From Sistotremastrum niveocremeum HHB9708 (Eukaryota > Basidiomycota > Agaricomycetes > Sistotremastrales > Sistotremastraceae), in NCBI GenBank assembly GCA_001630475.1, contig KV419421.1, positions 277,519 through 341,518 of the forward strand: a stretch of 64,000 nt of DNA, in the 5' to 3' direction. The number at the start of each line of letters is the position of its first letter. Position 1 is the stretch's first letter. Of this stretch, positions 1 through 64,000 are shown in pieces. The notes beneath the pieces are model-generated. The model did not search any database. It was not told the origin of the DNA and saw only the letters and a list, made by a program, of their open reading frames with translations. A program made the translations under genes and the position numbers.

Positions 1-92
1 GCGATTAACTGCACAGCGCTAGCGCTAGCGGTCTTCGGAAGTGTTCTCTCGTTCAAGTTGGAGCTCTTGCCCGTCGCCATCCCTGGAATAAA

Positions 93-2012
93 ATGATATC
101 CGCTGAAGCTCAGAGCCTTCTGTCTGCCTTGACTTTGGATGATTTAGTGAAAGCGTTGGACGTCAAGATGCGCGCGGACTGGTACGCATCCAATAAATCA
201 ACTGTCTCGCCCTTTTCCTCGCTAACATCACCTGGATTGACAGTCAGAAAGTCGTGTCGGTTGACCCCCTTGCAGGTGGCATCGTCCGGGAAGAGAACTT
301 TACGGTTGTCGATAGCTATATGCAAGAAATCATATATGCTAAAGCACTATTTGATCAATCTGTGGCTGCGACCACCCCGCTTTGTCGACGATATCTCAAC
401 GGACGATCATTGATCTTCAGATTGCCCGAAGAAATCTTCACGACCATCATGTGCTTCTGCATTCGAGACCAGAACTATCTAAGTTGCAGAAGCTATGATG
501 ACTCTCGTCACCCACCGGCCGCCTTTAAGAAACAACTCGCAATCACTCAAATGTTTGTCCTTCAATCTGATCGACTCGTATCGCCTCTGCATCCCTGAAC
601 TGAATTAGATCTTCGCGCTGGCACGAAATTTGTGTCCGGTCACCCACTTTGTGGAATGAAATAAACCTCCTCTGGCCTCCCGCAGCCATAGAAGCAACAG
701 CTTTTCGAGCAAAAAATGTGCCTCTGTCCCTGGGTCTGCGGTGCAGCCGTGGAGAGGAACGCCAGTACTTCAGCAACATCGGTAGAGGGCTTCAATATGC
801 GTTCTGGAGCAAATTTATAGGCCAAAATATGGGTCGAATTGGGGAACTTGCAATATCTTTGCCAGTGGGAACCGACATGACGGGTTTCGGAAAATTCTGG
901 GATCACACTCTATCCTTACCAGCTCCGAAAATAGAGAAGCTCGAGCTTATATCGTCTTCGTCCAAGGAAGTGAATGACCTCGCAAATCTTTTTGCTAAGT
1001 CCGCCCCTTCCCTCCGCGAGATTCGGCTCAAAGGATTTTGTTATCAATCATTCGATCCCGGCGTTTTTGAGTCCTTGACTTCACTTAGCCTGGAGGCTGA
1101 TGGACCTGACTCTTTACCTGCCTTCGATCGGATTCCATTCCTTCTTTCCAAAGCGTCCCGTCTCGTCCATTTAAGTTTACGCGTTCCTGGTGACCTCCTC
1201 GCGGGGCATTTTCAGCCCGTTCACCGCCATGTAGCGGAGCTCCAACAGTGTGTGAAGCTAGAAATAGGAGAGCTCTTCTCCGATTTCGTCGCCTACCTTT
1301 TCTCTGCTGTGTCCTTTCCTGCGCTACGCGATCTCGATGTCACACATATAAAGAGGTCACCACGGCATTTGCCTCCCACTTTCAGCGGCCGGCTGTATTC
1401 CTCCCTACCGCCATCGATCCGTGAGCTCTGTGGTTACGTCCAGAGTTTATCATACAGTCTTCAGGACGAGGAGTTTACAATCCGGACTATCCGTTCGACG
1501 GGCGTCCGGCTCAAACTTATCGAGATGCAGGACTATAACGAAGACGAGGCCGAACATGACGATGAAGACGAGGCTGAAGACGACGATGAAGACGACGATG
1601 ACACGAGCAAGATTTTACGATCATGGATCGATCGCAGATGGGTATCTTCCTCCCGCTTCTTAGCCCCGTTCAAAGACTTGGCTTTCAACCTTACCTATCT
1701 TGCATTCCGGGCCTCATCCGATGTTTCGCATTTAATCTCCAGGAAAACTTGTGCGGCCATTCTGTCTATGACGCCCAGGCTTACTCGCCTATTCGTAGAC
1801 GATTACATACTTGCCGGCACCTTTGTCGCCGTACTGAATGGCACGACATTGTGTCCCTCTCTAAGACTCTAACAACCTTCGAGCTCTGTGAGCTCCTTTT
1901 GATCCCGAACGAAGACGAAACAGCTCTCAAACTGTTGCGTCTCAATCGTCCATCTCTTACCGTCAGCGAGCGAAAAGACGAATCAGATTTTTACTCAGAC
2001 ATCACATCCTAG
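93..2012 (+). CDS. F-box/LRR-type protein, multi-exon, possible frameshift near the 3' end
   Basis: This looks like a member of the large basidiomycete F-box family, which are substrate adaptors of SCF ubiquitin ligases. The first exon begins at the ATG at 93. An F-box-like start (RLPEEIFTTIMCFCIRDQ) follows near 420, then the stretch RWHEICVRSPTLWNEINLLW near 615-670, which resembles the W-x-E-I...SP-x-LW pattern common in these proteins. A leucine-rich body without crisp repeats runs to about 1870 and carries an Asp/Glu-rich insert at about 1540-1610. Near 1860 the main frame reads CPSLRL and then stops, but another frame continues as KTLTTFELCELLLIP and ends at 2012. That continuation suits the protein better, so one base may be missing (a decayed gene or a sequencing slip). 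Introns between 180 and 650 were not fixed. The individual substrate is unknown. The family call is fairly sure; the intactness is not. Confidence 0.6.
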
Positions 2013-2220
2013 GCGCTGTGAGGAATCGCGATGTAGATGGTAAGAACCAGTGAACTCAGTCAACAACGACATGTAGACGTCAAAAGTGAAGAGTTTTCAG
2101 AGAACCATGCGCGGTTGTCGAACGTCTTTATTCAGCGTATTACTGGTATCGTGCTCTATAAAATATTTGTATTGTACTGACGGTTCGTCGAGATAAGATA
2201 TGCTATCAGAGCAAGGACTT

Positions 2221-3675
2221 TCACAAACTTGTGATAGCCTCAACACCGTTCCGCATGCTATCAAACTCTTTCAGATTCCTCTCCACTCTGTCTATGATAC
2301 CCGTCCCTTTTAGATAGCTGTCCCACCATCTATCTTCCTCCGGCACTTCTCTCCACCCGCCTTTCACCAACTTCTTCATCTCTCCAGTTTTTCTCATACC
2401 CTGAATCATAGCCCACTCATCTGAATCTGGAGCCATCAGAAATCCGCTCCCGGCGATCACCAGAGAAGGCGGGACTGTTGATCGACCATGTTTACAACAT
2501 AGCTGAGATACGGATACGCAGTTCAAGACAGCTCCTTCTGGAAGCGTACTCGATGACGCCCATGAAGTACCAGGTGCCGACGTCGAGGAAGAAATGACAG
2601 GTGGCGTGAAGACGGCGGGTGTGTCGAGTCCGTTGGCGGGTGTTTGGATGTGAGCGTGAGCAAAGTTGGATTCTGCGCTATCTTTGTCGAGAATGTCTTT
2701 GATGCCTTTTGTGAGAGATTGTGGTTGTTTCAATTTCGATTTCGACGTTTTGGGAGGGAAAGTTATGAATTGTGCCACGACATACATCTGTGAAAGCTCA
2801 GCAAAGATTCCTGCAAGAATGAAACGGAGTTCCGCACCCATTTCTGGTCCCATGCTGCCACTCTGACGCGTACCTGATACGGTGAATGTATGGGTATCTC
2901 GCGGATGAATCTAAAATGAGTCGCTATAACGGTGCCTTAGTTGCTGAGGCGTGCTTTATGTTGAATGCAATGCGAACCGCCTAAAGCTATCCAGCCTCCA
3001 TCTCCAAAGAATAAAGGGAACGACGCAAGTGCTGATTTGAAACGCGCAGAATCAAGGCTCTGTTACCACAACATGTCAGAGATATGTCTCGCGGCGATCG
3101 AATAGGGTCCTACTTTAGCATAGCTGGAGTTGCTGAGGTGTAGATTGAAATCACTGTCATCGGGACCTGTAGGGACGCTTTCGGTCAAGATTCCAAGAGC
3201 AGTTTGGATGAAACTCACTGGCCCAAGATTTCCAGACCGATACTTTCTCTAATGGATGTTCGCCAACTGGTGATAAGGCTGTATACCACTTCCGCTTCTC
3301 TTCCTTAGACTTTCCAATGAGGCTCAACGATCGCGTTCGCAAATAAATCAATGGTCTGAATACACGGACTGTTTAAGGCGATCAGAACCCATTCTAGGCC
3401 TAGTGTATAAATTACTTACAATGCCATACAAACGGCCAAGACCGTGCATTCAGTAGGAGAATAAATAGAAGAATATATCGTATCGGTCTCGGAATAAAAG
3501 GGAGAATTGAGCGACTCGAGTCCGCGGGTGTTAGCAGTTGTTTAAGGCGTTGAAGAGTGAGTGCCATGATGTAGGGACGCCGTCTAAAGTGTTGGGGAGG
3601 GTGGCTTAAGTAAATCCTCAGACGCTCGGTCAGGTTGCCGAGGGGTCGCCGAGGTGTCACGATCGGCTCCGGCAA
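2221..3675 (-). CDS. THEM6-like thioesterase-superfamily (4HBT-like) protein
   Basis: Six exons join cleanly on the minus strand. The N-terminus carries a hydrophobic anchor (SILPFIPRPIRYILLFILLL) followed by NARSWPFVWHFRVFRPL. Next come the family signature DDSDFNLHLSNSSYAK, then LDSARFKSALASFPLFF, GDGGWIALGGSH, FRFIREIPIHSPYQVRVRV and WDQKW joined to MYVVAQFITFP. Introns at 3369-3419 and 3167-3218 have GTAAGT or GTGAGT donors and CAG acceptors. The D-x-N-x-H-x-x-N-x-x-Y pattern matches hot-dog-fold 4HBT_2 proteins of the THEM6 type, often mislabelled capsule biosynthesis proteins in fungi. A thioesterase role at a membrane is inferred from the family; the substrate is unknown. The C-terminal region from about 2650 down is low-complexity and then ends in a charged segment. 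The first ATG (3675) is used; a later ATG at 3574 is possible. Confidence 0.85.
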
Positions 3676-4887
3676 TTAGACATCCGGATGTTCCCACGCA
3701 CATTTGCTCTCTCATTTCACGAGCTCATGCAGGCTGCGTGCTCTTGGACACCTCACGCTCGCCCTCATGTCATGACTACCGTGTCATTATGACTAGGTAG
3801 TCAATTATACATCAGGATTTATTCTGCCGTATCGTCAGAAGCTCTCAGAGTCTGCACGTTTGCCCACTGAACTGGTCTCAAGGAGCTCACTCTCTGCTAA
3901 ACGAGCTATATCTATGGCACAGCTCTACCTCAATGATCTAAGAACCGTATGCAGATCAAATGTACTCCGAACTTTCTCGTGGACCCGACGTTCTATGGGG
4001 ACATCGACGGGATATCTGGAGTGCCGCCATGATTGATGAGCTCACGCCGTGGGTGCTACTATGTTATCCACTCGTTGTGTTAGCAGACGTACGGCTTTCC
4101 TACACCCCCATATTCCTTGGGTATTCATCTCCCCTTTGATGTGGTAGCTATGAAACTAAGGAGCGGAGTGTTGGGGAGGTGTCAGGCCGTCCCGACCTCA
4201 GACGAAATCCACTCTCCAAAGTACTCGTCGGCTTGTGGATTGGACCCTTCGACACGCCTCTAAGCACGCAAATTCATGTGTGATACAGGAAGTCACTGGC
4301 CTACGCACGGAGTGGGCTCAGTTGAAGAGCATTTATATTGTAACTCTGTTGATTTGAACGATTGGAACTGGATCACTGTCGACTCGCTATCAGGACGATA
4401 TTCTGTCTGTCAATTACTTGGCCTGAGTCGATTACTGTGGGTACTCCTCGCGAACCTATACATAAGGGATCGCTGTTCCTTCATCTGTACCGTCAATCCT
4501 GTCTGATAGCATGGTCGTGGTCGCTTTTTATAGTCTAGTGATTGCGCGGCATCATATCTGCCGTCGACTGCCTGTCCGTGATATACCCCAAAGGAGCAAA
4601 CTGCGCTTTGGCGCTTTTGATCCTGTTATTTGATTATTTTTCTCGTCTTTCAATTCCTTTCAATGCTCCCACTGGCTCTGTAGCGTCGTAGGGAGCGAGA
4701 GAAGTAAATATTCAGAAGCAGTTTAAAGTTTGCGCAGTGACTCAAAAATAGAGCAATGTACGCACTGTTGGTCCCTGATTGAGCCGTGTTAGCCGATTGA
4801 GCTGCTCATAAGTTCCCACGGATTGCTGCCGTCACCGAGTTCCTCCTCTTCCTCGTCGTCCCCTCCTATAGATATTTTCCTTATAAT
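3676..4887. other. Divergent intergenic region without a convincing gene
   Basis: This 1.2-kb stretch separates the thioesterase-like gene (minus) from the antiporter gene (plus). It contains only one short open frame (4276-4506, 76 codons) with no recognisable motif and no supporting splice pattern. It probably holds both promoters and 5' leaders. I could not pick out a specific operator. Confidence 0.5.
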
Positions 4888-7800
4888 ATGTCCAACTCTC
4901 AAGACGAGGACGCTTCATCTTCCACGACTCCCACCAACCGCAACCTTCCCATCACCCAGACGTCAGGCTACTTCACTCGTCGGCCGCTCTCGCCAACACC
5001 CAACCCCCGGTCCAACTCGACAGCTTCCAACACCCGCTTTGCAAGATCTCTTTCTAATACCAGGAGTGCGAGTGCTTCAAGCTCTCGTGGGGGATACCCT
5101 CGAACTCCTGAGGACATTGACCCTCGGGACACCCTCTCTGAAGAGGACGAAGATGACGTGCACACAGACGCGCACGGTAGACATTCTGTCCAGATAGACG
5201 ACAACGACGGCCACGATGATAACGACTCTCCCAACGACTCTCCTTCGTCTCCGGACGATGCAGCGCTCGAAGAACTGGCCACTTCGCGCGAGTTCACTGA
5301 AGACGACCCTCTAACCCTCAAGGATCGCCAGTCCTTGCTTAACGCCGAACATCCATTCGGTCTTCCTATCTGGAAACCTGCTTTATACAAAAAATCGCGG
5401 TCCATTACACGTAATGCAGAGACCGCTGTCCACTCCATACCCCACGCGTCCAAGGAGCGGCACTTGCACCCAGGAAACATACTATGGACCATCCTTTTCG
5501 GGTGGTGGCTCGGCGCGATCTTCTGCGCCTTTAGTATTCCGATATGGGTTATCAGAGGGGGGTCCAGCAGATATGCATCCATTGTCTTCGGGCTTGGGTG
5601 GTATATGTTTTGGCCTTTTGGCAAATATGTCGAAGGTGACCTCGATAGTATCGGTCAGCTCTCTGACCAAGGTCAATCAGACTCTCCTGAAGAGACCGAA
5701 AATACTCCCACACCTACGAACGAGGAGGCCAACCCCCTCTCCAGCGATCGCAGCGACTCCAATGCCACGATTCGCAAGCCGGCTGTGGGTGGCGTACCGC
5801 TTTACCAAAGCGCGACCGTTACGCTTGCGAATCCTCAAGGCACATCGCATGATTGGAATGGAGAAGCGCCGCCAACAGAGCGAACTTATCTGGCCGCCGA
5901 GCCACGAACATACGGCGTTGCCAGAGACCAATCTTTCCACTCTGTCAAGTCGACGGTCCCTCCGCCGACTGACTACATTGGCTTTGTTCTGTTTTGGATC
6001 ATCTTGGTTTTCATTGTCGCACCACTCATGCTCATTGTATGCCTCATCTGTTGGGGGCTCGTGTTCCCTATCCCAATGGCCAAACTTAACTGGGAACTGT
6101 TGAAACACCTCTTCGTCCATCCCCTCTCCATCCGCTTCCGAAGTGCGCCCCCTCCTGTAATCGTCGCATCTTCATCTCTGAACGCCGATGGTCATTCATC
6201 TCCTCCCTTCACCATCAAGCGTGCGCGCCTCTCCGCAGGGCATCCAGCGCCTTCTGGCCGTCCAAGATCGACAGTCTTGCTTTGCATATACAAGGCTTTT
6301 GGCAGCCAGTACTATAAGTACACTATTGGAGGTGTCAACATCCTCTTTGTGAACACCATGCCCATTGTCTTCTTCGCTATCCTTGACGGTCTGGTCCTGC
6401 TCCCTCTGGTCGAGAGGTTGGAGGAGCACGGCCATCATATCCCGCACCCTCTTCGTATCATCACGAGTCGTGCCCTCATCTTCATAACGAGTCTGATCAG
6501 CGTCATTCCTCTCTCATACTTCATTGGCATGGCAGTTGCGTCCATCTCTGCTCAGTCTTCAATCGGTATGGGTGCAGTGATCAATGCCACCTTCGGTTCT
6601 ATCATCGAGATTATCCTCTATTCGTTCGCATTGACGGAATCGAAAGGTGCCTTGGTTGAGGGATCTTTGATCGGGAGTATCTTGGCTGGTGTCTTGCTCA
6701 TGCCTGGAGTCAGTATGGTTTCGGCTGCGTTCAGGAAGAAGGAGAGTAAATTCAACGCGAAGAGCGCCGGGGTGACGAGTACGATGTTGGTGATGGCTAT
6801 GATCGGGGTACTCGCGCCCACCCTATTCTATCAAATCTACGGGACCGTGAGTTTCTGTGTATCTCCTTGTCGCTTACCTTACTGATCTCCTCGCAGTTCC
6901 AACTTGTCTGTGATGGATGTCCTACGGGGTTCCCGAACGACGTATTCCAACCCAACAGTACCGCCAACTCACCTTGGGTATGCAAGCATTGTTATTATGA
7001 ACATCCGAACATCCTGGAGGACCCCTTTTTCCAAAACACCGTTGAAAAGTTTATGTACATGTGTGCCGTTGTCCTCGTATTCGTAAGCCCCTTAATCACA
7101 TGCAGTTAGCAACCACTGACATTTACCGTCCAGTCATATCTCGTCGGCCTTTGGTTCTCACTCCGCACTCATGCCGCTCAGATCTGGCAAAATCCCCAAC
7201 AGCTCATGCGTCCCTTAGAGCCAGTTCACGATGGACCAAGAAGGACGTCAATCTATCAACGACTGATCTCCAACGGACTGACAGGTACATTGCCAACCCA
7301 CTCGAATCACCCAAACGCCGGGGAAGGAGGGAGGAGCCATGGTCTGGCCAGGAAGCCAAGCACGATAGCAGGAAGCGTCCCTCCCGGCAAGTCCAGGTCA
7401 AGAACTCCAGCAGCCGTAGCGATGACGCCTGCTGCATCTCATTCACGCAGCCAAGCAATATCTCCTGCCCCCACGCGTCGTAACACATCCCAAGTACCGC
7501 CACCTCCAGGATCTCATGCACACACGACCGGGTTGGATACCCCTTTCTTAGAGAGTGTAGATCATGCCGTCGGGACCTCGGGCATCCCACCTATGGATCT
7601 CCCGCCTAACCTCACCACATATGACTTCACCCGAGCTGTAGCTGCCGCCACCGCGACAGTGCTCCATCAGACTCATCAGGCCAGCCCTGCAAGACCCGGA
7701 CGACTTTCGGGCGTAGGACACGAAGAAGGGGGTCATGGGGGTCATGGAGGCCACGAGGGTCCGTCTTGGAGTAGGCTCACGAGTGCAAGTGTACTCCTTG

Positions 7801-8571
7801 GCTGCACTGCTTTATATGCGGCGATAGCTGGTACGTTCAGCCTTTACTCATTTCTTCCATTTCCTCAACCTACCTTTCTGTACAGAAATCCTTGTCGACG
7901 TCGTAGACGTTGTCCTCGAGGGTTCCGGCATCGACGAAAAATTCCTCGGTATCAGTCTCTTCGCACTCGTGCCGAACACGACCGAGTTCATGAACGCTAT
8001 GTCGTTCGCTATCAACGGAAATATCGCGCTAAGGTCTGTCGTGAATTGTGGTTCAAATCTTCGTTGTCTGACCGTTCTCTAGTATGGAAATCGGTTCGGC
8101 CTATGCCCTTCAGGTTTGCCTGCTTCAAATTCCCGCGATGGTTGCCTTTTCTGCCCTCTATTATCCTGACCGAGTGAGGACGATGGCAAATAGTTTCATG
8201 TGAGCGGTCATGTTTTCGTACATATCGTAGTCTGACCACGCTCAGTCTGATATTCCCACGCTGGGATGTTGTCGCTATCATCCTCTCCATCTTCTTACTG
8301 ACCTACACATACATCGAAGCCAAGAGCAATTACCATCGTGGAAGCATTCTTGTCCTCAGGTGACTATCCTCGTGCATCAAATTCGAGTTAACGCTCATTG
8401 ATCTATTCCAGTTATCTCGTCCTCGCGGCTGGATTCTATTTTGCACCACATCAATCGGGTGATGAGGTCAACGAAGATGTCGTCAGGCTCGGAGTATCTA
8501 TGATAGACACAGGACGTCGGACCTTTTCTCAATCTCTCTCAACGGTTCTTTTGTCATTCTTCAAAAGATAG
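4888..8571 (+). CDS. VNX1: Vnx1-type low-affinity vacuolar monovalent cation/H+ antiporter (CAX superfamily)
   Basis: The first exon encodes about 650 residues. An acidic, Ser-rich N-terminus comes first. Near residue 198 a YccF/DUF307-like block (NILWTILFGWWLGAIFCAFS, then VFGLGWYMFWPFGKYVEGD) appears, which is the hallmark of yeast Vnx1 rather than of ordinary CAX proteins. The first CAX repeat carries GMGAVINATFGSIIEIILYS near residue 560. Later exons give a lumenal cysteine-bearing loop (CDGCPTGFPND, WVCKHCYYEHPN), a cytosolic Ser/Pro/His-rich loop, and the second CAX repeat (FLGISLFALVPNTTEFMNAM, then SMEIGSAYALQVCLLQIPAM). The protein ends at YLVLAAGFYFAPHQ followed by a short tail and the stop at 8569-8571. 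Introns start at about 6847, 7084, 7830, 8032, 8201 and 8359. Known family members exchange Na+/K+ for protons at the vacuole or ER; that role here is by homology. Confidence 0.9.
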
Positions 8572-8780
8572 TTCATCTCTCTTCACTAGTCTCAGGCTCT
8601 CAGCACAGCATCCGTATCGCACTTTGACACCCTGATTCTCGACTCTCGACGTCACTCATCTCATGCATTCCTGACTCATTTCTTCTCGCTATTTTTTCAT
8701 GACTTGCGTACGTAGTGAGCGCTCCGTTTTCAATACATTTTCCCAATCCAGTTGGCCATTCGGTCGCGCTCGGTCTGGGG

Positions 8781-8805
8781 TCACGTGTAGCGGTCATGTG
8801 ACGTG
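8781..8805. promoter_or_regulatory. Clustered CACGTG-type motifs
   Basis: A perfect E-box (CACGTG, 8782-8787) is followed seven bases later by CATGTGACGTG, giving an imperfect inverted arrangement. It lies 210 bases past the antiporter stop and about 600 bases before the first tandem orphan gene. bHLH factors of the Pho4, Cbf1 or SREBP type bind such motifs, but any function here is inferred. The rest of 8572-9412 shows nothing else I can support. Confidence 0.3.
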
Positions 8806-9412
8806 CTTCGGATGTATGCATCATGGCGCAACGGCGAAGTTTTTTTCCACTTTTGGGAGGACAATAAGAGGGTGTCCTGACACTTGACGTCGACGCTTGT
8901 GACTTGTCCATTTCTATACACTTGGTTCATACCCTTGTTTCATCATCTTAAACATGGATAGAATCCGAGCGGGTCAACGATAACTCAAACATGTGAGCTG
9001 CGATCGATGCTTTCATTGTTTCAAGGGGAGGGGAGGCAGTTGGATTGCTACAAGTGAACTGCACTCGAAGATTTGAAAATACTGGTCCCCGTATGCCTCA
9101 AGATGCTGGTTCCTCCCAGCGCCACGTGTGCGCCACTCCTATTCATAAGCTATGAAACGCGGGCCAAATTAGGCAAATCTTGTTACCAGCCGAGCGAGCT
9201 AAAGGAGAATACGATCGGACCAGGCTTCGAATATGCTTCGATAGCTCGAGGCATGTGATATTGTTCGCAAGATGAGCCCAGCCGCCTTCCTTTCCTTAAA
9301 TGCCCACGCCCGAATCTGCAAATGAGGGGATCATGAACGTCGGTGTCTCACAGCGCCCCCTAGTCTACTGGTCCAGCAAGACCACTTTCTCCTGCAAGCC
9401 GAAAGATTCATT

Positions 9413-10389
9413 ATGGTAGATGTCGCCCTGGTGTCTCCTGGGAGGACGGTATGCGTCTTCTTCTGTCCTGACCTCCCTCTTTTTGAAAGTATTGGTATAG
9501 ATCACGAAGACTAATCTAACCTCCCAGTACCATCTTGGTTCCAACGAAGTCAGCCGACTGAACTTTGCACCAAGACAGTTAGTACCGCGGAAACAGGTTT
9601 GTCAATAATACTTACATTGTACCTCGTCCAGATCTTCGTCCTCCCCTGGGAGGATAATGCACTTATACAGAGAATCTGAAGTTGAACAACTCGCTTGGAC
9701 AGTAAATGGCGGAAAGCAGGGGTTCATCAATCGGTACGTTGACATCAACTTGCATATACTAGTATTCCGACTGTGATGATGGTCTCTTCAAGTCTCAAAA
9801 CGCTCAAGATTCTGTATCACTGGACAGACCGCGGCAAACAATTCCCATGCCCAATAGTGTATGCCGGATTGATCAGAAACGCAACAGTGAGTATCAATAT
9901 CCCGACACTATACCACATATCGATCATTTTCTAGATGCCAGATTGGCTGTGGAAGATTGGTTATGCTCAATTGGACAGAATGCGTGGCCAATTCGTGAGA
10001 AGAAAGATGATGATAATGAGTTTGGCAAGCACTCACGTCGAAGACCCCTATCCTGAAAAGCCCGAGAGGCGACATGCACCCTCCCCGTCCTTTGACCAGC
10101 TCCGCGAGCTTCTGGAAGTGGTACAGCTCGACGGAGAGGACGGAGTCTTCGATGCCTTGAATGATGTGATAGCGGAACATGGTAAAGCCGGGTGGATGGA
10201 TGCGAGATGGGAGGTATACAACACGGTACGTTCCTCGTAAATGATAAACTCACTCCACCTCTGAGCACGTCCCGAAACCAGTGGTCTTCTAGACTCGCAT
10301 CGGGTCTGACATATGATGAGGTTCATGACGAGTGGGATGACCCAGCCAGATCTTGGTTGGATGAATCCGACAGGCTCAATTTGCCTTAG
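9413..10389 (+). CDS. Tandem orphan family, copy 1
   Basis: Not recognised as any named family, but clearly paralogous to the next two genes. Pieces occur in the same order in all three: an x-E-Q-x-A-W block followed by a GG-K/Q-QGFI block (here SEVEQLAW and GGKQGFIN, about 9680-9735), then LKTLKILYHW (about 9795), MPDWLWKIGYAQ at an exon start (about 9935), SLASTHVEDPYP, a leucine-rich stretch, IAEHG (about 10172) with W-x-x-A-R/K-W-E-V/I-Y, and a final exon YDEVHDEWDDPARSWLDE. The start at 9413 (MVDVALVSPGRT) is tentative because the N-terminal exons are the least conserved. No signal peptide or membrane segment is seen, so a soluble intracellular protein is likely. Introns are short GT-AG type. 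Confidence 0.6.
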
Positions 10390-10831
10390 GAGAGACCGTG
10401 TATTCGATTCGAAAGCTGGACATTTTTGAACAACGTCAGTAATATTATGTGCATGTTATGTTCTTCGAGAAGATTCTTCAAGCCAAGGGCCACATCTGCA
10501 GCAAAATATAATGCATACAAAATCGCGTTGATGCAGCTTTGCAAATCCGTCTCCCCAAGGAGGCTTTGCGGTGCTTAGTCTGATTTTGGAGCTGGCGCCA
10601 CTCAGACGGAGTGGGAATAGCCGAGGGAGTGGGAAATTTCCAAGTCAGCCTTCCGAAACAAGGGTAAGCTAGATAGGAGCTAGAATTTCGGCTGGCCTGG
10701 CTCGGGTCTTAGCCCCTGTATGAGCATATATGAGTCACAGTACGGGCGAACTTACGCTTCTTTGACCCCCACGCGATTGCGCGGTTGCGCCTTCTTTCCC
10801 TTACACAGCTTTGATCCCGCTATAATCTCTA

Positions 10832-12023
10832 ATGGATGTGGTCAAAACCGAAGAGGAAGAAGATACAAAGGTGCTCGAGGTGCCCTTGGTTCGGCCCGGA
10901 CAACAGGTACACTTCCTTCTAGTACGAAGTTCCCGATTCGGACTTAGTCTCCATGTCTCAGATAAACAAAGCGAGAGCGGACAAATTTTATCGATTGGCC
11001 ACGAAGGATCTTTATGAGAGTGGTTTGAAGTGTGAAAGAATATCAAGGAAAATGTACAGTATGCCTTTCCAGATCGAATTAGACTCTATACTTATCGAAT
11101 CGTGATGATAGCACGGGGAAGTTTAACGATACACAGCTTTATCAAGAAGATGAAGTGGAACAAGTGGCGTGGAAGAAACATGGCGGTCAACAGGGCTTCA
11201 TCACGCTGTGAGCTTATCGACTTCCTGAAGTCCATTCAGAAGTTGTTAAACATTCAAAAGCCTACGAGAATTGAAAATTCTCTATTGCTACACCTACCCT
11301 AAAAACTACTTTCCTGCGATATGCCCATCTGAATATGCGCCGTTTGTGGAAAACTACTGGGTGGGCTCAAGTTTGCAAGCCAATTGAACAAAGGTCATTA
11401 TTGAGGAGGATCTTCTGAATGTAGATGCCCGGGTGGATCTGGTCCATCTGTTATGAGCAGATGGAAGAACTCATAGAGTCGGAGGAGCTGGAGGACACCG
11501 ACTCGAAGCGACGCGGGATGGTTCGAAGTCTGGCTCATTACTACGTTTCATCGCCTTATCCTCGAAGACCAAGAAAAGCTACCGGCTCGACGTCATTCAA
11601 GAAGCTCCGTTCGCTCTTCGAGTGGGCACCGACCCTCGAGGACACCGTCAATCCTACCCAATACACCCCTTATCAGCTCGTCGATTGCGAGGAGGAAAGG
11701 GGCTCAACTCAATGGAGCAATGATTATCTAGCGGAATTGTTCACAGCCATGAAGGCTATCATTGCAGAACATGGCGAAGGTGATGATGGATGGGGAGCGG
11801 CGAGATGGGAGGTCTACGATTTGGTTCGTCGCCCGGACTTTCATCCATACGCCCAGTACTAAATCAATGACGATACATCCATGGATAGGCCTCTTCCGCT
11901 TTTTTGTCAGGCCTTCGGTATGACACCCAGAAGAACCAATGGCATGATCATGCACGATTTTGGCTCGACACTCCTTCTTTGAAAGTATACTTAGCAGCGG
12001 CGAGCACCGCTAATTCCGAGTAA
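10832..12023 (+). CDS. Tandem orphan family, copy 2
   Basis: Paralog of the flanking copies. The start (MDVVKTEEEEDTKVLEVPLV) gives an acidic N-terminus. Then come KFYRLATKDLYESGLKC (about 10992), DEVEQVAWKKHGGQQGFIT (about 11150-11205), LKILYCYTYP, and a main exon from about 11425 with MPGWIWSICYEQ, SLAHYYVSSPYPRRP and IIAEHGEGDDGWGAARWEVY. The last exon reads LRYDTQKNQWHDHARFWLD and ends at the stop 12021-12023, found by matching the C-terminal motif shared with copies 1 and 3. It has a longer insert between the SPYP motif and IAEHG than copy 1. Function unknown. Conservation of the same exon order in three copies argues these are real genes, not chance frames. Confidence 0.65.
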
Positions 12024-12572
12024 CAGCGACGGATAGCATTCGAAATTTGTATATGTATCTGTAGGTGTGTTTAAGAATATCTCTTATGCACGTTCTTTAA
12101 GTCTTGGTATATGATGCTTCAATTCAATATATTTATTTATCCCTCTCATGTCGTGTCGAATAAGAGATCAGATGATTGAAGGGAAGAAAAACTCTGAGCT
12201 GTGATTTACCCTGTGAAGCACCCACGTCCTAACAGACCCTCGATGTCAACACGCACGGGTTCCTGTGCTAATAAGAACGGCGTGCCAGTTGACCAGTGGC
12301 GCGACCAGACCGGGCCGAGTACTCGGCGCTAGGCCAACTTCTCACGACTGGAACAGTTCAACCCCATGGAACTCGTTGAATTAGTATTCACCCCACTAGT
12401 GTGTCTTATAGCATACCAAAAGATAGAGTCAATAAAAAACTTGTGGTATGGAGCAAAGAAATAATCCATGTTCGACTTGTTACGTCATCCAGGACGCCCG
12501 AAAGTGCGGGAGAAAATTCGGTTTTGCCAAAAAAGGTCGGATCTGCACCTCATCAGGCAATTCAGGGTCAAG

Positions 12573-12602
12573 GGTTCGATTCCTGGTCCCAAAACTTTTT
12601 TT
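12573..12602 (+). other. Isolated tRNA-like B-box with T run (possible tRNA or SINE remnant)
   Basis: GGTTCGATTCC at 12573-12583 is a perfect RNA polymerase III B-box and would be the T-arm of a tRNA. A run of seven T (12596-12602), the usual Pol III terminator, follows. No matching 5' acceptor arm, anticodon arm or clear A-box could be placed upstream, so this is not called as a tRNA. A degenerate tRNA or the tail of a tRNA-derived SINE is possible. The rest of 12024-12754 holds no convincing gene. Confidence 0.3.
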
Positions 12603-12754
12603 ACCTATGCACCCTCTGTGAACATGGCCATCGTAACCATGAGAACCACAGCTTTCTAACTTGACTGTGCCTCTGATTTCTCATTCGCGTTGCCCCCGAT
12701 TAAGACGGTTCGAGGGTCTCCTGCCCTCTTTACCCGTACGCGTCGATTGAAGAA

Positions 12755-13885
12755 ATGGCTTCGAGAGGCAAGAAAAAAGTAGATGCAGAGCACTCTGATC
12801 TACCTTTGGTCTCCAAAAACGCTACTGTGTGTTCTTCAACTCATAAAACGCGATATATCCTTACTGTCCTTCATGATGCAGATATTGAAAGGAGAGAGCA
12901 CGAAATTATACCGACTGGATAGTAAAGATCCTGAGTTCAATACTCTGAAATGTCAGCCGGTGAAGTCTCGGTATGATCTAAAGTGAACCGTCATGTCATC
13001 GTGCTCATGGGTCCTGCGCGGGTCAGCGGCGCTCCCAAACGCGCTCAACCCGGACAGCTTTTCCAGGAGCGCGAAATAGAGCAACTGGCGTGGAAAAGGC
13101 ATGGTGGAAAACAAGGATTTATTACTCAGTATGCATCCTCTCTGCTTTGATACTTTTCGTACTGCTCTGATGATCACGAAGCTTAAGAGAACTGAAGATA
13201 ATGTACACTTGGTCGTTCCCTGATCGTCCATTCTCTCGTCCAGATTCTTACGCTCCCTTCGTGGATAGCTTTCAGGTGAGTCCTTGAACCAAATTTCACT
13301 GCCTCCCTGATACACTCGAGACGTAGATGGATGAATGGGTGTGGGACATCTGCCGTAAGAATCTGCCTTTCCCAGATTCTGCGCAAAAAGGCGGTGAAAA
13401 TCGTCAAGTTGTGAGAAGCCTCAGTCGAAAATACGTCGAATCGCCCTATCCACCTAGACCTTCCGTTCTACGTCCAAGTTCTGCCTCGTTCAACCTTCTT
13501 CGGTGTGTTCTCGACGGGATCCCCACTGTCGCCAGTATGTCACCGGCCGATGGGAACTATTGCGTAGTCAAGACCCAAGATACTCCCGAACAGCCCGAGA
13601 AGTATACGTGGAGTGATAGCGTCCTTCGAGTGCTGGCATCGTGTCTTGAAAGCGTCATAGCTGAGCATGGTATAGGAGTAGAGGGTTGGGACGCCGCAAA
13701 GTGGGAGATATATGACAAGGTCAGTGATTCTACTGCTTGCTTCAGATGGAATTTTGAAGGCTGACGTACGTAAGGCGACCCTGGCTCTGAATGCAGGCCT
13801 CAAGTATGATGCTGCAACTAACGAATGGAGCGATCCTAGTAGATTCTGGCTTGATTCTCCGGTCCTAACGATTGGGAAAGCGTGA
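12755..13885 (+). CDS. Tandem orphan family, copy 3
   Basis: Third paralog. The proposed start (MASRGKKKVDAEHSDLPL) gives a basic N-terminus. A second exon resembles copy 2 (KLYRLDSKDPEFNTLKC). Then follow REIEQLAWKRHGGKQGFIT (about 13070-13128), LRELKIMYTWSFPDRP, MDEWVWDICRKN at an exon start (13327), SLSRKYVESPYPPRP, VIAEHGIGVEGWDAAKWEIY, and the last exon LKYDAATNEWSDPSRFWLD ending at 13883-13885. It is closer to copy 2 than to copy 1 over these motifs, suggesting copy 2 and copy 3 split last. Function is unknown and no catalytic motif is recognised. Confidence 0.65.
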
Positions 13886-15257
13886 AAGGAGGACTCCTGA
13901 TGCTGTCCAGGAAGAAATCATTCCGATACGGAAGACATTTAAGGAAGAGCTATAGTACAAATGCCGGTGAGCCGCATATATCAAGGGCGTGTGGCGCTGT
14001 ATCGTGGCGTTCGTCTATGCAATGACATGCGTCTTGAATCTTGATGGTTGGTCGACAGCATTGTGATATTCATGAATACGATTCAGTTCACGAATACATT
14101 CCGAGCCCGGGGGGATGCTCCTCAATAGACCACGACACCTTTTCGCAATTGTCCAATTAGATATCTCCCTTAGCAGATGTGTCAGTCGATGACTCAGATC
14201 TAATCCAATGAGTCAAATACGCTGTCGGCTTTGATCGGCGTCCAAACCGTCCGCTCGCCCGACGAGATTGCGCATTCCTGCTGATCACAGAATATTGCCT
14301 GAACACGCACAAAATTCCACCATGCCGTGAACTCTGCACGCAACGTCCCCTGCTATTCACTCCAGCCTACGACCGTCACGTTCCTGGTGGAGCTGGGCCT
14401 CACTAGCCAATGGTATACAGCTCAACTTGCAAAGTTCCGTTCTGGAGCGGTTATTCCGTGATGTTTCTCTGAGATCTCGAGTTTATTTCGGGTCTAGCTA
14501 TGGCCTATGGCGTTCGAGATATTGGAGCAAGCAGAAGCGTTCTGAAAGACCTTGTCCGGGTGACGTTGAAGACCGAGACCAAGTTTGGGCGCTTACACTT
14601 CGGCGTCTCCGTGCAGTTATCCTCCAATTCGCTGCAAATAATGATTCACTGGCGAATATCGCGTTCGAGGTCGACTTATGACTTTGCATTAAACTGCTGG
14701 TTTGAATAATGGCTGTGGATGATTGGAGAAACGACCAGGATAGGACACAGAAGATCGTATTCTACACTGTCAAAAACCACTTGACCTCGAATTCTTCGTG
14801 GCTTGTTCGTCGGACCGACTATGATGTGCTAGCTCCAGGGACACTTCCTGCAAAGCTGATTGGGCATTGCTTTCTCATTGCGGAGACTTGCCGTGGTCCA
14901 ACCTTACTGCGTTTATCTTGTCGTCGATTTCTCATCCCTTGAAGATCTTGCGCCATCGCACACCCTTTGGTCTCGGCATCACTTCTTCTGCAACGGCTTC
15001 CCATTGCCTAGCTCTCATGTGGTCTCTCTATCTTATCTGTAATTCTTTTCTCAAATTTCTATCCGTGAATGCATCATCGAGAAGCATTATGGGGTCATCC
15101 TGAAGAATCTGAGGCCTTCCGTGCCTTTGCCTTACACAGTCGCTCCAACCATTTCTTGTATAAAACCGGTCTCTGTTCCTGCTGAAGATCGTCAGGCTTC
15201 TCATCTAGCTTCTGTCTCGCATTCACCTTCACCTTACTACTCTCTCAATCTACACAA
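13886..15257. other. Intergenic stretch, no convincing gene
   Basis: About 1.4 kb with only short frames (for example 14427-14681 and 14709-14942) that share no motif with neighbours and lack joinable splice partners. The last part (about 15150-15257) is pyrimidine-rich and probably forms the promoter and 5' leader of the dioxygenase gene. Confidence 0.45.
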
Positions 15258-16588
15258 ATGGCCCCCTCCGTCTCCGAACTCGCCACCACTACCGTTGAAA
15301 GCATTACCAATGGCGCCCAGGCTTTGAAGCTCAAGGCCAACCAGACTGAGCGGCCGGCTGCTGAGCCCGTGGAAGTAAAGGTTAGCTTTGCTTCAGTATC
15401 CTTTTAGTGGACGTCCTTTTAAATTCCTATGTAGCAAAACGCTCCCCTCTACCCCTACTATTACCCCTACTGGGATGTCAACGAGAAGTTCCCTCCCACC
15501 CAGGAATTCGAGCATGTAGATGCCGGATCTCGTGCTGACAAGGCCAAGCCCCACCTCCTCGCCAACGCTATCACCAACGACCTCAACCCCTACATCGGCA
15601 CTGAAGTCAAGGGTGTCCAGATCAGCCAACTCTCCAAGGAGGGTCTCGACGAGCTTGCCCTCTACGCTGGCGAGAGGAAGCTTTTGTTGTTCCGTGATCA
15701 GGACTTCAAGGATCTTACCCCCGAGAGACAGATTGAGATCGCCAAGTATGTCCTTCTGCCTCTTTCGACTCGCGCATAAATCTTATCTACTGTTGTTCAG
15801 CCACTTTGGTCCCATCCAACGCCACCCCACTTCCGGTAACGTCAAGGGCTTCCCCGAATTCCACGTCGTCTACCGCGATCAGGATAACGACCGTTTCCGC
15901 GAATACTTCACCGATGACCGTCTCACTCGCATCCAGTGGCACTCCGACGTCACCTACGAGAAGCAACCCCCCTCCACCACTTTCTTCTTCATCCTCGAAC
16001 AACCCAAGCTCGGCGGTGACACTCTCTTCCTGTCCCAGGTCGAAGCCTACAACCGTCTCTCCGAGCCTTTCAAGCAGATCCTTCACGGATTGAAGGCTGT
16101 TCACTCCGCCGTCGAACAAGCTGAAGGATCGGCTAAGCGTGGAGGCCCCGTCAGACGCGAGCCCGTCGAGACTGAGGTATGCTTCTTGTTTTCAATCTCT
16201 GAATCATTCGCTGATACCACATCTTTTAGCACCCCGTCGTCCGAGTCCACCCCGTCACTGGCGAGAAGGCCCTCTTCGTCAACAAGGGCTTCACTCGTCG
16301 CATCGTCGGCTTCAAGAAGGAGGAGTCGGACCTTCTCCTCAACTTCCTGTTCGACCACATCGGCAAGGGATCTGACTTCCAGGTCCGCGCAAGATACGAG
16401 CCCGGCACCGTTGTCGTCTGGGGTATGTTCTCTCCTGGCTCTTCTTCGACCCCTTTAACTGATCCATGCCTTCAGATAACCGTGTCACTGTTCACTCCGC
16501 CACTCTCGACTTCGAATCTAAGGAGAGGAGACATGCTGTCCGCCTCACTCCTCAGGCTGAGAAGCCCATCGCCGTCTCTCAATCGTAA
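15258..16588 (+). CDS. TauD/TfdA-type Fe(II)/2-oxoglutarate-dependent dioxygenase
   Basis: Five exons read MAPSVSELATTTVESITNGA, then YPYYYPYWDVNEKFPP, NPYIGTEVKGVQISQLSKEG, LYAGERKLLLFRDQDF, NHFGPIQRHPTSGNVKGFPE, and end at AVSQS with stop 16586-16588. The Fe-binding H-x-D is visible in IQWHSDVTYE, the distal His in NRVTVHSATLD, and the 2-oxoglutarate-binding Arg in RRHAVRLTP. LGGDTLFLSQVEAYNRLSEP is also typical. Such enzymes hydroxylate taurine, other sulfonates or herbicide-like acids and release sulfite or a leaving group; the substrate cannot be told here. The start is the first ATG of a frame with a splice-consistent first exon. Cytosolic, as no signal peptide is seen. Length (about 380 residues) fits fungal members. 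Confidence 0.92.
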
Positions 16589-16729
16589 AAATCATATCTG
16601 TACATACTGAACAATTACATTATGCATTGCATTGTCGCATCTTTCATGGAAATATATTAACTGGGTCTCCTTGATTACATCGTACAATAAGTTACTTTCG
16701 AACATTCAAAGTCGTTAAGAAAGTCATTA

Positions 16730-18021
16730 TCATGAATCCGACCATTCTCCTGAGAATTCTGGTCTTTCGCGAAGCTCTTTCATCCTTGGTCCATCAATAT
16801 GATGTATAGCAACACTATCCCAAGTGATTTGTGCGTGTTCGTGCCCGCGTCGAAACCAATCGTGAAAGCCCGATGGATCATGCCATACTTGAGTATCTGG
16901 AGCGTAAACGTTCTGCCAATAACCAATCGCGACATCGTCAAACCTGTAGCGACATTATAAGACTTCGTTCCGACTGTCAAAGAAAAAGACATACGGATAT
17001 GGAATGTCAATGTCGATCTCACTGTTGGCTAGGTGTTGAGCCAGAGCAGAGCTAAGATGACACAAGTTATGGGGTGTACGAGCAGATCAGATCGATACAT
17101 GCCTCATGAGATAAGCAAGTCCCGAAGGATATCGAAAGGGCTCTTTCGTCAAGGGAAAGTAGTGACTAGCTGCTTCCCAGCATTGCTTCGCACTAAGGAA
17201 CCGACCCCAAAAGATCTGCTCTGTTCTTGGCCGAGCGGACGGGTGGTGGGTATGGAGGCGATCAGAGAGATATTGGAAGCGAACGAAAGTGTCCGTATCC
17301 ATAGTCATGAAGAAATCGTATTCTGAAGCGGGTTTTGATGTGGCCTGACGGCTATTTAGCGTATGGTGGGGACTAAAGGCATGGACTGCATTGCTTACCC
17401 AGTTCAGAGCCTCGAAACGTTTTAAACCCATGATTTCCGGCATATCGAAAGAATCGACAACTAAAACATCTTGATATCGTTCCCGTTCAACGAGTAGATC
17501 GTGGATCACTTGCTTCGACTGCGCAATACATAAGCAACAGACGTGGTTGTTGATGGCAAGACATACTGGTCGATAGTCGGATGAGATGCGAATGCCGGTT
17601 TTGTTCCAGTTGTCGGCGCCATAGTCACTTCCTCCAAGTAAAGATCGAGTGTTATCTAGATAGGAAGTGAACATCATAACACTGTCATATTTATAGTACA
17701 CGCACGCGAGAAGGAAGTCAGGTTGCCGACAATGAATTTGTATTCGAGGGTTACGGATTCAGTCGGAACACCTTCAAAGATGTATTCTCTAATGTCCCGT
17801 CTTCTCTCGATCTCTAAAGCATGAGAAATAACCGCAACACGGAGGACCAATGGAACGTGTGTCTGGGCGTCTTTGACGCGAAAGTTCGGTTTCGCGTACA
17901 AGGGTAGCCAGAAGGTTGGCTTGAGGAGAATGTACAAAACGGAGGAACCTGAGACCAGAAATAGCACAACGAGAGAAACCAGAGCCCTCCGACGCTGAGA
18001 GATGTTCATGGGGCGTCCCAC
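16730..18021 (-). CDS. Type II membrane glycosyltransferase, GT31 (galactosyltransferase-like)
   Basis: A short basic N-terminus is followed by one membrane anchor (ALVSLVVLFLVSGSSVLYIL), giving a Golgi-type type II protein. The lumenal part has LRVAVISHALEIERRRDIRE, ERYQDVLVVDSFDMPE, the metal-binding DxD-like motif in YDFFMTMDTDTFVRF, FWGRFLSAKQCWE, EPFRYPSGLAYLM, and a DDVAIGYW block that corresponds to the acidic E/D-DV-x-x-G motif of GT31. It ends with HHIDGPRMKELRERPEF and a stop at 16730-16732. The exon join around 17560-17710 is not settled because the donor there is weak. Start may be 18021 or the ATG at 18009. It probably adds a galactose-type sugar to glycoproteins or glycolipids; donor and acceptor are unknown. 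It is divergent from the Scm3-like gene, about 310 bases apart. Confidence 0.8.
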
Positions 18022-18331
18022 GTCGCGAAGACAATCATCGCAAGCGCCAGTAGCGTACTCAGTTCGAGTGTACGTATTTGCGCGAGTGGGTCCAAAGTGG
18101 AGATATTCGAACTGCGCATTGCTATGCAGTGGTCTTGATAATTCTATAAGGAATCAGACCCCGACATAGTGAACAGTTTGCGAACATTTCTTGCAGAACA
18201 TGTGCGCTGAGAACAAGCCACTATTTTCGGCAGCAAGTTCGGAGAGCCAGGGTCGACGAGCGGAGATGGAAAGAACGGCCGTCGGCTGACCCGCGCTCAC
18301 TGCTCGTCACGGCCGACACTCTGGCAGCCCA

Positions 18332-20676
18332 ATGTATCGCATACCTGATCTTCCATCACCTAAAAAGCGTGCCAGAACTGCCTCTGTCGCGCCCTCTACT
18401 CCCCCATTGTCAAATTCGCGCTCCTCCGTATCTACCGACTCGATAAACCTTGGCAGCAATGGGGTCTCTGACTTGGAAGAAGAGATGCGCTCAAGCAAAC
18501 AGCGACTAGTCTCAGCCTGGACAGAACTCGCGGAACGGTATTCGACCCCGCTACACGAAGACGACATAGTCGACCTCCGAACCGTCAATTTTGTCAAAAA
18601 CAGGGGCGTTCTAACGCGTTCGAACAGGACATATGAAATCGGTTGTTTCGGAGATGCCGATGAATCTGAGAAGCAGCAGGCGGTGGAGACCGATGCAGAG
18701 AGCACATACGATGAAGAAGAGGACCTTGACGAACTGGACGCGTTGCACGAACCCACTAGACCCCTTGCCAATGTCGTACCGCGCTTGCCACCTCTTCGCC
18801 CTACCATGAATCCCGAAGACGCAGAAGATCTTAGAGATTTTCTACGCGCAGAGTCTATGCAGAGGGGCCATCTAGAAGAAGATGACGATGAGGAGGAATA
18901 CGAGGAGAGTGTCGAGGACGAAGAGGAAGGCGACGAAGGCGACCTTGTTCAATCTACTTCAGGGACGGACAGAGAGGAAAGCCAAGATGGAGAGGTTTCT
19001 GAGCGTACGGAGAGCTCAGCGGAACCTGAAGAGAACAGAAAACGGAAGCCGCACATGGATGGTGGTCGAAATGCGCCTTTCTTGGTCTACGACTCGTCCG
19101 AGGACGAGTTTGGTGGTTATGACGCCGGCGACGGCAGTCTTGTCCTAGCAGTGGATCAGTCTCCTTCCCCTTTGCCACCTTCGTCTCCCCCTCCCTCATC
19201 ATCTCCCATCAAAAACTCTTCACCGGTGCTTCCTTGGTCTCCTCAAGAGAGCAGGTCAACTCGCGAAGAGTCTCCCGAGCTGCTTCCCCCACCTTCTACA
19301 CCACCGCCCTCACCTCCCAGAAAGTCGAGACGCACACCTTCACGTTCACCGTCGCCAACACCGACTCGGCGACCTCCTCGACGAATATCTGGACAGTATT
19401 CACCGTCAAAACTACCGAATCCCATCTCGAGCCCCGTGAAATCTCGCGCTCCTTCGGTGGTGCCAAAAGTCACTCCGAAAAAGCAGATTCGAACCTCTAC
19501 GAAGCAGTCGTTGCTAATGGAAGTTGTCATCGCATCACCAGCTACCGTTAAGCGTTCATCAACGGTTGAACCTCCATTGTTTACACCTGTAAATAGTCAT
19601 TCCTTTGCATTGGTCTCTCCGCTAATCTATATCAGGTGAAACGTGGAAAAAGTAGGCCTCGAAATGAGGAGAGCCCGACGCGCCCTCAAAAACCACCTTC
19701 TCCGAAAGCTGGCGAACCTAGTTCGGAGAGAGCAGGGTCGACGCATGTGCTTAAGCCCAGTCGTCGAATATCGTCATCTCCGTTGAAACCTCCCCCACTC
19801 ACGCCGATCGCGCAAACGGCAAAGCGTAAACGTCACTCATCAGCTTCATTTTCGTCTCCAGAGAACAGATCAGTCCCTGATTCTGCACCTCCTATGGAAA
19901 ATCAACCCGAGTCGTATAATCCCCCCGAACATCCTAGTGCACTCAATTCCGCTAACTCGGGAGGCTCGCCTCATTCGAAAGCAAAAGGCAAGGGCAAAGC
20001 TCGGATCCCTCCACCAGATTTCAAACCTCCTGTCGATCCGAAAGACGATCCCGATCCTCCGTCCTTCAATCAACATCCATCCTACTATCCACCTATGAAC
20101 ATGCCACCGATGCAGACGGGCGGATATCCCTTCGCTCCCATGCCTTTCTCGTATCCCGCCACAGCGCAAGCACAATTCTTCCTGGCGCAAGCCATGCAGT
20201 CCTTCTCATACCTCTTCTCGGGATATCCTTCCCATGCCGTTCCTCCTCCTCATGCTGCCTCTTCATCCTTACAGCCTCCCACCCAACCTCTGCCCAACCA
20301 AGCACATAACCCTTATCCTTCACCATATCCATACCATCAACCTCCACCTTGGGCAAGTATGCCGTCCATGAACATGCCACCTCCCAATCATTCCATACCG
20401 CCTTACATGGATTCGGAGAAGCCGTCGGCTTCGGCTTCATCTGCACCGTCTTCCTTAGCCGATGGTTCGCCTCGAGGCGTGATGAAGTCGAGAGCGAATA
20501 GCATCGGGCCATCACTCAAGAAACGTGTCAGTTTCTCTGAAGAGCCCACTTATATGGACGCGAGGAGAGACGACCGACGTTCAGACCATAATCACGAAAA
20601 TGAACGCCAACCTGAGGCGGAGGAAGAGCATGATCAGAGACCGAGAGTCTTGAGAGGAAGGACTATTAGAAGATGA
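18332..20676 (+). CDS. Acidic, disordered nuclear protein with an Scm3/HJURP-like N-terminus
   Basis: Two exons are joined by an intron at 19589-19635. The N-terminal 110 residues are the only ordered part: RLVSAWTELAERYSTPLHED, then DDIVDLRTVNFVKNRGVL. This resembles the Scm3 pattern W...I...KY...D-D-I/E-IDL-x-T-G-x-IVxDxGHL, the chaperone that loads the centromeric histone CENP-A. The Gly and the HL pair of the yeast motif are not conserved, so the call is tentative. The rest is low complexity: long Asp/Glu runs, Ser/Pro repeats, basic KGKGKARIPP, and a Met/Pro-rich stretch (YYPPMNMPPMQTGGYP), ending in a charged tail RVLRGRTIRR. Nuclear location is inferred from composition. Other disordered chromatin proteins cannot be excluded. 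Confidence 0.5.
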
Positions 20677-20953
20677 GTTTGGCTTTCGATCAGTTAATTA
20701 TTTGTCGTCATTATTTTTGAGGCTTTTGTTATTCTCGAACTTTGTCATACCATAGCCCAGAGTCTTTCTCTGTTGTAGTACCAGTACTAGTGCAAACTGA
20801 TATGTAGCCCAATTGATTTTCTTCAATCTACCTGTCACGCTTTTTCTCCAATTTTTCCTCCCTAACAGCGCTAGCTTCCTGGAAGGCTCACTTAAGCAGC
20901 TTCTCCTCGTCCCCGAGCGAGCGTTGAGTCGATGACGTAATATTCGTACTTTC

Positions 20954-22169
20954 ATGAAACGGTTCATCCCAAAATGCCTCACTGTCAGGCTGGGGAGACG
21001 TTCCTATGCTCAGGCTGCAACTCAAGGCGGCTCTTCAGATCCGCTAGCCTATTGCCGCAATGTGGTCAACCAATACGACTATGAATCTTGGCTTTGTTCC
21101 TACTTTTATTCGCGCGACGTGCAACCAGCATATTTCGCTCTGAAGGCCTTCTACGTGAGCTTTGCAACTGGTGACTCTTGCAGGCCGTGAACTGTTTATA
21201 TAGGTGGAACTTGCGATGGTACCAGAATCGGTGTCCAACACGACGCTTGGCTTGATGAGAATGCAGTTTTGGAGAGACACAATAAAGGGAGTCGCTAATG
21301 TATGTGTCATTCTCTTCAGCTTTTGGCATTCGTTGTTGTCGATTCTGACTGACCCATAGGATTCATAGGATGCACCACCTCGACATCCAATAGCACTCGC
21401 CTTGCATCAAGCGAAGCGTCAATTCAACATACAACCTTACCATCTCACGCGGATCATTGACGCTCGAGTGCGTATTTTTATACAGTGGCATGCTACTTAG
21501 CTGTAACAAGCTATATAGGAAGAGGAACTACGAAATCCTACCCACCAGACGATGGCCTCCCTAACCTCACATGCGGAATCAACGTCCTCAACACTCCTCT
21601 ACGCACTCCTCCCTCTCGTCTCTCCCCCAAATTCATCCATATCCCACGACATCCACCACGCAGCCTCCCATCTAGGCATCTCCCAAACAATCGTCACACT
21701 CCTCCGAGCACTTCCTTATCATCTCACAACCGCGCGAAATAAAACTCTGGTCATCCCCTCCGAAATCACGGCGAAACATGGTGTCAATCAAGAATTGATC
21801 TTGAGAGGAAACGCACCTGAGGAACAGAGAGAGAGACTGCAGGAAGCTGTTTATGAGTTTGCGTGTGCCGCGAATGATCAACTGTTGACTGCGAGAGAAA
21901 TGTGGGAGAAGATTGGGAGACCGAAGGATGTCATGCCCATCTTTTTGCCTGCGGTTCGTTGCGTTGAAGCTTTATATTCTTCCACCGGACTTATGAATTT
22001 ATACCCAGGTGGCCGTGTCGTCCTTCCTGACGCGCTTGGAGAGAGTCAACTTCAATATTTTCCATCTGGACGTGCAATTGAAAAGTTGGAAGTTGCCATG
22101 GCAGATATACACTTCGTACTTGAGGAGAAAATTTTGACGAAGCTTGTTTGGCATGGTTCAGATACTTGA
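20954..22169 (+). CDS. NDUFAF6: NDUFAF6-like complex I assembly factor (squalene/phytoene synthase fold)
   Basis: The start gives a mitochondrial-targeting-like N-terminus (MKRFIPKCLTVRLGRRSYAQ). Joined exons read CRNVVNQYDYESWLCSYFYS, QPAYFALKAFYVELAMV, LGLMRMQFWRDTIKGVAN, PPRHPIALALHQAKR, YHLTRIIDAR, then LYALLPLVSPP, HHAASHLGISQTIVTLLRAL, LVIPSEITAKHGVN, and an end in IHFVLEEKILTKLVW. This order is that of NDUFAF6 and fungal relatives, which have the isoprenoid synthase fold but lack the aspartate-rich catalytic motifs. The first helix region here likewise shows no DDxxD. The human homolog is needed to assemble the ND1 module of respiratory complex I in mitochondria. Introns begin at about 21154, 21299, 21471. 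It lies 277 bases after the Scm3-like gene on the same strand. Confidence 0.9.
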
Positions 22170-22577
22170 TGCACAATCGTCAGTCTGCCTTCAGTTTCGG
22201 CCCCGTTGGTACCGAACTGAGTTGTCAGGAAGATTTCTACATGGCTATAAAATGATTGATTTTATCAAAGTGTTCCTAATGGGATACATATACCTGAATG
22301 CGACGCGCATCGACTGGATGGCGTAATGAGTGATTCGAAATTAGTGGAAGATGAATGCCTGTATGATCGATGAATGCGATGAGTCAATAGTAGGTGTGAT
22401 ATAGGTTTGGAAGAGAATGACCGAAGAATGAATATACAGACGCGGGAAGAGAAGGCGAAGAAGTAAGGTGGACAGTAATGTAAAAACCATATCCATGAGT
22501 CCGCAAGTACATGAAATATAATGATTAAGGCTAACGGTATGAGAGACCGAATGGAAGAATAGGTTGAAGAACGAGCA

Positions 22578-25500
22578 TCAAATTTGAGGACTTCCGATGA
22601 TTCGGGGCCTCTTCGCAGGGCGCATATGCATATACTCTTCATCTGAGGATGAATAATCATCTCCGTTGAATAATTCAATTCCGTTGGATGGGCGTTGGGG
22701 GGTTCCCGGTGCTCCGGAGGTCCGGCGACGTTTCTCTTCTTGACGCAGAAGGCGTAGATTGGTGCTGAGGGCTCTATGGAAGTCGGTCTAATCTCGCATT
22801 AGATGAGAGGCAGTGTCTGAGGAAATTGGACATACCTTGCTAAGACGCGGTTTACCTGCCTCGGCGTCAGGCTTTGCAAGCGCTTTACGTTCTTTGAACT
22901 GTGTATAGGAATTGTTAGACTCAAGACGACGCTCCTAAAACGCGACTCTGACCTTGCGCTCCTCGTTCTTCAACAACAACCCGAAGTGCTTTATCCATGT
23001 CTGGAGATCACTCTCGGCTTTGCCTTTCCCTTTACGACTGGTCACGCTTCCAACGCTGGCATCCGAAACTCTAGCACGCTTCCACGTCCGAACTTCGAAA
23101 TCTTCATCCTCGTCTTCGTCATCGTCGTCGTCCTCATCGTCAGACGTATAATAAGCATCCTCGTCTTCTTTGATAGCGTCGTCATCTGATCCAGGAACGA
23201 TATATGATGACACGTGAGAAGCGGCACTTCGTCTGGGTCTCTTGCGAGGATTGGGACTCGAAGGTGGGCTCGGAGCAGTAGTAGGCACTTCCGGAGATGA
23301 AGACTTCTTGGCTTTCCGGCCGACCCGTTCCTCGACTTCAGGTGTTTCCATTTTGAAGATTTTATCTTCGGCCGCAGTTCCGACGGCGCTCTTGTACAAC
23401 GCAACGTCGCATGAACTGAGCCAGTCTTCTTCGCTAGCGAGGAATTCCATCTCGAGAACCATCTTCCACATTATTTGTAGCTAGAGATATGAAGTGAGTA
23501 GTAATTCTTGTGCGGGTATCCAAGAGACCTACAGGACTTTTACCAAGATGAGCCAAAATCTCGAAATGGCGGAACGTAATAGGGACTCTTTGGTCTTTGG
23601 GAAGCCTGACAAAATGCTCGATGACGCTCCGGTAACAGTTTGCAACAGCGTGCGTCATAAATATTGAGGTAGCAAGGTCACGAGGGCCGTAAGTATCATA
23701 CGCCCACTTGGCGACGTGTAAAGCATCTAGTGTTGTGGTATTGTCAATCATTTGGACAAAATGGCGATAGACAGCGACTTACCAGATGGGAAAGGAAGTT
23801 TAGCTGTGTAGTCCGCTGTCGGGATCGGGCGGTTGTTCCACCATCGGCGGCGCGCAGGTCGCATACCCTGCTCATCTAGGCCGATTCGTTTGGTTAGTGT
23901 ATCCTGTGTGATTGATCCCTGTAATATACACCAATCAATGGCCGATACATCGAGAAAAGCGGACGACTTACCAGCTTCCGTTTATTGCGGTCCCGCCCTC
24001 CGAGTGCGGTTGCAGACTTGTCAGTGGCGAGTTCCTCAGTCGTGGCATTTTGCGGAGTAATCTGGGCCTGTTCGTGGCCCTGCGATAGATCCTCTCCATC
24101 CGACCACTCATCTCCATTGCCATCCGGCGTGGAGTGGGCATGATCATCCATATCCACATCCATGTCATCCACATCCGTTACATGTGGAGGGATCGTATGA
24201 TCATCCATATAGAGTGTTTCATCTTCGATATCGAATGTTAATTCGTCATTGTCTTCGTCGTCCTCGTTAAGGTCGTCAGTCGTAGAACGAAGAGGTCGGC
24301 TGAATGGGGCAACGAAGCGACCACATGCGAGGGTATCGAAAGGATCGGGTAGTTTGACACCACCAGGCAGATGGTACAGAGCAATATCTCTTCGGACGGC
24401 GATTTGAACGTTGGGATAGGAACGGCATATTGCTTTGAGGAATTTACCCTGAGCACAGACCGTGTAATTAGTAGGTGTAGGGTAGGTCATACTATTGACA
24501 TACCTTTGACGCGGTATGATAACTCTTCAATGCGACCTCTATAGCCATTTCTTCCCTTGAAGCTTTGCTCTTCAAGAGACCTTGCATCTTGGCGTATGCA
24601 AAGAGGCGTTTGTGAGACTCTACGAAGGGATTGCAAAGCAATGCCACAACGTCATCTCGAGTTAAAGGCACGAGATGGCAGTTTTCGAGCATTTCGGGAA
24701 GAACGTCCGGTGGATAGTGGTGACAGCCCGTCGGACATGATTTGGTGTGAATATGCGAGGAGAAGAAGGTCAAGAGAACGGCGAGACGAGCAGTAGGATG
24801 TGAACTGGGGAAGTCAGTGAAGAGGTGTCGAACAGTGGCGTATGTCGGATATACGGTGATGGAACGAGTTTCAGCAAAAGTCTGTTTCATCATAAATTAG
24901 TTTCAGGGTCGACAAAATGTGATGCTACTGACTTTCAGAAGGTCTTCGACCAGGTCTCCCAGTTGGAAGAGAAGTACACCTTCAGAGTCGAGGATCTTGA
25001 GAGCTTCGTATGCTTGTGCATTCTGTCGCGCCTCCATGCAGACTTCAGCAGCAACTGTTCGGCTTAGGTACAACCTAAACGTTTCAGGAGTGTAAGAGCG
25101 TGCCATCACATCGCCGACAAGATGATACGTACGTAGAATCTAATTGACACAACTCTTTAACGCGCTGGACAATCTTGGCCGTCTCCGAGCCCTCCCTCTT
25201 CTCAAATATCTTCCGAAACAGGAAATTCTTGTATTTTTGATCCATAACAAATCCATTGGCAGCAGCGAGTGGCAGGAGACGAGGTTCAGTGGCGAAAGCT
25301 AAAGGAAGTTGAAGAACAAGAGGGTCCTAGAAGGGTGCATATATGCGCCTTGTCAATCGCGCCCTTCGGGAGAAGTAGACAAAGGAGAGATGAAACGCAC
25401 CTTTGACGAGAATGGGATGAACTTGTATTTGACGAATAATTCCTCAAGCTGCTCATAGTCGATGCCTCTAGTGAAGCCAAACTTTCTGTCCTCAAGCCAC

Positions 25501-25934
25501 TTCATGAAAAGTGTGCCATCATCCTCCGCCTTGCCGGTCGGCACACTTCCATAAAGCTTCACGCCGATTTGCAGAAGATGCGTGAAGCACTCCAAATCCA
25601 TGCCACGTACCCAACGTCCTTTAATAAAGTGACATTGGGCTCTGAAATAATGCGAAATGGCAATCTGGAGCAGATATCTGGAAAGATGGGCGCCTAGACG
25701 GACGAGTAAATCGAGCATTTTAGGAGAGAGTAAGGAGGGGTGTGAGAGGGCGGCGAAGAAGGCATCTGAAGGGCCATGTCGGACGAGGAAATAGGATGCA
25801 CGGACGTGTACGTCGCCACTAATGGTGAGGTGACGACGACTGGTCAGGGAGAAGGCGGAAGGGTCGGCGAGCTCGTAGATGATGAGTGCGATGATTTCAT
25901 CTGAGACACGGAATAGAGTCGGAATTGTGCACAA
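22578..25934 (-). CDS. Large conserved basidiomycete orphan with F-box-like N-terminus and acidic nuclear tail
   Basis: Multi-exon minus gene. The first exon from 25934 reads TLFRVSDEIIALIIYELADP, an F-box-like start, then ASYFLVRHGPSDAFFAAL and a helical body (YLLQIAISHYFRAQCHFIKG). Later exons continue with RLYLSRTVAAEVCMEARQNA (about 25080), VRHLFTDFPSSHPTARLAVL, LPEMLENCHLVPLTRDDVVA, HLPGGVKLPDPFDTLACGRF, then Asp-rich segments (about 24110-24260 and 23090-23190) and basic NPRKRPRR. The final exon carries SSSDEEYMHMRPAKRPRI and a stop at 22578-22580. I recall similar proteins in many basidiomycetes but no assigned function. The acidic and KR-rich tail suggests a nuclear protein. The many helical pairs could be an alpha-solenoid. 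If the F-box is real it could be an SCF adaptor; this is uncertain. Confidence 0.7.
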
Positions 25935-26151
25935 ACGACGTTGAGACGACTAACCTGACAGCTTGTCCATCGCAGAGGACGTTGACCAAAAGCACTAGCT
26001 GGCGACGGAAGTGGCTCAGAAGAAGTTACTACGGGACCCGGGGTACGCCTTTCAGTGGTATCACATGATATGATCATGATCCAAAACTTGATTCCGTATG
26101 ATACAATGCAAAATCCGACAATGATATAAATACAGTATGAAGCAGTAAGAC

Positions 26152-27257
26152 TTACGAGCGTATTGCACTTCCCATCGATATCGCGTTCTTGCCCGACAAC
26201 GCGCTGAGCAGCAAGTCCCGAGTACACCTCAACCGCTCCCGCCGCATCACAAAATACGACCCGGCATCGTCAGGAACAGCCATTGGTATTCCGATTCTTC
26301 CCTCGTCCCGTGCCTTGCGTATTGAGCGGATCATCGCGTCGACTTCTGCTTCCGAGTCCACATCGTCATCGTCATCCTCCTCGTCCATGCCAGCATTAGC
26401 ACCAGCATTGGCGCCTTGTCCAGCTTTCTTCGAGCTCTTCTTCGTCGACGTGCCAGGAGTACCACCACCTGCCCCTCCACCTCCCTTCTTGTCGCCCATG
26501 AGTTTCTTCTTCTCCTCGCGCTCCTTGTCACGTTTCTCCTTCTTCTCCTTCTTGGTCTCTTTCTTCACGGGTTCGACGAAGCCAGGTTTGTTGGCCCTGT
26601 TCCAATCTAGGAGCAGTGCATCATAATCTCGCGATCGACCTTGCACAGCGCGTTTTGCCCCCATTGAGTGTGACTTGCACGTCAGAGAGCGTGAGCAAGG
26701 AAGACCCTTGTCATTGATAACACCACATTGCTTGTCGACATCCACTGGACCTGAGGAACGCGTTAGATGGAAGCGCGCGTGGATAGGAAGGAGACGCACC
26801 TTTGAACCTGCCCTTAGTGACTTTGGTTGCTGGCTTCTTCTTCTTCGGAGAGCCATCGTCAGCACCATCCTCGATCATTTCATCAGATTTACGCTTCTTG
26901 CCTTCGAATTAAATTAGAACAAGTGTACCATGCGATAGGTATAGGAGTGAACTCACTGTCTGTCTTGCCCTTCTTGGGGCCTGCCTTTATTTTCTTGCAG
27001 TTCTCAGCGTGTTCAGCTGCAGCACTGCGAAGTATTGGCTTATTGCAATCTCGACATCTGACGATGGTGGTTGGCGGTTCGAATTTGAGTGGATGCGATC
27101 CAAATGTCTTCATGTCTCTCGCCGAGAGCCATGTTGTTTGCGGCGATGTGGGGACAGGGGAGGTGGAGATGGGAGACACAGGAGAAGTGGGGAGCGAATT
27201 CCATGAAAAGGGCTCAATCGGAGACGGAGAGGCAGGAGATAGGAGACGGATGGCCAT
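26152..27257 (-). CDS. SGF73: SAGA complex subunit Sgf73 / ataxin-7-like
   Basis: The N-terminal exon holds a C2HC zinc knuckle, CRDCNKPILRSAAAEHAENC, as in Sgf73 and ATXN7. A downstream exon carries the SCA7 domain: VDVDKQCGVINDKGLPCSRS, then LTCKSHSMGAKRAVQGRSRD and YDALLLDWNRANKPGFVEP. A Lys/Glu-rich coiled segment, a Gly/Ala-rich linker, an Asp run and a conserved C-terminal helix (EAEVDAMIRSIRKARDEGR) follow. Sgf73 anchors the histone H2B deubiquitinase module to the SAGA coactivator in the nucleus. The ATG at 27257 is chosen because the knuckle exon follows directly. The stop at 26152 overlaps a strong GTAAGT donor, so a further short exon before 25975 is possible. It is head-to-head with the ligase gene, 670 bases apart. 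Confidence 0.88.
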
Positions 27258-27927
27258 GATGAGTGAAGGCAGGTGAACGAAACAAGCGCCGAACTGACTG
27301 GCGCTAAAAGCTGTTGAAAGTCCGAAACCGAAACAGCCGAAACATCCGCTGTGAAACATCCAGGTCGCGTGAGGGGCATGGCCCGTGCACGACGCGCGGG
27401 AGTATATAATGGCGAGTGAAGTGTCACCTGTTCCCCATCTCTTGTGCTCGGGCATGTACTGTCGCCAGTGAGGTTTTTACCGAGGCACAGTCTTTTGCTG
27501 ATTGCAAACAATACATCCGTCTACCTTGCTTACCTTCGGGTCTGCAGAATTTTTGAAACCCCTTCATCTCTCGATGAAATTTCTATACACTTTAGTTGTA
27601 GTGCAATACATTTGCTTTACCATCAACCTATTCGTGGGAATGTGAACTCCAATGATTGATTTGTCGACCTCATACCGTCAACCAATTTTTAAGTTACAGA
27701 ACGGAAGAACGCCGTGGTATTGTTGCTGTCACAAGATGAAGCCATCGCCTTCTGGGGGTTTAGACTTTGTAAGTCTGACTATCACCATGACTCCTTTGTC
27801 GCGGCCGCGCCAGAAAATCGGGCGTGCGCACACGGCCCCGCAAACAGCTCCCGAACTCGAGTCAACATCGTCATGGTCGCACATCAAAACCAACCCCTAA
27901 CACCCATTCCCCTCTCTCTATCCAACC
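27258..27927. promoter_or_regulatory. Divergent promoter region, SGF73 / SWIM-ligase
   Basis: A 670-base gap between two start codons pointing away from each other. It presumably holds both promoters and leaders. Short frames inside (for example 27652-27900) have no motif. No TATA element or factor site stands out. Confidence 0.4.
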
Positions 27928-30170
27928 ATGTCCACAGAGAAAGACATTCTCGCTGAAATCGACGGCATCAAACCCAATAAAGTCTTAGCTGACGGCGAAG
28001 AATTTGAAGCACGCTCAAAATCGAGGTTGGAAAGCAAGACCCAATCGTCACTTTGCACAAAATATTCATTCTGTTTCTATGTAGCTCCAAGACGACCTAC
28101 AAGCTCAAGCGTACCTGGGATCATTATTATTGCACATGTCCAGCATGGCGAATGCAGTCCAAGAAACCTGTCAGCGCTCGTTCTTGCAAGCATCTTCGTG
28201 AAGTTCTGGGTGATGCATATGAAGACGCTCGATTGAAACAGGCCGAGACTCTGTTGCCGGATGAACAAAAGTCACAGCCCTCCAAAGAAAAGCCTAAATC
28301 TACGTCTAAGGCGGCTGCCAAACCAAAGTCCAAGACTAGCAGTACTGCGACCAAAACCACAAGAGGTTCGAAGCGAAAACGAGAGGCGGAGGAGGAAGAG
28401 GACGAGAAGGTGGAAGAGAGCATTGACAAGGAGGAAGAGCCACCCGCCACAGTTGCAGAACCCGAACCTCCTGCGATCCAGGCTGCGAATGAACCTGAGG
28501 CAGAAGCGGCCACTGGTGGAGGACCTGAAGACGTTCTCGCAGAGATCAACGGCATCAAACCTCTCAAATATCTCGCCGACGGAGAAGAGACTGAAGCCAA
28601 ATCCCATACGAGGTCCGTCCTTCTTCCTCAGTCTTGCTTCCTTACTGACGCATTCCAGTTCTTCTCTCTACAAAATCAAACGTACTTGGGATCATTTCTA
28701 CTGTACTTGCCCCGCTTGGAGGAATCAAGCCCGCGCACCTACCAACGCTCGCACCTGCAAGCATCTCAAGACTGTCCTTGGCGAAGCCTATGAAAATGCG
28801 CGAATTGCTCGTGCGGATCCTAACGGCGCCGGAGCTGCTGCTGCAGCAGGCCCGTCCTCTCCTTCAAAGGGCAGAAAGAAAGCCAAGGTTGGTCGTTGTG
28901 TTCACATGATTATTTGCTTGGAAGGCTGATTGTCCTGGAACTGCAGGTCGATTCAAAGGATGAAAAGAAGACGTTTGATGTGCTGCTTGCGAACAAATGG
29001 GATATCGAAAGCGGTCCTGATCCCACTGGCTGGTGGGCCAGCGAGAAGCTTGACGGCGTGAGGTGTGTCTGCACCCTATCTCATATGACGTTCCTTCTGA
29101 TCAATGTCCGAGAAGAGCTGTCTTTGACGGCGAACAGTTCTATAGCAGGACAGGCAACAAGTTCTTTGCTCCCAAAGAATTCCTTGATCGTATGTTCGCC
29201 TTTTCAAGTATTGTCCTTTCCTGAACGCAATCTAGTGTTCCCGAAGGACGTAACTCTAGACGGAGAGGTATGACCCCTATCATCCCACTGTTCCGCATAA
29301 CTGACATCGTCACAGCTCTACAGCGGCCGTCAAAATTTCCAAGACACAGTCTCCATAGTCCGCACCTCCAACTCTCCAAAATGGTCACTCATTTCGTTCC
29401 ACATCTTCGACATCCCATCACACGGAACGAAACCTTTCGAAGAACGTCTTAAACTTCTCGAGGAGTTATTCCAGGATAAGGAGAAGACGGGACAAGTGAA
29501 AGTTGTCGAACATACCGCTGTTACGAGTCGAGACCATGTTCTGGAGATGTTGAAAGATGTTGAGACGAAGGGCGGAGAGGGCTTGATGTTGAGAAAACCT
29601 GGATCGTGAGTATATTTCCCTTTAAGTACGCAGCACGATATCTGACTGCTGACTTTAGGACCTATGAACATGGGAGATCCAGCACCCTTCTTAAAATTAA
29701 AGTATGTGTGTTTCTCCACTGCGTGGGCCACTTCATTACCTATTCCATCAGTCTTTCTACGACGCCGAAGCAAAAGTTCTCGGTTACGAACCAGGCAAAG
29801 GCAAGAATAAGGGCGTTATGGGAGCTCTCAAATGCGTCATGGCTTCTGGAAAGGTATATATCTTTTCTCCGCCCAATATTTCTGCCTCTCACTTCGTCTG
29901 AAAGAAATTCAACGTCGGTACCGGATTTTCAGATAAACAACGCCGCGACCCTCCAAAGATAGGAAGCATCATCACCTATCGATTCCAGGAGTTGACGAGA
30001 GACAACGTACCGAGGTGTGTTCTTTCGAGGTATGCCTTAAGAGCTGACTTCGCTGAGACACGAGAAGGTTCCCCAGTTATGTTGGCGAAGCCATTGACAA
30101 GGATGAGCCTACGGATGCGGAGGTGCCTGATCATAGGAAAGGTGATGCGAAGACTGGAGACGACGTTTGA
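27928..30170 (+). CDS. ATP-dependent DNA ligase with two N-terminal SWIM zinc fingers
   Basis: The N-terminus has two near-identical blocks. Block 1 has DILAEIDGIKPNKVLADGEE, then KLKRTWDHYYCTCPAW and SCKHLREVLGDAYEDAR. Block 2 has DVLAEINGIKPLKYLADGEE, then KIKRTWDHFYCTCPAW and TCKHLKTVLGEAYENAR. Each carries a CxC...CxH SWIM finger; a long Lys/Glu linker lies between. The ligase core follows: FDVLLANKWDIESGPDPTGW, motif I EKLDGVR with the adenylated Lys, VTLDGEL, FHIFDIPSHGTKPFEERLKL, motif IV GGEGLMLRKPGS, motif V TLLKIK, and an OB fold with IGSIITYRFQELTRDNVPRF. The OB type resembles small viral or bacterial ATP ligases rather than the nuclear ligases I or IV. It should seal nicks, and SWIM fingers often bind nucleic acid. 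Nuclear or mitochondrial location is not shown. Stop 30168-30170. Confidence 0.87.
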
Positions 30171-30353
30171 TGATCTTTTTCTGTTGCTGCTGGACATCTC
30201 CCTTCACATCTCATAATCGGACATGATAGTTTTTGCAGAGTTTTGCCTCTTTCATTAGGTAATTTAGGACATTGGACGCAGTATAGGTGGATTCGAGTAA
30301 TAGCGAAGAGCACTTCTCGCCTTTTAGGAACTTGAAATTATAATAAGCAGCGA

Positions 30354-31064
30354 CTACCGCTTCTTGACATTCTTGATCCGTATCTGTTCCTTTCCAACAA
30401 ATATCCCCTAGCCCAGAGAGTCAATCGTGAGCTAGAGGTGGAAGAAATGAATACACACCTTGCCCTTGTAAGGCTCTGGTTTTCTGAACTTCCTCACGTC
30501 CGCAGCGAACTGCCCCAACTTCTGCTTATCCGTGCAAAAGAGGTCTATGCGAGTAGCAAAAGGAACCTCAGCCTTGATGTAGTCCGGTATAGGCACCGTC
30601 ACCAAATGCGAGAAGCCCAACTTCATATTCAACCTCTGCCCACTCATCCCCTCTCTCGGTCTCGGATCAGCTTCAATCTGAACTCTGTACCCAACGCCCA
30701 CAAGATGAAGGGACACTTTGAATCCTTCCGACATGCCCGTAACAGCGTTCGCGAGAAGTGTACGAGTCGTACCCCACATCTGTCGCTGCTGTTTTATCTC
30801 TCCATCTTCGATACTGACAGCCACTTGATTGCGGTTTTGTTTATCGGTAGAGAACGCGAGAGAGACGAAAGGATGAATGGGGAGGTGAGTCGCTCCCAGT
30901 GGGCCTGAAATGGCGAGCGTGGACGCGTTTTGTTGGATTGTTACGGATGGAGGGATGACTATGGGCTCACGCCCAATGTGAGAGTTGACAGCGTTAGCCC
31001 GAGCTGTTGTACTGAAGCATCGTTTGCTACTTGAAGCCGCTGCCGCGAACGCAGGGCGCAACAT
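30354..31064 (-). CDS. MRPL6: Mitochondrial large-subunit ribosomal protein uL6m
   Basis: The N-terminus is a mitochondrial presequence (MLRPAFAAAASSSKRCFSTT). The body matches L6: PIVIPPSVTIQQNASTLAIS, GPLGATHLPIHP, WGTTRTLLANAVTGMSEGFK, LHLVGVGYRVQIEAD, KLGFSHLVTVPIPDYIKAEV and KLGQFAADVRKFRKPEPYKG. A short last exon GIFVGKEQIRIKNVKKR follows an intron with GTGTGT donor and ends at 30354-30356, restoring the usual KGKG-I C-terminus of the L6 family. Length (about 220 residues) is normal for fungal uL6m. The protein sits in the mitochondrial ribosome near the stalk base. It is convergent with the ligase gene, 183 bases apart. Confidence 0.93.
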
Positions 31065-31550
31065 GGAAAATGCGGCCAGAAGTTGCTTCGGCGATTTCCA
31101 CGGCGTCGCCGAGGACCGTCCAAAGCAAATCCAAAGCGTTCACAGCGGACCCTGGACAATTATCCCAAAAGAATATGGTGGAAATATTATGAGATTGTGT
31201 TACTTGTTCCCCCAGTTTTCGAAGGGAGAAAATTTTGAGAAAATGTTGAGAATAGCGGCTTTTCCGGGAATACGTTGAGATTGTGCCCATTTTCACAGAA
31301 AATTCTCAGTGAGTAAAGACTGAATTCATTAGACGGAATCTCATCATATTCTCAGTGTTATCTCTTGGGATTTTTGTGTCGGGCCCGCTGTGGTTGCGCA
31401 CGCAGGGTGATCATTCAACGCTGATGAGGAGTTCCTATGAGGCCTATGAGATAATAAATTATATTTAAAATCTACACAGGGAGCCAGAATGATTTTGTCT
31501 TCTAAGCTTATAATCATGAACCGCAAAGCAGGAACAGACTTGAGAACAGA

Positions 31551-33520
31551 TCATCTTTGCAAGAAATGGAACAGCGTCAAGACAGGACTACGTGCTCGAG
31601 CGAGCAAAGGATAACTAGGCCTTCCACTACGGAAGAAGTAGGTTGGAATCTGCCTCAGCAGACTACCAGGCCTTCCGATACGCAAAATGTTGCGTAGTGG
31701 AGAATGGTAAGCCATTCGAATGAGGTCACTACTAAAAAGTGGTGATGACCAAGTTCTCCCCTTGGAAAAGAAACCAACAGGTGGCAGAAGGCGCATATTC
31801 CCAATTGTTGGGATCGAAGCTGGAATGACCCGGAGTAGGTCTGAAGTATGAGAATCGTGCCAGGACGCGAATGAGTCGTCGATTGGGTGACGCAAATCTT
31901 TTTTGTAAGATTGCAGCATGAGCGGGCTAAGGGTGCCCGTTGCACTCAGTGATCGTAGTTCGCAAATATCGACCCGGGAGGAGGGTTCGACTGCATCGGA
32001 CCCCGAATTCAAAGCAGTATCGAAGACATTTTCCTTTCATAGACTTCAGTGCAGGCTCTCACGCATGATCAAAGACGCACGCTACCTGCCACGCTCAATG
32101 TGGATTGCGCCTGTGCTTGAAGACGTAAAAGGTATGGCCCTTTCCACGTTTTACTGGCTCTCGAGGGCGCCTCTGTCTCGCTTTTGTCGTAGGTGATGGA
32201 TCGGATGGATGGGAGTTCGAAAGAGACGGTGGTGAATGTCAAGGGCTCTTCGAGTTCAAAGTCGAGTTCCTCCGATTTTTCAGAGAGATCTTGTTTTGAG
32301 GGGTCGTCTAGAAAATAGATGGTATCTCGGACCACATTGAATAGACCCAGAGTCCCAAGGACTTCTGTCAGTCTTCCAATGATCCCGAATGGAGTGTCCA
32401 TCTCGAAATACGAGATCGGAGGCATGGGGCATGATGTGTAATCGTCGTCTGAGACTTTCGGAGTCGTATCCAGGAAGCACTGCTGTACTTCAGGATCGTC
32501 TTCCAATGTCACCTGTTATATGTTCAGCCAAGTTCCGATTCGAATCCGAAACGCGGACTTACGCAGTATATTTTCGTTTCAGTTTGCGTGTTGCAGATGC
32601 CCGACTGTTCTGCATCACGTTTTTGATCAGCATTGGATGACATGTCGAGATCGGAGGGAATCTGGTCCATCGCAATGCAGGCCATCTCAGTGGTATATGG
32701 TAGGAAAGTGCTATCGCTTTTTTTGTTGATGAACGTCTTGTACGTGACGATATAAGCGAGAGGCTGGAAGACACGCGGAAGAGTCGTGTGCGAGGTGTAT
32801 TTTCTGGTACTCGGAGAGAAACCAAACGACGAGCGATGACAAAGCGGGTGGGTTTGGATCACAACAAGAAGGTCCTGGAGGGAGGCTGGATGAAGTGCAT
32901 GAGAAGGGGATGTATCCAGCTTTTGTACGTGAAGCCACCGTGCCCTCGAGCCAGCCTCTGAGATCGGTATGAAGACTAAAATGGAATGCCTCAATTCCAT
33001 ACTGGAACGCGCAGGTACCTCATTCCAATATCGCTCTTCATAAATGAGGTATCCTAGGATCGCTGCGCCCAAAATCCCGCAGTCTTGTTCCAAAGTGATC
33101 TAGAATCATCCACCCGACTATTTCGAGCGTAACCCCAGGTACGAAGATGACTGTGTTCATATTTCAGGACCATGAAACGGATAAGCAAAGATCGACGAAC
33201 CTCCTGACGACATGTCTCCAATTTATGCTTCATTTGTCCGAACCCGATAATGGTATGATCACCCGTATTCATGGATACTCTGGAGCTAGCAATGTCGAGA
33301 ATAGGAACATGATCGTCCTTGGAGATTATGAGACTATTATAAGGGGTGAAATGCTCGGTGGTTTCGACGTAAACCCAGGTACAGACGAGAACGGCCAGAA
33401 CACTGTCGGGAATGGCTCCAGAAAAGTAGTCACGCGCTGCGTCAGGGAGGTACTGTAGGACTTCGGGGTGGACGGCTGCGCGATGCCTCTCTCCTCAAAA
33501 GGCTTGATAGATTGAAACAT
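31551..33520 (-). other. Minus-strand hypothetical coding pieces, not resolvable into one gene
   Basis: Three long minus frames occur here: 31551-32012 (PTIGNMRLLPPVGFFSKG), 32069-32512 (MTLEDDPEVQQCFLDTTPKV, ELEEPLTFTTVSFELPSI) and 32524-33093 (GILGAAILGYLIYEERYW, VFQPLAYIVTYKTFINKK). A fourth frame at about 33350-33460 gives DAARDYFSGAIPDSVLAVLV then CTWVYV. They look partly coding, but I could not join them with consistent splice sites and no family is certain. The CTWV stretch loosely recalls a common uncharacterised agaricomycete membrane family. This may be one rapidly evolving gene or several remnants. 33521-34204 holds nothing I can support. Confidence 0.3.
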
Positions 33521-34204
33521 ATTAACGGCCTGAGGTCAAGCAGTCTGACCGGGCCAAGTTCAGGAACTCTGCGCACAGCTAAGGAAAATCAAGTTAGTGA
33601 CGACCAAAATCATGTAGATGTCTTTACCCACAGGCCACAATGAAAACACACAAAACTGGTCACAGCCTAGAGCTCTTATTGGACCATGTAGCGCTCGAGT
33701 TGTGAGCGAAGTGATCAATCAAGCGAACTTAGAGAAGGAAAGCTGCTGACGTAATTGAGTCAGGTACCGACGAAGACGAATTTCCGAGCTCAAACGCCAA
33801 GATCAAGAAATAAAATTACACCCTTCCCTCTAGGCGGGTGTGCATATAACCTAAATACAGTACTAGATAGTAAACACTACGAGAACTAGATTACGTATTT
33901 GGAGAGGAAAAGACCGGACGCGAATAGAAATATTTTCTGAGAAATGCAGCCCAAGCTCATTGCATGACCCTTGTCAAGAGTTCAAACAAAGCGAAAAATC
34001 TTGAAGACAGAAATGCCACAGGATTGATTGCGGGCCATACAAATATGGCCAGCATTGCTGATGAACAATCATCACTAGCATTGGCCAGAGACCGCCACCT
34101 GTCTCATTGGTTTCGTGGTAGTGGAGGGTGGCCGAGGGTGCAAGCCGACTAAGCACACTATGATGAGTATCGGTCTCCATGTCTCAGCTTGACAACGTAC
34201 GGAC

Positions 34205-34960
34205 TTAGGGGTCTCGATTGAGCTTTGACTGGTAGAAATCTCGGACGAGGAGAGGGTCCCTGAAGAACTCGAAGTAAACGCAGAAGATCCTCACGTCGAG
34301 TTCTTCGCTGTTGCGCTCATCGGATGGACGATAGTGAAAACTTTGGTATCTGTAGTCATGCGGATCGTACAACCGAGGTACATCCAACTACGGTCTTGAG
34401 AACATCGACGAGCCGGCAGAGTGGCACGAGGATGAACGCTTGGGCGGATTCCACGCATTTCATGCCTGGGTCTTGAGGGTCTGTCAGAGGTCGTGGTGGT
34501 TTGGCATGAAGCGGGATGCGGCGGCATAGATGACCGTAAAGAGGAAAGGGGACCGGACATTTTCTTTTCCAGGGTCTATACTGCGAGGTCGAGCAGCAAA
34601 ACGGAAGACTGGGATACCGTTGGTCTCGGTCAAAAGAAAGAGGGAGCAGGAGGTGCTTACGTTCAGGACTTGGAAATAGGCAGCGAACGACTCTTCGACT
34701 TCCTTGACACCGACCAGACCTCTCGTCATACAATCCAAAGGATCCTGCGCCTCCAAATGCAGCGGAGGATTCGCCGCGGGATCTACATCCATAACGTTAA
34801 ACCTGATCAGCTTCAGGCTCGCTACAGAAGGGAAAGACATACCGGCTCGCAGACAAGCGACTGTATATAGTATGTCATGAGTGGCTAATTAATACTGATT
34901 GCTGAGAACGCATACCTTCGACGGACAGTGCATTGAGTAGCACGAACAGGGAGACAGTTG
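34205..34960 (-). pseudogene. Fragment of a fungal Zn2Cys6-type transcription factor (middle homology region)
   Basis: Minus-strand pieces match the fungal transcription factor domain (PF04082 type). DVDPAANPPLHLEAQDPLD, then GLVGVKEVEESFAAYFQVLN, end at a GTAAGC donor. The next exon reads DPGKENVRSPFLFTVIYAAA, SRFMPNHHDL. Further on KCVESAQAFILVPL and, in a different frame, RRCSQDRSWMYLGCTIRM correspond to the usual VxxxQAYxLLSLY and EDRSWLYxGxAIRMA motifs. The two last motifs are out of frame with each other, and I found no DNA-binding Cys6 cluster or C-terminal half nearby. An intron at about 34867-34920 (GTATGC ... ACAG) is still recognisable. I read this as a decayed or truncated host gene. 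Confidence 0.5.
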
Positions 34961-35034
34961 ATGGGTGCGTAGGAGATCCTCACCAGACACAGGACAAGCC
35001 GCGGCTGGTCTCCCAGTCGACGACAGATCCCGTC

Positions 35035-35198
35035 TGGCTGCTGCCATATAGGCAGCCACTTCAGCTCAGCTCACCTCTTGCCGTCGACAATCAGAACTGC
35101 CTAAGCAGAATGGTCGTTTGAACTCACAAACATACACAGCAAGAGGGTCTGCTCCCGGACCCAGGAGCAGAGAGCTCACAAGCAGCCTTGCGGCTGCT
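35035..35198. repeat. Hairpin-array repeat, unit 1
   Basis: Four successive perfect inverted repeats: H1 TGGCTGC/GCAGCCA (35035-35041, 35052-35058), H2 CCTCTTGC/GCAAGAGG (35074-35081, 35139-35146), H3 TCTGCTCC/GGAGCAGA (35148-35155, 35164-35171), H4 AGCAGCC-TTGC-GGCTGCT (35181-35198). Inside the H2 loop are further pairs, CGAC/GTCG (35085-35088, 35113-35116) and CTGC/GCAG (35097-35100, 35105-35108). The H2 loop is nearly identical to that of unit 2 while the stems differ. Confidence 0.75.
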
Positions 35199-35231
35199 GC
35201 GAGAAGGGCCTTGTTCCCAACAGACACGATG

Positions 35232-35403
35232 CATTCTATAGCTGGAACCCCAGTCCATAGAATGTCGCTCTGTCTCAGGTCGACTCACCCGTCACCGTCG
35301 ACAATCAGAACTGCATAAGCAGAATGGTCGTTTGAACTCAGGAACATACACGGTGACGGGGTCTGCTCCTAGGAGCAGCGAGCCCACAACAGCCTTGCGG
35401 TTG
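35232..35403. repeat. Hairpin-array repeat, unit 2
   Basis: Same layout as unit 1, about 214 bases on. H1 is CATTCTAT/ATAGAATG (35232-35239, 35257-35264), H2 CCCGTCACCGT/ACGGTGACGGG (35288-35298, 35350-35360), H3 TGCTCC/GGAGCA (35364-35369, 35372-35377), H4 CAGCC-TTGC-GGTTG (35390-35403, one G-T pair). The H2 loop keeps the inner CTGC/GCAG hairpin (35311-35322). H1 and H2 stem sequences are unrelated to unit 1, yet both still pair perfectly. Confidence 0.75.
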
Positions 35404-35410
35404 ATGTGAG

Positions 35411-38400
35411 AGGAGGGAACAAGAAAGGATGGGGGACTCTTCCGATAGTGCGAAATTACTTATGCTTTCGACGGGCTGGGATTGAACATTCAAAGAACGA
35501 CGATAGCAACGGGCAACCAAAGCAGACGCACCGACTTATACATTCTGCATTATTCTTTGGAGGGGAGACGAGCAAGAGTTCCAAGAGAAAGGCCAGCAGC
35601 GGAAGACTCAAGGGAAGACTGAGCGGAAGCAGGAGCGGAATCGGATGTCGAGCGTTGATAGTAGCGACGAGCTCGCGACCACCCCTCCTCTTGACTCGTT
35701 CAAGCATGTTACCGGTGCGCGTTCCTCTTTATTATGACTTGGATGATATACTTCGGGTGCTCAGATTAGTTGTTCAATGTCTCCCATTGACATCAAAATT
35801 TTCCAGCAATTTTTAGTCATTTTAACGCCCGAATCGCGACAACGCCGTCACAACGGGAACTTAAAATTTCTTTATTCTACCTTGACTCAGACTTGACGTG
35901 ATCCTAGACCTACATATTCGTACCTTGTATATCTTGCTTCAGGATTTTATCTGTGCTCCAAAGTCGATATCATCAGCCTTCAGGTTTCTCTACCTTCATC
36001 GCCGCGGTGAAACCTGCAAAGACCAACGAATGTCACGCGACGAGAGAAGCAAAGGCAGACAGATAGGCCAACTGACTGAGATCGAGATGGACGTTCCCGC
36101 ATTCTCGTCCCTTGGTACAAGTCGCAAGTGCAAGATATCCAAGAGACAGTGCGGTGGGGTCTTTGTGACTGGTTGCACAATCCGACGAAGAATGGCTGTT
36201 GCCCCATCCAACCATAATCGAGAACCGCATCGTCGGAGGCTCGAAGCTAGTTCCGCAGCTCCCTTGATCGACGCAGCTCTCCTACGCTTCATCAGCCTCG
36301 CCGTTTCCTTGGCAATCATAGGAAGAGAACATACTCTCGAGGATAATGGGAAACGATGACCGTAGGATCACCTCTCTTCTGGCATCGCTCAAGACCTTTG
36401 AAGTCGGCTCGTCGAAGGAATGAACGGGACTGCATTGAGCGAGGTTGAGGACAGCCGTTGCATCTGGTTTATCATCTGGACAAGTATCCGCCATTCACAG
36501 AGCGATTATCTGAGGCTTTGGTTTCACATGAGACGGAGGAAAGGGAGGTTAGAAAAATATTAAACATACAGGTACTCAAACGTCGGACGGAGGTAAGAGG
36601 AGGCAATGAGTCAACTGAGGTCGGTGAGACGCGCAAATTGCAGTGGTAGGACGCCGCATCGTTGTGTGATTCGCTCTCGTAGCCAAGGTAGGAGGCGTTC
36701 ATATATGAGAGAATTGACAAGTTTAGACAGTGCAGCCCAATACTGATCGGTTTACTGAGTGAGGGTGTTAATTCGAAGGATTCCGGAGAAGAGAGCGTTT
36801 ATATGGCGCTGAGCGTAGTCGCAGCTTTACTGAAAATGATGAGAATGTCATGAATTAAGACTATTAAGCTCACTCACGAGAAGCAGGAATCCATGTTCTA
36901 CTAGCTTTTTATGACCAGTTATGGCAGCGAATTGAGGACGGATGGGGCATAGGAGATAGGCTGCGACGTAGAACATTCATGGTAAAGATCCTGATAGAAT
37001 CGTAAACCTTTGAATATCGGATACGAATCATCCTTGAACTTACCTGGCCCATGATGCTATTGTGGAATGTCGTCGATCACGACAGCCCGAACGACAGATC
37101 CGGCGATTGTCTCTCTTCTGCGAGCGTGACGATTTTTTGGGTGTCCCGGTGCATAGATCATACATCGAAGCCGCCGAATGAGTTCAATTTGGCTTGCGGA
37201 CGTCGGGACTAAACGCGCCGAGAGGCCATATGGAAGGCGTCATAATGCTGATATGTTGATGGGGGTTCGACATAGTGGCATAATGCTCTGGGAGAATCCT
37301 GCAGCTACAATAGTTGCTTGAAGATAGGTAAGAGCGCATCCGATGATCAGGGATTGATACTGGAGGAGACAATGCTTGGTTCCTTTCGGAGGGCACTGAG
37401 AGCACGACCTTCGCAATCACGGCATCTGGAAAAAGACTCAGTCTATCTCTCGAAAGTAGGACCCAGTGGCCCACGAACCAGATGAGTCACAGCCTTCAGA
37501 ATGCAACTCTCTATCCTTTGCTTCTGATCTACGATGCCATATGGATTGGGACTTCTTCCGGGGTATGTTGCATGGAGTATGTTGACTTCTAGGAGACGCA
37601 GGCTAGATGCCACCTCGGCGATGCTGAAGTTCCATAATCGATGTCCATACGACGGATGCGAGAGATTATGCCAGTGGATGCCACGCTGCCGTCTGGTCAG
37701 CAAGATAATCCCAAGACGATGAACGCGTCACTCACGAGTAAAGCAGCATCGCGGCTATCCCACCGTTTCCACTGTCTGCCAACCATTTCCCTTAATCGAT
37801 TGATGCTCAGGCCTTCCTTACTGATAAAGACGTCTTTTCAAGTAGACTACTGCCAGAGCCAAACGTCGTGATCCGTGCTCTCCTCAAGTCTGAGTAGTCA
37901 TGAGTCACTATTGACCATTATTCTCAGTATTGTTGATAGGAGTACCTGGAACTCTGAAAGTCAAGAGAGGAGATGTCCCTTCCAAAGTCCTCAAATCGCC
38001 GCAACGCAACCGAACTTGAAGATGCGCATTCCATGCAAGTCTTCACCACAGCCAGATATCTCTCGGTGTGTTGATGTGAAAGACGAGTAATACTTCTGAA
38101 GACAGAGTAGCCAGCCTTTGAGGTTTGAGGCCCGTCAGCGCGTGACTGACGTCGACGACGGTCAAGAAAGTCTGGGACATTGATGACTAAGCAATACGGC
38201 TTCATCGTTCTGAGAATCTGAGCCCTCGGTATTGCCAATATCTATATCTGATGACTTATCCTACGATGAATCTGCGTCCGTCGTTCCAAAAATGTGCATA
38301 ATCTGGATCCCTCTGCTCAAATTCTCGAATTTGCGTTTTTACTTGGCTTTTACGGTCATCGGTTGTGTTCCCAGCTCGAACAAAAGGCGACTTCCCAGGT

Positions 38401-38930
38401 TGATGACCATGGAATCTTCTTGTGTATTCAAGGCTGATGCAAGGATCAGGTGCGATGGCTTGCGCTCAGTAATACTGTATTGGAAAGCCGAGGTCCCATC
38501 GATGATCATTCAGGCCGAATGCGCTCTTGATTTCATCAAAGCATTGCGGTCCATCATGACTCCTTGGTCGTTTCTCTGGACTCAAACGTACCGATCATCG
38601 CAAATTAGCCTTTGAAATGATACCACAAGATTATCTTATTATATAGGCGAAGTTGAGATGGGCATACCCCCTCCCAGAAGATGGGTCCGAACCGCGTTTC
38701 CATCGTGCATCAAACGGAGTCCATGCTCGTCGACACAGTCTTCGGTCCATCGAAGTCTCTCTCCAATAGTGAAACTGTCTCCTTGAAAGTCGCTAAGCGT
38801 CCGACACAACGGTCGCACAGTGATCTCTGCCACCCCACCCGCACACCTTCATACGCTGTGCCCCAGAGCATCAAGGGCCCATTTTTCTCGCGAATGGTTT
38901 CCGCTCCGACTCATTGTATAATGAAGCCCA
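35411..38930 (-). other. Gene-poor stretch with weak minus-strand coding pieces
   Basis: Nothing convincing is seen from 35411 to 36281. From 36282 to 38930 several minus frames look like remains of an F-box or leucine-rich protein, for example LPWLRERITQRCGVLPLQFA at about 36600-36690 and WNFSIAEVASSLRLLEVNIL at about 37570-37630. Stops and frame changes are frequent and I could not join them into one gene. A low-quality or decayed locus is the most I can support. Confidence 0.25.
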
Positions 38931-39010
38931 TGTTAGAACCTAATGTTCTCCAAGACTTAAGAAAATCGTATGAGATCCAGATAGAGTTAGTATCAATAAA
39001 TATAAAAAGG

Positions 39011-40493
39011 TCAGTCATCATCCACGACATCCATAATCTGATCTTCTTCCTCTTCTCGTCTCCTTTCTTCTCTTTTAGCAGCTTCTTTCGTCCGTCTCGC
39101 CAGATCTTCATCTTCTTCAAGATCGACGGCTCGTAGTTCTTTGTTGCAGCCTGCTGCGGGACATCTTTTCGTCCCGCGTCCGAGGTATTCGAGGATAGCG
39201 GCTTTGGAGAATGAATGTTTGCACTTTTTCCTGGATTGGGATTGAGCATTGTGGCTGTTGTGGAAAGGGATATACGTACGAAGTCATGGGTTCCACAAGG
39301 AGTGTGAGCGTAAGAGGACATTTATAATCTTGAGTAACACCGCCGATTTCGATTTCATCTTCATCGTCCTCTTCGTCGCCATCCTCTGTGAAAACGTCAA
39401 ATTCTGCTCAATTTTAGTTAGGAAGTGTATGCACCTCTCGGAAGGAATGCGGTGATGGGTGGCATGGCATCTTGGTGTTTCGCTTCCTGAAGAAGGCCAT
39501 TAGTAGGACGAAAACGTATAAACAAGGAAAAAAACGGTACCCAGACGCCGCTCCAGTACTTGCTATACGCGTCGTTCTTGGCGAACTTTTGACGAGAAGT
39601 CAAGGCATGATAAGCCTCTATCTGTTGATCTGTATTCGTCCTCCATTGATCGAGGACATCAGTCTAGACAAAGAAAACACGTTAACATTCGTCGTGATCA
39701 CGTCGAGAACGGCTTACGATCTCCTCTCCGCGAAGGACGCGCTGACGAAGGTTGTCAACAGTTTTCTCCCGTATCTGCACTTCCTTATGCAGATTGATCA
39801 TATCCCGCATAAGAGTATTCAGCTCTTCCGAACGCTGAACAACAATCAGACAGAGGCCACAATGCCACCCAAGATAATGACATACCTCATTCCACTCCGC
39901 CTCATCCGCCCGATCCGCAACAGTCCTCGCCACATTCGCAGTAAGCTGAAATCCCTCCGGATTCAACGTCTTCGCAAGCTGCGACCACTCTCCCGTGATC
40001 CCTTTCAATATCTCCATCTCCTCTTCTTTACCCAAAGGCAGATCCGTAAAGTTCTCAGGATCGAAATGGAACTCAGGCGCCATGTCGACTTCGCCTTGTC
40101 CATTTGCGTCTCCCATATCGTCTTCATCCATCGCCATTTCACTCGCTTGAGCGCGGGATGTCGACTGAGACAGAACAGAGATAAATGAGCCATTGACGCC
40201 AGCCTGAGTCGCGTTACGGGTAACACAAAGGGCGTACCTGATGTCCATTCTCTTCTGCGCGTCCTTCATTTTCTTTATCCTCGTCGTCCTCCTCGCGTTT
40301 CGTGACGCGTCTCTTCTTGCTCGATTTCTTGTTAAGACCTGGCATATTCTCTCGCTTGACTTGTTCTCGAAAAACAAACCTCGACTTTGATTTCGCGAAG
40401 AGGGATATTGTATCCGAGACCCGACGACGCGTCTTTCCGAAAGAGTTTAGGGCAGGCTTGATAGCAATTTGTGGACTTCGTCAAAGCAGACAT
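39011..40493 (-). CDS. NSE2: Nse2/Mms21 SUMO E3 ligase of the SMC5/6 complex
   Basis: The first exon starts MSALTKSTNCYQACPKLFRK at 40493. Later exons give KKRRVTKREEDDEDKENEGR, an acidic linker, ILKGITGEWSQLAKTLNPEG, MRDMINLHKEVQIREKTVDN (the helical Smc5-binding region), and YSKYWSGVWEAKHQDAMPPI. The C-terminus has the SP-RING: DYKCPLTLTLLVEPMTS joined to RKKCKHSFSKAAILEYLGRG and TKRCPAAGCNKELRAVDL, ending in DQIMDVVDD at the stop 39011-39013. The zinc ligands C...C-x-H...C-x-x-x-C of Nse2-type SP-RINGs are all visible. The protein attaches SUMO to repair and cohesion factors in the nucleus. The intron inside the SP-RING (GTACGT...CCAG, about 39230-39280) gives a clean join. Length (about 330 residues) fits fungal Nse2. 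Confidence 0.9.
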
Positions 40494-40531
40494 CTTCAAC
40501 GACGTCGTGCTGAGAGGAGACTCTGGAGAGT
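40494..40531. promoter_or_regulatory. 38-base divergent gap between NSE2 and MRPS12 start codons
   Basis: The two start codons point away from each other with only 38 bases between them. The promoter elements and leaders of each gene must therefore lie partly inside the other gene, or the transcripts overlap at their 5' ends. No TATA element is visible in the gap. Confidence 0.6.
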
Positions 40532-41162
40532 ATGTTTTCGGTGCTACGCAATGCCATGAGATCATCATCCCTCACATCCCCCACCTCACTCCTCCGACAA
40601 ACGCCCTCATTCCGTTCATCCCCTCCCTCAATAACAACCCTCATCCGCTTATTCCACCCCACCCCGTCCTTCAACGCAACACTAAACCAATCCATCCGCC
40701 GCAAACCTCACAAAAAGCCCAATCCCTCCAAAGCTCCCGCCCTCGACGGCTGCTTCCAACGCAAAGGCGTCTGCACCAACATATTCGCCAAGAAGCCCAA
40801 AAAGCCAAATTCAGGCAATCGAAAAGTCGCTAGGGTGAAATTGACAACGGGGAAGACTGTGCTTTGTTATATTCAGGGAGAGGGACATAATTTGCAGGAA
40901 CATAGTGTTGTGCTTGTCAGAGGGGGGCGGGCACAGGATTTACCGGGTGTTAGGTATGTTTTCCTTGTCGACGAAAGAGGGTGATTGGAGGTGTTGATGG
41001 TGGGTTCGTAGGTATAAGCTTGTGAGAGGGGCGTTGGATTTTAATGGAGTTGTGAATCGGCAGACGGCGAGGAGTAAATATGGAGGTGAGATCCAACGCT
41101 GACTGAACTTTCATCATACTGACACCGACCCCCCTCCAGCAAAGAAAGCCAAGAAATCATAA
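40532..41162 (+). CDS. MRPS12: Mitochondrial small-subunit ribosomal protein uS12m
   Basis: A long presequence ([20 protein letters not shown]) precedes the S12 core. The core has [80 protein letters not shown] and [20 protein letters not shown]. Two introns in the last part (GTATGT at about 40953 and GTGAGA near 41084) join to [15 protein letters not shown] and AKKAKKS, with the stop at 41160-41162. The PNSGNRK and [18 protein letters not shown] motifs are diagnostic of uS12, the decoding-site protein. Length is normal. Confidence 0.94.
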
Positions 41163-41845
41163 CTCACGCATACGCATATCTGTACAGACCTTTATTTTTA
41201 ATACCACTTTACATCATCGCACACACCTGCAGCCCTTCACGAAGTCTTCGTTCCGCTTTCCACTGTTCACACCGACCCTAATAGGCCTGCCTCGTGCCAC
41301 GCACGAAGCGTGCTTACGACAAGCTCAAGCGCACAGTCAGGGCTTGTTGAATGGCTCAACACTTATTCCGCGCCACGAAGCCATCCCTCGACGAAGCATC
41401 AACGGGGGCTATACATGTACAACTCCATTGTTTGGAGCTTATCTAGGGCGTAACGGGAACCTTCATGGAATTCACTGGCAATACGAATGATCCTTCGGTG
41501 GTTCTATGTCATCCTCGAGTCCCACTACGGAATTATGACATGCACGCATATCGAGCGTCCTTGATATCACTTGTTGTCCAAGAAGACAGTTGTCTCGTAT
41601 GTACGTGTACTTCGCTCAGGTAGAGATTCGTAAGTGGATTTCGTTACCTGATCTTCAACAGCTCCTCTATTCGGACCTCGATTCAACTTGCTCGGCTCTC
41701 ACTCTCAGGACCCACAGATACGACAAAGCACCACGTAACGCTGGCGCGGCGGCGCCGCACGCATTTCAGTATCCAATGAACAAAAACCGCACCCCAACAA
41801 ACTCAAGGAACATAATTTCAAATGACCCGGACGACCCCGTCAATA

Positions 41846-41970
41846 AATCCAGCGATCCGACTGACACGGAAAGTGTAAATCTTTGATTCCCGCAAGGCGC
41901 CAATGCCAATTGCAAGGAAGGGAGAGGGTTTAGGTCGGAGATTCTGCATTGATTTTGTGAGATTCGGTGC
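41846..41970 (+). repeat. PACG repeat, copy C (hairpin-bearing short repeat)
   Basis: It contains the block CCGACTGACACGG shared with copies A and B, then hairpin P1 ACAC/GTGT (41864-41867, 41873-41876; loop GGAAA), then TAAATC, a variable middle, and P3 CGGA-GAT-TCTG (41936-41946, one G-T pair). PACG is only my label for this family. Confidence 0.6.
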
Positions 41971-42337
41971 GTCATATACGTATGCGCGCGGTGAAATTTG
42001 TTTGCGATTGGGTTCGATCGGTCACTGCAATCATCTCGCAGGCTCTCTACATTTTTAAACGAACCCAAAGAGTATCGCAAAGACTTGCTCTTGCTTTTGT
42101 CGTTCGTGTTCTCACCTATCACTCGCAGATCCAGAGTTCGAACCTCCACGTTGATGTCATACTTACGCTCCCCCAAATCAAGCGTCAAATCGCTCGGCAA
42201 ACCCAAGCTCGCCTCCTCGCCTCATCAAATTCCGCCTCTGCCCCAATGAAAAGCACCGCAAAGCTAAGGCTCATCAGTACACCCCATGAATCCCTTACAA
42301 ATCGGAAAACAGCCCAAGTAGACATCTAAGTAAGGAA

Positions 42338-42470
42338 ATACACGCGACCCGACTGACACGGGGGTGTAAATCCTTGATTTGGAGTTCGATCAAGGAAGGC
42401 AGGGAAGCGTTCTAGCGGAGATTCCGCTCTGAGTCCTTGATTTTGACTTGTGGACATGTCCCAAAGCGTC
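42338..42470 (+). repeat. PACG repeat, copy A
   Basis: It starts ATACACGCGACCCGACTG. P1 is ACAC-GGGG-GTGT (42356-42367). P2 is TCCTTGAT/ATCAAGGA (42371-42378, 42389-42396). P3 is AGCGGA-GAT-TCCGCT (42414-42428). All three stems are perfect. It lies upstream of the broken orphan gene. Confidence 0.65.
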
Positions 42471-42788
42471 GACCCGGCAGCGACCCACTGGCATGAGCCA
42501 GGTTCGAGAGCGAACATGCAAATTTTCTCGATCCGCCTTTCATAGTAGTCTATTTTCTACCGCGTTACATTCTTTTTCATCGCAAGATTTTATATCTATT
42601 TTAGCGATAATTTCCAGATACTGTACTCTGTAGCTGGTACATGAGCTGTTCAGACGAGTTCAGAGCCTGGACAGTCGCCGCAGATCGGAGATCAAACGCC
42701 GGCCCGCCTTCCGAGTCAGGTTTCCGCCGCTTTGCCGATCTCCCTTCCGACGAGCTTGTCTCACCTGAACTTTGATTTATTTGAGGCT

Positions 42789-43760
42789 ATGGATCCCGCG
42801 TATATGGACAAGAGTGAGTACTGCCTTTCGTTTCCCCGAGTCTTCGTTACGAGTGTTATTACAACGTTCTTGCAGAGATCGTGGACTTGAGCGAGGATGA
42901 GCTCATTATGCTAGGATTCGTAGGAGACGGTGCGCTGCGCTACTATCACACACCTCTATCACACAATATTCTCTGTTCTGATATCATTAATATTGTAGAT
43001 GTACATCCGGAAGTCGTAGATATGGTCAAGACAGTGAGGGCTTCCCCTCAGCACCTTAGCAGTATGTCCCGTCTCCCCATCTTCTTTAAATCGCACTTTC
43101 GTTCTCACGTACTCCCAGGTATAACCTGCTCCATGTTAGACTGCGTCAAGCACAGATACTCAGATCAGCCTTCTCAAGATGCTTCTATGACTCCAGATCC
43201 CTTCAAGTTACAGCGCCCTAGCAGCCCCGACTCAAAAGACTACACCGTCGTCCCTCCCGCCCTCATCTCCAAATACCAGTCTACCTTCTATTATACCGGT
43301 ACATCCACCGACCCACCCCCGCTCATCTGGCGTTCCGACCTCCAACCCCACCCCCCAAACTTGAAGCCCATTTTTGGAAAATCCCCACAAAGACAATCCA
43401 CAGCGTCTCCCGTACGAGACTCACACAATGAATACAGTCTAGGAAGAAGTAGCTGCTCAAATCGTTAAATCGATTACTAGTAAGGAACGCGGTGTTAAGT
43501 ATTCGGCGATTATGCCTGTTCGTTTTTCTATCGTTGCAATTGAGTGTGGGGAGGAAGGGGAAGGGGAGAAGGAAGGATATTTGGGTCCGGTGGTTGTTTG
43601 GATTGCGGTTCGGCCTGATACGACTGATGCTGTGGCTCTTCGCGATGCTACACCCGATATTCTTGATATACTCGCTGAGGCACAGATCACTGTTGTCGTT
43701 ATCGGATGGTATGAAGGATCCGTCGAGAGGATGGTCGATTGTAAGTGATGAGCGCGGAGG
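42789..43760 (+). pseudogene. Broken copy of an uncharacterised basidiomycete protein family
   Basis: Exon 1 starts MDPAYMDK with a GTGAGT donor. Next come KIVDLSEDELIMLGFVGD, VHPEVVDMVKTVRASPQHLS, SDQPSQDASMTPDPFKLQRP, YTVVPPALISKYQSTFYYTG, and KTIHSVSRTRLTQ in one frame. The rest continues in other frames as EEVAAQIVKSITSKERGVKY, SAIMPVRFSIVAIECGEEGE, YLGPVVVWIAVRPDTTDAVA, LRDATPDILDILAEAQITVV and VIGWYEGSVERMVD. The GPVVxWIAVxPxTT...DILxIL...WYEGSV core is one I recall from many agaricomycete orphans. Between HSVSRTRL and EEVAAQ there is a frame change, and a TAG where the family usually has Trp. After ERMVD the expected MSAEDDGTS lies in yet another frame. It therefore looks like a recently broken host gene. 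Function is unknown. Confidence 0.55.
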
Positions 43761-43908
43761 ATGACGGTACGAGTTGAACGAGGCTCACCGTCGGTACATC
43801 CCAATTTGCGTCTCACTCGTGCCGTTGCTGAGATCAAGACATTTTTCTTGCAGTGTTTCGTGATGCTATTCCACTTCTTTCTCGATCGATTTTGGATTAC
43901 GTTTGGGG

Positions 43909-44040
43909 ATACACGCGACCCGACTGACACGGGAGTGTAAATCTCTGGTTCAATTTTCCATCTCGATCGAAGAAATGAGAGGTCTAGGGGTGAGTCGGAG
44001 ATTCCGGTTTGGACCTTTCAGACCTTGACTCGTGAGGTTG
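43909..44040 (+). repeat. PACG repeat, copy B
   Basis: It starts ATACACGCGACCCGACTG, identical to copy A for about 24 bases. P1 is ACAC-GGGA-GTGT with a GNRA-type loop (43927-43938). P3 is TCGGA-GAT-TCCGG (43995-44007). It lies just after the broken orphan gene. Confidence 0.65.
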
Positions 44041-44337
44041 AGCGTTGATACAGTTTATCGAGTTTGTTATAACTTATCCTTAATATCGATTCTGCCACTG
44101 GACTGATCATCATATATCTTATAGTTCACTCAAACATAATTGCAAAGCTTACTATCTTTATGTGCTATACGCCAGACTGAAACCTCCATTGAGTCGCCTG
44201 TGTCTGAGTGCAACTCATATGCGTTGCACCACCCTCATTCCCATACCGTCGCCTGTCGAGATCTCGGGGAACCGCAGGATCACACTGTCAGCCCTAGCCC
44301 TCAACTTCGTCCGTACACGCCTAGCCCAAGTATAGCA

Positions 44338-44470
44338 ATACACACGCCACACACGAATCCGAAAGACACGGGAGCGGAGCGGCTGTCCACAGGAGTGTAA
44401 ATCGATCTGATCGGGTCCTAGGAAGGACCTAAGTGAGGACATTCCGCTGGTAGTATGTATATGCGATGTG
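44338..44470 (+). repeat. PACG repeat, copy D
   Basis: A more diverged copy starting ATACACACGCC. The P1 arms GACAC and GTGT (44365-44369, 44395-44398) enclose a longer loop. P2 is GGTCCT-AGGA-AGGACC (44414-44429), a perfect stem with no sequence similarity to P2 of copy A. P3 is reduced to GGA-CAT-TCC (44437-44445). Confidence 0.55.
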
Positions 44471-44660
44471 CTATCACTTTTCAGTCCGAGACTTTCAGAG
44501 ATTCGGAAGTCATGGGTACTGAAGTGCTGTGCGAAGCTCGGATTTGACCGTTCCAAACGGTTCACGAGAGACGGGGCGAGTCCGTCGCTCACTAAGACCG
44601 TTACCCCAGTCACTAATATTAGTGCTAGGATGAGATAGACAAACACCGGTCCGCCGCTAA

Positions 44661-44810
44661 AAACACACAAACACGGTCCCCGAAAGAAACGGATCCAGGA
44701 TCGCATATGTATAGGGCCATAGCGTAAATCGCTGATTCCTGATTTAGCCTCTACTTAGCACATGTAGAAAGCCATGAACCGGGAACTAGTTGTTCCCTGG
44801 TTAGCGCACG
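44661..44810 (+). repeat. PACG repeat, copy E (diverged)
   Basis: It shares ACACAAACACGG, CCGAAAGA and CGTAAATC (ends 44730) with the family, with an expanded P1 loop. Downstream, AACCGGGAAC pairs with GTTCCCTGGTT (44777-44786, 44792-44802; one bulge). A further trace, CACG-CAAAGA-CGTG-TAAAT near 44990, may be a sixth remnant. Confidence 0.4.
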
Positions 44811-45058
44811 GTGGGGTTTGGTTGGTCGGCGGTGCAGAGAAGCGGTGACGGTGTTTGTGGTACAGTACATTAAGCTAGTGTGATGGCGCTTTGGGTACTG
44901 AGAGCTTGTGTAGACTTCACGAAGATGTTACTAGGTCTACTAGTATTCTTGCAATCACTGGCAGCATTTGTTATCTTGAATCCACTGCACGCAAAGACGT
45001 GTAAATAGAAACCGTCACGCAAAACCAAGTCTCACCAGGACGATCAAACGACCGCACT

Positions 45059-45151
45059 TACGGTTGCCCCTGAGTCCTTAGTAGAAAATTTCAAAATACA
45101 AATTTCGTTTTCATTTCTCACGATAGGTTTCCCGAGCTATTTCACCGAGGC
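45059..45151 (+). repeat. Left terminal inverted repeat
   Basis: About 93 bases matching the reverse complement of the right end with roughly three mismatches (for example GGTTTCCCGAGC here against GGTTACCCGAGG there). Confidence 0.85.
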
Positions 45152-46407
45152 CAGTCGCTGGGGACGCCGGATGCAGATCCAGATTCGTTCGGCTATCTCG
45201 GAGAAGGCTCTGTGTTGGCGGAGTTTGAACAACTTCAACCAAGCTTGCAACCAAGGCGTGCTCTGCTCATCGCTCAAGGCTTCGCATAGGCCCGTCTCAC
45301 GATCTCAAGGCTTCATCGTCGCAGTCATGTTGTGGAATCCTCCAAATGGACCATTCTCTGCCCGATTCCCTTGCTGCCCGATATCCCGACCCCCATCATA
45401 TAGTCGGTTATGTAACTCGGAGTTCCGTCGGTTTGTATCTCCCAAGGTTATTGAGGCATAGCTTGCGGGCATATTGATTAAAATGCTCTGGTGTCTTGTA
45501 TTATCGATTTCACGACTATCTCCTCAATTCGGATCTGCTATTCGTACTCCCTGTGACACTGAAAGCTTCGGCCTTTCTCACAAATATCAGATGATCGCCG
45601 GCAACAATCTCGTCTTTTGGAAGAGTCTAAAAACCTATCCTCGGTCCTCAAATGCTTCTACAAGCATCATATATCATATTTTTCTCATCTCCGTTCACAA
45701 TCCATCTCCAGAAGCGCGATACTAACTCTCTTCTTCGCCTCCGAGTCGTTCTTCAATGATAGCGCAAGGTTGAGAATTGAATACCGTGCTCGTAACTCTC
45801 GAATATCAACAGGACAGATCTATGATGGAGGAAGCAGGCGAGGTGTTCGAGGAATACTCCTGGTTCACGGGGCACTGGTATATGCGTCCTGGTCTATGTC
45901 GTTTGTCCTCCGAGTTTTTCTTCCGCTGAGAGTCGTGATCTTTTGATTACAGATTGATCACTTCCAGCTCTCCGTTCGGACCATTTCAAGGCAATTTCCC
46001 GCTGCTAGACACTGTCAAAGTCCTCTCTTCTCTGCAGCCATCGATTTTCTCGTGTTCCGACTCGATATCCCAAACTTGGTTTCTAAGGCTCTTTTGCTCT
46101 TTCAGTTCTGCCTCGCTTCTGGGGTCATTGTGCGGTTTATTGGTTCTCTGTAATGACCTGATGCTTGGTTGTCTTGCCTCGTCGTATGGCAGAACATCAA
46201 TGTCGGACTCGGATGAGAAACCTTATCGAACACATCACATGGGAGAGCAGGGGATGAGTGTCACATGTGCGAAAGGTCGTGAAAAATTCGCGAGGATTTT
46301 GAGGAAGATGAGGTCACGGCGAAGGAAAAAGTAGGACACATAGATAGACGAACAGAACGAGAGCAGTGACATGGTGCTTTAGATCTCACAAGCAGTCGCT
46401 GATTTGA

Positions 46408-46423
46408 TATATATATATATATA
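46408..46423. repeat. (AT)n microsatellite
   Basis: Eight alternating AT dinucleotides inside the transposon. Simple slippage-prone sequence. Confidence 0.8.
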
Positions 46424-46747
46424 GCGAGTTGTTAAGGACTTGAACAGATGATACATGTCAGAATTGCGGAAAAGCTTCACGAAATCAACGTGGATCCTTA
46501 AACAATGCTTTGGGCAAAGAATTCGAAAGGTGGTACGAGAATACGTTCGGGACATATGTTTCCGTTATCTCCGTGAACGTCTTTGACAAGTCACGGAAAT
46601 CTGTCGCATAGCGGAGAGAGGGAAATTGAGCTCAAGGAGTCGCAGGTCTCACGAAGTAATATTCGAGCAGCCCTTGCTATAAGCCTACAACGCGTACGAA
46701 TCTAACATGCTCTGATATCCGACAACGTGGCCAAACCCAAAAAGGCG

Positions 46748-46840
46748 GCGTCGGTGAAATACCTCGGGTAACCTATCGTGAGAAATGAAAACGAAATTTG
46801 TATTTTGAAATTTTCTACTAAGGACTCAGGGGCAACCGTA
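46748..46840 (-). repeat. Right terminal inverted repeat
   Basis: Mirror of the left end, ending GGGCAACCGTA and followed directly by CGCACT. Confidence 0.85.
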
Positions 46841-46846
46841 CGCACT

Positions 46847-47969
46847 ACCGGCTCCGGCGACCGGACCCTTTCGCACATCCGATCGCACATCTCCTTTCCG
46901 GCAAGCACGCAACCTTTGGCCCAGGCTAGACCTCTCCTTTTCGCCTTTTCAAGCAAGGAACCCGGACAACGCGATCGAAGGGGTTGGGCGGGTTCGCTGT
47001 CACCTCTCACCTGTCAAATGTCATCGCGTACGGCGGTCGGCATGGTATTTAATTTCTTGTTCGTGGACGGCAATCAAAGACCCTCCGAGGGTGCCTTGAG
47101 CCTTGAGGACTCTCCAGCGCGAGTCACCTGGAGGACGGGTGCTGGTGCTTAGCGCTAAATTGCGGACATAGAGTATATTCCGGGATCGGCGGGTTCTCGC
47201 AAAACCCGCAGCGTACTCCTCACTCCTAGTCAAGATCCCAGCCAGATCTCCCCTACTCCTAATGAGCAATGAAAGGAGGGAGGAGCGGAATTGTCTCGGA
47301 GGATATAGGAGAAGAAGCTTTGGAGAAGGCGAAGTGGAGGGATGATCATGAGAATCCGGTTTGAACGGGTCCTCGAGATCAGAGTTCAGATCGGGATCTA
47401 ATCTCGCTTCTTTGCCTTGGGGGTTCTGCCACGTGTTGATCATCAGTTCATTCAGGGACGTAGACTTTTACATTCCATTCGTCTTCTTCTTTATTTTTCT
47501 TCAGAAGTTGAGAGTTTGTGGGGATGGGTGGCAGAGTCGTAGACTGATAGATCGGTGTAGGTGAGTTAGTGAGTGAGTGAGCGAAAGGACTGGGAGGGGA
47601 TAAGATGCGTCACTATATTAGCGCCGGGTCGGGTGCCTGTCCGAATCCATCGATCGCTTCACTCTTCTTCCTCGTCCACGTCCTCGCATCCTCTACCGCA
47701 TCCTATCCAAAACATATCGTACGACTCGTCTCATCATGCCGTCGGCACCACCACCCTCCCCTCACCCCTCTCCAACATCCCGAAAAAAGAAACTCGCAAG
47801 GCCTAGTGCGCGTCGATAAAAGCAAAACCCGACCAGATCGGAATCTGCTCGTTGTGAATGAATAAATAGGAGACCAGCGCTATCGAGTACTCCACCTTAC
47901 CCTCTTCCATTCCATCACTTTGTCTTCCATCCATCACATCGATATCCAGTTAGCTTCCGCGTCCGTGCA
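46847..47969. other. Intergenic region before the monooxygenase gene
   Basis: The only sizeable frame is 47021-47443 on the minus strand (140 codons, SLLSLLIRSRGDLAGILTRS), which has no recognised motif or splice partners. The last 300 bases are pyrimidine-rich and contain a short run of GTGAGT-like repeats near 47565. This is probably the promoter of the monooxygenase gene. Confidence 0.4.
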
Positions 47970-50280
47970 ATGTCATCTGTCAACCCCCGTTTCCGTCTCG
48001 CAATCGTGTAAGCCCTCCCCCTCCCCTTCCTGCTCTACTTTCTTCCTTCGACTATGATACTCGCTGTGCTCACTGTGCTCACAGGGGCGGCGGAATAGGC
48101 GGCCTATCACTAGCCGTAGCCCTAAAAAACGACCCCACAATCCAAATCCACATATTCGAAAAAGCACCCGATTTCGTGCCCATGGCCGGTGCGGGGATGA
48201 GCGTATGGCCACGCACTGTGAGCGTCTTTCGGAAGTGGGGATTCGAGGATTCGTTCAGGGGGATCGTTACTCAGAGTCCTGTTCCTGGTATGTCCCTCTT
48301 CCTCAGATAATATGGGATGAAGGCTGAGAGGAGGAGATTTGGCTTGGGAGATGAGGAAGAGCGATCAGAGGGAGGGTGTTTTATTTCATGTTTGGAAACT
48401 CGCCGGTGCGCATACACCCTCCATTTTTCCAAGCGGATAATAATATCAATGGTATGTAGGCGGCCTACACTCATTCCACCGCGCCCACCTCCTCTCACTC
48501 CTCTCATCCCTCCTCCCGCCATCATGCTACACATTCTCATCCCCTCTCAAATCATACACTCAATCACCCTCCTCAAATAGTGTAACACTCCATTTCGAAA
48601 ACGCCCCTTCGCAGACGTTCGACGCTTTAATAGCAGCAGACGGACTATGGTCTCCTGTCCGTACTCAAATGTACAAGGAACTCTCTAGTACTGGTTTTAC
48701 TAGTACTAGTACAGGTCCTAGTAAAGCAGGTGGGGAGGGCAAGGTGGATTGTTTGCCAAAGTGGACGGGTACGACTGTGTTTAGGGCTTTGATACCTTTG
48801 AAGAATTTAGCGGAATTCGATCCTTCGCATCGAGCTTTACGAGCTCCTCAAATGGTACGTCCCCCCCCCCCGCCGACCGCAGGGAGGCCCCCTTCCCCTT
48901 CCCCCCCTCCATCCACTGACTCACATCTTCTAGTATTGCGGACACAACAAAGTACTTCCCCCCTCCTCCAAATCCAATCCGAAAAGTACTGATGATGGGA
49001 CAGAGAGTCCTAACCTACCCAATGAACCGAGGCGAAACAATAAACTTTGTCCTCTTCCTCTCATCCCCCTCAAAAGAAGGAACATCGTACGAACAGCATT
49101 GGGAATGGCAGAAGGAGAGTGATGTCTCTAAGGCGTATTTGGGGGGACTTTTGGAGGGGTGGGAGGAGGAGGTGCAGGTTCTTGTTAGGGTGCGTTGTGT
49201 TCTCCCTGTCTCTTCCCTTCCCCTCTCCTTTCGTCTTCTTATATACCCGGGAGCTGCGTCTCGTGATTCATGGCCGTTCACCGATTCTATCGACTTGAAC
49301 GTCAATTTTAGATTTCGAAATGTTGAACCGCGTGCTCATTTGCTCATTTGCTGATGCTGATGTCCTATAAAACAAAATAGATGATCCCCGACCGCCTCGG
49401 ACCCCCAGGCCCAACACGCTGGCCTCTTTACGCTCTTAACCCTCTCCCGGAGTATACGAATGGACGTGTGGCGCTTTTGGGTGATGCGGTATGTACGGAT
49501 CCGATTTTGGCGTGGGTTTTGCTGATGAGTTTCTGTTTCTTTGTTTTTCCCTCTTTGTCCCTCGTCCTGGCCTTGTTTTCTTTGTGGTCGTTGGTACTTG
49601 GTCTTGTCCTTGTCCTCGTCATTGCGCTCGCTTGGTGATTTGATATGGTGATACGATGTGATGTATTGGTGGACAGGCACACGCTACAACACCCCACTTC
49701 GGCTTCGGCGCCTGCTCCTCAATCGAAGTTCGTCCCTTCTCTGCCCATCTCCCCTCCCAACACTAACAAATCTCCCCATCTCTTCCGAATCCCCCCTCAA
49801 AAAATTCCCCTCCCGGAAACTACGAAAATTTTCCCTTTGGAAAAATAGGACGCACTAACACTATCCACCCTCCTCCTCGACCCCCGTACAACCTCCCAAA
49901 CACTGCCACTAGCACTGGACGTATATGGGAAGGTGAGATGTGAAGAGGGACGGAGGATTATTGAGGGGTCGAGGGAGGTTGGATTTTTATATGAGTTTAG
50001 TGCGGCGGGCATTCGACGTGGTCCTGATGGTCCTGATGGTTCGAGTTCGAGGAGTCCTGGGAGCCCGGAGAGTCCTGTTAGCCCTTTATCGAGTTCGTCG
50101 AGTGGCGGACAAAGTGGGGGTGGGGAAGGGAGGGGAGAAAGGGAAGAAGGAGAGGTGGATTTGAAGAGAGTAAGCGAGTTGATAGGGATTAAGACGAGGT
50201 GGATTGGGGAGGGGGATGTGTGGGGGGATGTTGAGGGTGCTTTGAGGGTTTATGGGGAGAGGTTGGCAACCATTGGCTAG
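47970..50280 (+). CDS. FAD-dependent monooxygenase, salicylate hydroxylase-like
   Basis: The first exon MSSVNPRFRLAIV joins across an intron to GGGIGGLSLAVALKNDP, the GxGxxG dinucleotide-binding motif, then IHIFEKAPDFVPMAGAGMSV and WPRTVSVFRKWGFEDSFRGI. Later exons have SDQREGVLFHV, TFDALIAADGLWSPVRTQMY (the second FAD motif, usually G-A-D-G-x-x-S-x-V-R), MNRGETINFVLFLSS, GRVALLGDA joined to AHATTPHFGFGACSSIE (the GDAAHA-x-x-P-x-x-G-x-G motif), and end LRVYGERLATIG at 50278-50280. This order is that of class A flavoprotein hydroxylases acting on salicylate-like aromatics; the substrate is inferred. A Gly/Ser-rich insert at about 50010-50150 is unusual near the C-terminus. Several introns have donors followed at once by C/T-rich tracts. 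Likely cytosolic. Confidence 0.85.
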
Positions 50281-51898
50281 TTATCAAGCGAGCGGAGATG
50301 GTGGGATTGGTAGGAGGGACGGGGGTGGGACGGTCATGGAGGGCTTTGTGTGGATTAAGTTGGGTTTGTCGGGGGCGAGGGTGAGGGGAGATATTACATG
50401 GACTTGGGTTTACTCATTGGGTTTATTCATCGGGCTTTTGGAGTTCTTTTTTCTGTTGTTTTTCTGTGTCTCTGTGCCGACATGACATATACATATAGAC
50501 TGGATTCTGAGTCAGGGACGAAACATTATATCAATATCACGTCTCAAAGCTTCGAGTTTCGAATTCGCGCGTGGGTCAACACTAATAGTACTGTGGGAGA
50601 ATAAATCGTGGAGACCATGAAGGCCATTGACATGTGGGTATACGTACTGTATGCCTGTATGCATTGACGGTGTATGGAAATAGAATAATAGTACAAGGAG
50701 TCTTGTACCCTCTTTTCGCCGTCCTTGTTTTGTCGACGTCTTGTATTGTCAATGAGGATAACATTTTAGGGTTGCTTTGAGCCTTGATATTTTTCTAATG
50801 CTTCTGATCTGCGTCTTCTTGATGCTTGCTTCTTGATTCTCGTATTCGATGTTTCACCTTTCGCGTTTACAGTAAGTGTTTCAAGTAGACTCGCGTGGAA
50901 CGAAGTCCGTAATTTTCATCCAGTCGTCCACGATCGGAATTGACACAAGCCTGAGCTCGGAGAACGGACCGTAAAGACAGAAGGAGAGCTACAGTAGAAC
51001 CAGAAGCAGGAACAAACCCAAAAGGACCAGATCAAAGCCCAAAGCGCCTCGCGAACTCTGAAACTTCAATATTGAAGTAACATCGAACAGAAGCCTGAGC
51101 GGTGTCGTCATGACATCACCCATTGGCATGCTATTTCCTGAATCAGTCACTGCAGGCTGTGTTGACAGATTCTACAAGTTCCAAGGGTTGAGGCCGTTAG
51201 GGTTCTGAGGGTTCTGCGGATCACTTTACGAAGGACCCATTTCGGGGAGGGACCTCGTGCTCACTTGACTTCTGTTGTCGGATCAGTGGCATTGATCGTT
51301 GGAGTTTGGGGTGTTGTGCGATTTGGAATGATCATAAGTTGATCATGAGGATGGAAAGGTAGTGTTTCATCCTTGCCTTGTGCTGGATTTGGAGGATGGA
51401 GTGTCCATGCGGTTTTGCATATCCCGTCTAATAACTTGATTCTACACGCGGGTCTGCATTCAATATATCCCAATCCACCTCCTCCACCTCAATCTAGCAG
51501 CACCGCGAGTCAAAGCCATCGTAAACTGAAAGTGAGAGCAAAGTGAAAGGAAAGAGAGTCCCAGTCGGCTAAACAGGCTAAACAAGCAAAAGAAGCGCCA
51601 AAGCCAATCATCGTCACGACAGCGTGCGAAGATCGACATCCTTCCCCCATCTCTCGCATCGACTCCGACTCTGCATCGGGGCATCGGTGACGTGACGGCG
51701 GATCGGGGTGTCACGCTCGGAGTGACATCCGAGTTCTTGGTTCGAGTGCTTTGATTTGGTGCTTCGTACGCGGGCTGGTGTTGGGGTACTTAACCTAAAG
51801 AGAATTCTGTCGGTGTCTATTCCCCTCCTGAGTCTTAGGTTAGGCTCACTCTGTTGGAGAGCGGAAGATCTGAAGCTTGAGGGATTACTGGTATTGGG
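50281..51898. other. Intergenic region before the Zn2Cys6 factor
   Basis: About 1.6 kb. Frames at 51261-51473, 51460-51714 and 51614-52000 on the minus strand overlap each other and the next gene's leader and show no motif. No structured element stood out. It presumably includes the promoter of the transcription factor. Confidence 0.4.
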
Positions 51899-54800
51899 AT
51901 GTCGGCGGGATATACGACGGGATATCCGAATGTTGCGGTGAACGTTGGCGGTCAATCGCAGCAGAGACGACTTTCTATCTCTTCCCAATCTCAACCTCAA
52001 CCTCCACCCCAGGCGCAGAATCCGGCACGGTCAGGTGCTTCCCATCCCTCTCATCCACACCCGACCGCGAACCCGAGCTATCAATCCTTCCCCACTCATC
52101 CCAATCCTCACGCTCAAGGTGGAATGTCAATGTCAATGTCGATGTCGATGCCCCCTCCTCCTCCTCCAGCTATGGAACACTCCACTTCAACGGGTACGAC
52201 GAGTACGAGTAAGGATAAGCGAAAAGGTGTGAAAGTCAATGCGTGTCAGGAATGTAAACGGTTCGTCTCCCTTCCTCCTCCTTCCTCCCTTCTTTATCCC
52301 CCCTTCCTCCCTTCTCCGCCTTCTTTCCTTGCTGGCTTTGTGTGGCTGGCGCTGGAACGACGATCTGGCGAGCGGTGCTTGTGGGGACACGTCCCCGACA
52401 CCCCGGCTGGGGTACGATATATGATAAGCGCCCAGTTCCGTGCTTATAGGCTTTTTCCTTTCTTGTCTAGTCCCCTTGCGACTCCATCAGTGCCTGACAT
52501 TGCTTCCTGATTTCATCCGACCCGAATGTGCTTCTGACGACTATCTATCTGATAGGTTAAAACTCAAATGCGATAAAAAATTCCCTTGTTCGAGCTGTGT
52601 CAAACGAGGCTGCTGTACGTCCCCCCCTCCCCGTCATTCTCTCGTCCCCATTGATTTATTGACACGAAAAATAGCTGCAATATGCCCCGACGGACAATTC
52701 GTAACCGGCAAAGGCTCCCGCTTCATAATGGCCGGTACGAAACGCCTCCATACCAAAATCGACGTTCTCTCCGATCGAATTCGGGCCTTAGAAGCGGGGT
52801 TGGAAGAATTGCAGAAAGTTGTTAAGCCGGGGGAAAGACATGTGCTTTTGTCGGAGGAGTTGATGAAGATTAAGAGTCATCAGGATTTGTTGGATGATCC
52901 TGAGGGGAAGTTGGATCATGCGGCGGGATCTTCGGGGGCCGGAGGAGGGAGCTGGAGTTCGGCGTTGGATTCTGCGGCAGGAGGGAGTGGGGATTATGGA
53001 GGGGCGGAGAGAATTGATTTGACGGATGTGGAGGAGGAGAGTGATAATGAGGGTGCGAGAGTTACCTCGGGGACCTTGACTATTCGAGCGAGTGGGTCGT
53101 CTACTTATTTCGGATCGACAGCTCGAGCGGAGGTACGTCCCCTCCCCTCCTCCTTCCTTTCTTACTAATGAATCTCGTAGTATTTCCTCGTGGTAAGCCC
53201 CCTCCCTCTGTGGTGGAATTTATTGATAAGGTTGGTAGGGCCCGGAAGATCTAGGAATTATGGGTTCCCCACTACCCATTCCTATCCATCTATTAAGCCA
53301 TACGTTCCCACTTGGTACACTCGTCGATACGGTTGATGCGCTGCGGTCGGAACTTCAACAACAGATCCCGACGCCGCATGAGACGAAGCGTCTTTCGGAC
53401 CTTTATCATACGCGTGTGAATTGGTACGTCCTCCTCCGTTCATCCCCTCCTCCACATCTTCCTCTCCTCCTTACCTGTCTCTTACTCTCAATGATCCGGA
53501 AACCAACTGACATCGTCGCTATGGCAGGCTCTACGACCCCCTCCCCGACTCCTACGACTTCATCCAAGACCTCCGCATGGAGCTCTACTCCGCAAAATTC
53601 GGCGACGCAGACCCGCATCGCATGTCCTTGTTGTTCATCATCCTCGCCTTAGGGTCCCTTGTTGATTTAGAGGAGAGGCCGTATAGTGAGAGTGCGAATC
53701 GGTATTATGAGCTTTCGAGAGCTAGTTTGAGTTTGAGGCCTGTTATTGAGATGGCTAGTATTACTGCTATTCAGACGCTTGTAAGCCTTCCTTCCTTCTC
53801 CTTTACTCCTTCCCTTCCTTCTCCTCCCCGCCCTTCCTTCCTTCCTCCCTTCCTCCCTTCCTTCCTTTCTTTCTTCGTCGTTTTTTGGTTTTGGTTTTGT
53901 GTTTGTGTTTGGGTTGGGTTTGGTTTGAGGATGGCGCTGATACGTGTGTAGATCTTGAGTTGTTATTATTTGCTCTTGGGGAACAAGAAACCCGATCCCG
54001 CATGGACAATGATGGGTCTCGCCATCAAACTCGCGCAAAGTGTACGTCCTTCCCCTTCCCCCCCCTCTCTACCCTCTTTTCCCTCGTACTAACTAACTCA
54101 CAGCTCGGCCTCCGTACGTCCCCCTCCCCCAGCCTTCGATCAAAGACTGAATGATTGGATGGATGAATATGAATAGATCGAGACGACTGGAATCTCAACA
54201 CGGACGAAGCACAACAACGTCGTGTCTTATGGTGGGAAGTCGTAACACTCGAAGGATGGATGGTACGGCGCATCTTCTCTCTTTATACAGTGGGTTGATC
54301 GTCGTACGTATATTAACAGAGTCTTGGATTTGGGAGACCGCCTTCGGTGAGGCTTTTGACTGTTAATAGTAAGCTGCCGAGATATTCGAGTGATCCGCGG
54401 GATTCACAATGTACGTCCCTCCCCCTCCTCTATCAATACTCATAACTGATAACTGATAATAATATGAAGACCGATCATGGATGCACGCATTCGGCAAAGA
54501 AAACCTCCCCGCCGTCCTCGAAGTCGCCCTGGGCGCCAAATCACCCGATTATCCCACCATCCAACGCACAGAAGCTAACATCTCGAAATCATTCGTCCCT
54601 CCCGCTTTACGCGTAATGGAAGCTAGTCCTGCACCTGGCGAGATTCCGCTCGCATTGACTTTTCAGAGGTCTATGGTTATCACTGCTCGTACTCTCAGTT
54701 CGTTATTCCCTTTTTCTAAGTAAGGAGAGGGGGGCTGATTGGTCCGTAGCGCTGTTAAAGCTTCACGGAAGTTGGTTCACACTAGCTCTAACGGAAAATG

Positions 54801-56544
54801 CAAGCGATCTGACGAAATCGAAATATTTCGATTCGGTAAAAGCGACGTATAAGAGCGCGTGTATGTTGATTGCTTGTTTGCATCATCTTTGTCAGGAGCA
54901 TTTTGATGTTGTTTGTCGGTTTGGGTTGTTTTGGAGTAATGCGCTTAGTGCAGTCGTACGTCCCCCTCCTCCTTCCCCTCCTTTCCTCCTTCCTCCCTTC
55001 CTCCTCCCTCTTCTCTCCTCCCTCTCCCCCCTCTTCGCTCCTCTTCTTTCTTTGCGAGTTGAATGAGATACTGACGAGGGGTAGGTATCGCTTTGTCTAA
55101 TTGCGACGAAATCGCCGAGTTGTGAATTTGCCCAGGGGGCGTTGAAAGAGGTTGAGCTGTGCTCTGAACTGTTCCAGAGAGGTGCTGGGATCTGTCATCT
55201 AGCAACTATCGGCGCTGTACGTCCCCCTTCCCCCTCCCTTCCCCCCTCCCCCACTCTCCTCATACCCATATGCAAACTCGTACTCGAACTTGAACTCATA
55301 CTCATATTCGTATACGGCAGCCCGTCATCAGGAAGTTAAGCGATAAAGCCCGATTAAACATGCACGTCTACAGAACAGGCTCTCAACGCCCTCGAGAACC
55401 TCGTCAAGTGATCGATGACGATGACGACGAACTTGATCGATTAGGCGCACAGACTAAACTTGTCTTTGAGCAAAAACCGAAGCTTCCCACACCACCTGCG
55501 CATCTTCAACCTGCGCCTGCGAGCTCTAGTTCTAGCTCGAATCCGATGGGGAAGTTGATTGAAGGCTTCGTGGATGTCGATCAGCCTACTTTTGTCTTGC
55601 CGCATCTTCCCTCATCGTCTTCGTCGATGGGAAGTCTGACGAGTCCTTCGGGAGATGTGGGTGGAGGCTTCGGTCATGGGTACGGTGGTGTTCAGATAGG
55701 AGTGGGGACGCGACAGCAATTTGTGGATCACTCGCGCGGGTCTGTGCCACAGCTTTATCCACCGCAACCGATGGTCAGTCAACAGTTCGGGGACCCCGCG
55801 AACGCGGGGTATTATGGATCCTCACCTACTTCGTCGAATGCTTCGCAGTATAGCGCTCCTCTGAATCCTCCTCCTCCTCAGCAACAGCAGCAGCAACATC
55901 AATATTATAGTGCGCCGAATCCCGGATCGCATGGACATCATCATGCGTCGCCTATGATGCATCCTTCGCATTCCCAACCGCACACTCATCTCCCTGCTCA
56001 ACCTCTCCAACATACACTCTCCGATCCGTACGCCCTCCAACCCCCTCCTCCTCCCCAAGCTCAACCGCATGCCACCCAACACTGGCCCGTCCACATACCC
56101 GGCCAACCCGTCTTCCCACCTTACCTCTCCGCATCCGCCTCATCCTCCATCCCAGAGTCCTCCTCCGCAGAAGCATACTACGAGCAAATGGACTATACCG
56201 CCGATCCAGACACCAACACCAACACCTCTGGGAATACCGGGAATCCTGGGTCTGGCGGGGGAAGTGGAGGAGGGGGAGGGGGAGGGAGTGGGGGTGATGC
56301 GATTGATGCGATTGATATGCATAGGAGGGTCTATGCGGAACATCAGATGAGGTGGAGTGAGATGGTGCAGAGTTTGGAGATGCCTGCGCCGTTCGTTACT
56401 GCTATTGGGGCTGGGCAACCTCAGTCTCATCCTCAGTCGCAGGCTCAACCTTCGATGGGTCAGTCTTCGATGGGTCAGGTTCAGTCGGGTTCGGGTTCGG
56501 GTCAGCTGCAGAGGTATGGGCAGAGTCATCATCCGTCCGGATGA
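51899..56544 (+). CDS. Zn2Cys6 fungal transcription factor with XlnR-type middle domain
   Basis: An N-terminal Gln/Pro/His-rich stretch and a short (Ser-Met) repeat lead to the zinc cluster: NACQECKR joined to LKLKCDKKFPCSSCVKRGC, giving the Cx2Cx6Cx5-6Cx2Cx6C spacing across two introns. A coiled-coil linker follows (HTKIDVLSDRIRALEAGLEE). The fungal transcription factor domain spans later exons: DPHRMSLLFIILALGSLVDL, YYELSRASLSLRPVIEMASI, TAIQTLILSCYYLLLGNKKP, MMGLAIKLAQSLGLHRDDW, QRRVLWWEVVTLEGWMSLYT and GRPPSVSL. The C-terminus from about 55360 is low-complexity Gln/His/Pro/Ser/Gly. These are nuclear activators or repressors of metabolic genes. The target is unknown; the adjacent FAD monooxygenase is a candidate only by position. 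At least eight introns start GTACGTCC followed by a pyrimidine tract. Confidence 0.87.
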
Positions 56545-58965
56545 CGTGTTTTCGTTGTCTTGTTCTTCTTTTTGGTCGGTGGCATTGCGCTGCGCTGCGT
56601 TGTCACTAAAATTGTCAGTCATTGTTGAAGTTTCATTTCGTCATTTCTTGGTCAGCTTGCAACTTGCATAGTTCGTGAACGTGTAACCAATGTATCAAAT
56701 AGCAATTTGATTATTAGATTTTTTGATCCCTATCGTCGAGTGGTGGAAGTCCAGATGCTCGTGTTATTTTTGTTATCTCCCACTGAGCAGGCTGAGTCAA
56801 TGGCTGGGTGAGTGGTGGGACACGTGGTATGATCCGACGCAGCGGGTGCAAGTCAACGCCGAAATCCGAAGTCCGACTGTTCTTGTTCGTTTTTTGATGT
56901 TGAGATCGAGAGAACGCCGTAACGCGCTACACTTTCGAAAACTAGATGTTCGGGATTCGACAACTGGAAGGATTCTGTAGACCAATTTTCACGCGTAGCG
57001 CTCGAGTGCCGCTCGAGGAATTCTTGAATGTTGATTCCGCCACTCGCTGTGGCCTTCGGAAGCGGACCCACAAGACCCTTGGCTGAGTTTCAAGTTCCAT
57101 TCGGTATATAAGATCGCTTTCCCTCTCGCTTCGCCTTTCTTCCATTCCCTCCCATCATCCCCCACTCCCCCCACTCCCTTTTCCTCTTCCCCTCCTCCCT
57201 CCTCCTTCCTCATCTCCTCCCTCCCTTGCCTCTCCCTCAAGCCCGTCCACATCACCCCACCTCGCAGGCCTCAGGCTCCCCCTTCTTCTCCCTCATGGCC
57301 TCGTCACTCCCACTCCGATACTGACCACTCGCTATCCTTTCAGAGGTCGACTCTGTCCCTTCTTACCCTGACCCGCTGCAGTCCCGAGAGCGGATATATG
57401 TTCTAGTCGATGCGTCCTTTGTCGCGGAAGGACCCAGGCGTCGGTCGTGATGATGGCGACCGATACGGACCGATGACGCATATCATCACTCGGACGCAAG
57501 ACTCAAGACTCAAGACCAAGACACAAGATTCAAGACTGAAGACCAAGCCGCAAGATCAAGACGCAAGACCAAGACGCAAGACCAAGACGCAAGATCAAGA
57601 CGCAAGACCAAGACGCAAGCCCGAAGACTCAAGACTAGATCGATGAAGATCGATGAAGACACCGAAACCTGGGCAAGATCATGGTAAGCAGCGTAAGTAC
57701 CCGCGAGCTGGCTGACTAGGTCCCCCAGAGGATGCCGAGGTCAGGTATCAACAGCCATCCGGCGATTAGAGCATGGTCTTGTCGGCAGTCGTATGGAGAG
57801 ATATCCCGCACGCGAGATGTGAAACTTGGGGTTCGCTCCAGGGAGTAGTACTCTCACTCGATATCTCTTCGTATTGTGAAGGTCGGCCAGAGGATCCTGT
57901 ACCAATGAAGGAAGACCTTCACACGTGGCCCCTTCTGAGCCGTCTCTCCCTCGGGATCGAGACCTAGTGCTTCACAGAAGGTGGCCACCGTGGCTTGGAT
58001 AATCGGTCGGAGGTTGGCAGGGAATCCATACCCAACTTTGCCTGTTGGCGGCACTCCTGAGTTCATCCCCACGCGGACGGGCCGGCGGTATGTCAACTGG
58101 TTTACCTTGACTTACCAGCTCGGAGATCGCCTCTCCCTAAGCTTCATTGGACTGCATATAGTCGATTTTCATGCTCCGCGTAATGCTTGTCGTTCGCCGA
58201 GGCAAAGCATGAACGGGGAGCCGGTGGGATCGTGTGTATTTGTGAGTTTTCTTCTTATTTTCTTCCTTCTTCTTCTTTTCCTTCCTCCTGCGTTTATCTT
58301 TCGTGCCTGCGGGGTGGTTGGATTTGAACAAAGTGAGCTCTCCTTTGCCTTTCGTCCACCCGATCACCCCCTTCGTCGTCGGTGCCACTCACTTTGAAGG
58401 TCTATTTGTCAAACAGCGTCGTCAGTGTTCCATCGTACGTTCTTCCCTAACATCCTGTCTTGCGAATCCGCTGATATCGAGACCAGCTATGTCCACGAAC
58501 CCATCCCAAGCTTATGAGTCCTCAACAGTAAGTGAATCTACAGCTTCGTCCCTCCGCTACTTTTCAACTCGCTGAAGCCGTCGCCAGGGAGTCCGGAGGG
58601 AGCCAGAAGCAATTATCAAATTCGGCCCATGCATCGGGCAGGAGAGATGAAATATAGAGGGGGGATTAGCGAGGGCTTTCTGTGTAGGGATGACGTGCAG
58701 TATCATCCCCTCCTCCGTAGTCAATCGCGCTTCCGAGTCATGACAAATGTAACTTGCATTGTACTACTTCCTATCTAAACTAAATCCAATCCTTTCACGT
58801 TATTGGAGCTATGTGTGCCACAAAATCGAAACCTTGAGTCGAAGAGAAGAGTTGAATCGGATATTACGTAATGACCGGGATCCCTGAGGTCGTACTTGAT
58901 ATCTGCCCATGCGTTGTACTTTCCCTCTCTCCACTGCCTCAACCTACGACACATAGTCCAAAAGT
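56545..58965. other. Convergent intergenic region
   Basis: 2.4 kb between the ends of two convergent genes. It has a long pyrimidine-rich tract (about 57120-57260) and the minisatellite listed separately. Frames such as 57981-58397 and 57854-58096 lack recognisable motifs and overlap each other. I see no supportable gene. Confidence 0.4.
57496..57635. repeat. Minisatellite, 13-bp unit
   Basis: A tandem array built on CAAGACGCAAGAC. About five well-kept units lie in 57550-57620, with decayed units (CAAGACTCAAGACC-like) on both sides. The 13-base period is not a multiple of three, which argues against coding. Confidence 0.85.
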
Positions 58966-61785
58966 CTAAATCCCTGGCAACAAAGGTGGCTTGTCTCCTT
59001 CGTATATCGGACAAAGCGATTCCCACCCTGGAGGAAATACGATAGAATTATTCCCGTATAACATCTCGTATCGAGACTCTGCAAACACTGCAGCCATGCC
59101 TTGACTACATCGATTTATGAGCTCAATTATAATCTTCGGATGAGGCTACTGACTCGAGATGCCAATCAATGTGACAGTGGAAAATCCAAGGTCCAGGATT
59201 ATCGGTGCGAAACCTGACTGTTACGTTTCCGTCGTAAACTGCGATAGTCTATGTGGAAGAAAATCCGAAGAATGAGTAAATGAGAAAGTCCAAGTCAAAG
59301 TGCTGACATCACGCCGAGGTGGGTTCCGACAATCGGTTTTATAACCTCTAAATTGGAGCACAGAGAACTCATGCTGGTTGACTGTAAGCATTCATCGGCA
59401 ACGGAAGATAAATTGGTCCCTACACCGTGTAAATGGAGAGGATGCTGTCATGGTTGGGATCTCAGTTATGTCATGAACACAAAATGCCCTACTCACGGCT
59501 CCTTCTATCGAAGAATCGTCCTCGGTGTTTAAGAATGTAACGTCGATAGTCTTGCCAAACTCGATCGGATACGTATTTCCTGGAAGAGCCTCGCCCCGAA
59601 TAACAGATAGAAGAACGGGTAGGGAGGGCGGAATCCATGATCCGTTTCCGAGTTGATAATGAGCTGACTTGTGTGATTAGATGGTCTCGAAATAATTCAT
59701 AAGTCATACGAATAGATCTGTTTTGCCTGTCTTCCTCGGTCTGGTCATTGATAGCCACTATAGGAAGGAAAAATTCTTGGTCCGCTTTGTCACATTCCGA
59801 CTGAATTTTTACTAAGCCCCCGTCATTTAGATTTGAGGCAACCTACCTGCGCAGGAGGCACTAGGGGCTTTGTAGGTTTAGTAAGTCAAAAATAATGCGT
59901 GGAACATAGAGCCTTTTACCTTTATTTTCGATTCGTCCATGGGACAGAGGGTGGGAATCTGACCGGCCTTAGGTTCTTCTATCGGTGCAGATTCATATCG
60001 AAAGATAGCATTGTTTAATCCCGGATCCTCTGTCGTTTGATAAATATAGGTCAGTCGAGACATAACAAAGACCCACCCATTTGCTCTTCCGGAGACCAAC
60101 CATAGATGTCTGGAAAGGGATTCGTCCGGAACCAATAATTTCCTGGTAGCTGATCCGCTTTGACCTAGAGGAATTGCTATGCATTGACAGTCAAATAACT
60201 ACAGTTCGCTTACCACTGCAGAATATCTTTGACCAGGGAAAATAGTGAACGAATCCACCTCTCGATTTGCATTGTTTATGCTGAGTGCCACGCCGTCCGC
60301 TTCAATGATCTGATTTGGGTGTAATTGTAAGCTTATAAAGAGGAAGGCTCATCAAAGCTCACCGTGAATGTATGATTATCCAGCGAGACTCGGAACCATG
60401 AATTACAGGACATGTTGATGATCCTCAGGCGATATGATTTTCCAGAGTTCACAGGTCCGATGACTGCTAGAGGAACTTCGTCGGGGTCCGCACCAACATA
60501 CCTTCCACGACCATTGACCAACGTAGAGTTTGGCTCTCTATATCACAGTCTGTGGTTTAGCGCTATTGAATCTCAAATCCGCCACCTCACTCACGGTTCA
60601 CCAGACAGATCGTCAAAGGCTTCCCAAGAAGGAAGGTGATTCCAGTCCCGGAGGGTCACGATGGTCGAATCTTGACCGAGCGATGTTTGGAGTAGAACCA
60701 AGGATACAGCTAGTAGCCACTCACCATCGTCCACATCGTAATATCCCGGTTTGCCCAGCCAATCCTCTGAATCGTCAATGAAGAAAATCATATATCATAT
60801 GCGGACAAGCGTACCCTTGGAGTAAGGATCGTTTGGATCTTCCGAAGGAAAGGTTAATGACATTTTGAAAGAATGCAGCCTATGTGGAATTACCACGGAT
60901 AATCAGCCCGCCTCTGAAGATAGAGTTTAATCAAAGTTTGGATTGAAAAGAGCGAATCTACTAACTGGAGGCCATCACAATATTGAGTTCCAACATGACT
61001 GTGGTACCAGAAAGTGCTGTAGACTTGTTTAGGATGGTGAAACCAATGGTTGAAAGGGTTACCCTGCTTGGCCTTCAGTACTGAAACGATACTTGAATGA
61101 ATTGAAGGGGTTGATAGGGCCTATTCTATCCTGGTCAGTGACCGACGGTCTACAGGACATCATCTTCGTTACATTGTGTGACTTGAGCGGTTCCTATACA
61201 CAGTGAATCATTGGCTCGCGATAAGGAAAATAAAGCAACGCTACCATCTGAACCCGCTGTACGGTGTTGAAGAATGCCGTGCCAATGCTAGGAAGAATAT
61301 AATCAGCGTCATAAAATTATTCAGATGGGAGACGTACGATGGATGTGTCGAGTTCAAGCCTTTGGTCCGTCATCTGGTTGACGACATTGATCTAGGTTTC
61401 ATTTAACGGCGTCCGTTATGACCTTATTTCGTTTATGATAAAAGATGGATTCACCGAGAAATTATCAGCGGTGTTAGCAATGAGGTTAGGGCCTGGAAAT
61501 GTGCCGTTGATCAAGACAACACTATGTCACACTTAGTTTTAGTGAAAGGAAACTGTCTGACGCTTACGGGCGTTCGAATCCATCGGGGCTGATTCGGCTG
61601 AAGATCCCGGTGGTGAGTATCAATGTTTCATTGACGATCTTTCTCTGAGGAACAAGTTGTTCAGAGGTCTGGGTTGTTTGGGAGGATATGGACGCGACGG
61701 CGAGCGACGGTACAGGGATCTGAGGTGACTCAGGCTTCTCAGAAAAGACCCAAGTTACGAAGCTGAAAACCGTTCCAAACAACAT
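58966..61785 (-). CDS. Multicopper oxidase (laccase/ferroxidase family)
   Basis: Many short exons join on the minus strand. A hydrophobic start [15 protein letters not shown] suggests a signal peptide or anchor. Then come [35 protein letters not shown] (first copper motif HWHG), [20 protein letters not shown] (second motif WYHSH), [63 protein letters not shown] joined to [15 protein letters not shown] (third motif), and [14 protein letters not shown] (T1 copper motif HCHxxWH). The end is [20 protein letters not shown] with stop 58966-58968. All ten His and the T1 Cys of the family can be matched. It oxidises phenols or Fe(II) and reduces O2, outside the cell or at its surface. ATG 61785 is the first that fits; an upstream exon could add a cytosolic tail. 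Confidence 0.85.
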
Positions 61786-61896
61786 ACTGCTGAGGAGGCA
61801 GCTGTCGAACTTGTGAAAAGTGTCTATTATATAGGATAAATCAAAGTCAGTGTTAGGTTTGTGAGAACGTTTTTGGGGCGACTTCGCCAACGGACG

Positions 61897-62455
61897 TCAG
61901 CACGAGACCTTCGATAACACTAGCTTCGATTCCAAATGGTATGTGGTACTCTCTGCTGGGGTCAGATTTTCGTTCCCCTTGTCAAATGGAAGATGGAATA
62001 CTGAAGCGTGATTCGTGAAATGACCGGCTGCCCCTGTCGACAGGGAGCCAAAGGTGAAGTTCCGTAGCTGATCTGATAGTTGGATCACGGGAACACCAAA
62101 AGAGGGACGAGAAAAGATGTAATCACGTATGTGCACAGTGTTCCAGACAAGATTCCACAGTGAGCCAACTAAGAGTCAATTGTGCGAAATTCTCGCTACT
62201 AGTACTCTTTCCCAATTTGAAGCCTCCTCCAAAATCAAGGAATCCTGCAAGATATGTTGGTGTACAGTAGAGCTCTCTCCGATCGTTTAGCACCAGGACA
62301 TAGAAGATGGATAACAAAGTCAAGGAGAAATGGCGGCAGTGGAAGATGATCGAAACTGAGTCGATCGACGCGACAATCACAAGCTCAATCACGGAATGCT
62401 TGTGCCTGGCGCCCTTCGGAATTATAGCAGTCCGAGCGCTCTTGCCTCGAGCCAT
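61897..62455 (-). CDS. Hypothetical membrane protein, one or two coding exons, unrecognised
   Basis: The frame from the ATG at 62455 reads MARGKSARTAIIPKGARHKH, then a hydrophobic stretch with one or two membrane spans (VIELVIVASIDSVSIIF, SLTLLSIFYVLVL), then AGFLDFGGGFKLGKSTSSEN. A second open stretch, 61897-62136, reads YIFSRPSFGVPVIQLSDQLR and AGHFTNHASVFHLPFDKG. They may belong to one gene joined by an intron near 62140-62200, but I could not fix the junction. It could instead be an upstream part of the multicopper oxidase gene. No family is recognised. Confidence 0.35.
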
Positions 62456-63602
62456 AATTCAGACAAAGGTCAGCCTACAAGTTTGATCGGGCTTGACTCT
62501 GCACGTTGTTCGGAACTCCCACTAGCAAGCTCTACGGTTCTTTGCCCGAGGGTCTTTTTGAGACGCTGCCTTCAGTATTCTCAATGCGAAGGCACCTCTC
62601 ATGAATGCATGAAAATCGTCGCCGAATTCATTCGTGAAGATTTCGAGCTTTCGCGGTGCAGCGCTTTGTCAACGCTTACGACGGACAAGAAAGCCAGCAC
62701 TTGAGCCTGTCTGGGCGTGGGTCTAATCATACACGTTTGCATTGGCGTGTCGAGACACTTTGAGGCTGTCGATGGTGAATCATATAGAACGCCAGCCAAA
62801 ATCCAGCAAGGGACTTGCACTCGCGCCGTCAACTGGGGACATGATCAACTCCTCGAATTCGAGTCTCTCACCCACCGAAAGTCTTCCCTCTCAAACACCC
62901 CGCGCTTTATTGAGAAAAATTTGCGTCAATCAATGCAGGCATCCGGTGCGGACAACTGTCACGTAACAGAGTTCATTTCTGCATTTGATGACCTCAAAGC
63001 ATTGAAGCTTCGCACTAGGCCTCGCCGAGCAGGATAGTCTGATCGCTGCTCGTGAATCATAGATCTAACCTTCTGCCGATATCTTCGATCGTACCATTGT
63101 TCTCATGGATGCCGCCTACCTTTGAGTTTATTTGGTGGTGTACAACATGAACGGGTCGACATTATCTACCGACATGAGCGCATAAGATCTGTTTCAAGCT
63201 CTTGTCCACAGGAGCGCCTCTCAAAGTCTCCGAGAAGGGACCCACCGCCCCTGTGATTTACGCCGGTGGACCAAGCAGAGGCTCATACAATACCCTCATC
63301 CCCACCCCTTTCGCCACTATACCTCCTTGATCGCCGCCGCGGGCTTCTTTCTCCCTTTGTTTTGCCAATGCGCTCATATGGCCCGTACTCCTGGATCTCG
63401 AAGGCCCGGCCCGTAGATTGGCAGGCCTTGACCAGGGTTGCAAGATCGCTCTACACTATCTCGGACAAGCATTGTGGCGCCTTCAAACGTACAGATGTGT
63501 TCTTTAACGCATATATTCCAGCACATACTAGTATATATTATAGTTCTGAACCTTGAAACCCGAAACCAAAGCCCCTATGAAAATGCAACGCCGTGCAAAA
63601 TT
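62456..63602. other. Intergenic region, no convincing gene
   Basis: Short overlapping frames only (for example 62717-63037 and 63266-63556), with no motifs or joinable exons. No repeat or structured element noticed. Confidence 0.4.
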
Positions 63603-64000
63603 TTACGCCTTGACTTCACCGGAGGAGATCTATAAATATGATCAGCATTGCACCAGTCGACAAGATGTTATACGTACGCTACCGCCCTTTCTCCGTCTGG
63701 GGAAGAGGGTAAGGAGTCCGCCGAACGCGAGGACGGCCAAGATGACGGCCATCAGAGCCAAAGTCACACCGGCTCCAATGAAGCCAGCTCCAACAGCACT
63801 GACATGCGAACCAGAATGAGCAGCCGAGGTGGGGAGTGCGCTCTGTGCGGCGAAAGCAGCGCATCCACGGTTGACAGAGTTGTTGCATATGCCACACCAT
63901 TCCTGGGTATTGTTGATCCCCGCAGGCTGGGAAAGGGACACCATGTTGAGAACTTGTGATGATCGTGTGAGAATTAGAAGGAAAGACGTACTGTGAGGGT
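63603..64000 (-). CDS. Probable histidine acid phosphatase-like membrane protein, C-terminal part only
   Basis: The 3' end of a minus gene that continues beyond the window. It reads VLNMVSLSQPAGINNTQEWC, then CGICNNSVNRGCAAFAAQSA, followed by one strong membrane span (VGAGFIGAGVTLALMAVILA, VLAFGGLLTLF) and a basic cytosolic tail RRRKGGS. A last exon after a GTACGT donor gives ISSGEVKA and a stop at 63603-63605; read-through without that intron would stop at 63642. The WCGxCNNxxNRGC cysteine block followed by a C-terminal membrane anchor is what I recall from basidiomycete histidine phosphatase (phytase-like) proteins. The catalytic RHG motif would lie outside the window, so the call is tentative. 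Confidence 0.5.

Follow-up and report, generated by a model that had tools for sequence, protein, structure and literature searches.

Covarying stems point to a multicopy family of twin-module RNAs in the fungus Sistotremastrum niveocremeum

The window analyzed here, a 64,000-nucleotide stretch of contig KV419421.1 (contig C28 below) of S. niveocremeum HHB9708, carries two tandem units at 34975-35410 whose matching DNA recurs elsewhere in the same genome. The stems of these units are almost certainly conserved by selection on RNA structure, and selection has most likely acted on the minus-strand RNA rather than on plus-strand RNA or on a DNA cruciform alone. We lean toward reading the element as a stand-alone minus-strand noncoding RNA gene with two binding modules.

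Tandem units recur on six contigs

Four DNA queries of the assembly (34.7 Mb, 111 contigs) found unit DNA at no fewer than 19 places on six contigs: one on C28 (the window copy), four each on C73, C42, and C97, five on C84, and one on C48, all of these counts being lower bounds. The end of contig C42 holds a short additional piece of the family beyond its four copies. Both units matched a covariance model at 17 places; the remaining two places are partial, one cut by a contig end and the other incomplete, and beyond these no lone single unit was seen in the genome. Among the fetched loci, profile and covariance-model searches alike recovered 36 units, all of them from one genome and mutually related.

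The copy on C28 stands apart, and the other copies are clustered. Close copies have long noncoding flanks in common and lie within inverted or direct segmental duplications; in distant copies, detectable homology is down to approximately the dimer and a 5′ block, about 500 bases around the dimer. A search for a telomere link found TTAGGG in four tandem copies nowhere in the assembly. In 60-base bins, identity between the window copy and C73:19.5k was 93 to 100% over 34940-35659, compared with 60 to 85% (33860-34759), 87 to 89% (between 34759 and 34940), and 73 to 88% (35660-36172) in the flanks. The element (~34975-35410) therefore lies within a block, 34940 to ~35660, that is conserved in this one pair of copies. 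Features of the window copy are as follows.

33864..38726: wider homology block to copies of the C73/C97 clusters, in pieces of ~71 to 85% (DNA comparison)
34861..34915, minus strand: second intron-like stretch, GTATGC...TATACAG, 55 nt, seen in the sequence
34975..35058, minus strand: module 1 H1 (GGCTGCC-TATAT-GGCAGC) and long H0 with a GAGA loop
35059..35203, minus strand: module 1 core (3′ module), architecture as in module 2 (cmsearch 148.6 bits, E 2.1e-33, the unit belonging to the model's training set)
35074..35084, minus strand: 3′ arm of P2 in module 1, partner 35136-35146
35204..35272, minus strand: module 2 linker with long H0 (CATTCTAT...ATAGAATG) and no H1 (fold, alifold)
35273..35410, minus strand: module 2 core (5′ module), with GNRA hairpin H4, P1, H3, and P2 with apical P4/P5/P6 (cmsearch 132 bits, E 1.9e-29, this unit likewise in the training set; alignments)
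35288..35298, minus strand: 3′ arm of P2 in module 2, partner 35350-35360
35411..35660, minus strand: conserved 5′ block, a 56-nt intron-like stretch GTGCGT...CCCAG followed by a TATA-like CATAAGT and CCCCCA

Architecture of the minus-strand RNA

In the RNA, module 2 (35410 to 35204) precedes module 1 (35203 to 34975). Read 5′ to 3′ on the minus strand, a module consists of H4, then P1, which closes the junction where H3 and P2 meet, then H1 and the long H0. P2 carries a second, nested junction, with P4 and P5/P6. H1, which has a 5-nt loop, and the long H0 follow the module core in most copies examined, and H4 has been lost in one module of C42:282k. P5 has an invariant CGAC/GUCG; the other two stems at the P2 tip, P4 and P6, are variable. 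On the minus strand, the loop is GCAA in most H4 hairpins, many first modules have GAGA or GAAA as their H0 loop, and the tip of P6 reads UUCG in several copies.

An earlier note on this DNA had described two units with differing stems and a nearly identical loop, and all of these are present where it placed them, within an element that runs longer (~34975-35410) than the 35035-35403 it gave. The note also held that two stems had changed in both arms. Its comparison of H1 with H1 paired nonhomologous hairpins: the second-unit stem CATTCTAT/ATAGAATG belongs to H0, which the first unit carries at ~34982-35038, and TGGCTGC/GCAGCCA is H1 of the first unit (~35040-35056), which the second unit of the window copy lacks. 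Because those stems are not homologous, only the comparison of P2 (the note's H2) is a true double change within the window pair, and for P2 the claim was borne out by the alignments below.

Stems covary beyond alignment and tree controls

Two alignments (A1 and A2) contained 32 of the 36 matched units; two C42:269k units identical to those of C42:261k, one unit cut by the contig end, and one partial unit were left out. A third (A3) comprised 22 of the 32 units (21 distinct) and was made with MAFFT, structure being ignored in aligning. The ten units left out of A3, either with P2 out of register in MAFFT or odd, still scored 69.8 to 109.2 bits against the covariance model and were restored in A4, in which all 36 matches are aligned to the model and which is hence biased toward it.

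In A3, 94.2% of the cells of the 47-pair structure were paired, and sliding one arm by 1 to 3 columns left only 29.4 to 48.4% paired. The covariation score was 0.267 versus 0.167 (standard deviation, 0.008) in shuffled alignments, a value equaled by none of 500 shuffles, and double changes occurred at 15 of the 47 pairs, a number equaled by 2 of 500. The biased A4 gave similar values (94.5% of cells paired; double changes in 17 of 47 pairs, with 0 of 500 shuffles equaling them). The count of further pair types was not clearly above shuffles in A3, where 160 of 500 reached it, and exceeded them only modestly in A4 (21 of 500).

On a tree built from unpaired columns, we counted 29 double changes that kept a pair, compared with 0 to 4 in eight slid versions, and a single P2 pair alone underwent 6 such events; recombination between units may inflate these counts, and the sequences scored are the ones from which the structure itself was derived. 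The family copies thus supply the further homologs with paired changes on which the earlier note had made its proposal depend. Changes from paired to unpaired numbered 28 on the tree, no fewer than in the slid versions (12 to 33). When 2,298 variable column pairs were ranked without a tree, a P2 pair came first. Of the 16 proposed pairs that vary, 8 were among the top 74 and the other 8 ranked lower, down to 668.

The arms of H1 and H0 also vary in step, less cleanly in module 1, where 54 of 336 cells of the H1/H0 alignment were nonstandard (35 other, 19 A-C) and some rows were out of register. The hairpin segments compared (12 in alignment A5 and 10 in A6) were hand-picked from 16 loci, and some A5 rows are misregistered in H1. 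Between the window copy and C73:19.5k there are seven substitutions in 436 bases, and two of them (35079 and 35141) are P2 partners.

The structured strand is the minus strand

Given the plus-strand alignment, RNAalifold produced a poor structure in which a single pair covaried, and this result led us to test the strand. In the larger alignment (16 dimers), the minus strand had 151 G-U cells and 13 A-C cells; in the smaller one, the numbers were 103 and 14. An A-C cell on the minus strand is G-U on the plus strand, so that the ratio of 151 to 13 makes minus-strand RNA the most likely object of selection. The minus-strand fold was the more stable in 31 of 32 units, the exception differing by 0.2 kcal/mol, and for the whole dimer the folding energies were −198.5 kcal/mol (z −6.6) on the minus strand and −173.5 kcal/mol (z −5.2) on the plus strand. 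The plus-strand reading of the earlier note is therefore superseded. Of the two objects of selection that it had named, RNA structure stands, and a cruciform alone is strongly disfavored by the asymmetry between G-U and A-C.

The two tips of a locus resemble each other

The apical domain is the part of the module that varies most between loci. Its identity was nevertheless 0.84 within loci versus 0.55 between them, and none of 5,000 permutations equaled this. The rest of the module had an identity of 0.78 within loci versus 0.74 to 0.80 between them; this, too, was equaled by 0 of 5,000 permutations, the difference being small. The comparison, in an alignment fitted to the model, covered 16 of the 17 dimers (C42:269k was left out). 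In the window copy, the tips are 0.94 identical and the remainder 0.71. Across eight representative loci, 8 of 16 tips but 2 of 16 module remainders had their locus mate as nearest neighbor. The tips are unlike in C97:12k and its near-copy C84:23k (0.48 and 0.52), and the likeness is weaker in C84:28k (0.72) and in the C48 copy (0.78).

Equal tips on unequal stems could arise in either of two ways, by conversion tracts ending at P2 or from a function demanding matching tips. Conversion tracts would be expected to end at P2, since a tract extending into one arm breaks the stem. The likeness of tips within a locus could be gene conversion without function.

Flanking signals and coding tests

A stretch of 55 to 59 bases, GTRCGT...CCCAG, is found in 12 of 16 loci, ending ~65 to 68 bases before the first unit; of the other four loci, a contig end truncates one, the block has been replaced in another, and the stretch is missing from two that are near-copies of each other. 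This splice-like pattern, picked after the alignment had been viewed, resembles a fungal intron. Stretches like the second one (34861..34915) are also present in C73:13k, C73:19k, and C42:282k. The window copy has a TATA-like word ~35 bases (counted by eye) before CCCCCA. From such sequence signals, the 5′ block may be read as an intron or a promoter.

Intron-like signals on both sides of the dimer, together with an open reading frame (ORF) containing MSFPSV just downstream, might suggest that the dimer acts in cis as the leader (5′ UTR or intron) for a minus-strand gene downstream of it, e.g., as a tandem aptamer-like regulator. Tandem riboswitch aptamers, such as those for glycine, consist of two similar modules with conserved unpaired cores and drifting stems, and the family resembles them in having two similar adjacent folded modules with such cores and such stems. 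It differs from them in that the tip is its most variable part, the host is a eukaryote, Rfam has no match, and no common downstream gene is seen. We consider a leader unlikely, though deserving of attention, since the sequence 3′ of the dimer on the minus strand differs between subfamilies, so that the linkage to a common regulated gene that marks tandem riboswitches was not found, and since the 3′ flank was without a codon pattern in the copy pair tested. The MSFPSV ORF was rejected as a downstream gene because the closest copy (C73) does not keep its frame intact.

A coding explanation of the flanks was also rejected, as no coding signal appeared, either in mismatches by codon position or in indels, in the three flank stretches compared within 33864..38726. 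Mismatches at the three codon positions were 0.235/0.202/0.233, 0.124/0.185/0.148, and 0.242/0.237/0.234, and 13 of 20, 8 of 12, and 23 of 30 indels (44 of 62 in total) were not multiples of three. Two pairs of neighboring F-box/LRR-like ORFs, serving as the control, gave 0.32/0.22/0.58 and 0.33/0.26/0.56, with such indels numbering 0 of 4 and 2 of 5.

Mobility, promoters, and DNA structure

The earlier note had offered a structure-dependent mobile repeat as one option, and the dimer might instead belong to a selfish or mobile segment, the structure serving the segment's own copying. Such a segment would fit a multicopy, clustered family with a lone copy on C28, inverted duplications, and a homology of distant copies confined to ~500 bases around the dimer. 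We doubt this reading, because close pairs are homologous for kilobases beyond the structure, in the manner of segmental duplication, none of 8 cluster ORFs had a Pfam match above the cutoff, and one strict pattern had zero matches in viral contigs.

Transcription by polymerase III (Pol III) from an internal promoter in the leader appears improbable. A B-box-like TTCRANCCC does lie upstream of the dimer, with the variants TTCAATCCC, TTCAAGCCC, and TTCGAGCCC at the matching position in most copies. It coincides, however, with the intron-like stretch and can equally be read as the 3′ end of that 55- to 59-nt intron (12 of 16 loci). By the known rules for Pol III terminators, moreover, the runs of 4 to 5 T within some modules are expected to stop the enzyme, and the alignment showed no T-run common to the copies.

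An snRNA-type promoter was tried and rejected: CATGGCCCGTGCACGA was missing from the RNA-sense strand at 15 of 15 loci (~500 bases upstream, up to 4 mismatches). This motif is common to the U4 gene and the three U2 copies compared in the same genome; a fourth U2 copy, read from its other side, was left out. The U4 spliceosomal RNA gene lies in the window at 27438-27567 (66.5 bits), with TATATAA and CATGGCCCGTGCACGA upstream, and U2 RNA has 8 above-cutoff matches on contig C6, spanning ~470 kb. The family resembles U4 and U2 in being a short structured RNA and differs in that its loci have no upstream CATGGCCCGTGCACGA.

The weakest alternative, a DNA palindrome or cruciform whose pairing is maintained either through template-switch correction or through binding of a dimeric protein to the DNA, could draw on the long near-perfect arms of some copies, such as the long hairpin of C42:278k, but we give it hardly any credence, as DNA pairing provides no reason for an excess of G-U over A-C on one strand (151 versus 13) or for GNRA and UUCG loops on the minus strand.

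Comparison with known RNAs

Rfam 15 returned three matches at E values of up to 5 in window positions 34800-35700, all far below the cutoff; no gathering-score match was found at 10 of the 12 fetched cluster loci, and no match at E values of up to 5 was found in L018 8900-9800. The only gathering-score Rfam hit in the window is U4. The statement of the earlier note that no RNA class fits thus holds as far as Rfam 15 is concerned. For a tRNA-like element or a SINE of tRNA origin, ARAGORN predicted 0 genes in the window. H/ACA snoRNAs consist of two hairpins; the two-part architecture is alike, and here each half is multibranched and without a gathering-score Rfam match. Structured noncoding RNAs are marked by strand-specific wobble pairs and by covariation that exceeds alignment and tree controls, and the family shows both.

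A covariation screen of fungi (Gao, Jones, and Rivas 2021, PMC8216456) used, according to its Figure 1 legend, a genome set of Ascomycota only, and on that account other fungi would be less explored. In Li and Breaker 2017 (PMC5640933), the word "tandem" is absent, and the section list has no motif of this kind. The RNAs of both papers are fungal structures supported by comparison, and the present family differs in being multicopy and built of tandem modules. A literature search that included excerpts of PMC8216456 and PMC5640933 found no twin-module RNA like the window family.

Gene neighborhood

The dimers are found amid ORFs that belong to a large F-box/LRR-like family with 71 genomic matches, close to one subfamily of it. 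Pfam gave nothing above the cutoff for the members tested, so the F-box/LRR-like label was assigned by eye. Five matches, the query included, had at least 50% identity to the F-box/LRR-like query, and all were on C73, C84, and C42, contigs that carry dimers too. At C73:19k, C84:19k, and C84:33k, the RNA points toward the 3′ end of an F-box/LRR-like ORF ~0.6 to 1.4 kb away. At C42:261k and others it does not point to such an ORF, and antisense control is for this reason just a thought.

F-box/LRR-like ORFs are also present on C48 (106k-211k), C13, C28, C7, and C26. Near the dimers of L018 (on C84) and L020 (on C48) is a long ORF, 99% identical over 1.5 kb between the two loci and, in L020, without a Pfam family; window positions 31196-31392 match, at 95% identity, a segment of C84 adjoining the long ORF of L018. 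Elsewhere in the window, 57493-57636 is a tandem array of ~11 copies of a 13-base unit (alternatively read as a 7-base unit), and 50001-52000 is an outlier within the window in GC skew (+0.21).

Discussion

If the dimer is a stand-alone noncoding RNA gene, its transcript would be a structured RNA of ~440 nt behind a short leader, containing two copies of one folding module. Judging from sequence signals only, it would be transcribed by Pol II and possibly spliced. Each module may bind the same partner, whether protein or RNA, so that the RNA would act as a bivalent ribonucleoprotein (RNP) scaffold. The apical domain would then be the specificity part; such a role would explain why, at most loci, the two modules have nearly the same tip, and why tips differ between loci while the stems drift with paired changes.

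We can also imagine, speculatively and with little confidence, a new eukaryotic RNA class of two RNP modules with matched, locus-specific tips, in which the specificities of the RNA and of the F-box/LRR-like proteins evolve in parallel in a fast-evolving cluster. If that were true, each locus would encode its own specificity, for example in self/non-self recognition or in the choice of a cognate partner.

The genome of S. niveocremeum thus holds a multicopy family of twin-module RNAs that is well supported and unmatched in Rfam. Equal tips on unequal stems inside one locus form an unusual pattern, which would mean either that gene conversion respects stem boundaries or that function requires the two modules to match.
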